Assembly (NCBI RefSeq): GCF_008727775.1
Contig: NZ_CP044232.1
Span: 434,001 to 498,000 of the forward strand
DNA from: Microbacterium lushaniae
GTDB taxonomy: Bacteria > Actinomycetota > Actinomycetes > Actinomycetales > Microbacteriaceae
Direction of reading: 5' to 3'
DNA: 64,000 nucleotides
The notes below the pieces were generated by a model. That model worked only from the letters and a program-made list of their open reading frames with translations, did no database searches and had not been told where the DNA came from. Shown in pieces: positions 1 to 64,000 of this stretch. The translations under genes were made by a program, and so were the position numbers. Within the stretch, counting starts at the first letter, position 1. Each line of letters opens with the position of its first letter.

Positions 1-344
1 AGTGACATCACGACGATGAAGCCGTTGTGCAGCAGCGCTGCCTGGAAGTTGGGGTCGGTGAAGATGACGATGTAGTTCTGCAGGCCGACGAAGTCGGTCG
101 CCGGGCCGAACCCGGACCAGCGGAAGAACCCGTAGTACGCGGCCATGATCACGGGCAGGATCACGAAGCCGACGAAGAAGAGGACGGCGGGCCCGACCAT
201 GATCAGCACCTCGAGGCGCCCGGCCCAGCCGAGGCCGCGGGGGCGGCGGGGATCCCGCGGCACGGACGGGGGCGGCGTGACGCCGCCCCCGTCGTGCTGC
301 GCGAGATCGGAATCGCCCGTGGAGGACATCTCGCGGATGGACAT
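1..344 (-). CDS. Carbohydrate ABC transporter permease, MalF/UgpA type (partial)
   Basis: This is the N-terminal part of an inner-membrane permease for a sugar ABC importer; the gene runs off the left edge, so about 114 residues are visible. A Pro/Arg-rich cytoplasmic N-terminus (about 45 residues) is followed by a first hydrophobic segment (VLIMVGPAVLFFVGFVIL) and the FVGLQNYIVIFTDPNF stretch typical of MalF-type subunits. The ATG lies 2 bp after the stop of the binding-protein gene, so the two are one operon. No ATPase gene is visible, as is common for actinobacterial sugar importers that share an MsiK-type ATPase. Family is confident; substrate is unknown. Confidence 0.88.
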   Translation of the reverse strand, partial: MSIREMSSTGDSDLAQHDGGGVTPPPSVPRDPRRPRGLGWAGRLEVLIMVGPAVLFFVGFVILPVIMAAYYGFFRWSGFGPATDFVGLQNYIVIFTDPNFQAALLHNGFIVVMS

Positions 345-346
345 AC

Positions 347-1642
347 TCAGCCCTGCGCACCCGCCGTGTTGACGGTCTGGATGAACTGCTCGGGCGAGCT
401 GTTGCCCGCCAGCATGTCCACGACGGCCACGTTCAGCGCGTTGCCGACGTTCTGGCCGAGCACCGTGTCGAGCCACTGGGACACGAACGGCGCCTCGTTG
501 TAGGCCTCGAGGATCCCGATCAGGTACGGCTCGGTGACCGCCTCCTGCGCGACGGAGTTCACCGGCGGCGACTGGAATGCCTCGTAGTACTTCGTCTGCT
601 GCTCGGCGCTGGCGACGAAGTTGAGGAAGTCGGCGCACTCCTCAGGAGCCTGTGCGGCGCACGAGTAGCCGTCGAGGCCGCCCATGAGCGAACCGGGCTC
701 GCCCTCGCCGCCCTCGACCTCGGGGAACGGGAACCACGCCAGGTCGGGCAGCGGCTTCTCGTCGGGGGTCAGGGACGCGATCACGCCGGGGTTCCAGGCG
801 CCCATGAGCTCCATCGCGGCCTGACGGTTGGCGATGAGCCCGGCCGAGCTGTTGGCGCCCTGCTGCGGCTCCGTGGTGAGGAATCCCTCGTTGAACGGGT
901 CGATGGATGCGAAGTCCTCGAGGTCTTCGGCGGCCTTCATCCAGCACTCGTCGCTGAAGTCCTTGGTCTCGCTGGTCTCCTCGATGACCTCGGAGCTGCA
1001 CTCGCGCAGCGCGAAGAAGTAGTACCAGTGCGCGGCCGGCCATGCCGCCTTGGCGCCCAGTGCGACGGGGGCGATGCCGGTGGTCTTCAGCTCCTCCGCC
1101 GCGGCCTTCAGCTCGTCGACCGTGGTGGGGTTCTCCGTGATGCCGGCGGCGTCGAACGCGTCCTGGCTGTAGAAGAACCCGCCGGGCAGCACCGAGAGGG
1201 GCATGGCCCAGATCTTGTCCTCGTACGTCTCGGCGTCGAACGCCACCTGGGAGATCTCCTCCTTGAGGTTGTCGTCGATCACGTCGGTCAGGTCCATCAG
1301 CTGGCCCGCGTCGACCATCGCCGCCATCTTGCCGCCGCCGCGCTGGAGGAAGATGTCGGGCGGGTCGCCGGCGTTCAGCGCGGTCTGCAGCTTGCCGTCC
1401 ATGTCCTCGTTCTGGACGGACTGCATCTTGATCGTGACGTTCGGGTTCTCGTCCTCGAACGCCGCGATGGCGTCTTTCCAGAACTGCTGGCCGGGGCCGG
1501 TCGTGGAGTTCTGCCACAGCGTCATCTCGACCGCGCCGTCGCCCGAGTCGGAGCCGCCTCCGCCTCCACCCGAACACGCGCTCAGGACGAGCGCACCTGC
1601 CGCGAGCGCCACCGCCCCCGCTGTGAATCGCTTGGTTCTCAT
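347..1642 (-). CDS. Sugar ABC transporter substrate-binding lipoprotein
   Basis: Extracytoplasmic solute-binding protein (family 1) of 431 residues that would capture a sugar or oligosaccharide for the adjacent permease. The first 20 or so residues are a lipoprotein signal: MRTK, a hydrophobic core, then the lipobox LSAC followed by a Gly-rich linker. The mature part opens with a beta strand (VEMTLWQNS) and contains the NAGDPPDIFL segment typical of this family. I chose the ATG at 1642 because it has the ribosome-binding site AGGTGA a few bases upstream and places the signal peptide at the N-terminus; a start at 1681 would add 13 residues before it. It is the first gene of the operon and sits opposite a LacI regulator. 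Confidence 0.92.
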   Translation of the reverse strand: MRTKRFTAGAVALAAGALVLSACSGGGGGGSDSGDGAVEMTLWQNSTTGPGQQFWKDAIAAFEDENPNVTIKMQSVQNEDMDGKLQTALNAGDPPDIFLQRGGGKMAAMVDAGQLMDLTDVIDDNLKEEISQVAFDAETYEDKIWAMPLSVLPGGFFYSQDAFDAAGITENPTTVDELKAAAEELKTTGIAPVALGAKAAWPAAHWYYFFALRECSSEVIEETSETKDFSDECWMKAAEDLEDFASIDPFNEGFLTTEPQQGANSSAGLIANRQAAMELMGAWNPGVIASLTPDEKPLPDLAWFPFPEVEGGEGEPGSLMGGLDGYSCAAQAPEECADFLNFVASAEQQTKYYEAFQSPPVNSVAQEAVTEPYLIGILEAYNEAPFVSQWLDTVLGQNVGNALNVAVVDMLAGNSSPEQFIQTVNTAGAQG

Positions 1643-1725
1643 GTGATCACCTGTCTCTTCATTGAGTGCACTCTCGCCCATCGAGGTGCCGCATCCCGTG
1701 CGTGTGCGTCGCCGGGTGCTCAGCC

Positions 1726-1754
1726 AGTGTGCGCAGGGCGCGGCATGTCGTCAA
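1726..1754 (-). promoter_or_regulatory. Probable promoter of the sugar ABC operon
   Basis: On the minus strand TTGACG (1754-1749) and CACACT (1731-1726) are separated by 17 bp, giving a sigma70-type promoter with a leader of about 75 bases before the binding-protein gene. The -35 box touches the edge of the palindromic operator, so a bound LacI protein would block it. Confidence 0.55.
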
Positions 1755-1772
1755 ACGTTTTCGAAAACATTT
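1753..1772. promoter_or_regulatory. LacI-family operator
   Basis: AAACGTTTTCGAAAACATTT is a 20-bp inverted repeat with one mismatched pair and a perfect 12-bp core (1757-1768) centred on CG, the usual form of LacI/CebR-type operators. It lies between the divergent binding-protein and regulator genes. It overlaps the -35 of the transporter promoter and lies just upstream of the regulator's -10 box, so it could control both. Confidence 0.75.
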
Positions 1773-1782
1773 TCCATGCCGC

Positions 1783-1788
1783 TAGGAT
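1783..1788 (+). promoter_or_regulatory. -10 box of the lacI-family gene
   Basis: TAGGAT ends 7 bases before the ATG at 1796, so the transcript would begin at or next to the start codon. Confidence 0.55.
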
Positions 1789-1795
1789 CAGCGCC

Positions 1796-2794
1796 ATGTC
1801 GCGGCGTCCCACCATCAACGACGTCGCGCGCGCGGCGGGTGTCTCGGTCGCCACCGTGTCCAAAGCCGTCAACGGCCGGTACGGGGTCTCGCCCGAAACG
1901 GTCGAGCGCGTGCTGGCGGCGGTGGCCGAGCTGGGGTACGCCTCGAGCCTCGTGGCCAGCAGCATGCGGGCCCGCAGCACCGGTGTCATCGGCGTGCTCG
2001 TGGCCGATTTCGAGCCGTTCAGTGCCGAGATCCTCAAGGGTGTCGGCCGCGCCCTGCGCGACACCCACTACGACCTGCTCGCCTACAGCGGCTCCCGCCA
2101 GCAGAACGGCGAGGGATGGGAGCGGCGTTCACTCAGCCGGCTCAGCGGCACCCTGATCGACGGCGCCATCATGGTCACCCCCACGATCCTGGGTGTCTCC
2201 GTCGACGTGCCGATCGTCGCGGTGGATCCGCACACGGGGCGCGCCGACGTGCCCACCGTCGAATCCGACAGCTTCACCGGCGCGTGGGAGGCGACCCGCT
2301 ACCTCGTCGAGCTGGGGCACCGCCGCATCGGGTTCATCGCCGGGCGGCCCGATCTGCGCTCCTCGATCGCGCGGGACGCAGGCTACCGTCGCGCCCTCTC
2401 CGAGGCGGGCATCGCGTACGACCCGGCGCTCGTGCGGGTGGGTATGTACCACCCCGAGACCGTCCGCGAGCAGGCCCGGCTCCTGCTGGATTCGCCGAGC
2501 AGGCCCACCGCCGTGTTCGCCGCCAACGACCTGTCGGCCCTCGGCGTGATCGAAGTCGCCACGCGGCTGGGTCTGAGCATCCCCGGCGACCTGTCGGTCG
2601 TCGGTTTCGACGACATCCCCGAGTCCTCGCAGGCGGCACTGCCCCTGACGACCGTGCATCAGCCGATGCAGCTGCTGGGCGCGACGGCGGCCACGCTCCT
2701 GGTGACCCTCATGCGCGGAGAGGTGCCGGATGCGACGCAGGTGGGCTTGGCGACCCGCCTCGTCGTCCGCTCGACCACCGCCCCTCCGGCCTGA
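1796..2794 (+). CDS. LacI-family transcriptional regulator
   Basis: Sugar-responsive repressor of 332 residues. Residues 4-50 form the LacI headpiece (PTINDVARAAGVSVATVSKA, then NGRYGVSPETVERV), with the hinge helix near LVASSMRARST; the rest is a periplasmic-binding-protein-like effector domain with conserved blocks GFDDIPES and LTTVHQP. The start at 1796 gives the usual family length; upstream in-frame codons would add an unrelated tail antisense to the transporter gene. The gene is divergent from the sugar ABC operon with a palindromic operator between them, so it most likely represses that operon and itself. The inducer sugar is not identifiable. Confidence 0.93.
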   Translation: MSRRPTINDVARAAGVSVATVSKAVNGRYGVSPETVERVLAAVAELGYASSLVASSMRARSTGVIGVLVADFEPFSAEILKGVGRALRDTHYDLLAYSGSRQQNGEGWERRSLSRLSGTLIDGAIMVTPTILGVSVDVPIVAVDPHTGRADVPTVESDSFTGAWEATRYLVELGHRRIGFIAGRPDLRSSIARDAGYRRALSEAGIAYDPALVRVGMYHPETVREQARLLLDSPSRPTAVFAANDLSALGVIEVATRLGLSIPGDLSVVGFDDIPESSQAALPLTTVHQPMQLLGATAATLLVTLMRGEVPDATQVGLATRLVVRSTTAPPA

Positions 2795-2797
2795 CCG

Positions 2798-3370
2798 TCA
2801 CCGTCCCAGCACGGCGTCCAGAAGTCGCACCAGGTCCGGCTCTCGCAGCGGTTCCCGGCTGAGGGCGCGCAGGATGACCGCGCCGGACAGGGCTTCGGCC
2901 AGTTCGTCCACCGGCGTGTCGGTCGTGAGATTGGGGGCCGTGCCGATCGCCGAACGCAGGCGCCCCGCGACCGATCCCGACCCGGTGAGACTGTCGCGCA
3001 GTCGCCGCCCCGTGTCGGCGTTCTCGGCGGCGGCGGCCACGAGGGAGCGCAGGAGGGTCTCGCCCTGGTCTTCGCCCAGCAGCGCGAACACCGTCGTGAG
3101 CCATTGCGAGAGGTCGTGGCGGATGTCGCCGGTGTCGGGAACGAGGAGGCGCCCTGGCAGGATCTTGCCCTCCAGCAGGCACTCCGCGATCACGGCCCCC
3201 TTCGAGGGCCACCAGCGGTAGATCGTCTGCTTGCCCACCTGCGCCCGTGCAGCGATGCCCTCGATCGTGAGCGCGTCGTACCCGCGCTCGGCGAGGAGGT
3301 CGGCGGTGGCCTGCAGGATGGCCTGCCGTGCGGCCTCGCTCCTAACCGGTCCGCTCCGAGGCAGGGGCAT
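2798..3370 (-). CDS. TetR-family transcriptional regulator
   Basis: Regulator of 190 residues with an N-terminal TetR helix-turn-helix (about residues 12-58: ILQATADLLAERGYDALTIEGIAARA, then GKQTIYRWWPSKGAV) and a C-terminal ligand-binding domain rich in helices. It is divergent from the MMPL exporter gene, the classic arrangement of a repressor that releases a drug or lipid exporter. The ATG at 3370 is preferred because GGAG lies 5 bases upstream; a GTG at 3376 would add two residues. It ends 3 bp from the convergent LacI gene. The ligand is unknown. Confidence 0.88.
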   Translation of the reverse strand: MPLPRSGPVRSEAARQAILQATADLLAERGYDALTIEGIAARAQVGKQTIYRWWPSKGAVIAECLLEGKILPGRLLVPDTGDIRHDLSQWLTTVFALLGEDQGETLLRSLVAAAAENADTGRRLRDSLTGSGSVAGRLRSAIGTAPNLTTDTPVDELAEALSGAVILRALSREPLREPDLVRLLDAVLGR

Positions 3371-3476
3371 GGGCACTCCGATCAGAAGACGAGACGGTCC
3401 GTGTTATCTTAGCTTCTGCACGTCGGCGTCGAGGGTGCCCTCGACGGGCCTGCCCTCACGAACTCAGGGGATCCGC

Positions 3477-6038
3477 ATGGCCGAACTTCTCCACCGTCTC
3501 GGGACCTTCGCCGCGCGTCGCGCGTGGGCGGTCGTGATCGCCTGGATCGCGCTGCTCGCCCTGGCCGGCGGCGGCTTCGCGCTGGGTTTCAAGGGGCTCA
3601 GCTCGAGCTTCGACATCCCCGGCACAGCCTCCGGCGAGGTGATCGCCGAGCTGGAGGACACCCTCCCCGACTTCAGCGGCGCCTCCGGCACGGTCGTGTT
3701 CACCACCGACGACGGCGCCGCCCTCACCGATGCCCAGCGCGAGGAGATCTCAGCGCTCGTGGCGACGGCGGGCGATCTGCCCGACGTCTCGGACGTGATC
3801 GATCCGTTCGACGCGGAGCAGGAGCTCGCCGACCAGCGCGCCGAGGTGGAGTCCGGGCGGGCGCAGCTGGACGATGCCCGTGCGCAGACCGACGCCGGCC
3901 GGGCGCAGCTGGAGGCCGGGCGGGCGCAGCTCGAGGACGCTCAGGCCCAGCTCGACGCCGGACGGGCTCAGCTGGAGGCCGGGCGTGCCCAGGCGCAGGG
4001 GCAGGGCCTGCCGACCGGACAGCTGGACGCCCAGCTCGCGCAGCTGGACGCCCAGCAGGCGCAGCTGGATGCCGGTCTCGCCGAGCTGGATGCCCAGCAG
4101 GCGCAGCTCGAAGACGGCGAGGCGACGCTCGCCGAGCAGGAGGCGCAGCTCGAACGCGGCGCCGAGCTGCTGTCCTACGCCGACGGCATCCGGGTCGTAT
4201 CGGAGGACGGCGCGACCGCGCTGGTCAGCGTGTCCTTCACCGAGCCGCGCCTGGAGCTGCCGGAGAGCTCGAAGCAGGCCGTCATGGACCACTTCACGGC
4301 CGAGCCGATCGACGGGGTGGAGGTGTCGTTCTCGACCGACATCTCCCAGGGCGTCCCGCAGATCCTCGGTGTCGGTGAGGCCGTCGGCGTCGCCATCGCC
4401 GGGATCGTCCTGGTCGTCGTGCTCGGCTCGCTCCTGGCGGCGGCGTTCCCCATCGTCACCGCACTGACCGGTGTGGCGATCGGAGCACTCGCGACGCTGT
4501 CGTTCTCGGGCGTCGTGCAGATGGCGTCGGTGACCCCCATCCTCGGCGTCATGCTGGGCCTGGCCGTCGGCATCGACTACTCGCTGTTCATCCTGTACCG
4601 CCACCGCCGGCAACTCCTGCAGGGGGCCGAGGTGGTGGAGTCCATCGGCCTGGCCAACGGCACCGCCGGTAACGCGGTCGTCTTCGCGGGCACGACGGTG
4701 ATCGTCGCCCTCCTCGCCCTCAACGTCACCGGCATCCCGTTCCTCGGGCTCATGGGCACGGCCGGGGCGGCCAGCGTGCTCATCGCCGTGCTCATCGCCG
4801 TGACGCTCACTCCGGCGCTCCTCGGGCTCGCCGGCAGGCGGGTGCTCGGGCGCCGGGCGCGCGCCCGGCTCGCCCGCGCGGCGTCGGCGGAGGCCGGGAG
4901 TAGCCGGCAGCGGCCGCGCGGGCGCGCCGTGCAGCCGATGTCGACCGTTCGCGCCGTGACCACGACACTCCTGGCCGTGGTGCTCCTGCTCGTCGTCGCG
5001 ATCCCGGCCATGTCGATGCGCCTCGGGCTCCCCGACGGCGGTTCGGAGGCGGAGGACTCCCCGGCCTACCGGGCGTACACGGCGACCGAGGAGGCATTCG
5101 GCGAAGGCCTCAACGGGCCGCTGCTGGTGACCGCATCCCTTCCCGAGGGCCTCGACGACCCCGCGGTGCAGGACGCGCAGCTCGCCGTCGCACGCGAACT
5201 CGCCGCGCAGGAGGACGTCGTGGCCGTCGCGCCGGTCGCAATCGCGGAGGACTCCTCGCTCGCCGCGTTCCAGGTCGTGCCCGCCGAGGGCCCCAACAGT
5301 GCCTCGACCGAGCGCCTGGTCCGCGATCTGCGCTCGCTCCCTCCCGTCGACGGAGACATCGACCTGGGCGTGGCGGGGCAGGCCGCCATCAACATCGACA
5401 TCTCCGAGGGCCTCGCCGACGTGCTGCCGCTGTACCTCGCCGTGGTCGTGGGGCTGTCGTTCCTCATCATGGTGATGGTGTTCCGCTCGATCCTCGTGCC
5501 GCTGCTGGCGACGGGAGGCTTCGTGCTGTCGCTGTTCGCGACCTTCGGCGCCGTGACCGCGGTGTTCCAGTGGGGGTGGCTCGGCGATCTGTTCGGCATC
5601 CACAACCCGGGCCCGATCCTCAGCTTCCTCCCGGTCATCCTCGTGGGGATCCTCTTCGGCCTGGCGATGGACTACCAGCTGTTCCTGGCGACGGGGATGC
5701 GGGAGGCCTACGTGCACGGCGCTTCGGCGCGCCTCGCGGTCGCCCAGGGATTCCGCGCGGGCCGCACCGTCGTCATCGCTGCGGCGCTCATCATGATCTC
5801 CGTCTTCGGCGGCTTCGTCACGAGTGAGTCGGTGATCATCAAGTCGATGGGCTTCGGGCTGGCGCTCGGGGTGCTCCTGGACGCGATCGTCGTGCGGATG
5901 CTGCTGGTGCCGGCCGTCATGCACCTCCTCGGCCGGTCGGCGTGGTGGCTCCCGCGGTGGCTGGACCGCATCATCCCGAACGTCGACGTGGAAGGCGCGG
6001 CCCTCGAGCGGCGCCACCCGCCGCACGCCGCAGTCTGA
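3477..6038 (+). CDS. MMPL-family transporter with periplasmic coiled-coil insert
   Basis: RND-superfamily membrane exporter of 853 residues. It has one TM helix at about residues 17-37, a first extracytoplasmic domain, five TM helices with the family motif VGIDYSLFILYRHR, then a second half repeating the plan with AMDYQLFLATGMRE. MMPL proteins export lipids or drugs using the proton gradient. Residues about 114-230 of the first external domain are a Gln/Ala/Leu-rich heptad array (units such as GRAQLEA) that should form a long coiled coil. The ATG at 3477 follows AGGGG and starts right before the first TM helix. The divergent TetR gene is the likely regulator. Confidence 0.93.
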   Translation: MAELLHRLGTFAARRAWAVVIAWIALLALAGGGFALGFKGLSSSFDIPGTASGEVIAELEDTLPDFSGASGTVVFTTDDGAALTDAQREEISALVATAGDLPDVSDVIDPFDAEQELADQRAEVESGRAQLDDARAQTDAGRAQLEAGRAQLEDAQAQLDAGRAQLEAGRAQAQGQGLPTGQLDAQLAQLDAQQAQLDAGLAELDAQQAQLEDGEATLAEQEAQLERGAELLSYADGIRVVSEDGATALVSVSFTEPRLELPESSKQAVMDHFTAEPIDGVEVSFSTDISQGVPQILGVGEAVGVAIAGIVLVVVLGSLLAAAFPIVTALTGVAIGALATLSFSGVVQMASVTPILGVMLGLAVGIDYSLFILYRHRRQLLQGAEVVESIGLANGTAGNAVVFAGTTVIVALLALNVTGIPFLGLMGTAGAASVLIAVLIAVTLTPALLGLAGRRVLGRRARARLARAASAEAGSSRQRPRGRAVQPMSTVRAVTTTLLAVVLLLVVAIPAMSMRLGLPDGGSEAEDSPAYRAYTATEEAFGEGLNGPLLVTASLPEGLDDPAVQDAQLAVARELAAQEDVVAVAPVAIAEDSSLAAFQVVPAEGPNSASTERLVRDLRSLPPVDGDIDLGVAGQAAINIDISEGLADVLPLYLAVVVGLSFLIMVMVFRSILVPLLATGGFVLSLFATFGAVTAVFQWGWLGDLFGIHNPGPILSFLPVILVGILFGLAMDYQLFLATGMREAYVHGASARLAVAQGFRAGRTVVIAAALIMISVFGGFVTSESVIIKSMGFGLALGVLLDAIVVRMLLVPAVMHLLGRSAWWLPRWLDRIIPNVDVEGAALERRHPPHAAV
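3820..4165 (+). repeat. In-frame heptad-coding repeat inside the MMPL gene
   Basis: About 345 bp of imperfect 21-bp units encode variants of G-R-A-Q-L-E/D-A (for example QLEAGRAQLEDA and QLDAQQAQLDAG). The array is coding, in frame throughout and interrupted by one linker (QAQGQGLPTGQ). It resembles the X-X-X-Leu-X-X-Gly heptad class found in some actinobacterial and Firmicute membrane proteins. Confidence 0.8.
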
Positions 6039-6074
6039 CGCGCCGCTTCACAGCGCCCTCGTAGCCGGCAGCCG

Positions 6075-6080
6075 TAGCGT
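6075..6080 (+). promoter_or_regulatory. -10 box of the alarmone synthetase gene
   Basis: TAGCGT ends 7 bases before the ATG at 6088; this spacing supports that ATG over the GTG at 6079, which overlaps the box itself. Confidence 0.5.
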
Positions 6081-6087
6081 GCCGGGC

Positions 6088-6759
6088 ATGCCCGGATCGC
6101 TCGACGAGCAGCAGATCACCGTGTCCGGCACCGCTCTTCGAGCGATGCGCGACGAGTTCCAGCGGTTCCTCATGGAGTATCGCTTCGGCCTGGCGGAGGT
6201 GGAGACGAAGATCTCGATCCTCCGTGAGGAGTTCCAGGAGATGCACGCGTACAATCCCATCGAGCATGTGTCGAGCCGCGTGAAATCGCCCGACAGCCTC
6301 GTCGAGAAGGTGCAGCGCAAGGGCATCGAGCCCGACTTCCCCTCGGTGCGCGCGGCGGTGACCGACATCGCCGGCATCCGCATCACGTGCAGTTTCGTCG
6401 GGGACGCCTACCGGCTGTTCGACCTGCTCACCCAGCAGGACGACATCACGGTGCTGAGCGTGAAGGACTACATCGCCTCGCCCAAGCCGAACGGGTACAA
6501 GAGCCTGCACGCGATCGTGGAGGTGCCGGTGTTCCTGTCCACCGGACGCGTCGCGGTACCGGTGGAGGTGCAGTTCCGCACCATCGCGATGGACTTCTGG
6601 GCGAGCCTGGAGCACAAGATCTACTACAAGTACGACCGCCAGGTGCCCGACGAGCTGCTCGCGCACCTCAAGGAGGCCGCCGACACCGCCGCGGAACTCG
6701 ACACCCGCATGGAGGGCCTGCACCGCCAGATCCGCGGGGCTGCCCCCTCCGCCGTCTGA
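6088..6759 (+). CDS. Small alarmone synthetase (RelA/SpoT synthetase domain protein)
   Basis: GTP pyrophosphokinase-type protein of 223 residues that would transfer pyrophosphate from ATP to GTP or GDP to make (p)ppGpp. Only the synthetase domain is present: helices at residues 10-65, then DIAGIRITCSF, PNGYKSLHAIV and EVQFRTIAMDFWASLEHKIYYK, all core RelA/SpoT motifs. There is no HD hydrolase domain and no TGS/ACT regulatory domain, and the length matches small alarmone synthetases of the RelQ/RelP type. It stands alone between the MMPL gene and a palindromic repeat. Confidence 0.9.
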   Translation: MPGSLDEQQITVSGTALRAMRDEFQRFLMEYRFGLAEVETKISILREEFQEMHAYNPIEHVSSRVKSPDSLVEKVQRKGIEPDFPSVRAAVTDIAGIRITCSFVGDAYRLFDLLTQQDDITVLSVKDYIASPKPNGYKSLHAIVEVPVFLSTGRVAVPVEVQFRTIAMDFWASLEHKIYYKYDRQVPDELLAHLKEAADTAAELDTRMEGLHRQIRGAAPSAV

Positions 6760-6793
6760 CGCCCCTCCCTCCCGCCCGCCCTCGCCCCGCCTC

Positions 6794-6879
6794 GTGCACA
6801 ACTGCGGATGTGCGCCGCGACACGCCCCCGGCGGGGCTCCGCATCCGGCGTGTCGGCCAGGATCTCCGCAGTTGTGCGC
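6794..6879. repeat. Intergenic nested palindrome, copy 1
   Basis: Two nested inverted repeats: an outer 13-bp perfect stem (GCACAACTGCGGA at 6796-6808 with its complement at 6865-6877) and an inner 9-bp stem (CGACACGCC at 6818-6826 with 6847-6855). The unit is repeated almost exactly 140 bp downstream. The 306-bp gap between the alarmone synthetase gene and the next gene holds these two copies and nothing else that I can recognise. Confidence 0.8.
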
Positions 6880-6933
6880 GGCGATCGGCGGAGGCCGCAC
6901 CCGCCCGCACTGCTGCCTGGTCCCGCCGGCCTC

Positions 6934-7019
6934 GTGCACAACTGCGGGTGTGCGCCGCGACACGCCGGCGGCGAGAGCCCGCATCCGGCGTGTCGGCCAG
7001 GATCTCCGCCGTTGTGCAC
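6934..7019. repeat. Intergenic nested palindrome, copy 2
   Basis: Second copy of the unit at 6794-6879, offset by exactly 140 bp, with a few substitutions. Here the outer stem is GTGCACAACTGCGG against CCGCCGTTGTGCAC, with a single mismatch, and the inner CGACACGCC / GGCGTGTCG stem is unchanged, so substitutions leave the pairing largely intact. Confidence 0.8.
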
Positions 7020-7065
7020 GCGGGGATCGGCGCTAAGTGCGGGCGCTGCGCGCGAGAATGGGCGC

Positions 7066-7917
7066 ATGGCGGATGCGGCGGGCGAAGACCTCGACGCGGC
7101 GGCTGACGCGCTGTACGGCCTGCCCCCGGCGGAATTCACCGCCGCCCGGAACGACCGCGCGGCGTCGGCGACCGGCGCGCTGGCGACGCAGATCAAGGCG
7201 CTGCGCAAGCCGTCGGTGGCTGCCTGGGCGGTGAACCTCCTCGTCCGCGACGGGCAGCTGACGGACGCGGTCGAGCTCTCGCAGGCGCTGCACGAGGCGC
7301 AGGACGACCTGGATGCTCCCGAGCTGGCGAAGCTCGGACGTCAGCGTCGCGCCCTCGTCGCGGGGCTCGCGCGGCGCGCCGCCGCCCTGGCCGAGGAGGC
7401 GGGCACCCCCCTCAGCCGTGCCGTGCTCGAGGAGGTCGAAGTCACCATCAACGCCGCGATCGTGGACGCCGCGGCCGCGGCCGCGATCCTCACCGGGCGT
7501 CTCGTCCGAACGGTGCAGGCCGACGGCATGGAACCGGCGGAGATCGCCGACGCGGTGGCGGGATCGGTTCCCGGGGCGCCGGACCGCCCCGCGCCCGCGC
7601 GCGACGACCTCGCCGCGCGGCGCGCGCGCAAGGCGGCCGAAGCAGCCGCGCGGGACGCCGACCGCGCCGCATCCGAAGCCGACCGCAACGCGGCGCGCCT
7701 CGAGGAGAAGCTCGCCAAGGCCCGTGAGCGCGCCGATCTGCTGCACGAGCGCGTGGACGACCTGCGCGCAGAGCTCGCGCGCATCGAACGTGACGCGGAT
7801 GCGGCGGACGAGAAGGTCGCGAATCTGGAGGACGAGCACACGGATGCCCGCGACCGGGCGAAAGCCGCCGCACGTGCCGCCGACCGCGCTCGCGGTGCGC
7901 TCGAACCGGCCGAGTGA
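7066..7917 (+). CDS. Hypothetical Ala-rich coiled-coil protein
   Basis: Cytoplasmic protein of 283 residues with no recognised catalytic motif. The first 150 or so residues contain a conserved-looking block (LYGLPPAEFTAARND, then LRKPSVAAWAVNLLVR), followed by a Pro/Ala linker and, from about residue 195 to the end, a charged Ala/Arg/Glu/Asp coiled coil. Proteins with this N-terminal block are common unknowns in Actinobacteria. The ATG at 7066 follows GAGAAT by 6 bases, matching the leaderless pattern of the window. Function unknown. Confidence 0.8.
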   Translation: MADAAGEDLDAAADALYGLPPAEFTAARNDRAASATGALATQIKALRKPSVAAWAVNLLVRDGQLTDAVELSQALHEAQDDLDAPELAKLGRQRRALVAGLARRAAALAEEAGTPLSRAVLEEVEVTINAAIVDAAAAAAILTGRLVRTVQADGMEPAEIADAVAGSVPGAPDRPAPARDDLAARRARKAAEAAARDADRAASEADRNAARLEEKLAKARERADLLHERVDDLRAELARIERDADAADEKVANLEDEHTDARDRAKAAARAADRARGALEPAE

Positions 7918-8065
7918 CCGCGTCTCAGGACCGGGTGGCCTGACGAATCGATCTCCGCGGCACACGTCCTGGCCGCGATGCGGTCGGCAGGCGGCGGCGC
8001 GCAGCGGGCGGCATCCCGCGCCGCGGTGGAAGGAGTCTGTGTCCGGGCCATCGGGCTGGGCCCCT

Positions 8066-8071
8066 TAGCAT
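8066..8071 (+). promoter_or_regulatory. -10 box of the TerC-family gene
   Basis: TAGCAT ends 6 bases before the GTG at 8078. Confidence 0.5.
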
Positions 8072-8077
8072 CGGAGC

Positions 8078-8962
8078 GTGGACTTCTCCCTCGTCATCAC
8101 GCCCGACCTGATCGCGGTATTCCTCACGCTTTTCGTGCTGGAGCTCGTGCTCGGCGTCGACAACGTGATCTTCATCTCGATCCTCGCCTCCAAGCTCCCC
8201 GTCGCCCAGCAGGCGCGGGCCCGCAACCTCGGCCTGACCCTGGCCATGGTGCTGCGCGTGGGCCTGGTCTTCCTCGCCGGCTGGATCATCACGTTGACCG
8301 CCGACATCCTGCGCATCGGCGACCTGGGGTTCTCGATCAAGGACTTCATCCTGATCCTGGGTGGGCTGTTCCTGGTCTACAAGGCCGTCCACGAGATCCA
8401 CCAGAAGCTGGAGGGCGCGGAGGATCACTCGGGGTCCGGCGGCGGCACAGCCACCTTCGGTGCGGTGCTCCTGCAGATCCTCGCCCTCGACCTCGTCTTC
8501 TCCCTGGACTCGGTCATCACGGCGGTCGGCATGACGACCAACATGATCGTCATCATCACCGCCGTGGTGGTCTCGTTCGGCATCATGCTGTTCGCGTCGC
8601 GGTTCATCTTCACGTTCGTCAACCGCCACCCCACGGTCAAGATGCTCGCCCTGTCGTTCCTGCTCCTCATCGGCGTCTTCCTCATCGCCGAGGGCTTCGG
8701 GCTGCACATCGACAAGGCGCTCATCTACGGCCCGATGGCGTTCGCGATCTTCGTGGAGGCGCTGAACCTGGTCGCCTCCGCGCGTCGGGCCAAGCGCGCC
8801 GAGAGCCGGCGGGCCCCCGTGACGCTCCGGCCGCGCTACCCCGACATCGACGAGTCGGTCGCCGTCTCGGCCGCCACCTCGCGCGGCGCCCGTGCGGTCG
8901 GACTCTCCCGCGGCCCCATCGAGGGAGACGGTGCGCACGACGAGCGCGCGGGGCTAGGTTAG
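8078..8962 (+). CDS. TerC-family integral membrane protein
   Basis: Membrane protein of 294 residues with seven or so TM helices. The TerC signature acidic motifs are present: LGVDNVIFISILASKLP near residue 24 and LDLVFSLDSVITAVGM near residue 137; these acidic residues line the proposed metal path in this family, which is linked to manganese efflux, tellurium resistance and metal loading of exported enzymes. The last 45 residues are a hydrophilic tail. The start is GTG, 6 bases after TAGCAT. No ter-operon genes are nearby, so a metal-homeostasis role is more likely than tellurite resistance. Confidence 0.9.
   Translation: MDFSLVITPDLIAVFLTLFVLELVLGVDNVIFISILASKLPVAQQARARNLGLTLAMVLRVGLVFLAGWIITLTADILRIGDLGFSIKDFILILGGLFLVYKAVHEIHQKLEGAEDHSGSGGGTATFGAVLLQILALDLVFSLDSVITAVGMTTNMIVIITAVVVSFGIMLFASRFIFTFVNRHPTVKMLALSFLLLIGVFLIAEGFGLHIDKALIYGPMAFAIFVEALNLVASARRAKRAESRRAPVTLRPRYPDIDESVAVSAATSRGARAVGLSRGPIEGDGAHDERAGLG
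8955..8960 (+). promoter_or_regulatory. -10 box upstream of the 8967 gene
   Basis: TAGGTT ends 6 bases before the ATG at 8967 and overlaps the 3' end of the TerC gene. Confidence 0.45.
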
Positions 8963-8966
8963 CCCC

Positions 8967-9509
8967 ATGCTGGTGGCCGAGTTCCCGCGCGACCTCGTCA
9001 CGATCGGCGTCGTGTTCGGCCTGGCCGCGATCGTGTGGGCCGGCTGGGGACAGGAGCGGCCGCCGTCGCGGGGATGGCGGATCCCGCTGGGGGTCTTGAG
9101 CGTCGCGGGTCTCGCGCTCGTGGGTTTCGGGATCCCCGCCGCGATCAGGACGTGGGACACCGGCACTGCCATCGAGCCGGGGACACCGGCCTTCGTCGGC
9201 TACGTCGTCGCCTTCTGGCTCGAGGTCGTCATCGCCGTGGTCGGCGCGCTCGTGCTCAGGCGACGCCGGCAGAGCGAACTCCTCCCCGCCCTCATCCTTC
9301 TCATCGTCGGGGTGCACTTCTTCCCGCTCGCGCTCGTCTTCGGACAGGGGGTCCTCGCCCTGGCCGCCGTGCTGCTGGTGGTGGCGGCGGTGCTGGCCTA
9401 CCTCCTGCGCCGCCGCGCGGCTCCGAGCTTCTGGTGCGCCATCCTGGGTGCTCCCGTGTTCGTGATCCTCGGCCTGTGGTGCCTCCTGGGCGGCATCGCG
9501 GCGGCATGA
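8967..9509 (+). CDS. Hypothetical membrane protein
   Basis: Protein of 180 residues with about six hydrophobic segments and short loops (VTIGVVFGLAAIVWAGW near the start, AILGAPVFVILGLWCLLGG at the end). No catalytic or transport motif is visible. It follows the TerC gene by 4 bp and its stop overlaps the next start (ATGA), so it is at least co-transcribed with the gene at 9506. Function unknown. Confidence 0.8.
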   Translation: MLVAEFPRDLVTIGVVFGLAAIVWAGWGQERPPSRGWRIPLGVLSVAGLALVGFGIPAAIRTWDTGTAIEPGTPAFVGYVVAFWLEVVIAVVGALVLRRRRQSELLPALILLIVGVHFFPLALVFGQGVLALAAVLLVVAAVLAYLLRRRAAPSFWCAILGAPVFVILGLWCLLGGIAAA

Positions 9510-10009
9510 GCGAGCAGACCGGTGCGGTCGACGCGATCGAACAGCTGCTCGCCCGCGCGCGCGACCGCCTCGATGAAGCGCCTCAGGAGCGCCTCGGCGA
9601 ACTGCGGCAGCCTCGCCGCATCCTGGGGATCGCGCGTTCCCCGCGCATCGTCCCCGCGGGGTCGGCGTGGCCCCTGGGGGTGCTCCTGCTGACGCAGGAT
9701 GCGGTGCTGGCCACGGGCGAGGTGGTCCGGGCGCGCACGGAAGCGGTCCGCGGCTACACCGCCGAGTCGCAGCGAGCCCGCGCCGGCCTCGCGCACGCCG
9801 CCAGCCGCGGCGGATTCGCCGACGGTGAGACGGTGCACGTGGGCTGGGTGCGGCTGGATCCCCGCGATCTGAGGGCGGACACCGTCCCGCTGGCGGTGCA
9901 GGAGGGGCTGCCCGTCGTGCGCTGGAGCGCAGCGGGAGGCTACCTGCCGCTCTCGCGCTACCTCGACGAGCGGATCGACCTCCTGCGCTCTCCGCCCGAG
10001 CGCGCATAG
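9506..10009 (+). CDS. Hypothetical protein
   Basis: Soluble protein of 167 residues, coupled to the preceding membrane-protein gene by an ATGA overlap. Helical N-terminus (AIEQLLARARDRLDEAPQE), then a beta-rich region with TQDAVLATGEVVRARTEA and a C-terminal LSRYLDERIDLLRSPPERA. No motif identifies an activity. The coupling suggests a shared task with the membrane protein. Confidence 0.75.
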   Translation: MSEQTGAVDAIEQLLARARDRLDEAPQERLGELRQPRRILGIARSPRIVPAGSAWPLGVLLLTQDAVLATGEVVRARTEAVRGYTAESQRARAGLAHAASRGGFADGETVHVGWVRLDPRDLRADTVPLAVQEGLPVVRWSAAGGYLPLSRYLDERIDLLRSPPERA

Positions 10010-10059
10010 TGGGGCGGGGGGTCGCCGGTCAACTCCCACGCGCGGATTCGTCACTCCCG

Positions 10060-10065
10060 TAGGGT
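10060..10065 (+). promoter_or_regulatory. -10 box of glgX
   Basis: TAGGGT ends 6 bases before the GTG at 10072 and is the likely promoter element of the three-gene glgX-treY-treZ operon. Confidence 0.5.
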
Positions 10066-10071
10066 TTCTCC

Positions 10072-12275
<2,204 letters not shown>

Positions 12276-12279
<4 letters not shown>

Positions 12280-14756
12280 CCGCCCGGCCCCTGACCACGT
12301 ACCGCCTGCAGGTGCGTGCCGCGTTCGACCTGGATGCGGCGGCCGCAGTGACCGGTTACCTGCGGGATCTGGGCGCCTCGTGGGCGTATCTGTCGCCGCT
12401 GCTGCGCGCGACGCCCGGCTCCGACCACGGATACGACGTCGTCGATCCCACGCTCGTCGACCCCGAACGCGGGGGAGCGGACGGTCTCGCGCGCTTCGCC
12501 GACGCCGCACGAGCGGCGGATCTGGGGATCCTCGTCGACATCGTGCCCAACCACATGGGCATCTCCGCGCCTCGCGAGAACCCCTGGTGGTGGGACGTCC
12601 TGCGCCTCGGGCGCGACTCGGCCCACGCGGAGGCCTTCGACATCGACTGGGAGTACGGAAGCGGACGCGTGTGCGTCCCGGTGCTGGGTGCCTCCCTCGA
12701 CGAGGTGCTCGCCGCCGGTGACCTCGTGGTCGACCCCACGCCGGCGGCGGATGCGCCCTCCGGCGTGCTGCGCTACTTCGACCACGTCTTCCCCCTCGCC
12801 CCCGGCTCGATCGACGACGCCGGCCCGGTGGGCGTCTCCGAGGACGGCACCTCGACGGAGTCCGCGACGGCGTGGGCCGACCCCGGCGTCGTGCGCGCCG
12901 TGCTCGAGCGGCAGCACTACGAGCTGCGCTTCTGGCGTGACGAGGCTGCGGAGCTGAACTACCGGCGGTTCTTCGCCGTCACGACCCTCGCCGGCGTCCG
13001 CGTCGAGCGCCCCGAGGTCTTCGAGGCCACCCACGCCGAGATCCTGCGGTGGCTGCGCGAGGGCCTGGCGGACGGCCTGCGTGTCGACCATCCCGACGGG
13101 CTGCTCGACCCGGGCGGCTACCTCGAGCAGCTCGCCGGAGCCACCGGCGACGCGTACGTGCTGGTGGAGAAGATCCTCGAGCACGGCGAAGCGCTGCCGG
13201 CGTGGTGGGCGACGGCCGGTACGACCGGATACGACGCGCTCGCCGAGTACGGCCGCGTCCTCACCGACCCCGTCGGCGAACAGGGTCTGGACGCCCTCGA
13301 TGCTCGACTGCGGACGCAGACGGGCTTGCCCGCCGCATCCGCGTGGCATGACCTCATCCACGACACCAAGCGCATGATCGCCGACACGATCCAGGTCGCC
13401 GAGATCCGCCGTCTCATCCGCGGGCTGCCCGCGCCGGTGGCCGAGCGCGACCCGCAGCGGCTGCAGGACGCCCTCGCCGAGCTGCTGGCCTGCTTCCCGG
13501 TGTACCGGTCGTACCTGCCGGCCGGCCGCGAGCACCTCGATGCCGCCGCGGCCGAGGCCTCCGGTCGCCGTCCCGACCTCGCCGGCGAGATCGCCGGGCT
13601 CCTCCCCGTGCTCGCCGACCCGTCGCTGGAGGTCGCACGCCGCTTCCAGCAGACGACCGGCCCGGTCATGGCCAAGGGCGTGGAAGACACCGCCTTCTAC
13701 CGGTACAACCGGCTCGGCTCCCTCACGGAGGTCGGCGGCGACCCGTCGCAGTTCTCCCTCCCGGTGGCCGGGTTCCACGCCGCACAGGCCGCGCGCCAGT
13801 CGTCGTGGCCGCACGCCATGACCACGCTGTCCACCCACGACACCAAGCGGGGCGAAGACGTGCGCGCCCGGCTCACGGTGCTGTCGGAGATGCCCGAGCG
13901 CTGGTCGCGCGTGCTGGAGGAGTTCCGCCAGGTCGCCACCACCGGCCACGGTCCGTTCGACACGCTGCTGTGGCAGGCGATCGTCGGTGCGTGGCCGGGG
14001 CTCCCCCTGCCGGAGGATTTCGCCGGACGCCTGCACGCGTACGCCGAGAAGGCGGCACGGGAGGCGGCCGAAGCCACCGGATGGTGGGATCCGGTGGAGT
14101 CGTTCGAGTCGGCCATGCACGCCGTCGTGGATGCTGCCACCGGGCACGCGGCTGAGCTCGTGGACGGATTCGTCAGCGAAATCGTCGAGCCCGGGTGGGT
14201 GAACGGCCTGTCGCAGAAGCTCCTGCAACTGGCCGGACCAGGCGTGCCCGACGTGTACCAGGGATCGGAGCTGTGGGAGCTCTCGCTGGTCGATCCCGAC
14301 AACCGCCGGGCCGTCGACTTCGCCGCGCGCGCGGCGATGCTCGCCGACCTGGACGCCGGATTCGAGCGGGGGCAGCTGCCCGCCGTCGACGCCACCGGTG
14401 CCGCCAAGCTGCTCCTCACCTCGCGCACGCTGCGGCTGCGGCGCGACCGGCCCGAGCTGTTCACGCAGTACACGCCGCTGACGGTCGTGGGCGAGGCATC
14501 CGCGCATGCCGTCGCCTTCGACCGCGGCGGTGCGCAGGCCGTGGCCACCCGCCTGCCGCGGGGTCTGGCGCGGCGGGGCGGATGGGGCGACACGGCGCTG
14601 CTGCGGCGCGACACACCGGCCGTCGACGTCCTCACCGGGCGACGGTACGAGGGCGGCGTGATCCCGCTGGCCGACCTGCTGTCGAGCTACCCGGTGGCCC
14701 TGCTCGTCCCCGCGGATGCCGCGGCGCACGACCCGCGAGAAGGAGACACGCGATGA
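12276..14756 (+). CDS. treY: Maltooligosyl trehalose synthase TreY
   Basis: GH13 enzyme of 826 residues that isomerises the reducing-end alpha-1,4 bond of a maltodextrin to an alpha,alpha-1,1 bond. Visible family features are the opening [38 protein letters not shown]... region (residues 7 onward), [36 protein letters not shown] and [15 protein letters not shown], which are diagnostic for TreY. It overlaps glgX and treZ by 4 bp at each end. Length is typical. Trehalose made this way serves as a compatible solute or carbon store. Confidence 0.96.
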
Positions 14757-16531
14757 TCGAGGTGTGGGCGCCGCGCGCCGAACGGGTGCGGATGCGGCGC
14801 CTCGGCGACGACGGCACGAGCGTCGTCGAGGAGGTGCCGCTGCGACGCGGCACGAGCGGGCCGCTCCCCGGGCCGGGCTGGTGGTTCGCCGACGTCGACC
14901 TCGCCGACGGGGAGCGCTACGGCTTCGTCCTCGACGACAGCGGAGACCTCCGCCCCGACCCCCGCTCGCGCCGCCAGCCCGACGGGGTCCACGCGGCATC
15001 GGCGTGGTTCGACCCGTCGCGGTACACGTGGAACGACGCATCCTGGACGGGACGCCAGCTGGCAGGCGGCCTCATCTACGAGCTCCACATCGGCACGTTC
15101 ACGCCCGAGGGCACGCTGGATGCGGCGATCGGCCGCCTCGACCATCTCGTGGAGCTCGGCGTCACCCACGTCGAGCTGCTGCCGGTCAACGGCGTCAACG
15201 GGGTGTGGAACTGGGGGTACGACGGTGTGCTGTGGTACACCGTGCACGAGGCCTACGGCGGGCCGGAGGGGTACCAGCGGTTCGTCGACGCGGCGCACGC
15301 GGCAGGGCTCGCGGTCATCCAGGACGTCGTCTACAACCACCTCGGTCCCAGCGGCAACTACCTGCCCGAATTCGGCCCGTACCTGCGCACCGGCAGCCGC
15401 AACACGTGGGGCGACTCGGTCAACCTCGACGAGGAGGCCGTGCGCGCCTTCATCGTCGACAACGCCCTCATGTGGCTGCGCGACTACCACGTCGACGGCC
15501 TGCGGCTGGACGCCGTGCACGCCCTGCACGACGAGCGTCCGACCCACATCCTGCGCGAGCTCGCCGAAGCCGTCGACGCGCTGTCGGCGCATGTCGGTCG
15601 GCCGCTCACGACGATCGCCGAGTCGGACATGAACGACCCGACGCTGATCCTGCCGCGCGAGGCGGGCGGATACGGGCTCACGGCGCAGTGGAGCGACGAC
15701 TGGCATCATGCCGTGCACGTCGCCGTCTCGGGGGAGACCGTCGGCTACTACGCCGACTTCGCCGACGCGCAGGCGTTCGTCAAGGTCAGCACGAGCGGGT
15801 TCTTCCACGACGGCACGCACTCCTCGTTCCGGGGTCGCGACCACGGTCGCCGCATCCCCGGCGAGGTTCCGGCGTGGCGCCTGGTGACTTTCGCGCAGGA
15901 CCACGACCAGATCGGCAACCGGGCCACCGGCGACCGCCTGTCGCAGAACCTGCCGTACCCGCGCCTGGCGGTCACCGCCGTGCTGACCCTCACGACACCC
16001 GGCACCCCGATGCTGTTCATGGGGGAGGAGTGGGGGGCGTCCACCCCGTGGCAGTTCTTCACCTCGCACCCCGAGCCCGAGCTCGGCGAGGCGACGGCGA
16101 AGGGACGCATCGCCGAGTTCGCCGAGATGGGATGGGACGAATCCGTCGTGCCCGACCCGCAGGATCCCGACACCTTCACCCGGTCGAAGCTCGACTGGGA
16201 CGAAGCATCCCACGGCGACCATCGCCGCCTCCTGCAGCTGTACCGCGATCTGGCGCAGCTGCGGCGGGAGCGTCCGGAGCTGACCGACCCGAGCTGGTCG
16301 GCGCGCGACGCCCACGTCGACGACGCCGGCCACGGGCGCACCCACCGCCTCGCGTGCGGCGATGTGACGGTGTTCGCGAACCTCACCGACGCGCCCGCCG
16401 ACTGCGCGGTGGCCGCGGATGCGGTGGTGCTGCTGGCCACCGACGGCGCGACGATCAGCGACACCGAGCCGGGCGCGCGCATGGTCACGATCCCGCCGGA
16501 GTCGGCGGTGGTGACGGGCCCGGTGCTCTAG
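14753..16531 (+). CDS. treZ: Maltooligosyltrehalose trehalohydrolase TreZ
   Basis: GH13 enzyme of 592 residues that releases free trehalose from maltooligosyl trehalose. An N-terminal beta domain ([15 protein letters not shown]) is followed by [40 protein letters not shown] with the nucleophile Asp near 253, IAESDMNDP with the Glu near 290, and [16 protein letters not shown]. The ATG at 14753 overlaps the treY stop. The stop codon shares bases with the stop of a small gene on the other strand (CTAG at 16528-16531). Confidence 0.96.
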
Positions 16532-16728
16532 ATCTCTTCGCCGGTGTCGTCCAGGCGCACGCGGCGTTCGTCGTCGAGGGGCGGCTCTTCGACGAGGTCG
16601 GCGGGGTCGACGGGCCGTTCGTCCTCGGGCACGGGGCCGAGGAGGCTCTCGTCGGGATCGGCGGGCCGGTCCTCGTCCACCGGCTCGTGCTCCAGGGGGG
16701 CGTCGGATGCGGGCGAACCGTTCGACAT
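16528..16728 (-). CDS. Small acidic hypothetical protein
   Basis: Protein of 66 residues, strongly acidic and Pro-rich ([20 protein letters not shown], then [18 protein letters not shown]), probably disordered. The ATG at 16728 has GAGGAG about 6 bases upstream, a good ribosome-binding site; an upstream in-frame start at 16827 would add a basic tail without such a site. It converges on treZ with overlapping stop codons. No function can be assigned. Confidence 0.6.
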
Positions 16729-16895
16729 GTGTGCTCCTCGATCGGGCGTCTCCCTGTGCGGGAGCGGATGGCCCGACCCTAACCCGCGACGGCCGGGGAG
16801 GCACCCCTCTTGCGCCGACCGCTCCATCCGCTCATATCCGCCTGAGCGCCCACCGGGCCGCTGTCAACCCGGCGCGGTCGCGGAGGAGGAAAACG

Positions 16896-16901
16896 TACCG
16901 T
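16896..16901 (+). promoter_or_regulatory. -10 box of the TspO-like gene
   Basis: TACCGT ends 7 bases before the ATG at 16909. Confidence 0.45.
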
Positions 16902-16908
16902 CAAGGGC

Positions 16909-17721
16909 ATGACCACCCCCCAGGCGCGCCCGCTCGACCTCGCCCGTCAGATCGTCGTGCTCTCGGCGGTGTCGTTCATGCTGATCTCCGCGCTCCTGGG
17001 CACGGGCTTCCTCGGCGGCACGTCCGTCGAGAACTCGCAGAGCGGATCGCTCGACTCCGACGCCACCTACCTGGCGCCGGCGGGCCCGGCGTTCTCGATC
17101 TGGTCGGTCATCTACGCCGGGCTCATCGCGTACGCGGTGTGGCAGGCGCTGCCCGGGCAGCGCGCGAACCCCCGGCAGCGGGCGCTGGGCTGGCTCATCG
17201 CGCTGACGGCGGTGGTCAACGGCATGTGGCTCGTCGCCGCGCAGTTCTGGGCGCTGCCGCTCACCGTCGTCGTGATCGTGCTGCTGCTGATCGCGCTGGC
17301 CGTCACGTTCCGCGTCGCCGTGGTGACCCGCACCCCCAGCGACGGGGCGGTGGATTCGGTGCTCATCGACGGAGTGACGGGCCTTCACCTGGGCTGGGTG
17401 AGCCTGGCCACCGTCGCCAACACGACAGCCTGGCTGACCGAGACGGTGCCGCAGGAGTGGGGGGAGAACCCCGCCGCCTTCGGCATCCCCGTCCTCATCG
17501 TGGTGGGGGTCATCGGCCTGGCGATGGCGTGGGCCAGCGGATGGCGCGTGACGCCGGGTCTGGCGATCGGCTGGGGAGCGGCGTGGCTCGCGGTCGGGCG
17601 CCTCACCGAGGATCCGCAGAACACCGCCATCGGCGTGACGGCCATCGTCGTCGCGGCGCTGGTCGCGCTCATCCCGCTCGCCGTCGCCGGGCTCCGCCTG
17701 CTCCGCCCCCAGGGCGACTGA
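16909..17721 (+). CDS. TspO/MBR-like tryptophan-rich membrane protein
   Basis: Membrane protein of 270 residues with about eight hydrophobic segments. It has the aromatic pattern seen in tryptophan-rich sensory proteins (PAFSIWSVIYAGLIAY, NGMWLVAAQFWALPLT, and LGWVSLATVANTTAWL). Classical TspO proteins are about 160 residues with five helices and bind porphyrins; this longer form belongs to the extended actinobacterial group whose ligand is less clear. No photosynthesis or haem genes are adjacent. Downstream lies a long palindrome between this gene and the convergent amidotransferase gene. Confidence 0.7.
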   Translation: MTTPQARPLDLARQIVVLSAVSFMLISALLGTGFLGGTSVENSQSGSLDSDATYLAPAGPAFSIWSVIYAGLIAYAVWQALPGQRANPRQRALGWLIALTAVVNGMWLVAAQFWALPLTVVVIVLLLIALAVTFRVAVVTRTPSDGAVDSVLIDGVTGLHLGWVSLATVANTTAWLTETVPQEWGENPAAFGIPVLIVVGVIGLAMAWASGWRVTPGLAIGWGAAWLAVGRLTEDPQNTAIGVTAIVVAALVALIPLAVAGLRLLRPQGD

Positions 17722-17744
17722 GCCCCCGTCCGTCGTTCGCCGAC

Positions 17745-17811
17745 GTCGGAGAATCGCGCCACCGTCGGGGGATGCGGCCCGCATCCTCCGACCTGGGCGC
17801 GAATCTCCGAC
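17745..17811. repeat. 67-bp nested palindrome between convergent genes
   Basis: The outer arms GTCGGAGAATCGCGCC (17745-17760) and GGCGCGAATCTCCGAC (17796-17811) pair at 15 of 16 positions. The inner arms (17764-17777 and 17779-17792) pair at 13 of 14 around a one-base loop. The element lies between two convergent genes and could act as a two-way terminator, but it lacks U-tracts and shares its 67-bp architecture with 37837-37903, which points to a repeat family. Confidence 0.8.
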
Positions 17812-17825
17812 CTCGGTGAGGGGCG

Positions 17826-18563
17826 TCAGGCGGAGGAGGCGGCGGCAGCGAAGCGCTGCAGGAGCCGTGCGGGCTCGGACACGGATGCCTCGAGCACGCG
17901 CGCCGACAACCGGTCGAAGTCCTCCGCGGGGAAGTAGCCGTCGTTGCGGTAGATCGCCATGCGCTCCGTGAAGGCGTGCGTGGTCGGCTCGGGATGGAAC
18001 TGCGTCGCGTACAGCCGATCGCCCACGCGGTACGCCTGCACGGGGCACGCGTCGTTCTCGGCCAGCAGCACGGCGCCCGGAGGCACCGCCGCGGCGCCCT
18101 CCTTGTGCGCGGTGAGCGCGGTGAAGGGGCTCCCGAGGCCGCCGAACAGGGCGTCGCGCGTGCCGTCGGCGGTGAGCCGGATCTCGGCGGGTCCGGTGTC
18201 CTCGGGGAACGCGCGCGACACCTCGCCCCCCAGCATCCGGGTCACGACGCCGATGCCGTAGCACGTGAACAGTGCGGTGGTGGCGGATGCGGCGGCCTGC
18301 GCCGCGATCTGCTCCAAGCCGGATTCGACCTGCCGCTGCGCGTCGGACTTCTCCGCATCCGGATCGGTGAGGTTGAACGGGCTGCCGCCGACGACGAAGC
18401 CCGCGTACCGGTCGAAGACGTCGTCGGGCAGCGGCGCGCGCACGAGGTCGTGGCGGGCGAGTCCCGCTTCGTCCCGCTGCATCCCCTCGCGAAACGACGC
18501 GTACTCGGCGGCTGCGGCCTGCACCTGCGGACGCGCGCAGACGTAGAGGAGAGGCAGGGGCAC
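17826..18563 (-). CDS. Class I glutamine amidotransferase-like protein
   Basis: Cytoplasmic protein of 245 residues with a GMP-synthase-type glutaminase fold. The catalytic triad is visible: Cys101 in the nucleophile elbow LFTCYGIG, and His190 and Glu192 in TQFHPEP. Such stand-alone domains hydrolyse glutamine or act as gamma-glutamyl peptidases on various amides. The start is GTG at 18563, with TAGAAT ending 6 bases upstream on the minus strand. No synthetase partner is nearby, so the substrate is unknown. Confidence 0.85.
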   Translation of the reverse strand: MPLPLLYVCARPQVQAAAAEYASFREGMQRDEAGLARHDLVRAPLPDDVFDRYAGFVVGGSPFNLTDPDAEKSDAQRQVESGLEQIAAQAAASATTALFTCYGIGVVTRMLGGEVSRAFPEDTGPAEIRLTADGTRDALFGGLGSPFTALTAHKEGAAAVPPGAVLLAENDACPVQAYRVGDRLYATQFHPEPTTHAFTERMAIYRNDGYFPAEDFDRLSARVLEASVSEPARLLQRFAAAASSA

Positions 18564-18569
18564 TCCGCG

Positions 18570-18575
18570 ATTCTA
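18570..18575 (-). promoter_or_regulatory. -10 box of the amidotransferase gene
   Basis: On the minus strand TAGAAT ends 6 bases before the GTG at 18563. Confidence 0.5.
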
Positions 18576-18615
18576 TGGCGGTGCAGTGGGGGCGGCGTGC
18601 GAGGAGAATCGGGCG

Positions 18616-18879
18616 ATGGACCGTGTGCCCCACCACCTGCTCGCCGAGGACGAGGCCGCCGTCGCCGCGATCGTCGCCGAGGCCGACCGCCGGGGGTGGG
18701 ATGCGGTGACCGAGCCGCTCGGGGAAATCGCATCGCCGGGTGCCCCCGCCTTTCCGCCTGCCGTGCGCGTCCGGCTGACCGCGCGGCCGGGTGCGGCGCC
18801 ACCGGACGCGCGCGTCCTCGCCCGCGCCCTGCGGACGGTCCCCGGCGTGCTGCTGGATGAGACCCGCCGCCTGCACTGA
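18616..18879 (+). CDS. Small hypothetical protein
   Basis: Protein of 87 residues: an acidic helical N-terminus (HHLLAEDEAAVAAIVAEADR) followed by a more basic, Pro/Ala-rich second half with LARALRTVPGVLLDETRRLH. The ATG at 18616 is preceded by GAGGAGAAT, which could serve as a ribosome-binding site or as a -10-like box. Coding potential is supported by the GC-rich third positions and clean position between two genes, but no family is recognised. Confidence 0.55.
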   Translation: MDRVPHHLLAEDEAAVAAIVAEADRRGWDAVTEPLGEIASPGAPAFPPAVRVRLTARPGAAPPDARVLARALRTVPGVLLDETRRLH

Positions 18880-18885
18880 GCCCGG

Positions 18886-19959
18886 TCAGGGGCGCAGGGC
18901 ATCCAGCCCGGGGATGTCCCAGCTCTTCGCCGTGATGGTGAGCTCATCCGTGTCGTCGCCGGCGCGCATCCCCTGCACGACGAAGTCGGCGTTCTCCGCG
19001 CGGAAGATCTGCCCGTCCTCGTAGGTGACGGTCCATCCGCCGCTCGTGGCGATCCACTGGCGGTACGCATCGATACGGTTCGACCTCTGCAGACCGAAGT
19101 GGAAGGAGGGCGGGGTGGGCGCGACGCCGTCGTAGCGCACCTCCTGCTCGACCCCGGCCCACCCGTACGTCAGGCCGCCCAGCGGCAGCGTCGCCGTCCA
19201 CGCCGGGAGAAGGTCTCCGACGACGTCGCTCACCTTCGCCCCCGACGTGAGCCAGATCTCGGTGTCGCCCGAGGCGGTCGAGGAGGAGGTGTGCGTGGTC
19301 ACGGGAACGTCCGGCAGTGACGCCATCCACGCCGCCACCGCCTCGCCCGGCGTGCCGTTCACCAGAACGGTCGCTTCGCGCAGGCTGCCGTCCGCGCCGA
19401 CGGCGACTCGGATGCTCCGAACGTCCAGGCCCATGGGCGGGGGCACCTCCCGCGCCCACACAGCCGGCTCACCCCAGCCCGCACCGGCGGCGGGTGCCAG
19501 CCCTGCCGCGGACGCCTCCGCCGGCGTGGCGAACTGCGTGCTGACGACCCAGGCGAACGCGTCGGAATCCGGCATGCCGCGGGTGGTGGCGGCGAGCGCC
19601 GACAGCACCGTGGGGATGTCGATACCGGCCTCCTCCCACCGCTGGCGCGTGCCGCCCGCAAGATACGGCTCCGGCGCCAGGGCGATGCCGAGCATCCGGG
19701 ACACCTCCCCGACGTCGTAGCCGGCGTGGAGCAGTTCCTCCGGCGGGAAGGCGCCGAGGATGCCCTCGACGATGACGTCCTCGATCGCCTGAGCCTCCGG
19801 GATCCCCGTCTCCTCGACCCGGATTCCGGCCCGACGCTCGATCTCGTCCTGCAGGCTGAGCGACCCCACTGCGGCCGGCGGAGGTTCCGCCGTGCCGCAG
19901 CCGCTCACGGTGAGGGTCAGGGCGGCAACCGCCGCGACCAGGACGAGCGAACGGCGCAT
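18886..19959 (-). CDS. Lipoprotein of unknown function
   Basis: Secreted protein of 357 residues with a lipoprotein signal: MRRS, a hydrophobic stretch and the lipobox VSGC at about residues 18-21. The mature part has alternating helical and beta-rich sections, including GDTEIWLTSGAKVSDVVGDLLPAW and a C-terminal GGWTVTYEDGQIFRAENADFV. No enzyme motif is visible. A good ribosome-binding site (TGGAGA) precedes the ATG. It is divergent from another large lipoprotein gene at 20195 with a cluster of CCGGACA motifs between them, so the two may be co-regulated. Confidence 0.8.
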   Translation of the reverse strand: MRRSLVLVAAVAALTLTVSGCGTAEPPPAAVGSLSLQDEIERRAGIRVEETGIPEAQAIEDVIVEGILGAFPPEELLHAGYDVGEVSRMLGIALAPEPYLAGGTRQRWEEAGIDIPTVLSALAATTRGMPDSDAFAWVVSTQFATPAEASAAGLAPAAGAGWGEPAVWAREVPPPMGLDVRSIRVAVGADGSLREATVLVNGTPGEAVAAWMASLPDVPVTTHTSSSTASGDTEIWLTSGAKVSDVVGDLLPAWTATLPLGGLTYGWAGVEQEVRYDGVAPTPPSFHFGLQRSNRIDAYRQWIATSGGWTVTYEDGQIFRAENADFVVQGMRAGDDTDELTITAKSWDIPGLDALRP

Positions 19960-20046
19960 GGTTCTCCAGAGGTGGCGTGGGTGTTCCCGCGGGAGCGGTC
20001 GATGACCGCCGGGGACACGTTAGGCGCAGCGCGGGCATCCACCCGC

Positions 20047-20103
20047 CCGGACACGGGATGCCCGGACACGTCCGGACATCCGGCTGTGTCCGGGCCTGTC
20101 CGG
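20047..20103. repeat. Cluster of CCGGACA / TGTCCGG heptamers
   Basis: Five copies of one heptamer occur within 57 bp between two divergent lipoprotein genes: CCGGACA at 20047, 20062 and 20072, and TGTCCGG at 20087 and 20097. They can pair as hairpins or form a tandem binding site. The rest of the 235-bp gap shows nothing else I recognise. Confidence 0.5.
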
Positions 20104-20194
20104 GGTCGCGTCGGCGGGCCTCGATGACCCCGCCGATGCTTTTGGCTGGGACGACCCCCCCGGTGCGCCACGTCCGCCCACAGACAGGTCCGCC

Positions 20195-21922
20195 ATGCTC
20201 CGCGCGCCGCGCCTCGCCCTCCTCACCGTCGTTCTCCTCGCCGTCGCCGGTCTCACCGCGTGCGCGCCCGGCGACCGGGCCGCCTCGATCTCGGCGGAGG
20301 CGGAGGGAGTCACGGTGACGGTGGCCGCTCCACCGGGCCCCGACGACGACGCCGCCGTCGAGCCGGCCGTCGCTGCGGCTCTCGAGCTCGCGCCGGGGGA
20401 GTACCTCATGGCGCGGCCGGCGGAGATCACCGCCGACGGCGAGATCCCTGCATCCGGCGTCGTGCTGTCGATGACCCTGCCGCAGGAGCTGCCGACCGAC
20501 GTCTCCGGCGCCTTCGCCTACTTCGACGAGACCGCCGGCGCCTGGATGCCCGTGCCGACGACGATCGACGGTGCGGTGGCCACGGCGACGGTGGACCACC
20601 TGTCCCTGTGGACGCTCGTCGTCACCGGCCCTCAGGAGGTGCTCGCCGATCTGGCCGAGGGATTCGCCGAGGCCGGCGAGGGCATCGTGGAGGTCGCCGA
20701 GGGAGTGGGCGATTCCGTCGCCGACGGACTCACGTGGTGGAGTCAGGAGGGACCCGGCGACTGGATCTACCGTCAGGGCGGGCTGCTGCTGGGAATCCAG
20801 ACCGAGGCGCCCGACTGCGGGCCCGGCCCGCTGCCGGCATGGGTCGCGCACACCGACATCTCGATCCTGACCGGTTACTCCGAGAGCCACTTCGCCGTGC
20901 TGAGGTGCGTGGGCGCCGCCGCCGACCCCGAGCGCGTGCTGGTGAAGGCCGCGATGAACCGCGGCTACGGCTTCGCGGTGAGCTTCGCCGAAGGTGTCGT
21001 GCCGGCCGATCTGGAGTGGACGGTCGGCGACGACCTGCTCTCCCTCGACGCCGATGCGCTCGGCGAGCTGTTCGCCGCCGCGGCCGCCGGGGGCGGCTAC
21101 CTCGATCCCGTCGACGTGCTCATCGGCACGACGGAGCTGTCGTTCACGCTGGGTGAGGAGGATGTCCGCGCCCTCGCAGGGCAGCCGGTCGTCCACTTCA
21201 CCCAGGCGACGCCGGAGCAGGCGGTGCTGTCGGTGGTCTACAAGGCGCTCATCGGCATGGTCGAGGACTCCCTGGGAGCCGTCGTCGGGACGATCCTGGC
21301 GATGCGCGACTGCGACCCCGGCGACCTGACGGCGCAGTCCGACACGACCGCGTGGGCGGGATGGGTCGTGTCGTGCCTGCAGGCGGTCGGCGACGAAGAC
21401 TTCCAGGAGGGCGTCGACGAGCTGGCCTCCCATGCGTCGCAGCACGACGCCTGGCCCGAGGAGCTCGAACGACTGTGGACGGCGGACGGGACGAAGACCC
21501 TGCGCAAGGTGCTGTCGGCGCTGAAGTGGATCGACGCCGTCTCGCTGGGGCTCACGCTCATCGACTACGCCGGCGACGACGATCCCTACTACGTCGCGAT
21601 CGCGGCGGTCGAGCTGCCCGCGACTCCCGTCTGGGAGGACATCGACGGCACGTGGTGCCAGGGTGACCGCTCCGGCTCGTGCTTCTCCATCACGCTGCCG
21701 AGTGCGTCGACGGGTGCGGTGGTCGAGTTCGAGGGCATGCGGGAGGGGTGCTTCGCGGGCCTCATCTACGACCCGGCGGCGTCGGGCGCCAACATCATGT
21801 ACTGCCCGGCGGGGGCTGCCACTCCCGCCGCGGAGGCCCCGATGTTCGAGGGAGATGACTCCACGCGCGACCGCCTCTGGGTGTGGCAGGGCTACGGCGC
21901 CCCCACCTGGTTCCGGGGGTAG
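20195..21922 (+). CDS. Large lipoprotein of unknown function
   Basis: Secreted protein of 575 residues with the lipobox LTAC (about residues 20-23) after a hydrophobic signal. Residues about 60-145 look like a beta domain (GVVLSMTLPQELP, then GAFAYFDETAGAWMPVPTTI and DHLSLWTLVV), reminiscent of ZU5-like surface modules, though this is tentative. A long central region follows with several Cys residues spaced for extracellular disulfides, and a Cys-containing C-terminal segment near WCQGDRSGSCFSI. No catalytic motif is visible. It is probably exposed on the cell surface. Confidence 0.8.
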   Translation: MLRAPRLALLTVVLLAVAGLTACAPGDRAASISAEAEGVTVTVAAPPGPDDDAAVEPAVAAALELAPGEYLMARPAEITADGEIPASGVVLSMTLPQELPTDVSGAFAYFDETAGAWMPVPTTIDGAVATATVDHLSLWTLVVTGPQEVLADLAEGFAEAGEGIVEVAEGVGDSVADGLTWWSQEGPGDWIYRQGGLLLGIQTEAPDCGPGPLPAWVAHTDISILTGYSESHFAVLRCVGAAADPERVLVKAAMNRGYGFAVSFAEGVVPADLEWTVGDDLLSLDADALGELFAAAAAGGGYLDPVDVLIGTTELSFTLGEEDVRALAGQPVVHFTQATPEQAVLSVVYKALIGMVEDSLGAVVGTILAMRDCDPGDLTAQSDTTAWAGWVVSCLQAVGDEDFQEGVDELASHASQHDAWPEELERLWTADGTKTLRKVLSALKWIDAVSLGLTLIDYAGDDDPYYVAIAAVELPATPVWEDIDGTWCQGDRSGSCFSITLPSASTGAVVEFEGMREGCFAGLIYDPAASGANIMYCPAGAATPAAEAPMFEGDDSTRDRLWVWQGYGAPTWFRG

Positions 21923-22043
21923 GCCCGCCCCCGGCTCCTCGCGGCGCCGCAGCCGGTGCCGTCCGGCGTGCGGCCCGCGCCCCGGTAACATCGGGTCTGC
22001 CGGAGCCGGGGGGGCGGGCGGAAGCGGGGCGAACGTGGCGACG

Positions 22044-23018
22044 ATGCCGGATGAGGAGACCACTGAGCCGTCGGTGTCGTTCGACGTGCTCGCCGCCGAT
22101 CTGCAGCGGCTGCGCAGGGAGGCAGGTGATGTCTCCTATGCCGAGATCGCCGCCCGCATCGCCGAACGCCGCGAGTCCGAGGGCATGAGCGTCGGCGCGG
22201 CCCGCGTCGCCCGCTCGACGGTCTTCGACGTCTTCCGCCCTGACCGGCGGCGTGTGAACGCCGATCTGGTCCGCGAGGTCGTGCTCGCCCTCGGTGAGGA
22301 CGAGCGGTCCGCCGCGCAGTGGCGACGGCGGAGCCTGGCCGCACGGATGGCACCCGCTCCCCGACCCGCAGCTCCCGCGCATCCCGGCGGCGCCCATCTC
22401 GCCGGCCACGCGGCGGGTGAAGGTGCCCTGCGCGTCGCGCTGATCGTCGCGCTGCTCGTCGGCTGCACCGGTCTGAACCTGTTCGGAGCCGCGGTCGTCC
22501 GTCGCTGGGATCTGCCCGTCTTCCTCGACATGATCGGCACAGCCACCGCCGCCTTCGCCCTCGGGCCCTGGTACGGCGCCCTCGTCGGCGCGACGACCAA
22601 CGTGCTGGGCGGCATCATCCTGGGTCCGGAGAACGTGCTGTTCGCGGTGGTGAACGTCACCGGCGCGGTCGTGTGGGGCTACGGCATCCGCCGCTTCGCG
22701 CGAACGATCCCGCGTTTCGTCGTGCTCAACGTCGCGGTCGCTCTCGCGTGCACGTTCGTGGCAGTGCCGGTGAACGTCCTGTACGACGGCAACGGCGGTC
22801 ATCTGAGCGACGCCGTCATCGCCGCGATGCGCGACGCCGAGGGCCTGTGGGCGGCGGCGTTCTCCGCCAACCTGCCCGTCTCCGTCGGCGATAAGATCAT
22901 CGCCGGGTTCCTCGCCCTGGCGTGCGCGCGCCTGCTCGGCCCATTCCGGCTGCGTGACCCGCAGCCCCCACTGCTCATGCCGCGGGGCGCCCGCGGGTCT
23001 GCTCCGTTCGGTGGCTGA
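22044..23018 (+). CDS. HTH domain fused to an ECF S-component-like membrane domain
   Basis: Protein of 324 residues with two parts. Residues about 13-97 resemble an XRE-like helix-turn-helix module (LQRLRREAGDVSYAEIAARI, then STVFDVFRPDRRRVNADLVREVV). After a Pro/Ala/His linker, residues about 128-300 form roughly six TM helices with FLDMIGTATAAFALGPW and GALVGATTNVLGG, patterns seen in S components of energy-coupling-factor vitamin importers and in LytS-like 5TM sensors. A membrane-bound ligand-sensing regulator is plausible. A -10-like TAACAT lies at 21986-21991; a GTG at 22035 is an alternative start. Confidence 0.75.
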   Translation: MPDEETTEPSVSFDVLAADLQRLRREAGDVSYAEIAARIAERRESEGMSVGAARVARSTVFDVFRPDRRRVNADLVREVVLALGEDERSAAQWRRRSLAARMAPAPRPAAPAHPGGAHLAGHAAGEGALRVALIVALLVGCTGLNLFGAAVVRRWDLPVFLDMIGTATAAFALGPWYGALVGATTNVLGGIILGPENVLFAVVNVTGAVVWGYGIRRFARTIPRFVVLNVAVALACTFVAVPVNVLYDGNGGHLSDAVIAAMRDAEGLWAAAFSANLPVSVGDKIIAGFLALACARLLGPFRLRDPQPPLLMPRGARGSAPFGG

Positions 23019-23019
23019 G

Positions 23020-23760
23020 TCAGCGGGACGAGTTCGGCGTGCGGCCGCGCACGATCCCGACGAACGCCTGCACATCGGGGCTGTCGCCCTCGCGCGGCCA
23101 CGCCAGGGCCATCGTCGAGGGCGGGCCGTCGCGCAGCGGCCGGTGGGCCACATCCCGCCGCGCGTGCAGCCGGGCCAGCGACATCGGCGCGATGACGACT
23201 CCGACGCCGGCTGCCACCGTCGCGACGGCGTCGGCGGTGGTCTCGGGGGCGTCGAATCCCGGCGCGACGGCGCCGGGGACGACCGGGTGGAGCACGTCGT
23301 CCCGCGGCACGATGACGACCTCCCCGGACAGGTCCGACAGGTCCAGCTCGTCGGCGGCCGTCAGGTGCGAATCGGCCGGAACCACGGCGACGGGAACCTC
23401 GGTGTAGAGCGGGATGACGTGCAGCTGCTCGGCGTCCAGCGGCAGGCGCACCAGGGCGGCGTCCACCATCCCCGCCGTGAGAGCGGCGTGCTGCTGGTCG
23501 ACGGTCAGCGGGATGAGCTCCAGCGCGACCGCCGGGAGACGTTCGCGCCACGCCGCGATCCACTTGCCCGGTGTGGCGCCGGGCACCACGCCGAGCCGGA
23601 AGCTGCGCGCCGGGTCGGGCGCCTCCGGGCGCGACGCGCGCTCACGCGCGGGACGGGGTGCGGATGCGGCGGGGCTGCGGGATGCGGATCCGCCGCGCGG
23701 CGCGGGACGACCGCCCTTGCGCGCGGGGCGGGAAGACTTCGACCCACCGCTTCTCGCCAT
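23020..23760 (-). CDS. LysR-type effector-binding domain protein without HTH
   Basis: Protein of 246 residues. The first 50 or so residues are a basic Ser/Arg/Pro/Ala-rich tail, followed directly by a LysR substrate-binding domain (FRLGVVPGATPGKWIAAWRE, LVRLPLDAEQLHVIPLYTE, ADAVATVAAGVGVVIAPMSL). The N-terminal winged helix normal for LysR regulators is absent, so it may act as a ligand-binding partner or a moonlighting regulator. TACGCT ends 6 bases before the ATG. It is divergent from a DUF1304 gene. Function is uncertain. Confidence 0.8.
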   Translation of the reverse strand: MARSGGSKSSRPARKGGRPAPRGGSASRSPAASAPRPARERASRPEAPDPARSFRLGVVPGATPGKWIAAWRERLPAVALELIPLTVDQQHAALTAGMVDAALVRLPLDAEQLHVIPLYTEVPVAVVPADSHLTAADELDLSDLSGEVVIVPRDDVLHPVVPGAVAPGFDAPETTADAVATVAAGVGVVIAPMSLARLHARRDVAHRPLRDGPPSTMALAWPREGDSPDVQAFVGIVRGRTPNSSR

Positions 23761-23766
23761 GCTGCC

Positions 23767-23772
23767 AGCGTA
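23767..23772 (-). promoter_or_regulatory. -10 box of the LysR-domain gene
   Basis: On the minus strand TACGCT ends 6 bases before the ATG at 23760; it sits 10 bp from the opposing -10 box of the divergent gene. Confidence 0.5.
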
Positions 23773-23782
23773 TCCGGCGCGC

Positions 23783-23788
23783 TAGGTT
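23783..23788 (+). promoter_or_regulatory. -10 box of the DUF1304 gene
   Basis: TAGGTT ends 7 bases before the ATG at 23796. Confidence 0.5.
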
Positions 23789-23795
23789 CAACCCC

Positions 23796-24194
23796 ATGGT
23801 GGTGATCCTCGCAACGGTGCTGGGCGCACTCGCAGCCGTCGTGCACGTGTACATCTTCGTGCTCGAGAGCGTCCGATGGACGGCTCCGCGCGTCTGGCGA
23901 CGGTTCGGGATCGGCGACCAGCAGGCGGCGGACACGGTGCGCCCGATGGCCTACAACCAGGGGTTCTACAACCTTTTCCTGGCCGTGGGCGCGGCGCTCG
24001 GGCTCGTGCTCTTCTGGGCGGGCGGCCCCGGCACCGTCGCCGATGTCGCCGGGCGCACCCTGGTGCTGTTCAGCCTCGGCTGCATGGCCGGCGCCGCTCT
24101 CGTGCTGATCACGACGGGCCGGCGCTACCTCGCCGCCGCGGCCGTGCAGGGCGTGCTGCCGCTGGCGGCGTTCGTGCTGTTCCTGTTCGCCTGA
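23796..24194 (+). CDS. DUF1304 family membrane protein
   Basis: Membrane protein of 132 residues with four TM helices. The family block MAYNQGFYNLFLAVGAALGL (residues about 52-71) and the N-terminal HVYIFVLESVRW identify DUF1304, whose role is unknown. The start was set at 23796 because the hydrophobic first helix begins there and a -10 box lies 7 bases upstream. Its stop abuts the stop of the convergent beta-helix gene with no bases between. Confidence 0.88.
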   Translation: MVVILATVLGALAAVVHVYIFVLESVRWTAPRVWRRFGIGDQQAADTVRPMAYNQGFYNLFLAVGAALGLVLFWAGGPGTVADVAGRTLVLFSLGCMAGAALVLITTGRRYLAAAAVQGVLPLAAFVLFLFA

Positions 24195-24623
24195 TCAGGC
24201 GGCCAGGCGCAGACCGCGCCGGTCGGTGGCCACTGTCTCCCCGTCGGCGATGCTCTCGTCATCGCGGATCAGAGACCCCACCGCGACCCGTGCCTGGGTG
24301 CCGATGTGCGCACGCACGCCGATCTTCGCGCCCGCCCCTACGGCGGCGCCCGATCCGATGTGCGCATGCGGCGCGATGCGCGCCTGCGGACCGATGACAG
24401 CGTCGGACTCGACCCACGCGCCGCGCCCGATCTGGGCGCCCTCGGCGATCAATGCTCCCGGTTCGACATACGCCCCCGCCTCCACGAGCGCGCTCGGGTG
24501 CACCTTGGCCCCGTGCGCGATCAGGCCACGACCGTTCACGTGCTTGCGATAACGCAGCGTCTCGCCCCGGTCGTTCTCGATGTCGATGTAGTTCTTACCC
24601 ACGATCTCCTCCGGCAGCGCCAT
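24195..24623 (-). CDS. Left-handed beta-helix (hexapeptide-repeat) protein
   Basis: Protein of 142 residues. After a 40-residue lead-in (GKNYIDIENDRGETLRYRKH) come about ten hexapeptide turns (for example SALVEAGAYVEPGALIAEGA and QIGRGAWVESDAVIGPQARI), the left-handed parallel beta-helix found in LpxA-like acyltransferases and gamma-carbonic anhydrases. No clear catalytic His triad is present, so it may be a structural or transferase-like member. It is monocistronic; its upstream 248-bp gap holds only the terminator of the next gene. Confidence 0.8.
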   Translation of the reverse strand: MALPEEIVGKNYIDIENDRGETLRYRKHVNGRGLIAHGAKVHPSALVEAGAYVEPGALIAEGAQIGRGAWVESDAVIGPQARIAPHAHIGSGAAVGAGAKIGVRAHIGTQARVAVGSLIRDDESIADGETVATDRRGLRLAA

Positions 24624-24820
24624 TCGGCACCGTCATGAACACCCAACGGTCGACCGCCGTGATTCATTCCCGCGCATGATCCGTCGCGCGGGGCGTCCGC
24701 GACGGTACGGGTCCGAAGACGAGGATCCCCCGCGGGCGCCGATCGCGTCAGAGACTTGACAACGGCGCCTTCGCGTGCGGATCGATGGGCGAGGGCGTGT
24801 GCACGGAGTGGGGACGAACA

Positions 24821-24856
24821 GGGTGCGGGCCGCTGCGTGGTCAGCGGCCCGCACCC
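24821..24856 (-). terminator. Hairpin terminator of the LigM-like gene
   Basis: A perfect 15-bp stem, GGGTGCGGGCCGCTG (24821-24835) with its complement at 24842-24856, closes a 6-base loop 15 bases past the stop of the minus-strand gene ending at 24872. There is no clear U-tract, as is common in high-GC actinobacteria. Confidence 0.75.
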
Positions 24857-24871
24857 GTCGAGGGGCCGTTC

Positions 24872-26254
24872 TCAGGCGGGAACGCTCGCCCGGTACGTGG
24901 TCCGTGCCTTCTCCGTCAGCGGGGCGGGCTGCACCGTCGCGCGGATCTTCACCTGCACGTGGTCTTCGACCTGCAGCTTCGAGGACGGCGTGTCCTCTCC
25001 CCAGACCACCTCGACCTCGGTGCCCGGCTCGGCGAACTCCGGCTCCACCACGGCGAGCGAGAGGATGGCGCGCTCGTTGGCCGAGTATCCGGTCCACGTC
25101 GACAGTCCCACCACGCGGCCGTCGGCTTCGACGCGGTCGAAGTGGAAGGTGTCGTACAGGGCCATGGGCAGGTTGAAGTACTTCGCCCCGGGGCCCTCGT
25201 GGAACATCGAGCCGACGGCCTTCTCGACATCGTCGCCGTTCCACACGAGCGTCACCTTGCGCCGCGTGGAGCCCGAGCCTTCCGCGGCGCGCCGCTCCAG
25301 CGCCTCCCGCCCGATGAAATCGTGGTCGAAAGCCACGATGCGGCCGTAGTCGAGTTCATCCGGTGTGACGTAGTAGTCCTCGATGTCGGGCGAGTAGAAG
25401 CTGCCGCCCAGCGGCGAGATCGTCTCGTACGCGTTCGCCGTCAGCCAGCGACGGTAGTCGGCGAGGCGCTCATCGGTGTAGATGGCCGGCAGCGGCCGGG
25501 GGAGCCATCCGGATTCCAGCGCATTGGTGTGGTACGCCCGCCCGCCGACCTCGACGAGATCGAAGTCCTTGCCCGCCTCCAGGAGGGCGGAGTGGACCGC
25601 CTCGTGGTCGTCCCACGGTCCCCACATCTCGAAACCGGGCTCGCCCGCCATGCCGTGGCGGAGGGCGCGGACCTCCTTGCCGCCGATGGTGAAGCGGGTC
25701 ATGCCGAAGAAGCGCAGCTTGGGCGGCGCCGCACCCGTCGCGCGTTCGATCACATCGAGCGCGCCGGGGCCCTGAACCTGGTAGCGGTACAGGACGGGAT
25801 CGCCCTTGCGCACGAGCGAGTTGTCATCGCGCCAGATCTCCACGTCGTACCCGCCGGTGACGGCGTGGTAGTGCAGCCAGTTGATCGACGGCGGGATGCC
25901 CACCGCCTGATACTCGTCCTCCTCGAGGTGGAAGAGGATGTTGTCGCCGATGATGTAGCCGTCGTGGTTGACGGCGACGAACTGCTTGGCCATGTCGACG
26001 GGGAAGTTCTCGACGCTGTTGACCGCGAGGTCGCGGATGAGCTTCAGCGCGTCGGGACCCTTGATGTTCAGATCGGCCATGTGGTGCGACTGGTCGAACA
26101 GCACCGCGGTCCGCCGCCAGGCGAGCTGCTCGTCGCGCCAGTTGCTGAACTCCTGGACGACACGGGGGACCACCGCCGGAGGCGTCTGCGATTCCCACAG
26201 CAGCTTGACGGGGCTGCCGGCCGCCGCGATGGCTTCTTCGAGATTGTTGGGCAC
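24872..26254 (-). CDS. LigM/DesA-like tetrahydrofolate-dependent O-demethylase (GcvT fold)
   Basis: Protein of 460 residues of the aminomethyltransferase (GcvT) superfamily. The N-terminal half carries the folate-binding fold (VLFDQSHHMADLNIKGPDAL, GYIIGDNILFHLEEDEYQAV) and the C-terminal half the family beta-barrel (STWTGYSANERAILSLAVVE). The length and the opening (residues 1-60, LWESQTPPAVVPRVVQEFSNW) are closer to LigM and DesA, which move a methyl group from vanillate or syringate to tetrahydrofolate, than to GcvT itself (about 370 residues). No other glycine-cleavage gene is near. AAGGAGG precedes the GTG start. The divergent LysR gene is its likely regulator; the actual substrate is inferred. 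Confidence 0.75.
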   Translation of the reverse strand: MPNNLEEAIAAAGSPVKLLWESQTPPAVVPRVVQEFSNWRDEQLAWRRTAVLFDQSHHMADLNIKGPDALKLIRDLAVNSVENFPVDMAKQFVAVNHDGYIIGDNILFHLEEDEYQAVGIPPSINWLHYHAVTGGYDVEIWRDDNSLVRKGDPVLYRYQVQGPGALDVIERATGAAPPKLRFFGMTRFTIGGKEVRALRHGMAGEPGFEMWGPWDDHEAVHSALLEAGKDFDLVEVGGRAYHTNALESGWLPRPLPAIYTDERLADYRRWLTANAYETISPLGGSFYSPDIEDYYVTPDELDYGRIVAFDHDFIGREALERRAAEGSGSTRRKVTLVWNGDDVEKAVGSMFHEGPGAKYFNLPMALYDTFHFDRVEADGRVVGLSTWTGYSANERAILSLAVVEPEFAEPGTEVEVVWGEDTPSSKLQVEDHVQVKIRATVQPAPLTEKARTTYRASVPA

Positions 26255-26298
26255 TTCGGTTCCTCCTTGAACTGGGCCGGGTTCCTACCTCGCCATTG

Positions 26299-26332
26299 TT
26301 GACACGGACGACGTCGCGGGTAAAACATGTTT
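26299..26332. promoter_or_regulatory. Divergent LysR/LigM control region
   Basis: The 109-bp gap between the two divergent genes holds TTGACA (26299-26304) with TAAAAC 16 bp downstream (26321-26326) on the plus strand, and a perfect 10-bp palindrome AAACATGTTT (26323-26332), a plausible part of a LysR binding site. Confidence 0.45.
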
Positions 26333-26363
26333 ATTCAACGTCCCACCACAGGATTGCTGGTCA

Positions 26364-27332
26364 GTGTCGCCCATCCCCTTCACGCTGCGGCAGCTCGAGT
26401 ACTTCGAGGCCGTCGCCGGCGAGGGCTCCCTCGCCGCCGCCGCGCAGCGATCCCGCGTGAGCGCAGCAGGCCTCGCGCTCGCCATCGACGAGCTGGAGCG
26501 GCACCTCGGGGTGCAGCTGTTCGTGCGCCGCAAGGGACGCGGCATGACGCTCACCGGCGAGGGGTCGCGGATGCTGGCCCACGCCCGCCGTGTCCTCTCC
26601 GGCGCCGAGCTGCTGGGCGCCGAGGCGTCGCAGTTCGCCGGCTCGCTGAGCGGCCGGCTGTCGGTGGGATGCTTCTCGACGCTGACCCCCTACTTCCTGC
26701 CGGCGATCCTGGAGCACTTCGGCCGGGAGCATCCCGGCGTGCAGCTGGACTTCGTCGAGGCGGATGCCGCGTCCCTGGACGAGCTGCTCCTGCGCGGTCG
26801 CATCGATGTCGCGCTGCTGTACCACGTGGATGTGTCGCCGCAGCTGGCCTTCGACCCCGTCCGCAACTACCGGCCGCACGTCCTGGTGGCCAAGGATCAC
26901 CGATTGGCCGCCCGGAAAGGCGTGCACCTGGCCGAGCTGGCCGACGAACCGCTCATCGAACTGGACGTGCACCCCACGCGGACGAACACCGAGCGCATCT
27001 TCCATCTCCTCGGCCTCGAGCCGAGCATCGGTCATGTCTCGCGGAACTACGAACTGGTGAGATGCCTGGTCGGGCGCGGCCTCGGTTACGCCGTGATGTT
27101 CCAGCGGGCCTCGGCCGACCGCACCTACGACGGGCACGAAGTGCGGCGCCTGACGCTGCTGGACCGCGTACCGCCGTCCATCGTCGGCCTGGCCCGGCCG
27201 GCCGGCGCCCCCCGCTCGGCGCGGTATGCCGCGCTGTTCGAGATGCTGGTGTCGACCTCCGGAGCGCGGGAGGGGCGGGAGGCGATCGCGGCATCCGCGC
27301 CGGAGGGACGGCGCGGCTCGGCGCCCGCGTAG
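26364..27332 (+). CDS. LysR-family transcriptional regulator
   Basis: Regulator of 322 residues with a complete N-terminal winged helix (TLRQLEYFEAVAGEGSLAAA, then RSRVSAAGLALAIDELERHL) and a C-terminal LysR effector domain (GRLSVGCFSTLTPYFLPAIL, ALLYHVD, RCLVGRGLGYAVMF). It is divergent from the LigM-like gene, the normal layout for a LysR activator and its target. The start is GTG at 26364. The effector may be an aromatic acid if the target is an O-demethylase, but this is inference. Confidence 0.9.
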   Translation: MSPIPFTLRQLEYFEAVAGEGSLAAAAQRSRVSAAGLALAIDELERHLGVQLFVRRKGRGMTLTGEGSRMLAHARRVLSGAELLGAEASQFAGSLSGRLSVGCFSTLTPYFLPAILEHFGREHPGVQLDFVEADAASLDELLLRGRIDVALLYHVDVSPQLAFDPVRNYRPHVLVAKDHRLAARKGVHLAELADEPLIELDVHPTRTNTERIFHLLGLEPSIGHVSRNYELVRCLVGRGLGYAVMFQRASADRTYDGHEVRRLTLLDRVPPSIVGLARPAGAPRSARYAALFEMLVSTSGAREGREAIAASAPEGRRGSAPA

Positions 27333-27375
27333 TGCCGTTGCGCCGCCTGCCATACTCGTCCGCGAGGAGGCACGC

Positions 27376-27975
27376 ATGCCCACAGGCCAGGACGCACGCC
27401 GGCTGCCGCTGCGCAGACCCGAAGAGCTCGACGCGGAGCAGAGCGGACTGTACGCGCGGATCGTGGGTGGGCCGAGGGCGTCGCAGTCCGTTCCGGTGAC
27501 GGCGCCGGATGGGTCGCTGCTCGGACCCTTCGCGGTGATGGCGCTCGCCCCGGAGGTGGGCGACGCCGTCCAGCAACTCGGCGCCGCGTTGCGCGTGTCC
27601 ACCGGAGTGGACCCGCTCACGCGAGAGGCCGCCATCCTGCTGGTCGCCGCGCACCACCGCTGCGAGTTCGAGTGGTTCGCCCATTCGGGGGCAGCAGGCC
27701 GGGCGGGGCTCACCGAAGGCCAGCTGGCCGCGCTCCGGGATGGCCGGGTGCCGGCGGAGCTTCCCCCGCTCACGACGGCAGTGCTGGAGGTCGTCGACTC
27801 GCTGCTTCGGCATCGCTCGCTCGATGACGCAGAGTACGCCGCGGCGGCGGCGTCCCTGGGCGAGCAGGCGCTGGCCGAGGTGGTGTGGCTGACCGGCTAC
27901 TACTCCATGCTGGCCGTTGCCCTCGCGACCTTCGAGCCGCCCAACCCGCTGAGCGGCGGCGTGACCTTCACCTGA
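27376..27975 (+). CDS. Carboxymuconolactone decarboxylase / AhpD-like protein
   Basis: Protein of 199 residues with the CMD-type helical fold: REAAILLVAAHHRCEFEWFAH is the conserved Glu/Cys/His helix pair, and EVVWLTGYYSMLAVALATF the C-terminal helix. The CxxC pair of AhpD peroxidase partners is not present, so a decarboxylase- or lactonase-like role is as likely as a redox one. The ATG at 27376 has GAGGAGG 7 bases upstream. It lies downstream of the LysR gene on the same strand, so a link to aromatic catabolism is possible. Confidence 0.8.
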   Translation: MPTGQDARRLPLRRPEELDAEQSGLYARIVGGPRASQSVPVTAPDGSLLGPFAVMALAPEVGDAVQQLGAALRVSTGVDPLTREAAILLVAAHHRCEFEWFAHSGAAGRAGLTEGQLAALRDGRVPAELPPLTTAVLEVVDSLLRHRSLDDAEYAAAAASLGEQALAEVVWLTGYYSMLAVALATFEPPNPLSGGVTFT

Positions 27976-27981
27976 GCGGGC

Positions 27982-28758
27982 TCAGGGGGATTGGCACTCC
28001 GGGCACCAGAACACGTTGCGTTCGCTCGTCGCGGTGGCGCCCAGGGACCCGCCGAGGATGGTCGCGCCGCAGCGGCGGCACGGCTTGCCCTCGCGCCGGT
28101 AGACCCACGTCCGGCGCCCGGGCCGCGCGTCGCCGGTGAAGGTGCGCGCGGGCCGGGAGAGGTTCGCGCGGATCATGCGCACGCCGACATCCAGCAGCCC
28201 GGCCGCGTCGATCTCGGTCGCCGGGCGGGTGGGCGGGATGCCGCGGACGAAGAGCATCTCGTTGGCGTACTCGTTGCCGAAACCGGCGACGTTGCGCTGA
28301 TCCAGCAGCGCCACGTGCGCGGCCCGCGAGTCGGCGCCCAGACGGCGCGCCGCCTCCGCCGCATCCCAGTCCTCCGCCAGCGGATCGGGACCGAGGTGCC
28401 CCACGATGCGCTCCTCGTCCGCCGTGGGCAGCACTTCGACCAGGGCCAGGTCGAACCCCACCGTCACGGCCTGCGCCGTGCCGACGACCGCGCGGACCGC
28501 GTGCGCGGGCCCTCCCCACCGCTGGCCGGGCCGGTACAGGTCCCACCGCCCCTCCATCTTCAGGTGGGAGTGCAGCGTCCAGCCCCCGATGCGCTCGAGC
28601 AGGTGCTTGCCGCGCGGCACGACGGCCACGACCTCCTCGCCCCGCAGGTCGGCCGTCGCGCTGCGCGGCACGCGGATGTCGAATCGCGTGACCTCGTGCC
28701 CCACCAGCGCGTCGGCGAGCCGCTTCGCGGTGCGGTGCACGGTGTCGCCCTCAGGCAC
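27982..28758 (-). CDS. nei: DNA glycosylase/AP lyase, Fpg/Nei family (endonuclease VIII)
   Basis: Base-excision repair enzyme of 258 residues that removes oxidised pyrimidines and nicks the abasic site. The mature catalytic Pro2-Glu3 start is visible (GTG CCT GAG, reading PEGDTVHRTAKRL as in Nei), with the H2TH region LLDQRNVAGFGNEYANEMLF and a C-terminal zinc finger with Cys pairs CRRC and CPEC. The GTG at 28758 is fixed by the need for Pro at position 2. It overlaps the 3' end of lhr by 8 bp, forming a repair operon. Confidence 0.93.
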   Translation of the reverse strand: MPEGDTVHRTAKRLADALVGHEVTRFDIRVPRSATADLRGEEVVAVVPRGKHLLERIGGWTLHSHLKMEGRWDLYRPGQRWGGPAHAVRAVVGTAQAVTVGFDLALVEVLPTADEERIVGHLGPDPLAEDWDAAEAARRLGADSRAAHVALLDQRNVAGFGNEYANEMLFVRGIPPTRPATEIDAAGLLDVGVRMIRANLSRPARTFTGDARPGRRTWVYRREGKPCRRCGATILGGSLGATATSERNVFWCPECQSP

Positions 28759-31700
28759 GGGCAGCCTCGCGCAGCGTGTCACCGGCAGTGAGGCGGCGCA
28801 GCGTGAGGCCGCGGGGCGACTCCACGAACCCCGCATCCCGCAGCGCGCGGCCGACGGCGGTGCCGTACACGAACGCGCCGTTGACCTGCTCGATCGTGAG
28901 GGTGTCGAGCCGCCGGGAGCGGGCGGTGGCGACCAGGTCGCGCGCAGCGGCGGCGAGGGCCTCCTCATCGTCGGTGAAGGCCAGCGCGCTGCGCCCGCCG
29001 CGCTCGAGGTACAGCGTCAGCACGCCGTCCACGAGCACGACGAGCCCCCCGGCTTTCCGGCCCGGCCGGTGCGAGACGCCCTCGAGCCCCGGCCACGACA
29101 GGGCCGCGCCGTAGGGATTCGCCGGGTCGGTGGCGGCGAGGGTCACCGCCCGCATCGGCGCGGGGTCGGGGAGGCCCGCGAACTCCCGCAGGCGGTCGAC
29201 GGTCGTGGAGGCGGCGAACTGCGCGGCGCCGAGCTTCTCGATGACATAGCCCCGGCGGCAGTGCCCCGCCTCCTCGAAGCCCGACAGGATGCGATACACC
29301 TGCGCGAAACCGCCCGGCACCCCCTCCGACTGCACGGCGCCGCGCGTGACCACGCCGTAGCGGTCCAGCAGCAGGCTCGCCGTCGCGGTCGCCCGCAATG
29401 CGGCATCCGGTTCGGGGTTCGGCAGCAGCGACCACCGTCCGCCGATCGCCGGCGGGCGCGGCGGCGCCGAGGTGCGCGGAACCGCGGCCCCACGGTACAG
29501 CCGCGACCGCGGCGCGCGCCGGGCGACGCGGTGGGACTGCCCACCGCCGCTGAGGAGCGTGCGCACCGGCGCGAAGGTGTCGTTGGTGACCCGCCCCGCC
29601 CATGTCAGCGACCACAGTGCCTCGATGACCGACTGCTCGTTCTCGGCCTCGGCCAGGGTGCGCAGCTGGGCGGCGAAGTATGCGCCGCCGGAGGCGAGGG
29701 CCGCCAGCACCCGCGCCTCGAGGCTGTCGGGCGCGATCTCGTCGTCCGGAACGCGCAGCGTGAGGGTGGCAGCATCCGCGGGATGCAGGGCGACCCAGCC
29801 GTCGCGGCCGGGCAGCGTCCCCTCGCCCGACCACACCACCTCGCCGGTCGCGGTGAGTTCGTCGAGCATCGCGGGGGAGTAGCCGCTCACGCGGGAGGGC
29901 AGGATGAGCGACTCCCACGCGCTGGCGGGGATCGGCACGCCGGCCAGCTGCTCCACGACGGCCGCGACCCCGTCGACCCCTTCGAGCGGACGCGTGACGT
30001 GCTGCCACACCGGGAGGAATCGCGCGTACGCCTCGGGCGGCACCGGCTCGACGCTGCCGCGGATCGCGGCCAGCGACCGCATCCGCAGGCGTCGGAGCAC
30101 CTCGGCGTCGCACCACTCGGTGTCATCCCCGTTCCCGGTGCCTGAGGCCGTCGACGGCTCGGGCAGGAAGTAACCGCTCGCGATCCGCCCCTGCGACTCC
30201 AGCCGCTGCAGGGTCAGGCGTGCCACGGCGACGCCCACGCCCAGCCGCTCGGCGACGGCGGACGCGCGGAACGGGGCGTGCGTGCGGGCGTATCGGGCCA
30301 CGAGATCGCCCAGCGGATCGGCCAGCGGCTCCAGGAAGGCATGCGGGATGCCCACCGGCAGCGCCGCGCCGAGGGCGTCGCGGAGGCGACCGGCGTCCTC
30401 GATCGCGGCGATGCGCGGGGTGCCGGCGAGGGTCACGGGGATCGCGCGCCGGTCGCTCACGAGCCGGTCCAGGTGCGCGACGGCCTCGCTCAGGGCGTCG
30501 CCCTCGGTCCCTGAGCCGGTCGACGGGTCCAGGCGCGCCGCCACCTCGGCGGCGTCGAGGGGTCCCAGCACCCGGAGCAGGTCGGCGACCCCTTCCACGC
30601 CCCGCGCGCGGCGCTCCGGATCGAGCCGCTGGGCCTCGCGCTCGAACTGCGCGATGACGTCGGGGTCGAGCAGCTCGCGCATCTCGACCTTGCCGAGCAG
30701 CTCGCCCAGCAGAGCCGGATCCACCGACAGCGCCGCCGCACGGCGCTCGGCCAGCGGCGAGTCGCCCTCGTACATGAACGCGCCGACATACCCGAACAGC
30801 AGGTCGCGCGCATACGGCGACGGCTGCGACGTCGTCGTCTCGACCAGGCGGATGCGCCGCTCCCCGATGCCGCGGGCGATGTGCAGCAGCGCGGGCAGGT
30901 CGTACACGTCCTGGAGCACTTCGCGGAGGGTCTCCAGGATGATCGGGAACGTCGGGTGGCGCCGGGCGACCTCCAGCAGCTGGGCGGACCGCTGGCGCTG
31001 CTGCCACAGGGGCGCGCGCCGGTTGGGGTTCAGGCGGGGCAGGAGCAGCGCGCGGGCGGCGCACTCCCGGAAGCGCGAGGCGAACAGGGCCGAGCCGCCG
31101 ACCTCGTCGGTGACGATCTGCTCCAGCTCGGCCGGGTCGAAGACGAACAGCTCGGCGCCGGGTGCTTCGGCCGCCGCATCCGGCACGCGCGCGATGATGC
31201 CGTCGTCGCTGGCGACGGCTGCTCCCTCCACGCCCAGCCGCTCGCGGATGCGGGCGTTGACCGCCAGCGCCCACGGCGAGTGCACTTGCATGCCGTACGG
31301 GGAATGCAGGATGACGCGCCAGTCGCCGACCTCGTCGCGGCTGCGCTCGACGGTGAGCGTACGGTCGGTGGGGAGGCTCCCGGTGGCTTCGCGCTGCTCG
31401 GCCAGGTAGGAGAGCAGATTCGTGATCGCGTTGTCGTCCAGGCCCGATGCGCGCAGCCGCTCCTGGGCCTTCTCGACGGTCGCGGCGGACAGGTCGCGGG
31501 AGAACTTCCCCAGCGCCTCGCCGAGTTCGGCCGGGCGGCCGATGCCGTCGCCGTGCCAGAACGGCACCTTGCCGGGCTGGCCGAACGCCGGCACGACGTT
31601 GACCCGGTCGTGCGTGATCTCCACGATGCGCCAGCTCGTGGTGCCGAGGGTGAACACGTCGTTGACGCGGGATTCGTAGACCATCTCCTCGTCGAGCTCG

Positions 31701-33460
31701 CCGACGCGCGCGTTCTGCGACTCACCCGCGACGAACACCCCGAACAGACCCCGATCGGGGATGGTCCCGCCGCTGGTGACCGCGATGCGCTGCGCGCCGG
31801 GGCGTCCGGTGAGGGTGCCGGCGTCGCGGTCCCACACGACGCGGGGGCGCAGCTCGGCGAACTCGTCGGACGGATAGCGCCCGGCGAGGAGGTCGAGGGT
31901 CGCCTCGAACGCCGAACGCGGCAGCGAGCGGAAGGGGGCGCTGCGCTTGACGGTGTCGAACCAGCCCTCCACGTCGATGGCACCCAGGGCGGATGCGGCC
32001 ACCGTCTGCTGCGCGAGGATGTCGAGCGGATTCTGCGGAACCGAGATGGCCTCGATCTTCCCGCCCAGCATGCGCTCGGTGACGACCGCGGTGTGCAGCA
32101 CGTCGCTGCGGTGCTTGGGGAACAGCGCCGCGCGGCTGACCTCCCCCACCTGGTGTCCGGCGCGGCCCACCCGCTGCAGCCCGGACGCGGCGCTGGGGGG
32201 AGCCTCGACCTGGATGACGAGGTCGACGGCCCCCATGTCGATGCCGAGCTCGAGGCTGCTGGTGGCCACGACGCAGCGCAGTGAGCCCGATTTGAGCTCT
32301 TCCTCCACCTGGGCGCGCTGCTCCTTGGACACCGAGCCGTGGTGCGCCTTGGCGAGGATCGCCGGTGCACCCGCGTTCGAGCCCGCCTGCGCCATCATGG
32401 CCGCCGGGACCGTGGGCTCGGGCAGGTCGATCCCGAGCCGCTCGGCGTAGATCTCGTTCAGCCGGCCGGTGAGGCGTTCGGCCAGGCGTCGCGAGTTGGC
32501 GAAGACGATCGTGGAGCGATGCTGCAGGATGCGGTCGACGATCGCTTCCTCGACGTGCGGCCACACCGATCCGGTCATCTCGGTGTTCTCGGCGAACCAC
32601 TCCTCGCCGGCTTCGGGTGCCTCCGCGCCGGGGGGCGGGGGAGGGTTCAGCATGTCGTCGACGGGCACGACGACCCGCAGCTCGAACTCCTTCGTCGAGC
32701 GCGGGGCCACGATGTCGACCGGTGCTGCGCCGCCGAGGAAGCGGGCGACCTCGTCGATGGGGCGCACCGTGGCCGACAGCCCGATCCGCTGGGCAGGGCG
32801 ATGCTCCGCCTCCCGTCCGTCCTCCGCGGCGGCCGACCGGCGCAGCGCGTCGAGCCGCTCGAGGCTCACGGCGAGGTGGGCGCCGCGCTTGGTGGCCGCG
32901 ACCGCGTGCACCTCGTCGACGATCACGGTGTGCACATCGCGCAGGGTCTGGCCGGCCTGGCTGGTGAGCATGAGGTAGAGCGACTCGGGGGTGGTGATGA
33001 GGATGTCGGGCGGGGCCGTGATGAGCTTGCGCCGGTCACCCGCGGGCGTGTCGCCCGAGCGCACGCCCACCGTCACCTCCGGCGCCGGGATGCCCAGGCG
33101 CCGGGCGGACTGCCCGATGCCCACCAGCGGGGAGCGCAGGTTGCGCTCGACATCGACCCCGAGCGCCTTCAGCGGCGAGATGTAGAGGACGTGCGTGCCG
33201 CGCGGAGTCTTCGCGCGCTTGGCCGGTCGCTTGCCGGGTGCTGCCGCGGGGGGATCGGGGGGTTGTTCGCGGAACACGCGGTCGATCGCCCAGAGGAACG
33301 CCGAGAGCGTCTTGCCCGATCCGGTCGGGGCCACCACGAGTGCGTTGCGTCCGGCCGAGATGGCCTTCCACGCGCCCTCCTGCGCGGCCGTGGGCGCGGC
33401 GAACGCGCCACGGAACCAGTCCTGCGTCGCAGGGCTGAACCGCTCGAGCACATCGCTCAC
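28751..33460 (-). CDS. lhr: ATP-dependent helicase Lhr
   Basis: Superfamily 2 DNA helicase of 1569 residues, the full length of mycobacterial-type Lhr. Motif I is APTGSGKT at residues 44-51, followed by YISPLKALGVD, motif II DEVHAV, and motif VI GLQRVGRAGHQ; the long C-terminal part includes the winged-helix and Lhr-CTD regions. Lhr translocates 3' to 5' on DNA, unwinds RNA:DNA hybrids and is linked to DNA damage response. The start is GTG at 33460, with GAGGAT ending 6 bases upstream. The downstream nei gene overlaps it, consistent with a DNA repair unit. Confidence 0.96.
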   Translation of the reverse strand: MSDVLERFSPATQDWFRGAFAAPTAAQEGAWKAISAGRNALVVAPTGSGKTLSAFLWAIDRVFREQPPDPPAAAPGKRPAKRAKTPRGTHVLYISPLKALGVDVERNLRSPLVGIGQSARRLGIPAPEVTVGVRSGDTPAGDRRKLITAPPDILITTPESLYLMLTSQAGQTLRDVHTVIVDEVHAVAATKRGAHLAVSLERLDALRRSAAAEDGREAEHRPAQRIGLSATVRPIDEVARFLGGAAPVDIVAPRSTKEFELRVVVPVDDMLNPPPPPGAEAPEAGEEWFAENTEMTGSVWPHVEEAIVDRILQHRSTIVFANSRRLAERLTGRLNEIYAERLGIDLPEPTVPAAMMAQAGSNAGAPAILAKAHHGSVSKEQRAQVEEELKSGSLRCVVATSSLELGIDMGAVDLVIQVEAPPSAASGLQRVGRAGHQVGEVSRAALFPKHRSDVLHTAVVTERMLGGKIEAISVPQNPLDILAQQTVAASALGAIDVEGWFDTVKRSAPFRSLPRSAFEATLDLLAGRYPSDEFAELRPRVVWDRDAGTLTGRPGAQRIAVTSGGTIPDRGLFGVFVAGESQNARVGELDEEMVYESRVNDVFTLGTTSWRIVEITHDRVNVVPAFGQPGKVPFWHGDGIGRPAELGEALGKFSRDLSAATVEKAQERLRASGLDDNAITNLLSYLAEQREATGSLPTDRTLTVERSRDEVGDWRVILHSPYGMQVHSPWALAVNARIRERLGVEGAAVASDDGIIARVPDAAAEAPGAELFVFDPAELEQIVTDEVGGSALFASRFRECAARALLLPRLNPNRRAPLWQQRQRSAQLLEVARRHPTFPIILETLREVLQDVYDLPALLHIARGIGERRIRLVETTTSQPSPYARDLLFGYVGAFMYEGDSPLAERRAAALSVDPALLGELLGKVEMRELLDPDVIAQFEREAQRLDPERRARGVEGVADLLRVLGPLDAAEVAARLDPSTGSGTEGDALSEAVAHLDRLVSDRRAIPVTLAGTPRIAAIEDAGRLRDALGAALPVGIPHAFLEPLADPLGDLVARYARTHAPFRASAVAERLGVGVAVARLTLQRLESQGRIASGYFLPEPSTASGTGNGDDTEWCDAEVLRRLRMRSLAAIRGSVEPVPPEAYARFLPVWQHVTRPLEGVDGVAAVVEQLAGVPIPASAWESLILPSRVSGYSPAMLDELTATGEVVWSGEGTLPGRDGWVALHPADAATLTLRVPDDEIAPDSLEARVLAALASGGAYFAAQLRTLAEAENEQSVIEALWSLTWAGRVTNDTFAPVRTLLSGGGQSHRVARRAPRSRLYRGAAVPRTSAPPRPPAIGGRWSLLPNPEPDAALRATATASLLLDRYGVVTRGAVQSEGVPGGFAQVYRILSGFEEAGHCRRGYVIEKLGAAQFAASTTVDRLREFAGLPDPAPMRAVTLAATDPANPYGAALSWPGLEGVSHRPGRKAGGLVVLVDGVLTLYLERGGRSALAFTDDEEALAAAARDLVATARSRRLDTLTIEQVNGAFVYGTAVGRALRDAGFVESPRGLTLRRLTAGDTLREAARA

Positions 33461-33568
33461 TCCCCCATCCTCTCCTGTGCCGCCGACACCGGCGCGGGCT
33501 TGACGGGTGCGCGGCGACTCGGAGGCGATCTCCGTCCGACGGGGGAGGCATCCCGGCGGTGCCCGCCG

Positions 33569-33574
33569 TAGCGT
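33569..33574 (+). promoter_or_regulatory. -10 box of the 33581 gene
   Basis: TAGCGT ends 6 bases before the ATG at 33581. Confidence 0.5.
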
Positions 33575-33580
33575 CGGAGC

Positions 33581-33853
33581 ATGACGGAGCGCACGCGGGC
33601 ACGATCACGGGGCTGGGCGCACCCACGGGGATGGGCTTGGTGCGGCGGCATCGCGATGGGTGCGGCCCTGGGCGTCGCCTTCGGTCGCACAGAGGAGAAC
33701 CCCGCCCTCGGTATCGTGCTCGGCGTCGGTTTCGGCCTCACGTTCGCGCTGATGTTCGGCGTCGCTACGCCGAGTCCGCGCTCGGGCGATGACGGCGGCG
33801 GCTCGGTCGCGCCCGCGCTCGACGGTGACGGTTCGGGCGCCTCGGGAGATTGA
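33581..33853 (+). CDS. Small membrane protein of unknown function
   Basis: Protein of 90 residues: a basic, Trp-containing N-terminus (TERTRARSRGWAHPRGWAW), two Gly-rich hydrophobic segments (GGIAMGAALGVAFG and GIVLGVGFGLTFALMFGV), then a Ser/Gly/Asp-rich hydrophilic tail. The Gly spacing suggests tightly packed helices. It is divergent from lhr with 120 bp between them. Function unknown. Confidence 0.7.
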   Translation: MTERTRARSRGWAHPRGWAWCGGIAMGAALGVAFGRTEENPALGIVLGVGFGLTFALMFGVATPSPRSGDDGGGSVAPALDGDGSGASGD

Positions 33854-33886
33854 CCCGGGGTGCCGCCGCCGTCTTCCCGGCCGGGT

Positions 33887-34576
33887 TCAGCGAGAGGCAG
33901 CCTCGGCCAGCCCCTCCCACTCGCCCGCGCCGAGGGGCCGCACCTCCCCGGGGCACGCGTAGCGCTCGTCCAGCAGCTGCGTCAGACGCTCACCCAACGA
34001 TGCGATCTGCCCGGGCGCGAGCTGGTCGCCGCCAGGCGCGGGAGAGAGGTAGAGGCTCCCGGTCCTCAGCGCGGGGGCGGAGCCTCCGTTCTCGCACGTC
34101 TCGAAGACGGTGATGAACTCGCGCCCGACGTCGAAGTACACGCCCGGTTGGAGTTCCTCCACGTCGCCCGCGCCAAGGCGTTCGCCTTCGGGCCCGAGGA
34201 AGTCGCGCAGACTCGTCACCGCGTCCAGATAGCTCCCTCCGCCCGGGGTGAAGAGGGTGTGGCTGCTGACGACCTCCACCCGCTCATCGCCGTCGGCCCA
34301 CGCGACCGCGCACGGGCTGCTGGGGCCGGCATCCGCGCCGAAGCCGCGCACCTCCCGCACGCGCTGCACGTCCGCGTCTCCGAGGAGGGTCTCGAGGTCC
34401 TCGGTGGACACGAGCTCGCACCACACCCCGTCCTCGGGGACCTCGCCGTGGGGGATGACCTCCTCCGTCGGCGGCGCCGCGCACCCGGACAGAAGGCCGG
34501 CGACCGCGGCGACCGCGGTCAGCAGCGGCAACGCCGAACGGACCCTGGGCGCGCGCCCCCCTGCCCGTGCGTCCAT
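33887..34576 (-). CDS. DUF3558-like lipoprotein
   Basis: Secreted protein of about 229 residues with the lipobox LSGC after a hydrophobic segment. Mature features include WCELVSTEDLETLLG, SSPCAVAW and FETCENGG, which match small actinobacterial DUF3558-type lipoproteins whose role is unknown; the Cys residues probably form disulfides. The ATG at 34576 is chosen because GGGAGG lies about 8 bases upstream; an ATG at 34603 would add nine residues. It lies downstream of the ABC-F gene on the same strand. Confidence 0.7.
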   Translation of the reverse strand: MDARAGGRAPRVRSALPLLTAVAAVAGLLSGCAAPPTEEVIPHGEVPEDGVWCELVSTEDLETLLGDADVQRVREVRGFGADAGPSSPCAVAWADGDERVEVVSSHTLFTPGGGSYLDAVTSLRDFLGPEGERLGAGDVEELQPGVYFDVGREFITVFETCENGGSAPALRTGSLYLSPAPGGDQLAPGQIASLGERLTQLLDERYACPGEVRPLGAGEWEGLAEAASR

Positions 34577-34634
34577 TGCGATGCCCTCCCCCGGCGCGCC
34601 CATGCTAGCGGATCCTCGATCGGGCTCCGGATGC

Positions 34635-36239
34635 TCACGCCTGGACGAGGCCTCCCGCCGTGAGCTCGAGGGTCAGGTCGGGAGCGAGCCGGCCGAGGAA
34701 CGCGTCGTCGTGGCTGACGATGAGCACCGCCCCGCGATAGGCGGCGAGCGCCCCCAGCAACCGGTCGACCGTGTCCAGGTCGAGGTTGTTGGTGGGCTCG
34801 TCCAGCACGAGCAGCTGCGGCGGCGGGTCGGCCAGGAGGATGCGGGCGAGTGCGACGCGGAAGCGCTCGCCGCCGGAGAGGGTGACGACCTGCCGCTGCA
34901 CCGCATCGCCGCGCAGGAGGAAGCGCGCGAGCCGGTTCCGCAGCTCCACGACGGGCAGCGCGGGCGCCGCCGACCGCACGTTCTCCAGCACCGTCGCCGC
35001 CTCCTCGAGCCCGTCGACCCCCTGCGGCAGGTACCCCACGCGGTCGGTGAACAACTCCGCCCGCACCGCCCCGGTGCCGGCGTCCGACCCGGGGGCGGCG
35101 GAGCGCACGAGACGCTCCAGGAGCGTCGTCTTGCCGATGCCGTTCGGGCCGATCAGTGCGACGCGCTCGGGGCCCTGCACGACCCACGAGCGCTCGGCGT
35201 CGCCGATGCTCAGGATGCGCCGCCCCGCCGCGACGCCGGGATCGGGGAGGTCGATGCGCACGGCCTGGTCCTCGCGCACCCGGCGCTCGGCCGCATCCAG
35301 GGCGGCGCGGGCCTCGTTCTCCTTCTCCCGCACCTCGGTGCGCAGGCGCCCCGCCGACACCTCCGCGGCGCGCTTGCGGTTGCCCGAGACGATGCCGGGG
35401 ACGCGCTTTTCCACCTGTGCCTTGTGGCCCATCTGGGCGCGGCTGGACAGCGTGCGCTCGGCCGCGATCCGGTCGCGCTTCTCGCGCCGCACGACCTGCG
35501 CGGCGGTGCGCTCGGCCTGGCGGGCCGCATCCTGCTCGGCGTCGAGCCATGCCCGCCACTGCGAGTACGGCCCGCCGAAGGTCGACAGCGCGTTCGCGTA
35601 CAGCTCGGCGGTGTCGTCCATGAGCTCGAGGAGGGCGACATCGTGGCTCACGACCACGAGGGCCCCGCGCCACGATCGCACCATCTCGGCGACGCGGGCG
35701 CGGGCATCGCGGTCGAGGTTGTTGGTGGGTTCGTCCAGCAGCGTGATGGGGGCGGCGGCCAGGCGGATGCCGGCGATGGCGACGAGGATCGCCTCTCCGC
35801 CCGAGAGCGAACCGATGGTGCGATCCAGCGCAGTGGGCGGCAGCCCCGCATCGGCCAGCGCGGCGGCCGATCGCGCCTCGACGTCCCAGTCGTCGCCGAC
35901 CGCGTCGAAGTGCTGCGGGTCGGCGTCGCCGGATTCGATCGCCCGCAGCGCCGACAGCGCGTCGGCGACGCCGAGCAGCTCGGCGACGGGCCGGTCGACG
36001 TCGAGAGTCAGCCGCTGCGGCAGATACGCGACGTCCCCCGAGCGGATGACGTGCCCAGAGGTGGGGGCGAGCTCGCCGGCGGCGAGGCGCAGCAGCGTCG
36101 ATTTGCCCGAGCCGTTGCGGCCGACCAGCCCCGTGCGGCCGGAGCCGAACGAGCCGGAGACGCCGTCGAGGGCGATCGTGCCGTCGGCCCACACGAGCGA
36201 GACGGAGTCGAACAGGAGAGCAGAGGAAGGGGTGGGCAT
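34635..36239 (-). CDS. ABC-F family ATPase (ribosome-protection type)
   Basis: Cytoplasmic protein of 534 residues with two ABC ATPase domains and no TM segment. Domain 1 has Walker A GRNGSGKS (residues 40-47), signature LSGGE and LLDEPTNNLD; an Arg/Lys/Gln-rich linker (about residues 235-330, the P-site-tRNA-interaction region) follows; domain 2 has GPNGIGKT, LSGGERFRVALARILL and LVLDEPTNNLDLDT. ABC-F proteins bind the ribosomal E site; many dislodge antibiotics. The upstream promoter, 18-codon ORF and hairpins suggest induction by ribosome stalling, as in known resistance genes. A housekeeping translation role is the alternative. Confidence 0.92.
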   Translation of the reverse strand: MPTPSSALLFDSVSLVWADGTIALDGVSGSFGSGRTGLVGRNGSGKSTLLRLAAGELAPTSGHVIRSGDVAYLPQRLTLDVDRPVAELLGVADALSALRAIESGDADPQHFDAVGDDWDVEARSAAALADAGLPPTALDRTIGSLSGGEAILVAIAGIRLAAAPITLLDEPTNNLDRDARARVAEMVRSWRGALVVVSHDVALLELMDDTAELYANALSTFGGPYSQWRAWLDAEQDAARQAERTAAQVVRREKRDRIAAERTLSSRAQMGHKAQVEKRVPGIVSGNRKRAAEVSAGRLRTEVREKENEARAALDAAERRVREDQAVRIDLPDPGVAAGRRILSIGDAERSWVVQGPERVALIGPNGIGKTTLLERLVRSAAPGSDAGTGAVRAELFTDRVGYLPQGVDGLEEAATVLENVRSAAPALPVVELRNRLARFLLRGDAVQRQVVTLSGGERFRVALARILLADPPPQLLVLDEPTNNLDLDTVDRLLGALAAYRGAVLIVSHDDAFLGRLAPDLTLELTAGGLVQA

Positions 36240-36245
36240 GATGCT

Positions 36246-36297
36246 CCGGTGTGTGCATGCGCTGACACCGGACCCCTGCCCTCAGACGGGCGGGTCC
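36246..36297 (-). promoter_or_regulatory. Putative attenuator hairpins before the ABC-F gene
   Basis: On the minus strand two hairpins overlap by 2 bases: GGACCC...GGGTCC (36297-36270, with an inner CCC/GGG extension) and CCGGTGT...ACACCGG (36271-36246). The 3' arm of the second contains CCGG of the CCGGAG ribosome-binding site located 4 bases before the ABC-F ATG. Only one of the two can form fully, the layout expected of a translation or transcription attenuator. Confidence 0.6.
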
Positions 36298-36321
36298 ACC
36301 GAGCTACGGCGGGTCGACGGT

Positions 36322-36378
36322 TCAGCGCGCGGACAGGGGCGCGGAAGCGACGTCGATCTTCACCGGAGGGATCCTCAC
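36322..36378 (-). CDS. Leader peptide upstream of the ABC-F gene
   Basis: Short reading frame of 18 codons (GTG start, TGA stop): MRIPPVKIDVASAPLSAR. It begins about 14 bases after the predicted transcription start and ends 25 bases before the first hairpin of the ABC-F leader. A ribosome stalled on it could change which hairpin forms. No clear ribosome-binding site precedes it, which fits a near-leaderless start. Translation is inferred, not shown. Confidence 0.55.
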   Translation of the reverse strand: MRIPPVKIDVASAPLSAR

Positions 36379-36398
36379 ACTCGGAACAGGACTCGGCC

Positions 36399-36427
36399 AC
36401 CGTAGTGGGGGCCGTGCGAACGTGCAA
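36399..36427 (-). promoter_or_regulatory. Promoter of the ABC-F transcript
   Basis: On the minus strand TTGCAC (36427-36422) and TACGGT (36404-36399) are separated by exactly 17 bp. Initiation near 36392 would give a leader of about 150 bases before the ABC-F ATG. Confidence 0.65.
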
Positions 36428-36445
36428 CCCGTGCCCGTGCCCGCC

Positions 36446-37105
36446 TCAGCTCGCGGCCGGTTTTTCCAGGCGCTTGCTGAGGAAGGCGTGCACGTCGGCG
36501 AGCTCCGCCTGCGAGACGCTGTGCGCCATGCCGGGGTACACGCGGCCGCTCAGGTCGGAGTGCGCGGGGAGCCACTCGACGGTGTGCGCCACCAGTGCCT
36601 CGGGGATGACGTCGTCGTGGGTGCCGCGTCCCCAGAACACCGGCGGCTTCTGCTCGGTCAGCGTCGCATCCCCCGGAAGGGATCCGGGCGCGACGTATCC
36701 GGACAGGTTCACCACGAAGGCGATGCGCGAAGGATCCAGCCGCAGGGCCTGGAGCGCGACGGACGCGCCCTGCGAGAACCCCAGCAGGCCGATGCTCGGG
36801 GCATCGACGGCGGCATCCAGCCACTCCAGCAGGCCATCGGCTGCCGCCGTCACCGCCGACGGATCGCGTCCGTTCAGTCCCTCGATGGGGTACCACGAGT
36901 ACCCCGGCGACGGCCACGGCGGCGCGAGCGGCGCGCGGACGGCGGCGTAGGCGAACGCGTCGGGGAGGTGCTCGGACAGGGCCAGCAGGTCGCGCTCGTC
37001 GGCGCCGTACCCGTGCAGCAGGATCAGCGCCGGCCGACCGGCGCGCTCCTGGGGCGGGGTGGCCCAGACGACCAGGTCGGGGTCGATGCGCGGCGGCTCG
37101 CTCAT
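36446..37105 (-). CDS. Alpha/beta-hydrolase, phospholipase/carboxylesterase family
   Basis: Cytoplasmic esterase of 219 residues. The fold markers are the oxyanion-hole segment ILLHGYGADERDL (residues 28-40), nucleophile Ser111 in GFSQGAS, Asp164 or Asp165 in GTHDDVIP and His195 in GMAHSVS. The family hydrolyses short-chain carboxylic esters. GAGGAT ends 6 bases before the ATG, and GAAGG directly upstream could serve as a ribosome-binding site. It is divergent from the Nudix-like gene with an 88-bp gap. Natural substrate unknown. Confidence 0.9.
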   Translation of the reverse strand: MSEPPRIDPDLVVWATPPQERAGRPALILLHGYGADERDLLALSEHLPDAFAYAAVRAPLAPPWPSPGYSWYPIEGLNGRDPSAVTAAADGLLEWLDAAVDAPSIGLLGFSQGASVALQALRLDPSRIAFVVNLSGYVAPGSLPGDATLTEQKPPVFWGRGTHDDVIPEALVAHTVEWLPAHSDLSGRVYPGMAHSVSQAELADVHAFLSKRLEKPAAS

Positions 37106-37193
37106 GCCTTCATCCTCTCAGCCCGGCCGGACACCCCGTATTTCCCCGGCCGGGATCCGGGCGTTTTCGGGGCGCGTTGGGTATACAGGGAAC

Positions 37194-37823
37194 ATGCCCG
37201 TGCGCACTCCCGACCCCGACCCGTCCGACGACGGCAACGGCGACGACGCCCGCCGCGAGCCCCTCGGTTCCCCCTTCGACCAGGCCACCGGCCCGGCCGC
37301 CGCCGGCAATCCGGGGTGGCTGAGCGAGGTCGAGCTCACCGAGATCCGTCGCCGCATGCCGATCCTCTACGTGGAGGCCGTGCCCGTGCGCACCGATGGC
37401 ATGGGCGCCGTCGTGCAGGTGGGGATCCTCCTGCGTGCGACCCCGATCGGAGAGATCAGCCGCACGATCGTGTCGGGCCGCGTCCGCTACGGAGAGACCG
37501 TGCGCGACGCGCTGTTCCGTCACCTCGAGAACGATCTCGGCCCCATGGCCTTCCCGCTCCTGCCGCCGCAGGTCACGCCCTTCACCGTGGCGGAGTACTT
37601 CCCCCTGCCCGGGATGACCGCGTTCCACGACGATCGACAGCACGCGGTGTCCCTCGCCTACGTCGTTCCCGTCACCGGCACGTGCGAGCCGCGCCAGGAC
37701 GCGCTGGAAGTGACGTGGCTCTCGCCGGAGGAAGCGTCCTCCGACGCCCTGGCCGCCGAGATGGAGGGCGGCCGCGGCACGCTCATCCGGCTGGCGCTGG
37801 CGAGCGTGGGCGCCCTGCGCTGA
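37194..37823 (+). CDS. Nudix-fold protein (DUF4916-like)
   Basis: Protein of 209 residues. After an acidic disordered N-terminus (about 38 residues) comes a Nudix-like domain: VVQVGILLRATPIGEISRTI, then RVRYGETVRDALFRHLENDLG, which resembles the Nudix box (G, RE and E residues) but lacks the strict REUXEEXGU pattern. Hence catalytic activity on a nucleoside diphosphate compound is uncertain. TATACA lies 6 bases before the ATG along with an AGGGA element. The family is widespread in Actinobacteria and uncharacterised. Confidence 0.75.
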   Translation: MPVRTPDPDPSDDGNGDDARREPLGSPFDQATGPAAAGNPGWLSEVELTEIRRRMPILYVEAVPVRTDGMGAVVQVGILLRATPIGEISRTIVSGRVRYGETVRDALFRHLENDLGPMAFPLLPPQVTPFTVAEYFPLPGMTAFHDDRQHAVSLAYVVPVTGTCEPRQDALEVTWLSPEEASSDALAAEMEGGRGTLIRLALASVGALR

Positions 37824-37836
37824 CCCCTCCGGCCGC

Positions 37837-37903
37837 CGAGACTGCACGCAGCTGACGAGACAGCGACATCATGTCGCGGTCTCGTCGGCACGGTGCAGTC
37901 TCG
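37837..37903. repeat. 67-bp nested palindrome
   Basis: The outer arms CGAGACTGCAC (37837-37847) and GTGCAGTCTCG (37893-37903) are perfect; the inner arms (37854-37869 and 37871-37886, GACGAGAC.GCGACAT type) pair at 15 of 16 around a one-base loop. It lies 13 bp after the Nudix-like gene and about 85 bp before the kinase gene, and has the same span and one-base inner loop as 17745-17811. Confidence 0.82.
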
Positions 37904-37946
37904 CGAAACAGCATGCGGCGATGCGGGGCCTGGCCGGAGGATCCAA

Positions 37947-37968
37947 TTTCCCATAGGATTTTCGGAAA
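37947..37968 (+). promoter_or_regulatory. -10 box and inverted repeat before the ketose kinase operon
   Basis: TAGGAT (37954-37959) lies inside the inverted repeat TTTCC-N12-GGAAA (37947-37968). The stretch TAGGATTTTCGGAAAC resembles TAGGATCTACGAACC before the second operon (41775), so one regulator may bind both. Confidence 0.45.
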
Positions 37969-37987
37969 CACGCCCTAGGGAGACGCG

Positions 37988-39715
37988 ATGACGCGGCTGT
38001 TCAACGACCCGGACGACTTCGCCGAGGAGATGATCGAGGGCTTCGTCGCCGCGTCATCCCGCTGGGTGCACCGCGTGAGCGGAGGCGTCGTCCGGTCCAC
38101 CCGGGGGCCCGAACCCACCGTCGCGGTCGTCATCGGCGGTGGCAGTGGCCACTACCCGGCGTTCGGCGGCCTGGTCGGACCGGGCCTTGCCCACGGCGCC
38201 GCGATGGGGAACCTCTTCGCGTCGCCCTCGGCGCACCAGGTGCACTCCGTCGTCGCCGCCGCCCATGAGGGGCGCGGCGTGCTGCTGAGCTTCGGCAACT
38301 ACGCCGGCGACGTGCTCCACTTCGGCCAGGCGCAGGAGCGCCTGCGCGGGGAGGGCGTGGACTGCCGCACGGTGCTCGTGACCGACGACGTGTGGAGCGC
38401 GCCCAAGGACGAGCTCGACAAGCGCCGCGGTATCGCCGGCGACCTCGTCGTGTTCAAGGTGGCGGGTGCGGCGGCCGAAGAGGGCCTCGACCTCGACGAC
38501 GTCGAGCGTGTCGCGCGGCTGGCCAACGCCCGCACGCGCTCGTTCGGCGTCGCCTTCAGCGGCTGCACGCTCCCCGGATCCGACGAGCCGCTGTTCGAGG
38601 TGCCGCCCGGGCGCATGGCCGTCGGGCTGGGGATCCATGGCGAACCGGGCATCGACGAGGTCGACATCCCGACGGCCGCTGGACTGGCCGGGATGCTCGT
38701 GGACAAGCTGCTGGACGAACTCCCCGACGGCGTGAGTGTCCCGGGCGCGCGCGTGGTGCCGATCCTCAACGGCCTGGGCAGCGTCAAGTACGAGGAGATG
38801 TTCGTCGTCTACAGCGGCATCCACCGTCTGCTCGGCGACGCCGGCGCCGTCGTGGTGTCGCCGGAAGTGGGGGAGTTCTGCACGAGCTTCGACATGGCGG
38901 GCCTCTCGCTCACGCTCCTGTGGCTCGATGACGAGCTCGAGCGCCTGTGGCTGGCTCCGTGCGACACGCCCGCCTACCGTCGCGGTGCGGTCGAGGGACG
39001 CCGCGAGGTCTCGGCCGACGAGATCGCCGACGACGACGAGGCGCAGGAGATCGGCGCGGCCGGCGACGCCTCGCGCCGCGCCGCCGGCGCACTCGCCCGT
39101 GCGCTGGAGGGCGTCGCCGTCGCTCTCGATGAGGCAGCAGACGAGCTCGGGCGGATGGACCGCATCGCCGGAGACGGTGACCACGGCATCGGGATGCAGC
39201 GGGGCAGCCGCGCGGCGGCCGAGTCGGCGCGCAGCGCGGCGGACGCCGGCGCGGGCGCCCGCACAGCGCTGCAGCGCGCGGGCGATGCCTGGGCCGACAC
39301 CGGCGGCGGGACCTCCGGAGCGATATGGGGCGAGATGCTCGCGGCCCTCGGCGCCATCCTGGGTGACGAGGACGAGGTGACCGCGGCCGCGGTCGGCGAC
39401 GGGGTCGTCGCCATGAAGGACGCGGTCATGACCTTCGGCAAGGCCCAGCCGGGGGACAAGACGATGGTCGACGCGATGGTGCCCTTCGCCGACGAGCTCA
39501 CCACGCGCCTGGGCGCCGGTGATCCGCTCCGCGCGGCGTGGGCGAGCGCCGCCCAGGCCGCCACCGCCGCGGCGCAGGCCACGGCGGAGATGACCGCGCG
39601 GGTCGGGCGTGCCCGTGCGCACGGCGAGAAGAGCGTGGGTACGCCCGATCCCGGCGCCGTCTCGTTCGCCCTGGTGACCCGCACCGTGCTGGAGAACCTG
39701 AAGGAGGAGGACTGA
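37988..39715 (+). CDS. DhaKL-type ketose kinase (dihydroxyacetone/erythrulose kinase family)
   Basis: ATP-dependent kinase of 575 residues with both domains in one chain. The DhaK domain (about 1-330) has the substrate-binding His217 in GLGIHGEPG, which forms a hemiaminal with a short ketose; the DhaL domain has the nucleotide/Mg motif [12 protein letters not shown] near residue 395 and [15 protein letters not shown]. The family includes dihydroxyacetone kinases and the L- and D-erythrulose kinases of tetritol catabolism. It is first in an operon with an RpiB-like and a TPI-like isomerase, which favours a tetrulose over dihydroxyacetone. The stop overlaps the next start by one base. Confidence 0.85.
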
Positions 39716-40170
39716 TGGGATTTCGACTGGTGGTCGGCTGCGATGAGGCCGGCTTCGACTACAAGGAGCGCATCAAGGCCGATCTGCTGGCCGATGACCG
39801 CGTGGACGATGTCGTGGACGTGGGAGTGGCGGCCGACGGCACCACGAACTACCCCACGATCGCGATCGCAGCCGCCGAACGCGTCGCCGCCGGCGACGCG
39901 GACCGCGCCATCCTCATCTGCGGCACGGGGCTGGGCGTGGCGATCGCGGCCAACAAGGTTCCCGGCATCCGCGCCGTCACGGCCCACGACTCCTACAGCG
40001 TGGAGCGGTCGATCCTCTCCAACGACGTGCAGGTGCTGTGCATGGGTCAGCGCGTGGTCGGCGTCGAGCTCGCCCGCCGGCTCGCGCGCGAGTGGCTCGG
40101 CTACACGTTCGACACCTCCAGCGCGTCGGCGGACAAGGTCGCGGAGATCGGCGCCTACGAAGGTGTCTGA
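39715..40170 (+). CDS. RpiB/LacAB-family sugar-phosphate isomerase
   Basis: Isomerase of 151 residues. Features are [14 protein letters not shown] at the N-terminus (phosphate and substrate contacts), the active-site Cys69 in [20 protein letters not shown], and the family block [14 protein letters not shown]. RpiB-type enzymes interconvert aldose and ketose phosphates; in mycobacterial tetritol pathways a member acts on D-erythrulose 4-phosphate. Being next to a ketose kinase and a TPI paralogue, this is more likely a pathway enzyme than the housekeeping ribose-5-phosphate isomerase. The TGATG junction implies coupling with the kinase. Confidence 0.85.
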
Positions 40171-40188
40171 CCCCGCGGGGGGCTCGGG

Positions 40189-40950
40189 ATGCTGATCGGC
40201 GCGAGCCTGAAGATGTACTTCTCCCACGCCCGCACGCTCGCGTGGGTGCGGGAGGTAGCCGGCATCGTCGCGGAGCACCCGGCCGTCGCGGCGGGCGTGC
40301 GGCCCTTCGTGCTGCCGCAGTTCCCCTCGATCCCGGCGTGCGCGGAGATCGGCGCGGCGGCAGGGCTTGCCGTGGGCGCTCAGGATCTCGCCGCCGAGGA
40401 CGAGGGCCCGTACACCGGCGAGGTCAGCGGCGCGGTGCTCGCCGAAGTGGGCTGTTCGCTCGTCGAGGTGGGTCACGCCGAGCGGCGGCGCCTGTTCGGC
40501 GAGACCGACGACGTCGTCGCGGCCAAGCTCGCCGCGGCGCTGCGCCACGGGCTCATGCCGTTGCTGTGCGTCGGGGAGGACCGTGCCGGGGATGCGGCGG
40601 CCGCCGTGGATGCGTGCCTCCGGCAGATCGACGCCGCCGTGGGCCCCGCGCGCGCCGCCGGTCTGACCGGCCCCGTCACCGTCGCCTACGAGCCGCTGTG
40701 GGCGATCGGCGCACCCGAACCTGCCGGCCCCGACCACATCGCCGCCGTGTGCGGGGCCCTCCGCGAGCACGGCGGGCAGGCGCAGGCCGTCATCTACGGG
40801 GGCAGTGCACGCCCCGGTATGCTGGCCGACATCGCCGGTTCGGTCGACGGCTTGTTCCTCGGCCGCTTCGCCCACGACCCGAGGGCGTTCGGCGCGATCC
40901 TCGACGAGTCGGCAGACGTGCTGCGTGCACAGGCGGAGGTGTCACGATGA
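40189..40950 (+). CDS. Triosephosphate isomerase paralogue (possible erythrulose-phosphate isomerase)
   Basis: TIM-barrel isomerase of 253 residues. Catalytic residues of TPI are kept: Lys8 in ASLKMYF, His96 in VGHAERRRLFGE and Glu168 in AYEPLWAIGAPEPAG; the phosphate loop is IYGGSARPGML. The N-terminal NWKM of classical TPI is changed to SLKM, the flexible loop reads AIGAPEPAG rather than AIGTG-type, and the gene is not beside gap/pgk. It therefore fits the TPI-like L-erythrulose 1-phosphate isomerase branch. It overlaps the GntR start by ATGA. Confidence 0.82.
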   Translation: MLIGASLKMYFSHARTLAWVREVAGIVAEHPAVAAGVRPFVLPQFPSIPACAEIGAAAGLAVGAQDLAAEDEGPYTGEVSGAVLAEVGCSLVEVGHAERRRLFGETDDVVAAKLAAALRHGLMPLLCVGEDRAGDAAAAVDACLRQIDAAVGPARAAGLTGPVTVAYEPLWAIGAPEPAGPDHIAAVCGALREHGGQAQAVIYGGSARPGMLADIAGSVDGLFLGRFAHDPRAFGAILDESADVLRAQAEVSR

Positions 40951-41675
40951 CCCTGGAGGCGGCTCCGCGCGGTCTGGAGGCCCTCGCCGGCGGCGTCGAA
41001 CGACGCGGACTGCGCGACCACGTGTACGAGCGCATCCTGGGCCTGCTGCTCAGCGGCGAGGTGGCCCCCGGCGCCCGGCTGTCGATCGACACGATCGCCC
41101 GTCAGCTGCAGGTCTCGCCCACCCCCGTGCGCGAAGCGATGGTGCAGCTGGAGCGCACCGGACTGGTGACGCGTGAGGCGCTCAAGGGTTATCGAGTCGC
41201 CCCGCCGCTGCGGCCCTCGCAGCTGCGCGAACTCTTCGACGCCCGCCTCATGCTGGAGACGACCGCCACGCGCCTGGCGACCCCGGCCACGCCCGGGATG
41301 GTCGGCGAGCTGCGTGCGGCGCAGCAGGCGCACCGGGCCGTGGGGGAGCGCGTCATGGCCGCGATGGCGGCGGGGGATTCCGATGTCGCGCTGACCACCG
41401 CATACTTCGCCGCGGATGCGGCCTTCCACCGGGTCGTGTTCGATCACTGCGGCAATCACTACCTCAGCGAGATGTCCGACACGCTCGGTGCGCAGCTGCA
41501 CCGGATGCGGCAGGCCGCCGTGCACGGCGTCACCGACGTGCGCGAAGCCATCGCCGAGCATGAGGCGGTCGTCGAGGCCTTCGCCGGCGACGACCCGGAT
41601 GCGCCCGAGCAGGCGATGCGTCGTCACGTCCAGCTCGTCGGCGAGCGGTCGCTGGCCGCCGCACGCGCCGAGTAG
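40947..41675 (+). CDS. GntR-family (FCD) transcriptional regulator
   Basis: Regulator of 242 residues. The N-terminal winged helix is clear (LRDHVYERILGLLLSGEVAPG, then IARQLQVSPTPVREAMVQLE, residues about 22-75), followed by an all-helical FCD domain with FAADAAFHRVVFDHCGNHYL and a second metal/acid-binding segment EHEAVVEAFAG. FCD regulators usually sense sugar acids or organic acids. It is the last gene of the kinase operon (ATGA overlap) and precedes the second catabolic operon, so it probably controls both. Confidence 0.9.
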   Translation: MTLEAAPRGLEALAGGVERRGLRDHVYERILGLLLSGEVAPGARLSIDTIARQLQVSPTPVREAMVQLERTGLVTREALKGYRVAPPLRPSQLRELFDARLMLETTATRLATPATPGMVGELRAAQQAHRAVGERVMAAMAAGDSDVALTTAYFAADAAFHRVVFDHCGNHYLSEMSDTLGAQLHRMRQAAVHGVTDVREAIAEHEAVVEAFAGDDPDAPEQAMRRHVQLVGERSLAAARAE

Positions 41676-41752
41676 GCGACCTGCTCCCGCGCCCCGCCGG
41701 CCGGGGCGATTCCGACCGTGCGGGGAGCCATGGGCGGCGCCGATTCCCGCCC

Positions 41753-41784
41753 TTGTGACGGCGGCAGAATCCTGTAGGATCTAC
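41753..41784 (+). promoter_or_regulatory. Promoter and candidate GntR operator of the second catabolic operon
   Basis: TTGTGA (41753-41758), a 16-bp spacer and TAGGAT (41775-41780) form a promoter. The -10 box is embedded in the inverted repeat GTAG-GAT-CTAC (41774-41784), so a bound GntR protein would block transcription. Predicted 5' leader is about 45 bases. Confidence 0.55.
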
Positions 41785-41831
41785 GAACCGACCGGATCGA
41801 TGCCGATCCGTGACACGCCGATGGAGCCGTC

Positions 41832-42782
41832 ATGACCGCAGCCTCCCCTCCGCCGTACGACCGCGACACGTGGCCGATCGCCGTGTGCATGCACGGGTTC
41901 CGGCCCGTCGCCGCCGACGGCACGCGCCTGCACGACGCCGCGCCGGAGGTGTGGGACGACGTGTTCGCGCAGGTGGCCGCGCTGGGGTTCACCGCGATCG
42001 AACTCGCCGACAGCCACATCCGTCCCGCCGACCTGGATGCGTCCCGCCGCGCCGACCTGCTCGCCATCGCCGCAGCGCACGGGGTGACCCCGATCTCGGT
42101 GCACGTGCAGCGCCAGAGCGTCATCCAGCCCGGCCGCGGCGAGGAGAACCTCGCCTACGCGCACCGCACGATCGACGCGTCGGCCGAGCTGGGGCTGCAG
42201 GTGTTCTCCACGGGCCTGCACCAGCCGTTCAGCGACGCGCAGCGCAAGGCGCTGTGGTTCTGGACGGCGCAGGGCCCCGTCGACCCCGACGACGCCGAGA
42301 CGCGGGCACTGGCGGTGCGCCGGCTCCGCGAACTCGGCGAGCACGCGGCATCCGTGGGCCTGCCGATGGCGCTGGAGATGTACGAAGACACCTACCTCGG
42401 CACCGCCGACAGCGCGGTGCGCCTCATCGAGGAGATCGGGCTGGACAACGTCGGTCTCAACCCCGACATCGGCAACCTCATCCGCCTGCACCGCCCCATC
42501 GAGGACTGGCGCGAAATGCACGAGAAGACGCTGCCGTACGCCAACTACTGGCACGTGAAGAACTACATGCGCGACGAGGCCGGCGACGGCAGCTGGGCGA
42601 CCTCGGTGCCCACGAGCCTCGAGCTGGGGCTGATCGACTACCGCGCGATGGTGGCCCGGGCGCTGGAACTGGGCTTTCGCGGCCCGTTCCTGATGGAGCA
42701 GTACGGCGGCGACAGCCTCGGTGTGTGCGCCACCAACCGCACGTATCTGCAGTCCCTGCTTCCCCAGTCCGCCGGCGCGTGA
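41832..42782 (+). CDS. Sugar isomerase/epimerase-type TIM-barrel protein
   Basis: Protein of 316 residues of the xylose-isomerase-like TIM-barrel superfamily. Likely metal ligands are the Glu in ALEMYEDTYLG, the Asp in GLNPDIGNLIRL, the His in NYWHVKNYM and the Glu in FLMEQYGGD, in the order usual for the family. It probably epimerises or isomerises a sugar or sugar acid before or after oxidation by the two adjacent dehydrogenases. The ATG at 41832 follows GGAG by 5 bases. First gene of the second operon. Exact reaction not deducible. Confidence 0.82.
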   Translation: MTAASPPPYDRDTWPIAVCMHGFRPVAADGTRLHDAAPEVWDDVFAQVAALGFTAIELADSHIRPADLDASRRADLLAIAAAHGVTPISVHVQRQSVIQPGRGEENLAYAHRTIDASAELGLQVFSTGLHQPFSDAQRKALWFWTAQGPVDPDDAETRALAVRRLRELGEHAASVGLPMALEMYEDTYLGTADSAVRLIEEIGLDNVGLNPDIGNLIRLHRPIEDWREMHEKTLPYANYWHVKNYMRDEAGDGSWATSVPTSLELGLIDYRAMVARALELGFRGPFLMEQYGGDSLGVCATNRTYLQSLLPQSAGA

Positions 42783-42804
42783 GCCCCGCACGAAAGAGAT
42801 GAAC

Positions 42805-43791
42805 ATGACCGACACCCCACGCCCCGTGTACGCCGTCGTCGGCAGTGGATACATGGGCGGCGGGATCGCCCAGGTGCTCGCGCTGTCCGGTGCCGACGTG
42901 CGCATCGCCGATGTCGATCTGGACATCGCGCAACGCAACCGGGAGCGCCTCATCGGCGAGGCGGAGCAATTCGCCGCCGACGGGCTGTTCCCTGCAGACG
43001 CCCCCGCCGTCATCGCCGAGCGGGTCACCGCCGCCACGATCGAGGACGCCGTGGCCGGGGCGGGTTTCATCGAGGAGGCGGTGCCGGAGAAGATCGAGAT
43101 CAAGCACGCCACGCTGCGGCGCATCTCCGAGGCCGCCGCGCCCGATGCCGTCATCGGCAGCAACACCTCCACGATCCTCATCGGGCGCCTGGCCGAGGCC
43201 GTGACCGCGCCGGAGCGGTTCCTCGGGGTCCACTTCTCCAACCCGGCGCCCTTCATCCCCGGCGTCGAGCTCATCCCGCACGCCGGCACCGACGACGCGG
43301 TCATCCCGGTCGTTGAGCGCATCGTCGCCGCCACCGGCAAGGAGACGGCCCGCGTGAAGGACGCCACCGGGTTCGTGCTCAACCGCCTCCAGTACGCGCT
43401 CTTCCACGAGGCCACCCAGCTCGTGGAGGAGGGCGTGGCCACCCCCGCAGACATCGACACGATCGTGCGGACGACGTTCGGGTTCCGGCTGCCCTTCTTC
43501 GGGCCGTTCGCGATCGCCGACATGGCCGGGCTCGACGTGTACGCGTTCTGCTATGCCTCGCTGCAGACGGAGTTCCCCGAGCGATTCGCCACCCCGCGGA
43601 TCCTCGACGACCTCGTCTCCGCCGGGAAGCTCGGCACCAAATCCGGCGCGGGATTCCTCGACGTGCCCGCCGACCGCACGCCCGAGCTCGTCGCGTACCG
43701 CAACAAGGCGTACGTCGCGATGAAGAAGCTGCTGGAGGAACTGGGCCCCGCCCCGATCGCGCCGGCGCGGGAGGAGACACGACCGGCATGA
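42805..43791 (+). CDS. 3-hydroxyacyl-CoA dehydrogenase-fold NAD-dependent dehydrogenase
   Basis: Oxidoreductase of 328 residues. The Rossmann motif GSGYMGGGIAQVLA (near residue 12) and the family segments AGFIEEAVPEKIEIKHATLR, GSNTSTI and GVHFSNPAPFIPGVELI match the HAD/L-gulonate 3-dehydrogenase family; the helical C-terminus has ATGFVLNRLQYALFHEATQL and LGTKSGAGFLDV. In sugar-acid pathways such enzymes oxidise a secondary hydroxyl with NAD. The ATG at 42805 has AAAGAG about 6 bases upstream; ATG 42799 is an alternative. It overlaps the SDR gene by ATGA. Confidence 0.85.
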   Translation: MTDTPRPVYAVVGSGYMGGGIAQVLALSGADVRIADVDLDIAQRNRERLIGEAEQFAADGLFPADAPAVIAERVTAATIEDAVAGAGFIEEAVPEKIEIKHATLRRISEAAAPDAVIGSNTSTILIGRLAEAVTAPERFLGVHFSNPAPFIPGVELIPHAGTDDAVIPVVERIVAATGKETARVKDATGFVLNRLQYALFHEATQLVEEGVATPADIDTIVRTTFGFRLPFFGPFAIADMAGLDVYAFCYASLQTEFPERFATPRILDDLVSAGKLGTKSGAGFLDVPADRTPELVAYRNKAYVAMKKLLEELGPAPIAPAREETRPA

Positions 43792-44558
43792 CCGCCGCAT
43801 TCCCCGCCGAACGCACCGTGATCCTCACGGGGGCAGCGAGCCCCCGTGGGATCGGGCGCACGACGGCGCATCACCTCGCCGAGCACGGATGGCACGTGGG
43901 CATCGTCGACGTCGACGGCGACGCCGCCGCGCGCACGGCCGAAGACCTCTCCGACCGGTACGGGGTGCACGCGCTGGGGGTGGGCGCAGACGTCTCCGAC
44001 CGCACGCAGGCGGTGGCCGCCGTCGACGCGCTCGAGGCCGGGCTCCCGCAGCTGGTCGCCGTCGTGAACTTCGCGGGAGTCTCGTCCCCGGTGCCGTACC
44101 TGGAGGTCACGCCGGAGGAGTGGGAGCGGGTGCGCGCCATCAATCTCGACGGCGTCCACTGGGTGACCCAGCGGGTCGCGGCATCCCTCGTCTCCGCCGG
44201 CGTGGGGCGCATCGTGGGGATATCGTCCGTCTCGGCGCAGCGCGGGGGCGGCACGTTCTCCAAGACCCCGTACTCGGCTTCGAAGGCGGGGGTCATCGGA
44301 CTCATGCGCTCCCTCGCCCGAGAGCTCGGACCCTTCGGGGTGACGGCGAACGTCATCTCGCCCGGCCCCATCGACACCGACATCATGGGCGGGACGCTCA
44401 GCGAGGAGCGCAAGGTGCACATGGCCGCCGACGGCGTGCTGCCCCGCATCGGCACGCCCCGCGACATCGCCGCCGCCGTCGCGTACCTGATCAGCGAAGA
44501 CGCCGGGTTCGTCACCGGACACACCCTCAACGTCGACGGCGGCCTCTACATGCACTGA
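43788..44558 (+). CDS. Short-chain dehydrogenase/reductase
   Basis: SDR of 256 residues. The cofactor motif is TGAASPRGIGRTTA (a TGxxxGxG variant with an extra Pro-Arg), the active site is Tyr162-x-x-x-Lys166 in YSASKAGV with Ser in VGISSVSAQ, and the C-terminal signature TGHTLNVDGGLYMH matches 3-oxoacyl-ACP-reductase-like sugar dehydrogenases. Acidic residues after the second strand (VDVDGD) favour NAD over NADP. Coupled to the preceding dehydrogenase, it likely oxidises another position of the same polyol or sugar acid. Confidence 0.9.
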   Translation: MTAAFPAERTVILTGAASPRGIGRTTAHHLAEHGWHVGIVDVDGDAAARTAEDLSDRYGVHALGVGADVSDRTQAVAAVDALEAGLPQLVAVVNFAGVSSPVPYLEVTPEEWERVRAINLDGVHWVTQRVAASLVSAGVGRIVGISSVSAQRGGGTFSKTPYSASKAGVIGLMRSLARELGPFGVTANVISPGPIDTDIMGGTLSEERKVHMAADGVLPRIGTPRDIAAAVAYLISEDAGFVTGHTLNVDGGLYMH

Positions 44559-44585
44559 CCCCCGTCCGGACCCCTAAGGAGAAAC

Positions 44586-44687
44586 ATGCCCCGCACCTGG
44601 TCGAAGGGGCGTATCGCGTACCTGCTGATCGGCGTCGTCTGCGTCGCCATCGGGCTCGCCCTCATCCTGCCCGCCCTCGGGGCCTGA
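44586..44687 (+). CDS. 33-residue single-TM membrane peptide
   Basis: Short gene (34 codons) encoding MPRTWSKGRIAYLLIGVV, then CVAIGLALILPALGA. It has a basic N-terminus and one hydrophobic helix of about 22 residues. AAGGAGA lies 5 bases before the ATG, and it sits 27 bp after the SDR gene and 46 bp before the MFS gene, in the same direction. The good ribosome-binding site and operon position support translation. A role as a small subunit or stabiliser of the adjacent transporter is possible but unproven. Confidence 0.7.
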   Translation: MPRTWSKGRIAYLLIGVVCVAIGLALILPALGA

Positions 44688-44733
44688 GCCCCCGCATCCC
44701 CCGCTCCGATCCCCCCGTTCAGAGGAGTCTCCC

Positions 44734-46110
44734 GTGACAACGCCGTCCGGCGCCCCTTCGGCGCAGACGCTCCTGGCCAGCCCTCACCTGGCCAGCGGCA
44801 TCAAGAAGGCCACCTACCGGCTCATGCCGATGCTCATCATCCTGTACTTCGTCGCGTTCCTGGACCGCACGAACGTCGGGTTCGCCGAAGCGGCACTCGA
44901 GGTCGACCGCGGCATCACCGCCGGCGCGTTCGCCCTGGGCGCCGGGATCTTCTTCATCGGCTACGCGCTGTTCGAGATCCCCTCCAACCTGCTGCTGAAC
45001 AAGCTCGGCGCGCGGTTCTGGCTGGCCCGCATCGCCGTCACGTGGGGCATCGTCGCGTCGCTGTTCGCGTTCGTCGTGGACGACACGATGTTCGTCATCC
45101 TCCGGTTCCTGCTCGGCGTGACCGAGGCGGGCCTGTTCCCTGGCGTCATCATGTTCCTCGCGCAGTGGTTCCCCAACAAGCGGCGCGTGCAGATGTTCGC
45201 GCTCTTCTACCTCGCGCAGCCCTTCTCGCAGATGCTGGGCGCGCCGCTGTCGGGCGCACTCATCAGCTTCGGCGAGCAGTTCACCCCGTGGGCGGGGTGG
45301 CAGGTGATGTTCTTCACCGAGGGGATGCTGGCCGTCGCCGCCGGTGTGGCGGCACTGTTCCTGCTGGTGGACTCCCCGCAGAAGGCGAAGTTCCTCGACG
45401 ACGACGAGAAGGCGGCCATGAAGGCCGTCATGGACCACGAGGACGCCGTCAAGCACGACGACGGGCCCCGTGGCATCGGCGCGGCGATGATCAACTGGAA
45501 GGTCTGGTACTTCACCGTCATCTACTTCTGCCTGCAGATCGCGGTGTACGGTACGACGTTCTACCTGCCCCAGCAGGTGTCCGGCCTCATCGGCAAGGAC
45601 GTCGGATGGGAGGTCGGCCTGGTCTCGGCCATCCCGTGGGCGGTGGGCCTGTTCGCCTGCTACTACGTCGGAAAGTTCGCCACGACGATCCGGCGCAGAC
45701 GCGTGTGGGGCACGGTGTTCTTCACGGTCACCGGCGCCGCGATCCTGCTGTCGGCGTGGGCCGGTGCGAACGGCCAGGCGCTGCTGGGGATCGTCGCCAT
45801 CACGATCGCCGTCTCCTCCTTCCTGTCGGTGGGGCCGCTGACGTGGTCGTTCCCCACCGCGTTCCTCGCGGGCGCGGCGGCGGCCACCGGCATCGGTCTG
45901 ATCAACTCCCTGGGAAACCTCGGCGGGTTCGTCGCACCGATCATGCGCACGGCGATCAACGAGGCCGTCCCCACCGACTCCGGGGCGTGGGGTGTCGTAT
46001 CGCTCGGCGTGTTCGCGTTCCTGGCCGCCGCCATGATGGCGTGCACGAGGTTCTTCCGGGCGAAGGCCGACGCCCTCCTGGACGAGGAGAAGGCACCCGC
46101 CGGTCACTGA
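44734..46110 (+). CDS. MFS transporter, anion:cation symporter family
   Basis: Membrane transporter of 458 residues with 12 predicted TM helices. The family motif near the N-terminus, FLDRTNVGFAEAALEVDRGI, and FLLGVTEAGLFPGVIMFLAQWFPNKRR after TM4 identify the ACS group, which imports hexuronates, galactarate, tartrate, phthalate and similar organic anions with protons. The central loop (residues about 210-245) is charged. The start is GTG with AGAGGAG upstream. As last gene of the catabolic operon, it most likely imports the substrate, which argues for an acidic sugar derivative. Confidence 0.9.
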   Translation: MTTPSGAPSAQTLLASPHLASGIKKATYRLMPMLIILYFVAFLDRTNVGFAEAALEVDRGITAGAFALGAGIFFIGYALFEIPSNLLLNKLGARFWLARIAVTWGIVASLFAFVVDDTMFVILRFLLGVTEAGLFPGVIMFLAQWFPNKRRVQMFALFYLAQPFSQMLGAPLSGALISFGEQFTPWAGWQVMFFTEGMLAVAAGVAALFLLVDSPQKAKFLDDDEKAAMKAVMDHEDAVKHDDGPRGIGAAMINWKVWYFTVIYFCLQIAVYGTTFYLPQQVSGLIGKDVGWEVGLVSAIPWAVGLFACYYVGKFATTIRRRRVWGTVFFTVTGAAILLSAWAGANGQALLGIVAITIAVSSFLSVGPLTWSFPTAFLAGAAAATGIGLINSLGNLGGFVAPIMRTAINEAVPTDSGAWGVVSLGVFAFLAAAMMACTRFFRAKADALLDEEKAPAGH

Positions 46111-46122
46111 CCCCGCGGGGGG

Positions 46123-47190
46123 TCAGGCGGAGGTCTCGCGCGCGATCGCCGCGACGAAGGCGTCGATGTCGTCCTCGGTGGTGTCGAAGCTGCACATCCA
46201 CCGCACCTCGCGGCGCGTGGCGTCCCAGTCGTAGAAGCGGAAGCTCTCGCGGAGGCGATCGGCCACGCCCGCCGGCACCGTCGCGAACACGCCGTTGGCC
46301 TGGGTGGGCTGGGTGAACGCGACGCCGCGGATCGTGCCGTCCGCCAGCCCCGCCTCGATGCCATGGCGCAGGCGCTGGGCCATCGCGTTGGCGTGCGCGG
46401 CGTTGCGCAGCCACAGGTCGCCCTCGAGCAGCGCGATCAGCTGCGCGGAGACGAAGCGCATCTTGCTGGAGAGCTGCATGTCGAGCTTGCGCAGGTAGGT
46501 CAGGCCGGCCGATGCCTCGGGGTTGAGCACGACGATCGCCTCGCCCATCATGGCGCCGTTCTTGGTGCCCCCGAAGCTCAGCACGTCCACACCGACGTCG
46601 CGCGTGAAGGCGCGCAGCGGCAGACCGAGGGATGCGGCGGCGTTGGCGATGCGCGCGCCGTCCATGTGCAGCCGCATCCCGCGCTCGTGCACGTGCTCGG
46701 AGATGGCCCGCAGCTCCTCGACGCTGTAGAGGGTGCCGAGCTCGGTGGACTGCGTGATCGAGACCACGAGCGGCTGCGCGCGGTGCTCGTCGCCCCAGCC
46801 CCACGCCTCCCGGTCGATGAGCTCGGGCGTGAGCTTGCCGTCCTCGGCGGGCACGCCGAGGATCTTGATGCCGGCCACGCGCTCGGGCGCGCCCCCCTCG
46901 TCGACGTTGATGTGCGCGGTGGATGCGGCGATCACGGCGCCCCAGCGCGGCAGCATCGACTGGAGCCCGACGACGTTGGCGCCGGTGCCGTTGAACACCG
47001 GATACGCCTCGACGCCCTCGCCCAGGTGCGCGGCGAAGACCTCGTGCAGGCGCGCGGTGTACGCATCCTCGCCGTAGGAGATCTGATGACCACCGTTGGC
47101 GGTGGCGATCGCGGCGAGGACGTCGGGGTGAACGCCGGAGTAGTTGTCGGAGGCGAAGCCGCGTACGGCGGCGTCATGCAGTGGGGTCAC
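46123..47190 (-). CDS. ltaE: Low-specificity L-threonine aldolase
   Basis: PLP-dependent fold-type I enzyme of 355 residues that cleaves threonine or allo-threonine to glycine and acetaldehyde. Recognised blocks are FASDNYSGVHPDVLAAI, ITQSTELGTLYSVEEL, LHMDGARIANAAASLG and the Schiff-base lysine in SFGGTKNGAMMGEAIV. The GTG at 47190 gives the usual length and family start; TAGGCT ends 8 bases upstream. A longer upstream reading frame is antisense to other genes and was rejected. It converges on the MFS gene with 12 bp between. Confidence 0.92.
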   Translation of the reverse strand: MTPLHDAAVRGFASDNYSGVHPDVLAAIATANGGHQISYGEDAYTARLHEVFAAHLGEGVEAYPVFNGTGANVVGLQSMLPRWGAVIAASTAHINVDEGGAPERVAGIKILGVPAEDGKLTPELIDREAWGWGDEHRAQPLVVSITQSTELGTLYSVEELRAISEHVHERGMRLHMDGARIANAAASLGLPLRAFTRDVGVDVLSFGGTKNGAMMGEAIVVLNPEASAGLTYLRKLDMQLSSKMRFVSAQLIALLEGDLWLRNAAHANAMAQRLRHGIEAGLADGTIRGVAFTQPTQANGVFATVPAGVADRLRESFRFYDWDATRREVRWMCSFDTTEDDIDAFVAAIARETSA

Positions 47191-47198
47191 GGCATCCC

Positions 47199-47204
47199 AG
47201 CCTA
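47199..47204 (-). promoter_or_regulatory. -10 box of the threonine aldolase gene
   Basis: On the minus strand TAGGCT ends 8 bases before the GTG at 47190. Confidence 0.4.
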
Positions 47205-47246
47205 CGTGCGCTGCCGGCGCCCGCGCCGACCGGGCCGCAGGCGGAT

Positions 47247-47939
47247 TCAGACGGCGGGGGTGAGCTCGATGACGGCGTCGGCCCACGCCGAGGCATCGTC
47301 GTCCCACAACGCGACGAACGCGTCGGCGAGGGCGTCCTCGAGGCCCGCGAGGCTCGCGACGCGGAAGATCACCGCCGCAGCGGTCTGGGATGCGCCGGCA
47401 TCCCGTGCGGACTTCGCGAATCCTTGACCCACCGCGCGCGTCCACGCCTCGCTGGCGGCCTTGATCGCGGCGTAGTTCGCGCCGCCGGCGAGGGGCCGCG
47501 CCACGGCGGTGGAGGACACGATGGCCAGGCGTCCCGCGGTGGAGGCGCGCAGGTCGTCGTCGAAGGCTCGCGAGACGTGCCGAAGAGTCGTGAGCGACAC
47601 CTCGAGCGCGCGGAAGTCGGCGTCGGACTGACCGGCCAGGCCTCCGCCCCCGCGCCATCCGCCCACCAGCTGCAGCACGCCGTCGATGGGCCCGTGCTCG
47701 GCGTGCACGCCTTCCGCGAGGGCGGCCACCGCGTCCTCGTCGGCCAGGTCGCACGTCACCGTCGCGATCCCCGGGACGTCGTCTCGGAGCGCGTCGAGTT
47801 TGAGCGGATCGCGGCCGGCGACCACGACGCGCGCGTCGGCGGCACGCAGGGCTCTGGCCGCGGCGGTGCCGGCCGCACTCGTGCCTCCGGCCAGCAGCAC
47901 GAGCCGTCCGGCGACGAGTTCGTCCACGTCGGTGTCCAC
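47247..47939 (-). CDS. SDR-family NAD(P)-binding protein
   Basis: Protein of 230 residues with an SDR-like Rossmann fold: LVLLAGGTSAAGTAAARALR (modified TGxxxGxG), VVVAGRDPLKLDAL, then AIVSSTAVARPLAGGANYAAIKAASEAW, where Tyr and Lys of the YxxxK site are kept (YAAIK). The C-terminal substrate region is short. The GTG at 47939 is preceded by TACACT at a 6-base distance. It is the second of two minus-strand genes after the NRDE gene, 47 bp apart. Substrate unknown. Confidence 0.8.
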   Translation of the reverse strand: MDTDVDELVAGRLVLLAGGTSAAGTAAARALRAADARVVVAGRDPLKLDALRDDVPGIATVTCDLADEDAVAALAEGVHAEHGPIDGVLQLVGGWRGGGGLAGQSDADFRALEVSLTTLRHVSRAFDDDLRASTAGRLAIVSSTAVARPLAGGANYAAIKAASEAWTRAVGQGFAKSARDAGASQTAAAVIFRVASLAGLEDALADAFVALWDDDASAWADAVIELTPAV

Positions 47940-47945
47940 GCGGCC

Positions 47946-47951
47946 AGTGTA
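47946..47951 (-). promoter_or_regulatory. -10 box of the SDR gene
   Basis: On the minus strand TACACT ends 6 bases before the GTG at 47939. Confidence 0.5.
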
Positions 47952-47986
47952 GGGGGTGGGCGAGCCGCCGGCAGGGGCGCCCTCGG

Positions 47987-48703
47987 TCACAGCGCCGGCT
48001 CCACCAGGCGCACGCGATTCCACTGCCCCGGCTCGGCCAGCTCCCCGTAGGCGAGGTCCACGCCCTCGGGGCCGACGCTCGCCGCGCACACCAGCAGCGA
48101 CAGCGTCTCCACGCCATAGGGGCGGTTGTCGCGGACGATCGCGCGGTCATCGGTCGGCGGCAGCTCGGCGCTGCGCTCGAGCAGCAGCATCCACTCCCGC
48201 CACCACGGCGCGGACGCGGCGACGGGCGGGGCGGCGGCGAACTCCGGCAGCCACCGCGCGATGCGGGGCGTCGCCGGGTCGTCGACGTCGTCGTGCGCGA
48301 TCATGTGCACCCCCGGCTCCAGCACGCGCTCGCGCACCGAGGTGCCGTCCCACCCGGTCACGCGAGCCCCGTCGCGGTCGACGACGACGAGGTTGAAGCC
48401 GTTCGTGCGCGGCTGCGCGGGCCGGCGTCCGTCGACCGCGTCGAGCACGATCGCGCCGCGCGACTGCGTGGCCCCGGGCACCTCGCGCCGGTTGAGGATC
48501 ACCGCGAGGCGGGAGCGGGCGGCATCGGCGGCCAGCCACGCACCGCCGGCGCGGGCGTCGCGCACCCCGATGACCCCCGGATGGGTCTGCGGCCACCACG
48601 GGCCCGGCGGGTCCCACGCGCGCGCAGGGTCCTCGTCGCGGATCGCCAGCACGTGCGCCGGCTCGGCCGGATGCTGCGGAACGTGCACAATGACGGTGCA
48701 CAT
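47987..48703 (-). CDS. NRDE (TANGO2-like) family protein
   Basis: Protein of 238 residues. It begins MCTVIVHVP with the near-N-terminal Cys2 typical of Ntn-hydrolase-like NRDE/TANGO2 proteins, followed by LAIRDEDPARAWDPPGPWWP, LAVILNRREVPGATQSRGAI and FNLVVVDRDGARVTGWDG, the core family segments. In animals TANGO2 affects haem or lipid metabolism; the bacterial role is unknown. The ATG at 48703 has GGGAGA upstream. It is divergent from coaBC with 45 bp between. Confidence 0.88.
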   Translation of the reverse strand: MCTVIVHVPQHPAEPAHVLAIRDEDPARAWDPPGPWWPQTHPGVIGVRDARAGGAWLAADAARSRLAVILNRREVPGATQSRGAIVLDAVDGRRPAQPRTNGFNLVVVDRDGARVTGWDGTSVRERVLEPGVHMIAHDDVDDPATPRIARWLPEFAAAPPVAASAPWWREWMLLLERSAELPPTDDRAIVRDNRPYGVETLSLLVCAASVGPEGVDLAYGELAEPGQWNRVRLVEPAL

Positions 48704-48748
48704 GGGCTGCTCTCCCGCCTGCGCCCGGCCCCGTGGAAGGATGGGCGC

Positions 48749-49969
48749 GTGTTCATCGTCGTCGGCGTCACCGGAGGCATCGCCGCCTACAAGACCGTGC
48801 ACCTGGTCCGGCTGCTGGTGACCGCCGGACACGAGGTCCACGTGATCCCGACCGAAGACGCGCTGCGCTTCGTCGGTCTCACGACGTGGGAGGCGATCAG
48901 CCGCCACCCCGTCACCACCAGTGTGCACGAGGATGTCGCCGAGGTGCGCCATGTCGCCCTCGGCCGCCGCGCCGACCTCGTCATCGTCGCCCCGGCCACC
49001 GCGCACACCCTCGCCTCGATGGCGGCGGGACTGGCCTCGGATCTGCTCGGGACGACGCTGCTGGCGACGTCGGCGCCGGTCGTGGTGGCCCCCGCGATGC
49101 ACAGCGGGATGTGGGCGCATCCGGCCACGCGTGCCAACGTGGCGACACTGCGCTCGCGCGGCGTGCACGTCGTCGGTCCCGACGACGGGGCGCTCACCGG
49201 CGGCGACTCCGGGCCCGGCCGCATGAGCGAGCCCGAGACGATCGTGGCGGCCGCGCTCGCGGTGGTGCCTGCCCGCTCCGACCTGACCGGTCTGGAGGTG
49301 GCCGTCTCCGCCGGCGGCACGCGCGAGCCGATCGACCCCGTGCGCTTCGTGGGCAACCGCTCGAGTGGCCGCCAGGGCGCCGCGCTCGCGGCAGCGGCCG
49401 CCGATCGCGGGGCGGACGTCACGCTCGTGGCGGCGCACGTGGACGACGGCGTCCTCGCCGAGGTCTCGCGGCATCCCCGCGTGCGGATCCGGCGCGCCGG
49501 CACCGTGGACGAGCTCGCCGCGGCGATGGCCGAGGTCGCCGGCGTGGCCGACGTCGTCGTGATGGCCGCCGCCGTGTCGGACTACCGTGCCGCCGAGGTG
49601 AGCGAACGCAAGCTCAGCAAGGAGGATGCCGGCGGGGACGAGGTGACGCTGCGCTTGGTCCGCACGCCCGACATCGTCGCGGGCCTGGCCGACCGCCGCC
49701 GCCCCGGGCAGACCGTGGTGGCCTTCGCCGCCGAGACGGAGGCCGACCCCGACGCACTGGTCGATCGCGCGCTGCGCAAGGCCGCGCGCAAGGGCGTGGA
49801 CCTGCTCGTGGCCAACCGCGTCGGCTGGACCGCCGGCTTCGGCTCGTCGGAGAACGCCGTGGTCATCGTCTCGGGCGCCGGTGACGTCCTGGCCCGCGCC
49901 GAGGGAGGCAAGCGGGAGGTCGCCGACTCCGTGTGGGACGCCGTCCTCTCCGCCCGCCTCCAGCGGTGA
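48749..49969 (+). CDS. coaBC: Bifunctional phosphopantothenoylcysteine decarboxylase/phosphopantothenate-cysteine ligase CoaBC
   Basis: Coenzyme A biosynthesis enzyme of 406 residues. The CoaC flavoprotein part (1-175) has GVTGGIAAYKTVHLVRLL, PATAHTLASMAAGLASDLL and PAMHSGMW; the CoaB part has VSAGGTREPIDPVRFVGNRSSGRQG, MAAAVSDYR and LVANRVG, where cysteine is joined to CTP-activated phosphopantothenate. Start is GTG at 48749, 6 bases after AAGGAT. Full length. Its stop abuts the stop of the convergent DUF6421 gene. Confidence 0.95.
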   Translation: MFIVVGVTGGIAAYKTVHLVRLLVTAGHEVHVIPTEDALRFVGLTTWEAISRHPVTTSVHEDVAEVRHVALGRRADLVIVAPATAHTLASMAAGLASDLLGTTLLATSAPVVVAPAMHSGMWAHPATRANVATLRSRGVHVVGPDDGALTGGDSGPGRMSEPETIVAAALAVVPARSDLTGLEVAVSAGGTREPIDPVRFVGNRSSGRQGAALAAAAADRGADVTLVAAHVDDGVLAEVSRHPRVRIRRAGTVDELAAAMAEVAGVADVVVMAAAVSDYRAAEVSERKLSKEDAGGDEVTLRLVRTPDIVAGLADRRRPGQTVVAFAAETEADPDALVDRALRKAARKGVDLLVANRVGWTAGFGSSENAVVIVSGAGDVLARAEGGKREVADSVWDAVLSARLQR

Positions 49970-51400
49970 TCAGTCGCTGCCGCGGATTCCGGCGGTGGCG
50001 GCGATGACCGGACGCATCTTCTTCTCCAGCGCCTCGTAGAACATCGACAGCGGGAACTCGTCGTCCAGGACCGCGTCGGTGTAGCCCTTCGGCGGACCTG
50101 CCAGCACCTCGTCGGGAAGTCCGCGCGCCCACTGCGAGGCCGGATGCGGCGTCAGGACGCTTCGCACGAGGTCGTACGCCGCCAGCCAGTGCGCCGTCTT
50201 CGGTCGGTCGATCGAGCGCCAGTACAGCTCGTCGATCGCGTCGCCGAGCGCGACGACGGCGGCGGGGACCTCGGCCCAGTCGAAGGCGAGCGCGGTGTCG
50301 GTCCAGTGCAGCACGCCCCGCTGGTGCAGCCACGCGAACAGCAGCTGCCCGCCCACGCCGTCGTAGTTGCGCACGCGCGACCCGGTGATGGCGAAGCGGA
50401 AGATCCGGTCGAAGATCACGGCGTACTGCACCCGTACGGCGTTGTCGAGCATCGCCTGCTCCGCGGCATCCAGCGGTTCGGCGCGCTCCTGCAGCCGGTG
50501 CTGGATCGCGACGCACTCACGGAAGGCCGTGAGGTCGCAGCGCAGCTCCTCCAGCGAATAGAGGAAGTACGGCATGCGCTGCTTGATCATGAACGGGTCG
50601 AACGGCAGATCGCCGCGCATGTGCGTGCGGTCGTGGAGGATGTCCCACATCACGAACGCCTGCTCGGCGACGTCCTGGTCCGCCAGCATCCGCGCCGCGT
50701 CCGCCGGCAGCTCGAGTTTCGTGATCTCTGCCGCCGCGCGCACGACGCGGCGGTAGCGGGCGGCCTCGCGATCCTGGAAGATCCCGCCCCACGTGAAGGC
50801 GGGGATCTCCCGCAGCGCGACGGTCTCGGGGAACAGCACCGCCGAGTTCGTGTCGTAGCCGGGCGTGAAATCCACCAGGCGCAGCGACACGAAGAGGCGG
50901 TTGGCGTACTCCGTCTCCAGGCGGGCGATGAACTCCGGCCAGATCACCTCGACCAGCAGAGCTTCCACGTGCCGGTCGCGCGAGCCGTTCTGCGTGTACA
51001 TCGGGAACACCACGAGGTGGCGGATGCCGTCGATCCGGTGCCGCTGCGGCTGGAAGGCCACGAGCGAATCGAGGAAGTCGGGCACGCCGAATCCCTGCTC
51101 CGCCCAGCGGGCGAAGTCGGCGACGCAGGCGCCGAGGTACTCCGCATCGTGGGGGAAGCGGGGGGCGAGCTCGCCGATGGCTCCCGTGATCTCGGCGACG
51201 AGGGATGCGGCGGCGTCGTGATCGGCGGCGTCGGGGACCGAGCCGTCCTGCGCCTGCAGGCCCTGCAGCGCCGTCGCGGCGTGCTTGAGGGCGCGCCAGG
51301 CGGGGGAGTCCTCGACGCCGGGGGCACGGCCGTCCTCGACGACCTCGGGTTCGCCGACGATGGCCTTGTGCGCACGGGAGGTGGCGGCGGAAACGGGCAT
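49970..51400 (-). CDS. DUF6421 family protein
   Basis: Cytoplasmic protein of 476 residues. Characteristic segments are FPMYTQNGSRDRHVEALLVE, TPGYDTNSAVLFPETVALRE, MWDILHDRTHMRGDLPFDPF and KQRMPYFLYSLEELRCDLTA. The His/Asp-rich HDRTHMRGD patch looks like a metal or active site. The family is confined mainly to Actinobacteria and has no established function. GGAGG lies about 6 bases before the ATG. Confidence 0.85.
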   Translation of the reverse strand: MPVSAATSRAHKAIVGEPEVVEDGRAPGVEDSPAWRALKHAATALQGLQAQDGSVPDAADHDAAASLVAEITGAIGELAPRFPHDAEYLGACVADFARWAEQGFGVPDFLDSLVAFQPQRHRIDGIRHLVVFPMYTQNGSRDRHVEALLVEVIWPEFIARLETEYANRLFVSLRLVDFTPGYDTNSAVLFPETVALREIPAFTWGGIFQDREAARYRRVVRAAAEITKLELPADAARMLADQDVAEQAFVMWDILHDRTHMRGDLPFDPFMIKQRMPYFLYSLEELRCDLTAFRECVAIQHRLQERAEPLDAAEQAMLDNAVRVQYAVIFDRIFRFAITGSRVRNYDGVGGQLLFAWLHQRGVLHWTDTALAFDWAEVPAAVVALGDAIDELYWRSIDRPKTAHWLAAYDLVRSVLTPHPASQWARGLPDEVLAGPPKGYTDAVLDDEFPLSMFYEALEKKMRPVIAATAGIRGSD

Positions 51401-51509
51401 GGGAACCTCCGATCTTCGAGGTCGGGCCGGCGCGGATGCGCGGCGTCGATCAGGTGCCGTCAGCCTACCTCCGGCCTGTCAAGCGTCCCCGTTCCGGACC
51501 GCCGGCCGC

Positions 51510-51515
51510 TATCGT
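51510..51515 (+). promoter_or_regulatory. -10 box of the lipid-kinase-like gene
   Basis: TATCGT ends 6 bases before the ATG at 51522. Confidence 0.5.
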
Positions 51516-51521
51516 CGCGTC

Positions 51522-52472
51522 ATGTCCGATGATCGCCCCCCGGCGCGCCCCGACGGCGACGGGCTGCTGCTCCTGGCCAACAGCAGCGCCGGGCAGTCCG
51601 TGGCCCGCATCGACCCGCTGCCCGAGATCCGCCGGCGGCTGCCCGCGGCCCGCGTGGTCGAGCTCGGCCCCGACGACACCCTCGACGACGCGGTGGCCGA
51701 GGCGATGGCATCCGACGAGCCGCCCGCCGTGCTGGGCGTGCTCGGCGGTGACGGATCGGTGTCGCGGATGGCGCACCTGGCCCGCCGGCATGACGTGCCG
51801 CTGCTGGTTCTCCCCGGCGGCACGTTCAACCACTTCGCCCGCGCCGCGGGCCTCGACGACGTCGACACCGCCCTGGCGACCTTCGCCGACGGACGCGTCC
51901 GTACGGTGGCGGTGGCGGAGGTGTCGGCCGGCGACGGTGAGCCGGTCACCGTCCTGAACGCCGTGTCGCTGGGCGCCTACCCCCAGTTCCTCTCCGAGCG
52001 CACGCGCCGGGGGAACCTCGGCAAGTGGCTGGGCGGGGTGGTGGCCACGTGGCGTTCGCTGCATGGGGCGCGTCCGCTGGGCATCGTGCACGACGGGCGG
52101 CGCGCGTCGGTGTGGTCGGTGTTCGTCAGCGTGGGACGCAACGACCCCGACCGGCACGCCATGATGCAGCGCGCGCGGCTGTCCGACCCGGTGCTGGACG
52201 TGCGCATCCACCACGCGCGGGGCTCCCGCGTCCGCGCGATGGCCTCGCTCGCCTTCGGCCGCCGCACGATCTCGGTGCTGCGCGCGCTCCGTCTGATGCC
52301 CCCCTCGTCCGATCTCGAGCGGTTCGTGGAAGCGGAGTGGGTCATCGACGTGCGCCCCGGCGACGCTCCCGCGGTGTACGTGCACGACGGCGAGCTCGAG
52401 GAGGCCGACCCGGCCGGATTCACGCTCCGCGTCCGCGCGGTGCCCGACGCGCTGCGCGTGTACGCCCCGTGA
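51522..52472 (+). CDS. Diacylglycerol kinase-like (DAGKc domain) protein
   Basis: Protein of 316 residues with a DAGK catalytic fold. The nucleotide-binding motif GGDGSVSRMAHLARR begins at residue 75, followed by LLVLPGGTFNHFARAAGLDD, the second family signature; the C-terminal beta domain includes VIDVRPGDAPAVYVHDGEL. Such proteins phosphorylate diacylglycerol, sphingoid bases or phosphatidylinositol at the membrane. The substrate cannot be told from sequence. It converges on the response-regulator gene with 9 bp between. Confidence 0.88.
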   Translation: MSDDRPPARPDGDGLLLLANSSAGQSVARIDPLPEIRRRLPAARVVELGPDDTLDDAVAEAMASDEPPAVLGVLGGDGSVSRMAHLARRHDVPLLVLPGGTFNHFARAAGLDDVDTALATFADGRVRTVAVAEVSAGDGEPVTVLNAVSLGAYPQFLSERTRRGNLGKWLGGVVATWRSLHGARPLGIVHDGRRASVWSVFVSVGRNDPDRHAMMQRARLSDPVLDVRIHHARGSRVRAMASLAFGRRTISVLRALRLMPPSSDLERFVEAEWVIDVRPGDAPAVYVHDGELEEADPAGFTLRVRAVPDALRVYAP

Positions 52473-52481
52473 ACGCTCGGA

Positions 52482-53087
52482 TCAGATCCACCCGCTCGCC
52501 TCGGCGTCGCGCGCCGCGTCGGCCACGGTGACCGATCCGAGCTTCTGACGGCACGCCGTCAACACGTTGCGGACGGTGCCGCGGGCCAGATGCAGCCGCA
52601 GGGCGATCCCGGCGACGTCCATCCCCCGCGCGGCGAGGCGCAGCACATCCCGCTCGCGCTCGGTGAGGGGCGAGGGGGGCAGGCTCAGCGCGTCGGCGGC
52701 CAGGGCCGGGTCGACGTACCGTTGGCCCCCGTGCACGCGCCGGATGACGTCGGCCAGGGTGGCCGCGGAGGCGCCTTTCACGACGAAGCCGCGTGCGCCG
52801 GCGGCCAGGGCCGCCGGCAGGTGCACGGGGCGGCCGCGGCCGGTGAGGATGACGGTGCGGCATGTCGGCAGCGCGCGGGCGAGCTCCGCCGCGACGCCCA
52901 TGCCGTCCAGACGTGGCATGTCGAGGTCCACCACGGCGACGTCGGGGCGGTGACGGGCGGCGGATTCCACTGCGTCCCGGCCGTCGGCGGCCTGTGCGAC
53001 GACGTCGACGTCGTCTTCCAGGTTGAGGAGCTGGGCGAGGGCGACGCGGATGAGCTCCTCGTCGTCGGCGATCAGTACCCGGATCAC
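52482..53087 (-). CDS. NarL/LuxR-type response regulator
   Basis: Response regulator of 201 residues. The receiver domain has the acidic pocket IADDEE and phosphoacceptor Asp54 in AVVDLDMPRLDGM, plus Lys in FVVKGAS; the C-terminal LuxR helix-turn-helix is LTERERDVLRLAARGMDVAG, with RGTVRNVLTACRQKLG. The start overlaps the kinase stop by 4 bp (ATGA). The likely partner is the histidine kinase at 53084. Confidence 0.93.
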   Translation of the reverse strand: MIRVLIADDEELIRVALAQLLNLEDDVDVVAQAADGRDAVESAARHRPDVAVVDLDMPRLDGMGVAAELARALPTCRTVILTGRGRPVHLPAALAAGARGFVVKGASAATLADVIRRVHGGQRYVDPALAADALSLPPSPLTERERDVLRLAARGMDVAGIALRLHLARGTVRNVLTACRQKLGSVTVADAARDAEASGWI

Positions 53088-54241
53088 GCGAGCATCCCCA
53101 CGCTGGCCCGCAGCTCGAACTCGTCCTCTCGACGCACCACCTCGAGCCGGCCGCCCGCTTCGCGCAGCCGCTCGCGGATGCCGTCCAGGCCGCCGCTGGC
53201 GGCGTCGCCGGAGAGGTCACCGCCGCGGGAGCCGGCGCCGTCGTTGGTCACGAGGAGCCGCACGAGTGTGCCGTCGCTGGTGAGGGAGATGGCGCAGTGC
53301 GTGGCGGTGCTGTGACGCAGCACGTTGGTGACGGCCTCCCGCGCGATCGGCGCGAGCACGGCGTCCCGGTGCCCGGCTGCGGCGGGATCGACGTGGATGG
53401 TGCAGGCGATCCCGGAAGACTGCAGCACCTGCCCGAGCGCTCCCACCTCCGCGGCGAGGTCGACGCGCCGCGAGTGCGCGACGGCGGTGCGCACCTCGGT
53501 GAGAGCGGATGCGGCGAGCCGGCGGATGGCAGCGGCTTCGGGTCGGAGGTGCGGTGCGTCCGTCCCGCGCTCGATCACCTCGGCCTTCAGCGCGATGACG
53601 GAGAGGGTGTGGCCCAGGAGGTCGTGGACGTCGCGGGCGAAACGCAGCCGCTCCTGGTCGACGGCGAGCGCGGCGACCGCTTCGCGACCGGCGTGCGCGT
53701 CGGCGAGGAGGTTCCACAGCCACACCGGGCTGAGGTTCACGAAGGCGAGACCACCCCCGGCCAGGACGACGATGAGAAGGCTCTGCACAGGCGATCCGCC
53801 CGTCACCGCGGCGACGGCGACGGCCACGGCGCACGCGGCGAGCATGCCGGCGGCGGCGAGCAGGGGTCGCAGGAGGAGGGGGAGGGTGCCGACGATCGCC
53901 GCGCCGATCCAGGCCCACGTCTGCCACCCACCCGCGGCGACAGGGCCGACCAGCACCGTCGACAGCGCGGCGGCGACGCCGAACGCGACCTGCCACGCAC
54001 GCCGCACCCGCGTGCGCGCCTGCGGCGTGACGCTCTCGTACAAGACCCCCGCCTGAGTGAGGGTGAAGCCCGCGATGCCGACGGCGCCCAGCGCGATCCA
54101 CGCCGGCCGCGTCTCGCGCAGGAGACCCACGCCCGGCATGAGGAGGCTGCTGAGCACCGTGGTCGAGAGCCACACCAGGGACAGCAGGCGGGCCCGGCGT
54201 ACGCGCTGCGAGACCCGATCGGCGGGCGCCGTGAGGATCAT
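53084..54241 (-). CDS. DesK-type sensor histidine kinase
   Basis: Membrane kinase of 385 residues with about five or six TM helices in the first 175 residues and no large external domain, so it likely senses membrane state. The HisKA_3 dimerisation helix has His206 in FARDVHDLLGHTLSV; the ATPase domain has REAVTNVLRHSTA (N box) and a C-terminal glycine segment SGGLDGIRERLREAGG. TACAAT ends 8 bases before the ATG. Possible targets include the membrane-protein gene at 54351, which is divergent. Confidence 0.92.
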   Translation of the reverse strand: MILTAPADRVSQRVRRARLLSLVWLSTTVLSSLLMPGVGLLRETRPAWIALGAVGIAGFTLTQAGVLYESVTPQARTRVRRAWQVAFGVAAALSTVLVGPVAAGGWQTWAWIGAAIVGTLPLLLRPLLAAAGMLAACAVAVAVAAVTGGSPVQSLLIVVLAGGGLAFVNLSPVWLWNLLADAHAGREAVAALAVDQERLRFARDVHDLLGHTLSVIALKAEVIERGTDAPHLRPEAAAIRRLAASALTEVRTAVAHSRRVDLAAEVGALGQVLQSSGIACTIHVDPAAAGHRDAVLAPIAREAVTNVLRHSTATHCAISLTSDGTLVRLLVTNDGAGSRGGDLSGDAASGGLDGIRERLREAGGRLEVVRREDEFELRASVGMLA

Positions 54242-54249
54242 GGTCGCCG

Positions 54250-54255
54250 ATTGTA
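54250..54255 (-). promoter_or_regulatory. -10 box of the histidine kinase/response regulator pair
   Basis: On the minus strand TACAAT ends 8 bases before the ATG at 54241. Confidence 0.55.
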
Positions 54256-54350
54256 GACCTGCGCCGCTCCCGGTGACGGCGTGCGCCTTTCACGTCGGGT
54301 CGTGCAGCCGCCACGGGTCCTCGGCCACCGGGCCGCCCGAGGCTGAGCGC

Positions 54351-55175
54351 ATGAACACCACACCCACCCTCACTCCGTCCCGCTCGTCCCTCGCGGGCCC
54401 GTCCACGACTGCATCCGCCGGCCGGTGGCTCCTCGCCGTCGGCGAACTGGTCCTCGTCGCGGCCCTGTCGATGATGCTCGTGGATCAGGTCACCGGCGCG
54501 GTGATCGGCGCGCTCGGGCTCTTCCCCCTGGTGGCCCACCCCGCCGGCATCGCCCTCGTCATGACCGTGGACGTGCTCTTCGGCACGGTGCTGTGGCTGG
54601 TCCACCGCGGCCGATCGACGCGGGCCATCCTCGCGGTGGCGGGGGCGACCACCCTCGGCTTCGCCGCTCCCCTCGTGCCGTTCGCGCTCGTGGCCGTCGT
54701 GAGCTGCATGCCCGCGCACTTCGGCATCGGCGCGCGCCCCCTTCGTGCCGTGAGCTCCTCGCCCGTGCGTCGCGGGGTGGAGCGCGTCGCGCGCCGGTGG
54801 CCGACGGTGCTGGCGCTCCTGCTCACCTTCGGCGAGTTCCTGCGCCCGGGGGTCTCACCCGTGTGGGCGCTCGTGCTGCTGGGCGCGGAGTACCTCGTGA
54901 TCGGTGGCATCCGCCGTCAGTTCGGCGATCGCCGGATCCTCGCCCTCCACGTCGTGGGCGCCCTGGCGTACGCGGCGCTGGCCGTCGCCGCCCTGAACGT
55001 GCCGTCCGTGGCCGCCGGCCTCCTCATCGGCGTGGGCTGGATCCTGCACGCCGGATGGGATGTCGCACTGCACCGCGCAGACATCGTCACGTGGCGCTGG
55101 TACGCGGAGGCCTGCATCGTCATCGACCTCGTGGTCGGGCTGTCGGCGATCGTCGCGGTGCTCTCCCGGATCTGA
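54351..55175 (+). CDS. Hypothetical multi-pass membrane protein
   Basis: Protein of 274 residues with about seven hydrophobic segments after a Ser/Thr/Pro-rich N-terminus of 22 residues. Features include ALVAVVSCMPAHFGIGARPL, GVSPVWALVLLGAEYLVIGG and GLLIGVGWILHAGWDVALHR, with His/Asp residues in the last helix that could form a polar site. No family is recognised with certainty. It is divergent from one two-component pair and upstream of another, with a hairpin after its stop. Confidence 0.75.
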   Translation: MNTTPTLTPSRSSLAGPSTTASAGRWLLAVGELVLVAALSMMLVDQVTGAVIGALGLFPLVAHPAGIALVMTVDVLFGTVLWLVHRGRSTRAILAVAGATTLGFAAPLVPFALVAVVSCMPAHFGIGARPLRAVSSSPVRRGVERVARRWPTVLALLLTFGEFLRPGVSPVWALVLLGAEYLVIGGIRRQFGDRRILALHVVGALAYAALAVAALNVPSVAAGLLIGVGWILHAGWDVALHRADIVTWRWYAEACIVIDLVVGLSAIVAVLSRI

Positions 55176-55183
55176 CCCCTCGT

Positions 55184-55223
55184 CCGGGCGCCCGCAGACT
55201 CAAGACCGTCTGCGGGCGTCCGG
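55184..55223 (+). terminator. Hairpin terminator
   Basis: CGCCCGCAGAC (55189-55199) and GTCTGCGGGCG (55208-55218) form a perfect 11-bp stem with an 8-base loop, extended by five further pairs including one G-U. It starts 9 bases after the stop of the membrane-protein gene. Confidence 0.7.
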
Positions 55224-55278
55224 CGCCCGCGGGGATACATACATCGGCAGGCTGATGCCCCGGGCCACCGGCTCCGCG

Positions 55279-55284
55279 TAGCCT
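55279..55284 (+). promoter_or_regulatory. -10 box of the second histidine kinase gene
   Basis: TAGCCT ends 8 bases before the ATG at 55293. Confidence 0.45.
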
Positions 55285-55292
55285 CGGAGACG

Positions 55293-56447
55293 ATGTTCCG
55301 TCCCCTACGCCGCTACCAGATCGTCGTCGACGTCGTCGCGGCGGTGCTGTTCGGGCTCGTCGCGCTCCTGGTGGACGTGTCGTTGCTGACCATGGTCAGC
55401 AACGCGCAGCTGCTCGCGGGCGTCGGCGCGGGAGCACTGCTCGCCGTGGCGCTCGCCTTCCGCCGCCTCGCGCCGGGACTGGCCCTCGGCATCGCGTGGG
55501 CGAGCGCGATCGTGCAGATGCTGGCCCTGCTCAACCCCTCTCCCACCAACGTCGCGATCTTCGCCGTGCTGTACGCCACCGCCGCCTACGGCAGCCGCCT
55601 GGTGTACTGGCTGGGCTTCGCGTCGGCGTTCGCCGGCGCGCTCACGATCGCGGTGTACGTGCACGCGATCCTCCCCGGCTGGGCCAACCCCGACCTGCTC
55701 ACGGTGGGCGTCGCCGTGCTCATCGCCGCGACGTTCGCGCTGCTGCTGGCGTGGGTCACCGGCGCCCTCGTCCGCACGGCGCTGGCCGCGCGCGAGGCGC
55801 GGCGGGCGCGGGTGCTCGCGGAGGCCGGCGCGGTGGCGGAGCAGGAGCGCGTGCGCATCGCGCGAGACATGCACGACGTCGTCGCCCACTCGCTCGCGGT
55901 CGTCATCGCCCAGGCCGACGGCGCCCGCTACGCCGCCGCATCCGACCCGGCCGCAGCCGCCACGGCGCTGGGCACGATCGCCACGACGGCCAGGGCCGCG
56001 CTCTCGGACGTGCGCCTCCTGCTCACGCAGCTGCGGCACAGCCAGGGCGAGGGGCCCCAGCCCACGCTCGCCGACGTCGAGGCGCTGTACGGGCAGGTGC
56101 GGGCCTCCGGCGTCGACCTCGCCGTCGACGTCGACCCGGCACCGCGGTGGGAACCGTCCGCCGCGGTGCAGCTGGCGGTGTACCGCATCCTGCAGGAGGC
56201 CCTCACCAACGCCCTCCGTCACGGGGCGAAGGGGCGGGTGTCGGTGCACCTGGCGTGGCACCCTGACCGCGTGGAGCTGACCGTGCGCAATCCACTGCCC
56301 GCCGCCCCGGCCCCGCCCGCGGCAGGCGGGCACGGGCTCATCGGCATGCGCGAACGCGCGCAGCTGGCGGGTGGGATGCTGGAAGCCCGGCCCGACGGCG
56401 GCCACTTCGCCGTGACCGCACGGCTCCCGATCGAAGAGGCGGCATGA
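55293..56447 (+). CDS. DesK/LiaS-type sensor histidine kinase
   Basis: Membrane kinase of 384 residues: about five TM helices in the first 160 residues, a short coiled linker (AREARRARVLAEAGAVAEQE), the HisKA_3 helix with His194 in IARDMHDVVAHSLAVV, and the ATPase domain with LQEALTNALRHGAKG and GGHGLIGMRERAQLAGG. No extracellular sensor domain is present, as in envelope-stress kinases. The stop overlaps the response-regulator start (ATGA), so they are a pair; the ABC exporter genes 80 bp further on are the likely target. Confidence 0.93.
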   Translation: MFRPLRRYQIVVDVVAAVLFGLVALLVDVSLLTMVSNAQLLAGVGAGALLAVALAFRRLAPGLALGIAWASAIVQMLALLNPSPTNVAIFAVLYATAAYGSRLVYWLGFASAFAGALTIAVYVHAILPGWANPDLLTVGVAVLIAATFALLLAWVTGALVRTALAAREARRARVLAEAGAVAEQERVRIARDMHDVVAHSLAVVIAQADGARYAAASDPAAAATALGTIATTARAALSDVRLLLTQLRHSQGEGPQPTLADVEALYGQVRASGVDLAVDVDPAPRWEPSAAVQLAVYRILQEALTNALRHGAKGRVSVHLAWHPDRVELTVRNPLPAAPAPPAAGGHGLIGMRERAQLAGGMLEARPDGGHFAVTARLPIEEAA

Positions 56448-57088
56448 CCGATCCCATCCGCGTCGTCCTGGTGGACGACCAGTCACTGTTCCGCGCCGGC
56501 ATCCGCATGGTGGTGGACTCCCAGCCCGACCTGTCGGTCGTGGGTGAGGCCGGCGACGGCAAGGAGGCGCTCGCCGTCGTCGCCCGGGTGCAGCCGGACG
56601 TCGTGCTGATGGACATCCGCATGCCGGTGATGGACGGCCTCGCCGCCACGGCCGAGCTGCTGGCCCGCCCCGACCCGCCGCGCGTCGTCATGCTCACCAC
56701 GTTCGACCTGGACGAGGCCGCCGCCCGCGCCATCCGGCAGGGGGCGAGCGGCTTCCTCCTCAAAGACGCCGATCCGGAATTCCTCCTGGCCGCCATCCGC
56801 ACGGTGCACGCCGGCTCCGCCGTGATCGCCGCGGCCGCCACGCGCGAGCTGTTCGCCGCGGCCGGTCCCGAGACCCGGCCCGTGCCGGCGTCGTTCCAGA
56901 CGCTCACCGACCGCGAGCGGGAGGTGTTCGCCCTCGCCGCGCGAGGCCTCAGCAACGCCGAGATCGCCGCCCGCGAGTTCCTCTCCGAGGCCACCGTGAA
57001 GACGCACATCAGCCGCATCCTCACCAAGCTGGCGCTCCGCGACCGCGTGCAGCTGGTCGTGTTCGCGTACGACCACGGCCTGAACTGA
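56444..57088 (+). CDS. NarL/LuxR-type response regulator
   Basis: Response regulator of 214 residues. The receiver has VVLVDDQSLFRAGIRMVVDS, phosphoacceptor Asp57 in VVLMDIRMPVMDG, and FLLKDADPEFLL with the conserved Lys. The LuxR domain is LTDREREVFALAARGLSNAE, with SEATVKTHISRILTKLALRD for DNA contact. It follows its kinase by overlap. In actinobacteria and Firmicutes this type of pair often drives the adjacent ABC exporter in response to peptide antibiotics; here that is inference from position. Confidence 0.94.
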   Translation: MTDPIRVVLVDDQSLFRAGIRMVVDSQPDLSVVGEAGDGKEALAVVARVQPDVVLMDIRMPVMDGLAATAELLARPDPPRVVMLTTFDLDEAAARAIRQGASGFLLKDADPEFLLAAIRTVHAGSAVIAAAATRELFAAAGPETRPVPASFQTLTDREREVFALAARGLSNAEIAAREFLSEATVKTHISRILTKLALRDRVQLVVFAYDHGLN

Positions 57089-57158
57089 CCCGCCGGGTCA
57101 TCCTTCCGATGTAGGCGGATGCGCCGCAGGGCCGACGCGCCCGGGGCCCGCGCGTCCG

Positions 57159-57164
57159 TAGCGT
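57159..57164 (+). promoter_or_regulatory. -10 box of the ABC exporter operon
   Basis: TAGCGT ends 6 bases before the ATG at 57171. Confidence 0.5.
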
Positions 57165-57170
57165 CGAGGC

Positions 57171-57938
57171 ATGCAGATCTCATCCACCGATCTGGGCCTG
57201 GCGGCCCGGGTGCAGCACCTCACCAAGACCTTCGGCGACGGAGAGAGCGCCGTCCGGGCCCTCGGCGGCGTCTCGGTGGGGATCCGGCGCGGCCAGTTCA
57301 CCGCGATCATGGGCCCCTCCGGATCGGGCAAGTCGACCCTCATGCACGTCATGGCGGGCCTGGATGCGCCGACCTCGGGCCGTGCGTGGATCGGCGACAC
57401 CGAGATCACCGGGCTCGGCGACCTGGAGCTGACGATCCTGCGCCGTCGCCGCGTCGGGTTCGTCTTCCAGGCGTTCAACCTCGTGCCCACCCTCGACGCG
57501 ATCGGCAACATCCTGCTGCCGTTCGACCTCGACGGCCGGCGCCCCACCGCGCTGGAGCGGGCGCGGGTGGACGGCCTCATCGACACCCTGGGCCTCGCGC
57601 CGCGCCTGCACCACCGCCCCCACGAGCTCTCCGGCGGCCAGCAGCAGCGGGTCGCGATCGCGCGGGCCCTGGCGACCGCGCCCGACCTCGTCTTCGCCGA
57701 CGAGCCGACCGGCAACCTCGACTCGCGCTCGGGCCGCGAGGTGCTCCAGCTGCTCGCGGCCGCCAGCCGCACGCACGGGCAGTCGATCGCCATGGTCACC
57801 CACGACCCGGTCGCCGCCTCCTACGCCGACCGCGTCCTGTTCCTCGGTGACGGCCGGATCGTCGCCGACAAGCCGCCGCAGACCGCCGAGCAGATCTCCG
57901 CGCACATGCTCGCCGCCGACGCGGGCGTGCCGGCATGA
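57171..57938 (+). CDS. ABC exporter ATP-binding protein, MacB/LolD type
   Basis: ATPase of 255 residues. Walker A is GPSGSGKST (residues 48-56), Q-loop FVFQAFNLVPTLDAI, signature ELSGGQQQRVAIARAL, Walker B LVFADEPTGNLDSRSG and the switch His in MVTHDPVAA. The FNLVPTLDA motif and gene order are typical of MacB-type systems that expel peptides or act in envelope-stress defence. It overlaps the permease gene by ATGA. The nearby two-component pair may induce it. Confidence 0.95.
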   Translation: MQISSTDLGLAARVQHLTKTFGDGESAVRALGGVSVGIRRGQFTAIMGPSGSGKSTLMHVMAGLDAPTSGRAWIGDTEITGLGDLELTILRRRRVGFVFQAFNLVPTLDAIGNILLPFDLDGRRPTALERARVDGLIDTLGLAPRLHHRPHELSGGQQQRVAIARALATAPDLVFADEPTGNLDSRSGREVLQLLAAASRTHGQSIAMVTHDPVAASYADRVLFLGDGRIVADKPPQTAEQISAHMLAADAGVPA

Positions 57939-59394
57939 GCGCCGTCGCGGAGGAGCTGCGGATGCGCCGCCCCGCCGGCGCGCGCATCGCCTGGCTGCGC
58001 GAACGCGGCATGGGAGCCAGCATCCTCGTCGCCGCCCTCTCCAGTGCGTTCGGAGTCGTGCTGCTGGCGACCACCACGTTCCTCGGCGCGGTTCTCAGCT
58101 CCGACCCCTACCTCGCCGGAAGCGGGACGCTCGAGGTGGTGATCCTCATCCTCGCGGTGCTGCTGCTGGGCGTCGCCGTGTACGTCGCGGCGATCGTGAC
58201 GGCCAACACGTTCGCCACCGTCGTGGCGGGGCGCACGCGGCGCATCGCCCTGCTGCGCCTCATCGGCGCCTCGGCGCGCTCGCAGCGCGCGGAGATCGCC
58301 CGGCAGGGGCTCGGGGTGGGGGCCATCGGCGCGTTCGCGGGCCTGCTGGCGGGCAGCGTGCTGTCGCTCGCGGGCGCAGCGCTCACCGCCCGGCTGCTGG
58401 GGCTCCCCGCCGACGTCGACGACGGCATCATCCAGCCGGCGCTGGTGGCGCCGGCGGTGGCGGTGACGCTCACGACGTGGGCGGCCGCGTGGGCGGGATC
58501 GCGTCGCGTGCTGGCGGTCACGCCCCTCCAGGCGCTGGGGGGCGCGGTGGAGGCCTCGCACGAGGCGGTTGCGCAGCGGACGGGCCGCAACCGCACGGCG
58601 CTCGCGCTGCTGCTGGCCGGTGCCGCACTCCTCGTGCTCGGCATCCTCACCGGGCTCGTCACCCCGCTGGGCGTCGTGGTGGCGTTCTTCGGCGGCATCC
58701 TCTCGTTCACCGGTCTCGCCCTCGGCGCGACGCTCGTCATGCCCCCGTGCTGCGGCTCGTGGGCCGCGCGTTCGGGCGGTCGGCGACGGCCCGGCTCGCC
58801 GCCGAGAACGCCCTCCGCTACCCCGAGCGCTCCTCGCGCATGGCGATCGGGGTCGTCATGGGCGTGACGCTCGTGGTCATGTTCGCCGTCGCACTGGAGT
58901 CGGTCAAGACCATGATCCGCACCTCCGGCGGCGGGACGCTGGAGCCGGAGTTCGAAGCCCTCATCGACACGTTCTCCGCCGTCATGATGGCCCTGGTCGG
59001 CGTCAGCGCCGTCATCGCCGCGGTCGGGCTGGTGAACCTCCTCACGATCGGCGTCGTCCAGCGCCGGCGCGAACTGGGCCTGCTGCGCGCCCTCGGCGTC
59101 TCCAGCGGTCAGGTGCGGGGGATGGTGCTGCGGGAGGCCGCACACATCACGATCGCCGCGCTGGCGACAGGTCTCGTGCTGGGGGTGCTGTACGGCTGGG
59201 CCGGTGCGCAGTCGCTCCTGGGCTCCATCGCGATGCCGCCGGCGTGGTCTTCCCCCACGTTCGTGTGGCCCTCCGTCCCGCTCGTGCCGGTGCTGGTGGT
59301 GGTCGCGGCCACCGCCGTGCTCACGCTCGTCGCCGCCGCCGTGCCCACCCGGCTCGCGACCCGGGTGACCCCCGTGCAGGCCCTCGCCGAGTAG
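57935..59394 (+). pseudogene. FtsX-like ABC permease, disrupted by a frameshift
   Basis: The reading frame codes for a MacB/FtsX-type permease with four main TM helices but is broken near 58747. Upstream, the frame from ATG 57935 runs through two TM regions and the linker up to ATLVMP; it then turns into an unrelated Arg/Pro-rich tail ending at 58867. From 58747 the next frame continues the family sequence (VLRLVGRAFGRSATARLAAENALRYP, then RMAIGVVMGVTLVVMFAVAL and the final FtsX block to TPVQALAE). Adding one G after CCCCCG would restore a 486-residue protein. It may be a true loss-of-function mutation or a base-calling error. Confidence 0.85.
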
Positions 59395-59401
59395 CCCGCC
59401 C

Positions 59402-59907
59402 TCAGCGGGCCATCCGCACCTCGTGCAGGATCGCCCCCACCGGGCGTCCTGGCGCAGGGCGCCGTCGAAAGCGAAGCCGTGCTTGGCGTAGAACGCCTGC
59501 GCGCGCGGGTTGTCCTCGAGCACCCACAGCGTCGCGGGCCGGTCGCCCAGGGCCGCCTCCAGCAGGGCGGAGCCGGTGCCCGAGCCGTAGTGCGCGGCGC
59601 GCAGGTAGATCGCGTACAGCTCGAGATCCTCCCGCCGCCGGTCGGGGTCGCGGCACGGACCCGACGTGGCGAATCCGATGATCTCCTCGTTCAGCGCCGC
59701 GACCCACGACCGCCCCGTCGGCTCACCGGACGCGTGATGGCCGGCGAGGATCTCGCCCCACCGCTCGGTGTAGCGGGCGATGTCCATGCGCTCGAGGAGC
59801 GACGCGGGGATGCGGCCGGTGTACGCCTCGCGCCACGACTCCACGTGCACGCGCGCGATGCCGGCCTCGTCGCCGGGGCGGGCAGGGCGAATGATCGCCG
59901 CCGTCAT
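59402..59907 (-). pseudogene. GNAT-family N-acetyltransferase with probable C-terminal frameshift
   Basis: Acetyltransferase gene of about 168 codons. The N-terminal part from ATG 59907 reads IIRPARPGDEAGIARVHVESWREAY, then AIYLRAAHYGSGTGSALLEAAL (acetyl-CoA-binding loop) and LWVLEDNPRAQAFYAKHGFAFDG, standard for GNAT enzymes. Near 59440 the frame leaves the family sequence; the neighbouring frame supplies VGAILHEVRMAR and a stop at 59402, the expected C-terminus. One missing G would explain it. Otherwise the protein would run on for hundreds of residues antisense to the permease gene. It overlaps the upstream gene by ATGA. Confidence 0.7.
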
Positions 59908-60422
59908 CCGCCGTCCTCGGGTGCGCCGGCTGGAGCCTCGGGGTCGTGCGCCCACGTCGGGGCCAGCGCCCGGATGCGGGCGGCGCGCCACTGCCACGCC
60001 GACCACAGCACGGGCCACAGCAGCGGTGCGGTGGGGCCGCCGATGACGAGACGGTCGCGCCACAGGGTGCGGGCCGGGTCGCCAGGTGCGGGGGAGATCG
60101 CCATCTGGTGATCCCACACGTCCAGGCTCGACAGCGGGCCGGTCAGGGGGATGCCGCTGTCGCGGAACACCCGCACGGGGCCGTGTGCATCGGAGGTCGT
60201 GCGCTCGCTCACGGAGATCAGCTGGCGGCCCATCGGCACGGCGCCGCCGAGGGTGAGCTGCACGGGCAGGTCGCTGCCCGCCTCCCACGCGGTGGGGGGC
60301 GTCGCGAGCGGCTGCATGGCCAGGAGGGGTCCGTACAGCTCGGCGACCGCCCGCGGGGAGTGCAGGGCGCGCCAGGCGGCATCGGCGTCGCAGTCGATCA
60401 CGAGCTTCAGCAGGATGCGCAT
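59904..60422 (-). CDS. SRPBCC-like hypothetical protein
   Basis: Protein of 172 residues. The opening RILLKLVIDCDADAAWRALH SPRAVAELYG-type stretch (residues 2-31) and the alternating beta pattern that follows fit the START/SRPBCC fold, which binds hydrophobic ligands. The C-terminal part has WDHQMAISPAPGDPARTLWRD and a Trp-rich helix (PVLWSAWQWRAARIRALAP). The start follows AAGGATGAGG, a good ribosome-binding site. It is coupled to the GNAT gene. Ligand and role are unknown. Confidence 0.7.
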   Translation of the reverse strand: MRILLKLVIDCDADAAWRALHSPRAVAELYGPLLAMQPLATPPTAWEAGSDLPVQLTLGGAVPMGRQLISVSERTTSDAHGPVRVFRDSGIPLTGPLSSLDVWDHQMAISPAPGDPARTLWRDRLVIGGPTAPLLWPVLWSAWQWRAARIRALAPTWAHDPEAPAGAPEDGG

Positions 60423-60486
60423 GCCTCATCCTTGCTCGGGCGCGGCCGTTTCGCGAGCGGGCCGCCGGCTCCGCGCGCGCCGCGGA

Positions 60487-60975
60487 TCACCGCGGGGTCT
60501 GGGCCGCGAGCCGCGTGGCGGGGGTGATCTCCCGGCGCGACCACGTGAAGGCGTTGCGCGGATCGAACCGCGGGGCGCACTTGGCGCACGAGGTCGGACG
60601 CGTCGCACGGCGATGCCGGTACGCGACGTGCCCCGCGGGGCACACCCCCACCCACGGCGCCAGCTCGGTCGCGGTCTCGCCCGCGTGGGTCGTGCCGCCG
60701 GTGTATCCGAGGTCGCGGGCCACGCGCTTCCACTGCGGGCCATGGCCGGCGGTGGGACCGGCGACGGCATGCGCCACCTCGTGCAGCAGCGTCTGGTGGT
60801 TCGTGTCGTCGTCGTAGCGGGCGGCGAGATACCGCGACACACTGATCCGCCGCCGCGTGTAGTCGCACAGGCCCGCACGGCGCTTGGCGTTGTCGAACCC
60901 GAACGACCACGTGGCATCCAGGTGGAGGGCGATCAGCGCCTCCGCCCACGTGCGCACCCGCTGCAGATCCGACAT
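60487..60975 (-). CDS. SprT-like zinc metalloprotease family protein
   Basis: Protein of 162 residues. The zinc-binding HEVAH sits at residues 65-69 (TLLHEVAHAVAG), preceded by the SprT-type segment LCDYTRRRISVSRYLAARY and followed by a Cys-containing region with CPAGHVAYRHRRATRPTSCAKC that may bind a second zinc. Eukaryotic relatives (Spartan) degrade DNA-protein crosslinks; the bacterial role is undetermined. TACGCT ends 8 bases before the ATG. Confidence 0.85.
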   Translation of the reverse strand: MSDLQRVRTWAEALIALHLDATWSFGFDNAKRRAGLCDYTRRRISVSRYLAARYDDDTNHQTLLHEVAHAVAGPTAGHGPQWKRVARDLGYTGGTTHAGETATELAPWVGVCPAGHVAYRHRRATRPTSCAKCAPRFDPRNAFTWSRREITPATRLAAQTPR

Positions 60976-60983
60976 GAGCGACG

Positions 60984-60989
60984 AGCGTA
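60984..60989 (-). promoter_or_regulatory. -10 box of the SprT-like gene
   Basis: On the minus strand TACGCT ends 8 bases before the ATG at 60975. Confidence 0.4.
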
Positions 60990-61006
60990 GAGCAGGCTGC
61001 CGACAG

Positions 61007-61534
61007 TCAGCTGGCGACCGAGGTGCGCGCGCGACGGCGGTCGGCCGCGTCGATGGCCAGCAGCGTGGATTCGAGCTGCTCGTCGGCCGCTCCGGCGTCC
61101 TGACGCAGGAACAGCGCGCGCTTGAAGTCGGTGCGGGCCTCGTCGTAGTCGCCGGCGTCGTACGACACCTTGCCCCGGTGCTGGAGTGCGAAGGCGGCGA
61201 TGCCCGACCACTCGGCACCCTCGGCCTCTTCGGCGCACGTGGTCAGCTCCTGCATGGCCGCCGGCAGCGCACCGCGGGCCTGCAGCACGGTGGCGTGCAG
61301 GATGCGGGCACGCAGCAGGTCTTTGCGGGTGCCGGCCATGCGGGCCACGCGCACCGACTGCTCGGAGATGACCAGGGCCTCGTCCAGGCGCCCGAGCACC
61401 TTCAGCAGCCACACGCGCTCGAGCAGGGCCGGGAGGCTCCGCTGCGGGCCGATCTCGTCCAGGCGCTCCTGGCACTCGCGCAGGTCGACGATTTCACGGA
61501 GCGTGTCCGGGTCGTATCCGCGGATGTAGCTCAT
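61007..61534 (-). CDS. TPR-like helical repeat protein
   Basis: Protein of 175 residues made of paired helices with TPR-like spacing: LLERVWLLKVLGRLDEALVI, LLRARILHATVLQARGALPA and FALQHRGKVSYDAGDYDEAR are successive repeats with the small-residue and Ala/Gly positions of the motif. Such modules mediate protein-protein contact. The ATG at 61534 has AAGGGAG about 7 bases upstream. No partner can be named. Confidence 0.75.
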   Translation of the reverse strand: MSYIRGYDPDTLREIVDLRECQERLDEIGPQRSLPALLERVWLLKVLGRLDEALVISEQSVRVARMAGTRKDLLRARILHATVLQARGALPAAMQELTTCAEEAEGAEWSGIAAFALQHRGKVSYDAGDYDEARTDFKRALFLRQDAGAADEQLESTLLAIDAADRRRARTSVAS

Positions 61535-61631
61535 CGTCGTCTCCCTTCGCGACTTACGTCGTGCGCACCTCCCGGCGCGCTGGATCCAGTCTGTGCCAGC
61601 GCACCGCCGGGCGACGGAAGGCACGCCGGGG

Positions 61632-62498
61632 TCAACGCTCGAACAGCGACGACGTGGGCTTGGGGGAGGGGGTCGCATCGTCGTCGGTGGCGGGCCGGGC
61701 GCCGCGGGCGAACTCGTCGAGCTCGGCGCCGTGGGCGACCTTCGCGGGGTGCGGCCCTGCCGCCATCAGGCGCGGGAGCCACTCCACCGGCAGGGGGGCG
61801 GGGGATGCGGCGATCACGAGATTCCCGAACCGCCGGCCCTTGAGCACCTGCACCTCGGCGAGCACCGCCACATCCGGCAGCACGGCGCGCACCGTCGCGA
61901 CCTGGCGGCGCGCGAACGCGAGCCCGGCACCGTCGGCGACGTTCACCAGCAGCACGCCGTCGGGGGCGAGCAGGCGCGCCGCGTCACGGTAGAACTCCGT
62001 CGTGGTCAGGTGCGCGGGGGTCTGCGCGCCGGCGAACACATCGCTCACGAGCAGATCGACCGCACCCACCATGGCGCCCGGGAGGCGCGCGAGGCCCGCG
62101 CGCGCATCGCCGATGCGCACGCGGATCGACGCTCCCCGCGGCAGCGGCAGCGTCGAGCGGACGAGGTCGACGAGGGGCTGCTCGAGCTCGATCACCTGCT
62201 GTCGCGACCCGGGGCGCGTGGCCGCCACATAGCGCGCGAGGGTCAGCGCGCCGGCGCCCAGGTGCACGGCCGTCAGCGGCTGGCCGGGCAGGCGGAGCCG
62301 GTCGATGACCGCCCCCATGCGGGCAACGTACTCGAAGTGCAGGTGCGTGGGGTCGTCCAGGTCGACGTGCGACTGGGGGGTTCCGTCCACGACGAGCTCG
62401 TAGCCGGTCGTGTACGGGGAGGGCACGACGCGCGCGATCGTCCCGTCGGACAGGCGCGCCGAGGCGAGCTCGGCGGGTTCGACGCGGGCGCGGGCCAT
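61632..62498 (-). CDS. Spermidine synthase-like methyltransferase-fold protein
   Basis: Protein of 288 residues with a Rossmann-like aminopropyltransferase/methyltransferase fold: VHLGAGALTLARYVAATRPG (glycine-rich loop), QQVIELEQPLVDLVRSTLPL (acidic residue for ribose binding), RIGDARAGLARLPG and DLLVSDVFAGAQTPAHLTT. The short N-terminal beta domain matches spermidine-synthase-like proteins. No speD/speA genes are nearby, so the true substrate may not be putrescine. TAGCGT ends 6 bases before the ATG. Confidence 0.85.
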   Translation of the reverse strand: MARARVEPAELASARLSDGTIARVVPSPYTTGYELVVDGTPQSHVDLDDPTHLHFEYVARMGAVIDRLRLPGQPLTAVHLGAGALTLARYVAATRPGSRQQVIELEQPLVDLVRSTLPLPRGASIRVRIGDARAGLARLPGAMVGAVDLLVSDVFAGAQTPAHLTTTEFYRDAARLLAPDGVLLVNVADGAGLAFARRQVATVRAVLPDVAVLAEVQVLKGRRFGNLVIAASPAPLPVEWLPRLMAAGPHPAKVAHGAELDEFARGARPATDDDATPSPKPTSSLFER

Positions 62499-62504
62499 CC
62501 CCCC

Positions 62505-62510
62505 ACGCTA
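62505..62510 (-). promoter_or_regulatory. -10 box of the spermidine synthase-like gene
   Basis: On the minus strand TAGCGT ends 6 bases before the ATG at 62498. Confidence 0.5.
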
Positions 62511-62683
62511 GCCGGGGCAGGCGGCGGCGGCCGCACGGTCGAAACAAGATCGATACACGCCGGCCATGGGTCGGAAGGCCCTGGACGGGTACGGTCGGTA
62601 GATCGGCACAACCGAACGCGCGCGGCACGACGACGTACCGCGCGATCGGTCCGCCATCTCCCCACATGGAAGGTGCACACCAC

Positions 62684-64000
62684 ATGGCACACACGATGAG
62701 ACGACGCCTGCTCACCGGCGCGGCCGCGGTCGCGATCGGGGCGCTCACCCTCTCCGCCTGCTCGAGTCAGCGTGACGGCGGCGGCGGCGAGGAGACCTCC
62801 TCCGGCGATGTCGACTCGACGTTCGTCTTCGGCGCATCCGGAGACCCCTCGAGCCTGGACCCCGCGTTCGCCAGCGACGGCGAATCGTTCCGCATCTCCC
62901 GCCAGATCTTCGAAGGCCTCGTCGGCGTCGAGCCCGGCACGGCCGACCCCGCGCCACTGCTGGCCGAGAGCTGGGAACAGTCCGAAGACGGACTGTCCTA
63001 CACCTTCCAGCTCAAGGAGGGCGTGACCTTCCACGACGGCACGGAGTTCACCGCGGATGCCGTGTGCTTCAACTTCGACCGCCAGAACAACTTCACCGGG
63101 ATCGCGCAGAGCGAGAGCCTGTCGTACTACTGGGGCAAGATCATGCGCGGCTTCGCCGACACCGGCACCTCGATCTACGACGGCTGCGAGGTCGTCAGCG
63201 ACACCGAGGTCACCGTCAACCTGTCGCAGCCGTTCGCCGGGTTCATCGCCGCCCTGTCGCTGCCCGCGTTCGCGATGCAGAGCCCGACCGCGCTGGAGGA
63301 GTACAACGCCGACGACGTGGGGGGCACCTCTGAGGCGCCCACGCTGAGCGAGTACGCCACGGCGCATCCCACCGGCACGGGGCCCTTCATGTTCGACTCG
63401 TGGGAGCCGGGCTCGGAGACCACCGTCACGGCGTTCGAGGACTACTGGGGCGAGCAGGGTCAGGTCGAAGAGGTCATCTTCCGCGTGATCGGCGACACCA
63501 CCGCCCGCCGCCAGGCGCTGGAATCCGGATCGATCGACGGCTACGACCTCGTCGCCCCCGCCGACCTGGGCGCACTCGAGGACGCCGGCTTCACGCTGGT
63601 CAACCGTGACCCGTTCAACGTCCTGTACCTCGGCATGAACTCCGCCGACCCCGCCCTGTCTGACATCCGCGTGCGGCAGGCCATCGCCCACGCCATCGAC
63701 AAGGAGCAGCTGGTCAGCCAGGTGCTGCCCGAGGGCACCGAGCTGGCCGAGCAGTTCATGCCCGACAGCGTGATCGGCTTCAACGAAGACGTCACGACGT
63801 ACGAGTACGACCCCGACGCGGCCGAGGCGCTGCTGGCCGACGCCGGATTCAGCGCGGCGAGCCCGCTGACGCTGACCTTCAACTACCCGGTCAACATCTC
63901 CCGCCCGTACATGCCCAACCCGGAGCAGATCTTCACGAACCTGCAGTCGCAGCTGGAGGCGGTGGGCATCGTGCTCAACCCGGTCTCCAACGAGTGGGCC
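62684..64000 (+). CDS. Peptide/nickel-type ABC transporter substrate-binding lipoprotein (partial)
   Basis: Family 5 extracellular solute-binding protein; 439 codons are visible and the gene runs off the right edge. The signal is HTMRRRLLTGAAAVAIG, then LTLSAC as the lipobox and a Gly/Glu/Ser linker. Mature blocks diagnostic of the OppA/DppA group are SLDPAFASDGESFRISRQIF, YTFQLKEGVTFHDGTEFTAD and ALSDIRVRQAIAHAIDKEQL. It would bind oligopeptides or related solutes for an importer encoded beyond the window. GGAAGG precedes the ATG by about 10 bases. The 185-bp gap upstream shows only weak promoter-like words. Confidence 0.93.
   Translation, partial: MAHTMRRRLLTGAAAVAIGALTLSACSSQRDGGGGEETSSGDVDSTFVFGASGDPSSLDPAFASDGESFRISRQIFEGLVGVEPGTADPAPLLAESWEQSEDGLSYTFQLKEGVTFHDGTEFTADAVCFNFDRQNNFTGIAQSESLSYYWGKIMRGFADTGTSIYDGCEVVSDTEVTVNLSQPFAGFIAALSLPAFAMQSPTALEEYNADDVGGTSEAPTLSEYATAHPTGTGPFMFDSWEPGSETTVTAFEDYWGEQGQVEEVIFRVIGDTTARRQALESGSIDGYDLVAPADLGALEDAGFTLVNRDPFNVLYLGMNSADPALSDIRVRQAIAHAIDKEQLVSQVLPEGTELAEQFMPDSVIGFNEDVTTYEYDPDAAEALLADAGFSAASPLTLTFNYPVNISRPYMPNPEQIFTNLQSQLEAVGIVLNPVSNEWA

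Follow-up and report, generated by a model that had tools for sequence, protein, structure and literature searches.

A probable ribosome-position RNA switch ahead of a chromosomal ABC-F gene in Microbacterium

Organization of the ABC-F leader

The stretch of DNA analysed here, referred to as the window, comprises 64,000 nucleotides of Microbacterium lushaniae (contig NZ_CP044232.1, positions 434,001 to 498,000), whose genome amounts to 3.65 Mb in one contig. The minus strand of the window carries an ABC-F ATPase gene preceded by a leader with a short upstream open reading frame (uORF) and several complementary arms, here named s1 to s5. Positions are those of the window and the pairings listed are proposed ones.

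36422..36427, minus strand: -35-like hexamer TTGCAC, from direct reading; weak across relatives
36399..36404, minus strand: -10 hexamer TACGGT; a TANNNT box in relatives
36372..36376, minus strand: uORF Shine-Dalgarno sequence GAGGA, 8 nt upstream of GTG 36363
36322..36363, minus strand: probable uORF MKIDVASAPLSAR, 13 codons plus TGA, from parsed relatives and alignment
36351..36356, minus strand: arm s1, TCGACG, within uORF codons 3-5; partner s3
36339..36343, minus strand: inner arm CGCGC; partner GCGCG (36330-36326), thereby masking s2
36318..36328, minus strand: arm s2, GCGCTGAACCG, the uORF end, its stop and 4 nt more; partner s4
36314..36319, minus strand: arm s3, CGTCGA, directly 3' of the uORF stop; partner s1
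36259..36270, minus strand: arm s4, CGGTGTCAGCGC, used both in s2:s4 (ON) and in the s4:s5 hairpin (OFF)
36245..36272, minus strand: OFF hairpin s4:s5, TCCGGTGT:ACACCGGA, over the ABC-F ribosome-binding site (z -3.71; swap test p 4.7e-08)
36244..36247, minus strand: ABC-F Shine-Dalgarno sequence GGAG, upstream of ATG 36239
34635..36239, minus strand: ABC-F ATPase gene (534 aa), putative target of the switch; NF000355 and two ABC_tran stretches

The best NCBIfam match of the encoded protein is NF000355 (ribo_prot_ABC_F) at 293 bits, which lies under the cut-off of 380. Among solved structures the protein best matches YheS (158.7 bits), then PoxtA (146.4 bits) and then EttA. The gene is chromosomal, and its product probably belongs to those ABC-F proteins that release ribosomes from drugs; because the top structural match is YheS and not a resistance protein, this protective role is itself putative. 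Of 198 Microbacterium genomes covered by a protein search, 169 gave an ABC-F match with an E value of at most 1e-60.

The initial annotation had described a consensus-like promoter at the head of the leader. The two hexamers are present (TTGCAC at 36427-36422 and TACGGT at 36404-36399, separated by 17 nt), but the description was generous, as they agree with the sigma-70 consensus at 6 of 12 positions and a strict consensus scan called no promoter in the leader region of the window. A scan for terminator-like sites (a GC hairpin followed by a T-run) found none in 35900-36800, a scan which high-GC or Rho-dependent terminators escape. The hairpin over the ABC-F Shine-Dalgarno sequence is significantly stable relative to shuffled sequences (z -3.71, with none of 200 shuffles as stable), and the whole leader (z -0.90) and the uORF hairpin (z 0.18) are not. 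Folding alone is therefore insufficient to dismiss a chance ORF with chance hairpins for the latter two; that explanation is ruled out by the comparison of relatives described below.

At gathering score, no Rfam family matched the window or any of eight related leaders, and the best score for the leader and its opposite strand was 13.8 bits against a threshold of 37.2. The leader is unique in its own genome, scoring 64.1 bits with model R1 where the next match reaches 18.1 bits; this single strong match rules out a second copy of the element.

The uORF and its occurrence in relatives

The initial annotation had placed an 18-codon ORF in the leader. Its frame (GTG to TGA, 36378-36322) exists, but the GTG at 36378 overlaps the Shine-Dalgarno region GAGGA and the first five codons are unconserved in an alignment of related leaders (A1, described below). 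Because these codons are unconserved and the Shine-Dalgarno sequence sits there, the start is most likely GTG 36363; the true uORF probably begins 15 nt downstream of the original assignment and has 13 codons.

Conservation of a small ORF across related genomes was borne out. It occurs in 143 of 147 stretches upstream of the ABC-F gene, nearly all from Microbacterium and with some genomes represented twice (for example L018/L144, L088/L146 and L131/L195). A parsing script that considered only TTG, GTG and ATG starts recovered 129 uORFs and missed 18 stretches, and 14 further uORFs were recognized by eye. The four stretches without a uORF are L101, which lies 66 nt from a contig end, and L123, L127 and L130, which precede 54-58% identical paralogues. 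A DNA search of 58 genomes gave 13 matches, all in the same genus and including the window itself (L005 and L041 are the same place). Twelve of the 13 precede this ABC-F gene; the exception is L009, from genome G024, in which the protein search found no ABC-F match.

Among the 129 parsed uORFs the start codon is TTG in 87, GTG in 37 and ATG in 5. All 129 have a TANNNT box 38-43 nt upstream of the uORF start, compared with 223 of 2580 letter-shuffled windows, which argues that the leader is not a product of chance. The best -35 hexamer begins with TTG in 45 of the 129, a lower bound since, in the window leader, the script chose GTTGCA at 18 nt.

The uORF comes in three forms. Type A (34 of 129) ends in R-stop. 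Type B (50 of 129) mostly has a shorter end (MKLIDATAL-stop and similar), with stop codons that interchange between TAA (26) and TGA (24). Type C (45 of 129, and also 2 of the 14 by-eye leaders) is reduced to two codons, TTG ATC TGA, giving MI-stop. A maximum likelihood tree built from 81 ABC-F proteins places its 11 type C members in a single clade (support 100/100) within the longer-form group. In MI-stop leaders such as L008, L012 and L013, the motif GACACGCCC(GGG) also occurs 5' of the uORF, frequently as two directly repeated copies close to the -35 and -10 positions. At least one copy is found in 43 of 45 MI-stop leaders (at least two in 24) compared with 1 of 84 others, and this motif may be a clade-specific regulator site.

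Other ABC-F genes have leaders of different makeup. Four loci with paralogous ABC-F genes (L151, L153, L268 and L272) have short ORFs reading MELIEVDIRA, MEIEVDRN, MEIEVDRL or MELIEVPDN before the stop, each directly followed by a G+C-rich hairpin. In L127 the sequence ATGAGGATCTGA, read as MRI-stop, precedes the 58%-identical ABC-F paralogue; the peptide is the same as that of the cplR uORF of C. difficile. At L280 the uORF encodes MTGTPAA-stop, and its GGGTACTCC exactly complements GGAGTACCC at the ABC-F ribosome site; by this complementarity L280 is a simpler, direct form of putative masking.

Conservation of RNA rather than peptide

The initial annotation had put forward a synonymous substitution bias as a mark of the small ORF. 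No such sign of peptide selection was detected. In 54 close pairs of longer uORFs we counted 28 synonymous and 59 nonsynonymous changes, a synonymous share of 0.32 where 0.24 is expected, and the changes are spread evenly over the three codon positions (30/29/28). On these counts peptide conservation was rejected as the driver. In type C leaders the nucleotides that code for DASA elsewhere lie past the stop codon and are still retained, so that the RNA arms persist beyond a two-codon ORF. In L236, from another genus of the family, the arms (read by eye) are retained although the ORF frame is shifted. From the MI-stop leaders, L236 and the close-pair substitutions taken together, it is the RNA rather than the peptide that is conserved beyond about codon 2.

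Three competing pairings

Three pairings are well supported by the comparison of leader sequences as the elements of a switch: s1:s3 and s4:s5 in an OFF state and s2:s4 in an ON state. The initial annotation had recognized two hairpins that share two bases, the second covering the ABC-F ribosome-binding site. The latter point holds, as the hairpin arms (36272-36265 with 36252-36245) cover three bases of the GGAG tetranucleotide. The overlap also holds for this hairpin and the core of s2:s4 (36266-36259), rising to six bases in the extended form (36270-36259), but the leader contains more arms than two hairpins can account for. In the window s2:s4 amounts to 11 bp with one bulge, and s1 lies 3 nt closer to the start codon than in aligned relatives.

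A swap test, which requires no choice of alignment columns, compared each arm's own partner with partners swapped in from other leaders, using 63 representatives of 130 leaders. The own partner was better than the swapped mean in 44 of 63 cases for s1:s3 (p 3.7e-05), 49 of 63 for s2:s4 (p 1.7e-05) and 51 of 63 for s4:s5 (p 4.7e-08). It was not better for the control pairings s1:s5, s3:s5 and s3:s4 (p 0.11-0.25). We also considered a pairing between the transcript 5' end (s0, CCTGTCC) and the ABC-F Shine-Dalgarno sequence, which looked good in single folds; it was rejected, with own partners at -13.13 and swapped partners at -13.47 in 50 leaders (p 0.35).

Compensatory changes in the stems were found in s1:s3, the inner stem and s2:s4, but type B leaders (alignment A2) showed no convincing column covariation. 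Alignment A1, built from 57 non-identical type A and type C leaders, has 87.7% paired cells compared with 83.7% after shuffling and a covariation of 0.136 compared with 0.072, values that none of 500 shuffles reached; two of the five measures (pairs changed on both sides and further pair types) were not above the shuffles. In 14 leaders a U-A pair of s1:s3 has become A-U, and in 8 the pair that closes the loop of the inner stem has gone from C-G to U-A; of the two outer s1:s3 pairs, one is unpaired in 31 and the other in 25 of the 57. The alignment misplaces the inner stem in L047, L064, L068, L128 and L134, which were counted as broken. A contiguous s1:s3 stretch of at least 5 bp is present in 126 of 129 leaders and absent in L044, L133 and L155; L044 is close to the window by uORF sequence. 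For s2:s4, position 5 is T-A in 78 leaders, C-G in 4, T-G in 3 and unpaired in 32 (n=117), and position 8 is C-G in 86 and T-A in 6. These figures count sequences, not independent events, with positions 1-4 largely fixed by the search pattern and 12 of 129 leaders left out since their s2 or s4 falls outside it. Some type B leaders, such as L037 and L124, contain a second module resembling s1 and s3 between the uORF and s4 (TCGACG...CGTCGA repeated), which suggests a longer chain of alternative hairpins.

In L239, s2 GCACTGAC stands with s4 GTCAGTGC, the third pair being compensated. Similar arms recur outside the genus: L196 (Ancrocorticia) and L150 (a Propionibacterium MAG) have partly different arm sequences in the same pairing order. 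Arms resembling s2 and s4 appear again in families f8, f9 and f15. With the family-wide model R2, matches reaching 34.6 bits occur away from any ABC-F gene and were taken as background. Checking by tblastn the R2 matches given a locus (30 loci, L230-L259), we found ABC-F beside ten of them (L230-L233, L235, L236, L239, L249, L254 and L256) and a weak ABC match at L238. Homologues from Streptomyces and other genera that bear MLV or GDDDISG frames are 42-49% identical to the ABC-F protein of the window. The nine Streptomyces homologues retrieved here (46-49% identity) carry TTG CTC GTC TGA (MLV-stop). Exact patterns locate all four arms in the order s1-s2-s3-s4 in six of the nine, s1 lying 10 nt past the first base. 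GDDDISG frames precede 42-46% identical homologues at seven loci (L178, L183, L184, L185, L191, L193 and L222), which belong to Micromonospora, Paractinoplanes, Pseudonocardia and Streptomyces.

Predicted effect of a ribosome at the uORF start

Folding with a ribosome-sized block was performed on 115 of 117 leaders. When the block on the uORF start extends to +16, the predicted mean probability of s2:s4 rises from 0.01 to 0.26 and that of s4:s5 falls from 0.57 to 0.46; a block to +25 takes them to 0.56 and 0.21. In type C leaders the same two blocks move s2:s4 from 0.01 to 0.47 and 0.87. A gain in s2:s4 above 0.1 (block to +22) is predicted in 76 of 115 leaders: 40 of 41 in type C, 18 of 31 in type A and 18 of 43 in type B. 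When the block was moved along 39 of the 115 leaders (11-39 per position, fewer where it overlapped s2 or s4), the effect on s2:s4 peaked at the uORF start, at 0.29-0.55, and was at most 0.18 elsewhere. In 100 of 129 leaders the best s1 stretch begins between +10 and +12, the region where a ribosome on the start codon ends, so that s1 would lie under such a ribosome; in the window it begins at +8. For vmlR, PMC9226507 reports a 30S toeprint located 16 nt past the start codon.

In these predictions the ABC-F ribosome site opens only in part. Engaging the whole s4 arm raises the openness of the Shine-Dalgarno sequence from 0.29 to 0.40, compared with 0.32 for a control mask of equal length; in the 115 leaders openness rises in 75, rises by at least 0.1 in 60 and falls by at least 0.1 in 15. 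The window itself goes from 0.15 to 0.51. A wide ribosome footprint increases openness from 0.21 to 0.30 (up in 88 of 115), and a short one leaves the site shut (0.18 to 0.19). Masking the 8-nt s4 core alone gives 0.35, below two controls (0.40 and 0.41). The window leader prefers s2:s4 even without a ribosome (probability 0.51), a value above 0.3 being reached in just 2 of 115 leaders. In RNA that does not yet include s4, masking of s2 barely exceeds that seen with shuffled flanks (unpaired 0.28 compared with 0.32).

Proposed mechanism and alternative explanations

The initial annotation had seen in this region the layout of drug-inducible attenuation, and a uORF-controlled attenuator is well supported by the comparison of leaders. 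Its idea of a ribosome-sensing leader stands with a changed detail: the sensor would be a ribosome stopped within the first two codons rather than the sequence of the leader peptide. We consider it probable that the element is a ribosome-position RNA switch before the chromosomal ABC-F gene. The uORF, the promoter box and the three pairings, with their conservation, are read from the compared sequences, and the change of pairing is predicted by folding. Judging from the position of the -10 box, transcription would start about 27-29 nt upstream of the uORF. Without drug, s1 would pair with s3, the inner stem would mask s2, and s4 would fold with s5 and hide the ABC-F ribosome-binding site. A ribosome that a drug holds at the first uORF codons would cover s1 (about +10 to +16; +8 to +13 in the window), leaving s2 free for s4, so that s4:s5 would open and ABC-F would be translated. 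Control would thus act mainly at translation, and by analogy with known leaders the trigger drugs would be lincosamides, streptogramin A and pleuromutilins.

Nascent-peptide stalling occurs in Erm leaders, and phenicol and oxazolidinone stalling occurs after alanine. A stall inside the uORF directed by an xIDASA or DATA nascent chain together with a context-dependent drug is accordingly conceivable, and a DA[ST]A stretch does recur in many of the longer uORFs. We nevertheless judge it improbable, as the MI-stop leaders keep the same nucleotides past their stop codon, L236 keeps its arms despite the shifted frame, and the close pairs show the synonymous share and even codon positions given above. 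The greater conservation of the RNA arms than of the peptide would also suit a leader with no ribosome sensor at all, such as a ligand riboswitch or a structure setting a constant translation level. This explanation is very improbable given that an ATG, GTG or TTG uORF is kept even at two codons, that the stops of type B uORFs swap between TAA (26) and TGA (24), and that Rfam yielded no match at gathering score.

A more serious, though still unlikely, alternative retains the same sensor but couples it to premature transcription termination, through Rho or a terminator without a U-tract, as in the are5sc leader. In its favor, the Streptomyces homologues of 46-49% identity share the order s1-s2-s3-s4, and PMC12421871 reports that are5sc is controlled at transcription. 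Against it, the scan of 35900-36800 found no terminator-like site, blind as that scan is to high-GC and Rho-dependent terminators, and the s4:s5 hairpin sits on the ribosome-binding site and not ahead of a T-run. Control at transcription would share the sensor of the ribosome-position switch, and the two explanations overlap.

On a wider scale, we give roughly even chances to a single ancestral switch across the ABC-F genes of Actinomycetota, in which arms in the order s1-s2-s3-s4, with s1 under the start-codon ribosome, read ribosome position and not peptide, the ORF varies from 2 to about 14 codons and the arms are rewritten by paired changes. The arms would then have been partly rewritten in other Microbacteriaceae, Ancrocorticia, the Propionibacterium MAG and the family of Isoptericola, and wholly rewritten in Streptomyces. 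The two-codon-ORF clade, with its RNA arms kept, amounts to a natural experiment that separates ribosome position from peptide sequence, and about 140 natural variants are available for testing the sensing of start-codon-stalling drugs. Provided that the ABC-F protein does have its putative protective role, many Microbacterium species would have inducible protection that is invisible in a gene list alone.

Comparison with known systems

In inducible erm leaders such as ermC, one strand of a hairpin is occluded by the ribosome and a competing pairing frees the ribosome site of the gene, as proposed here for Microbacterium. The difference is that the peptide directs the stall there, whereas the MI-stop form has no codons past the second.

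This kind of switch is already known, and the Microbacterium element is an unreported variant within the literature searched: titles and the beginnings of abstracts gave no account of this leader or of its two-codon form, and the ARE5 uORF list of PMC12421871 (Data S4) may hold some examples. Among Firmicutes, PMC9226507 and PMC10201436 describe very short MI, MK or MR uORFs before ABC-F genes, namely vmlR (MIN), vmlR2 (MK[L/Q]) and cplR (MR[I/M]), of which vmlR and cplR are reported to be attenuated at translation. These two are also reported to rely on a transcription terminator, whereas the scan of 35900-36800 found none at the window leader.

The closest known systems are the are5sc and tiaA leaders of Streptomyces coelicolor, and it is from this likeness that the same drug trigger is proposed for Microbacterium. 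According to PMC12421871, ribosomes are arrested by lincosamides, tiamulin and pristinamycin IIA where the uORFs of are5sc (MLV) and tiaA begin; are5sc acts at transcription and tiaA seemingly at translation. The are5sc leader, which belongs to an ARE5 protein (PMC12421871), resembles ours in its short TTG-started uORF before an ABC-F gene. It differs in the reported level of control, as the last hairpin of the Microbacterium leader covers the ribosome-binding site of the gene, and the arms of this Streptomyces type (GAGGTC:GACCTC and GAGACACC:GGTGTCTC) are unlike those of Microbacterium. The tiaA leader shares a uORF (MVGDDDISG), start-codon stalling by the same drugs and a reported, seemingly translational mode of action (PMC12421871), with a peptide unlike that of the Microbacterium uORF.
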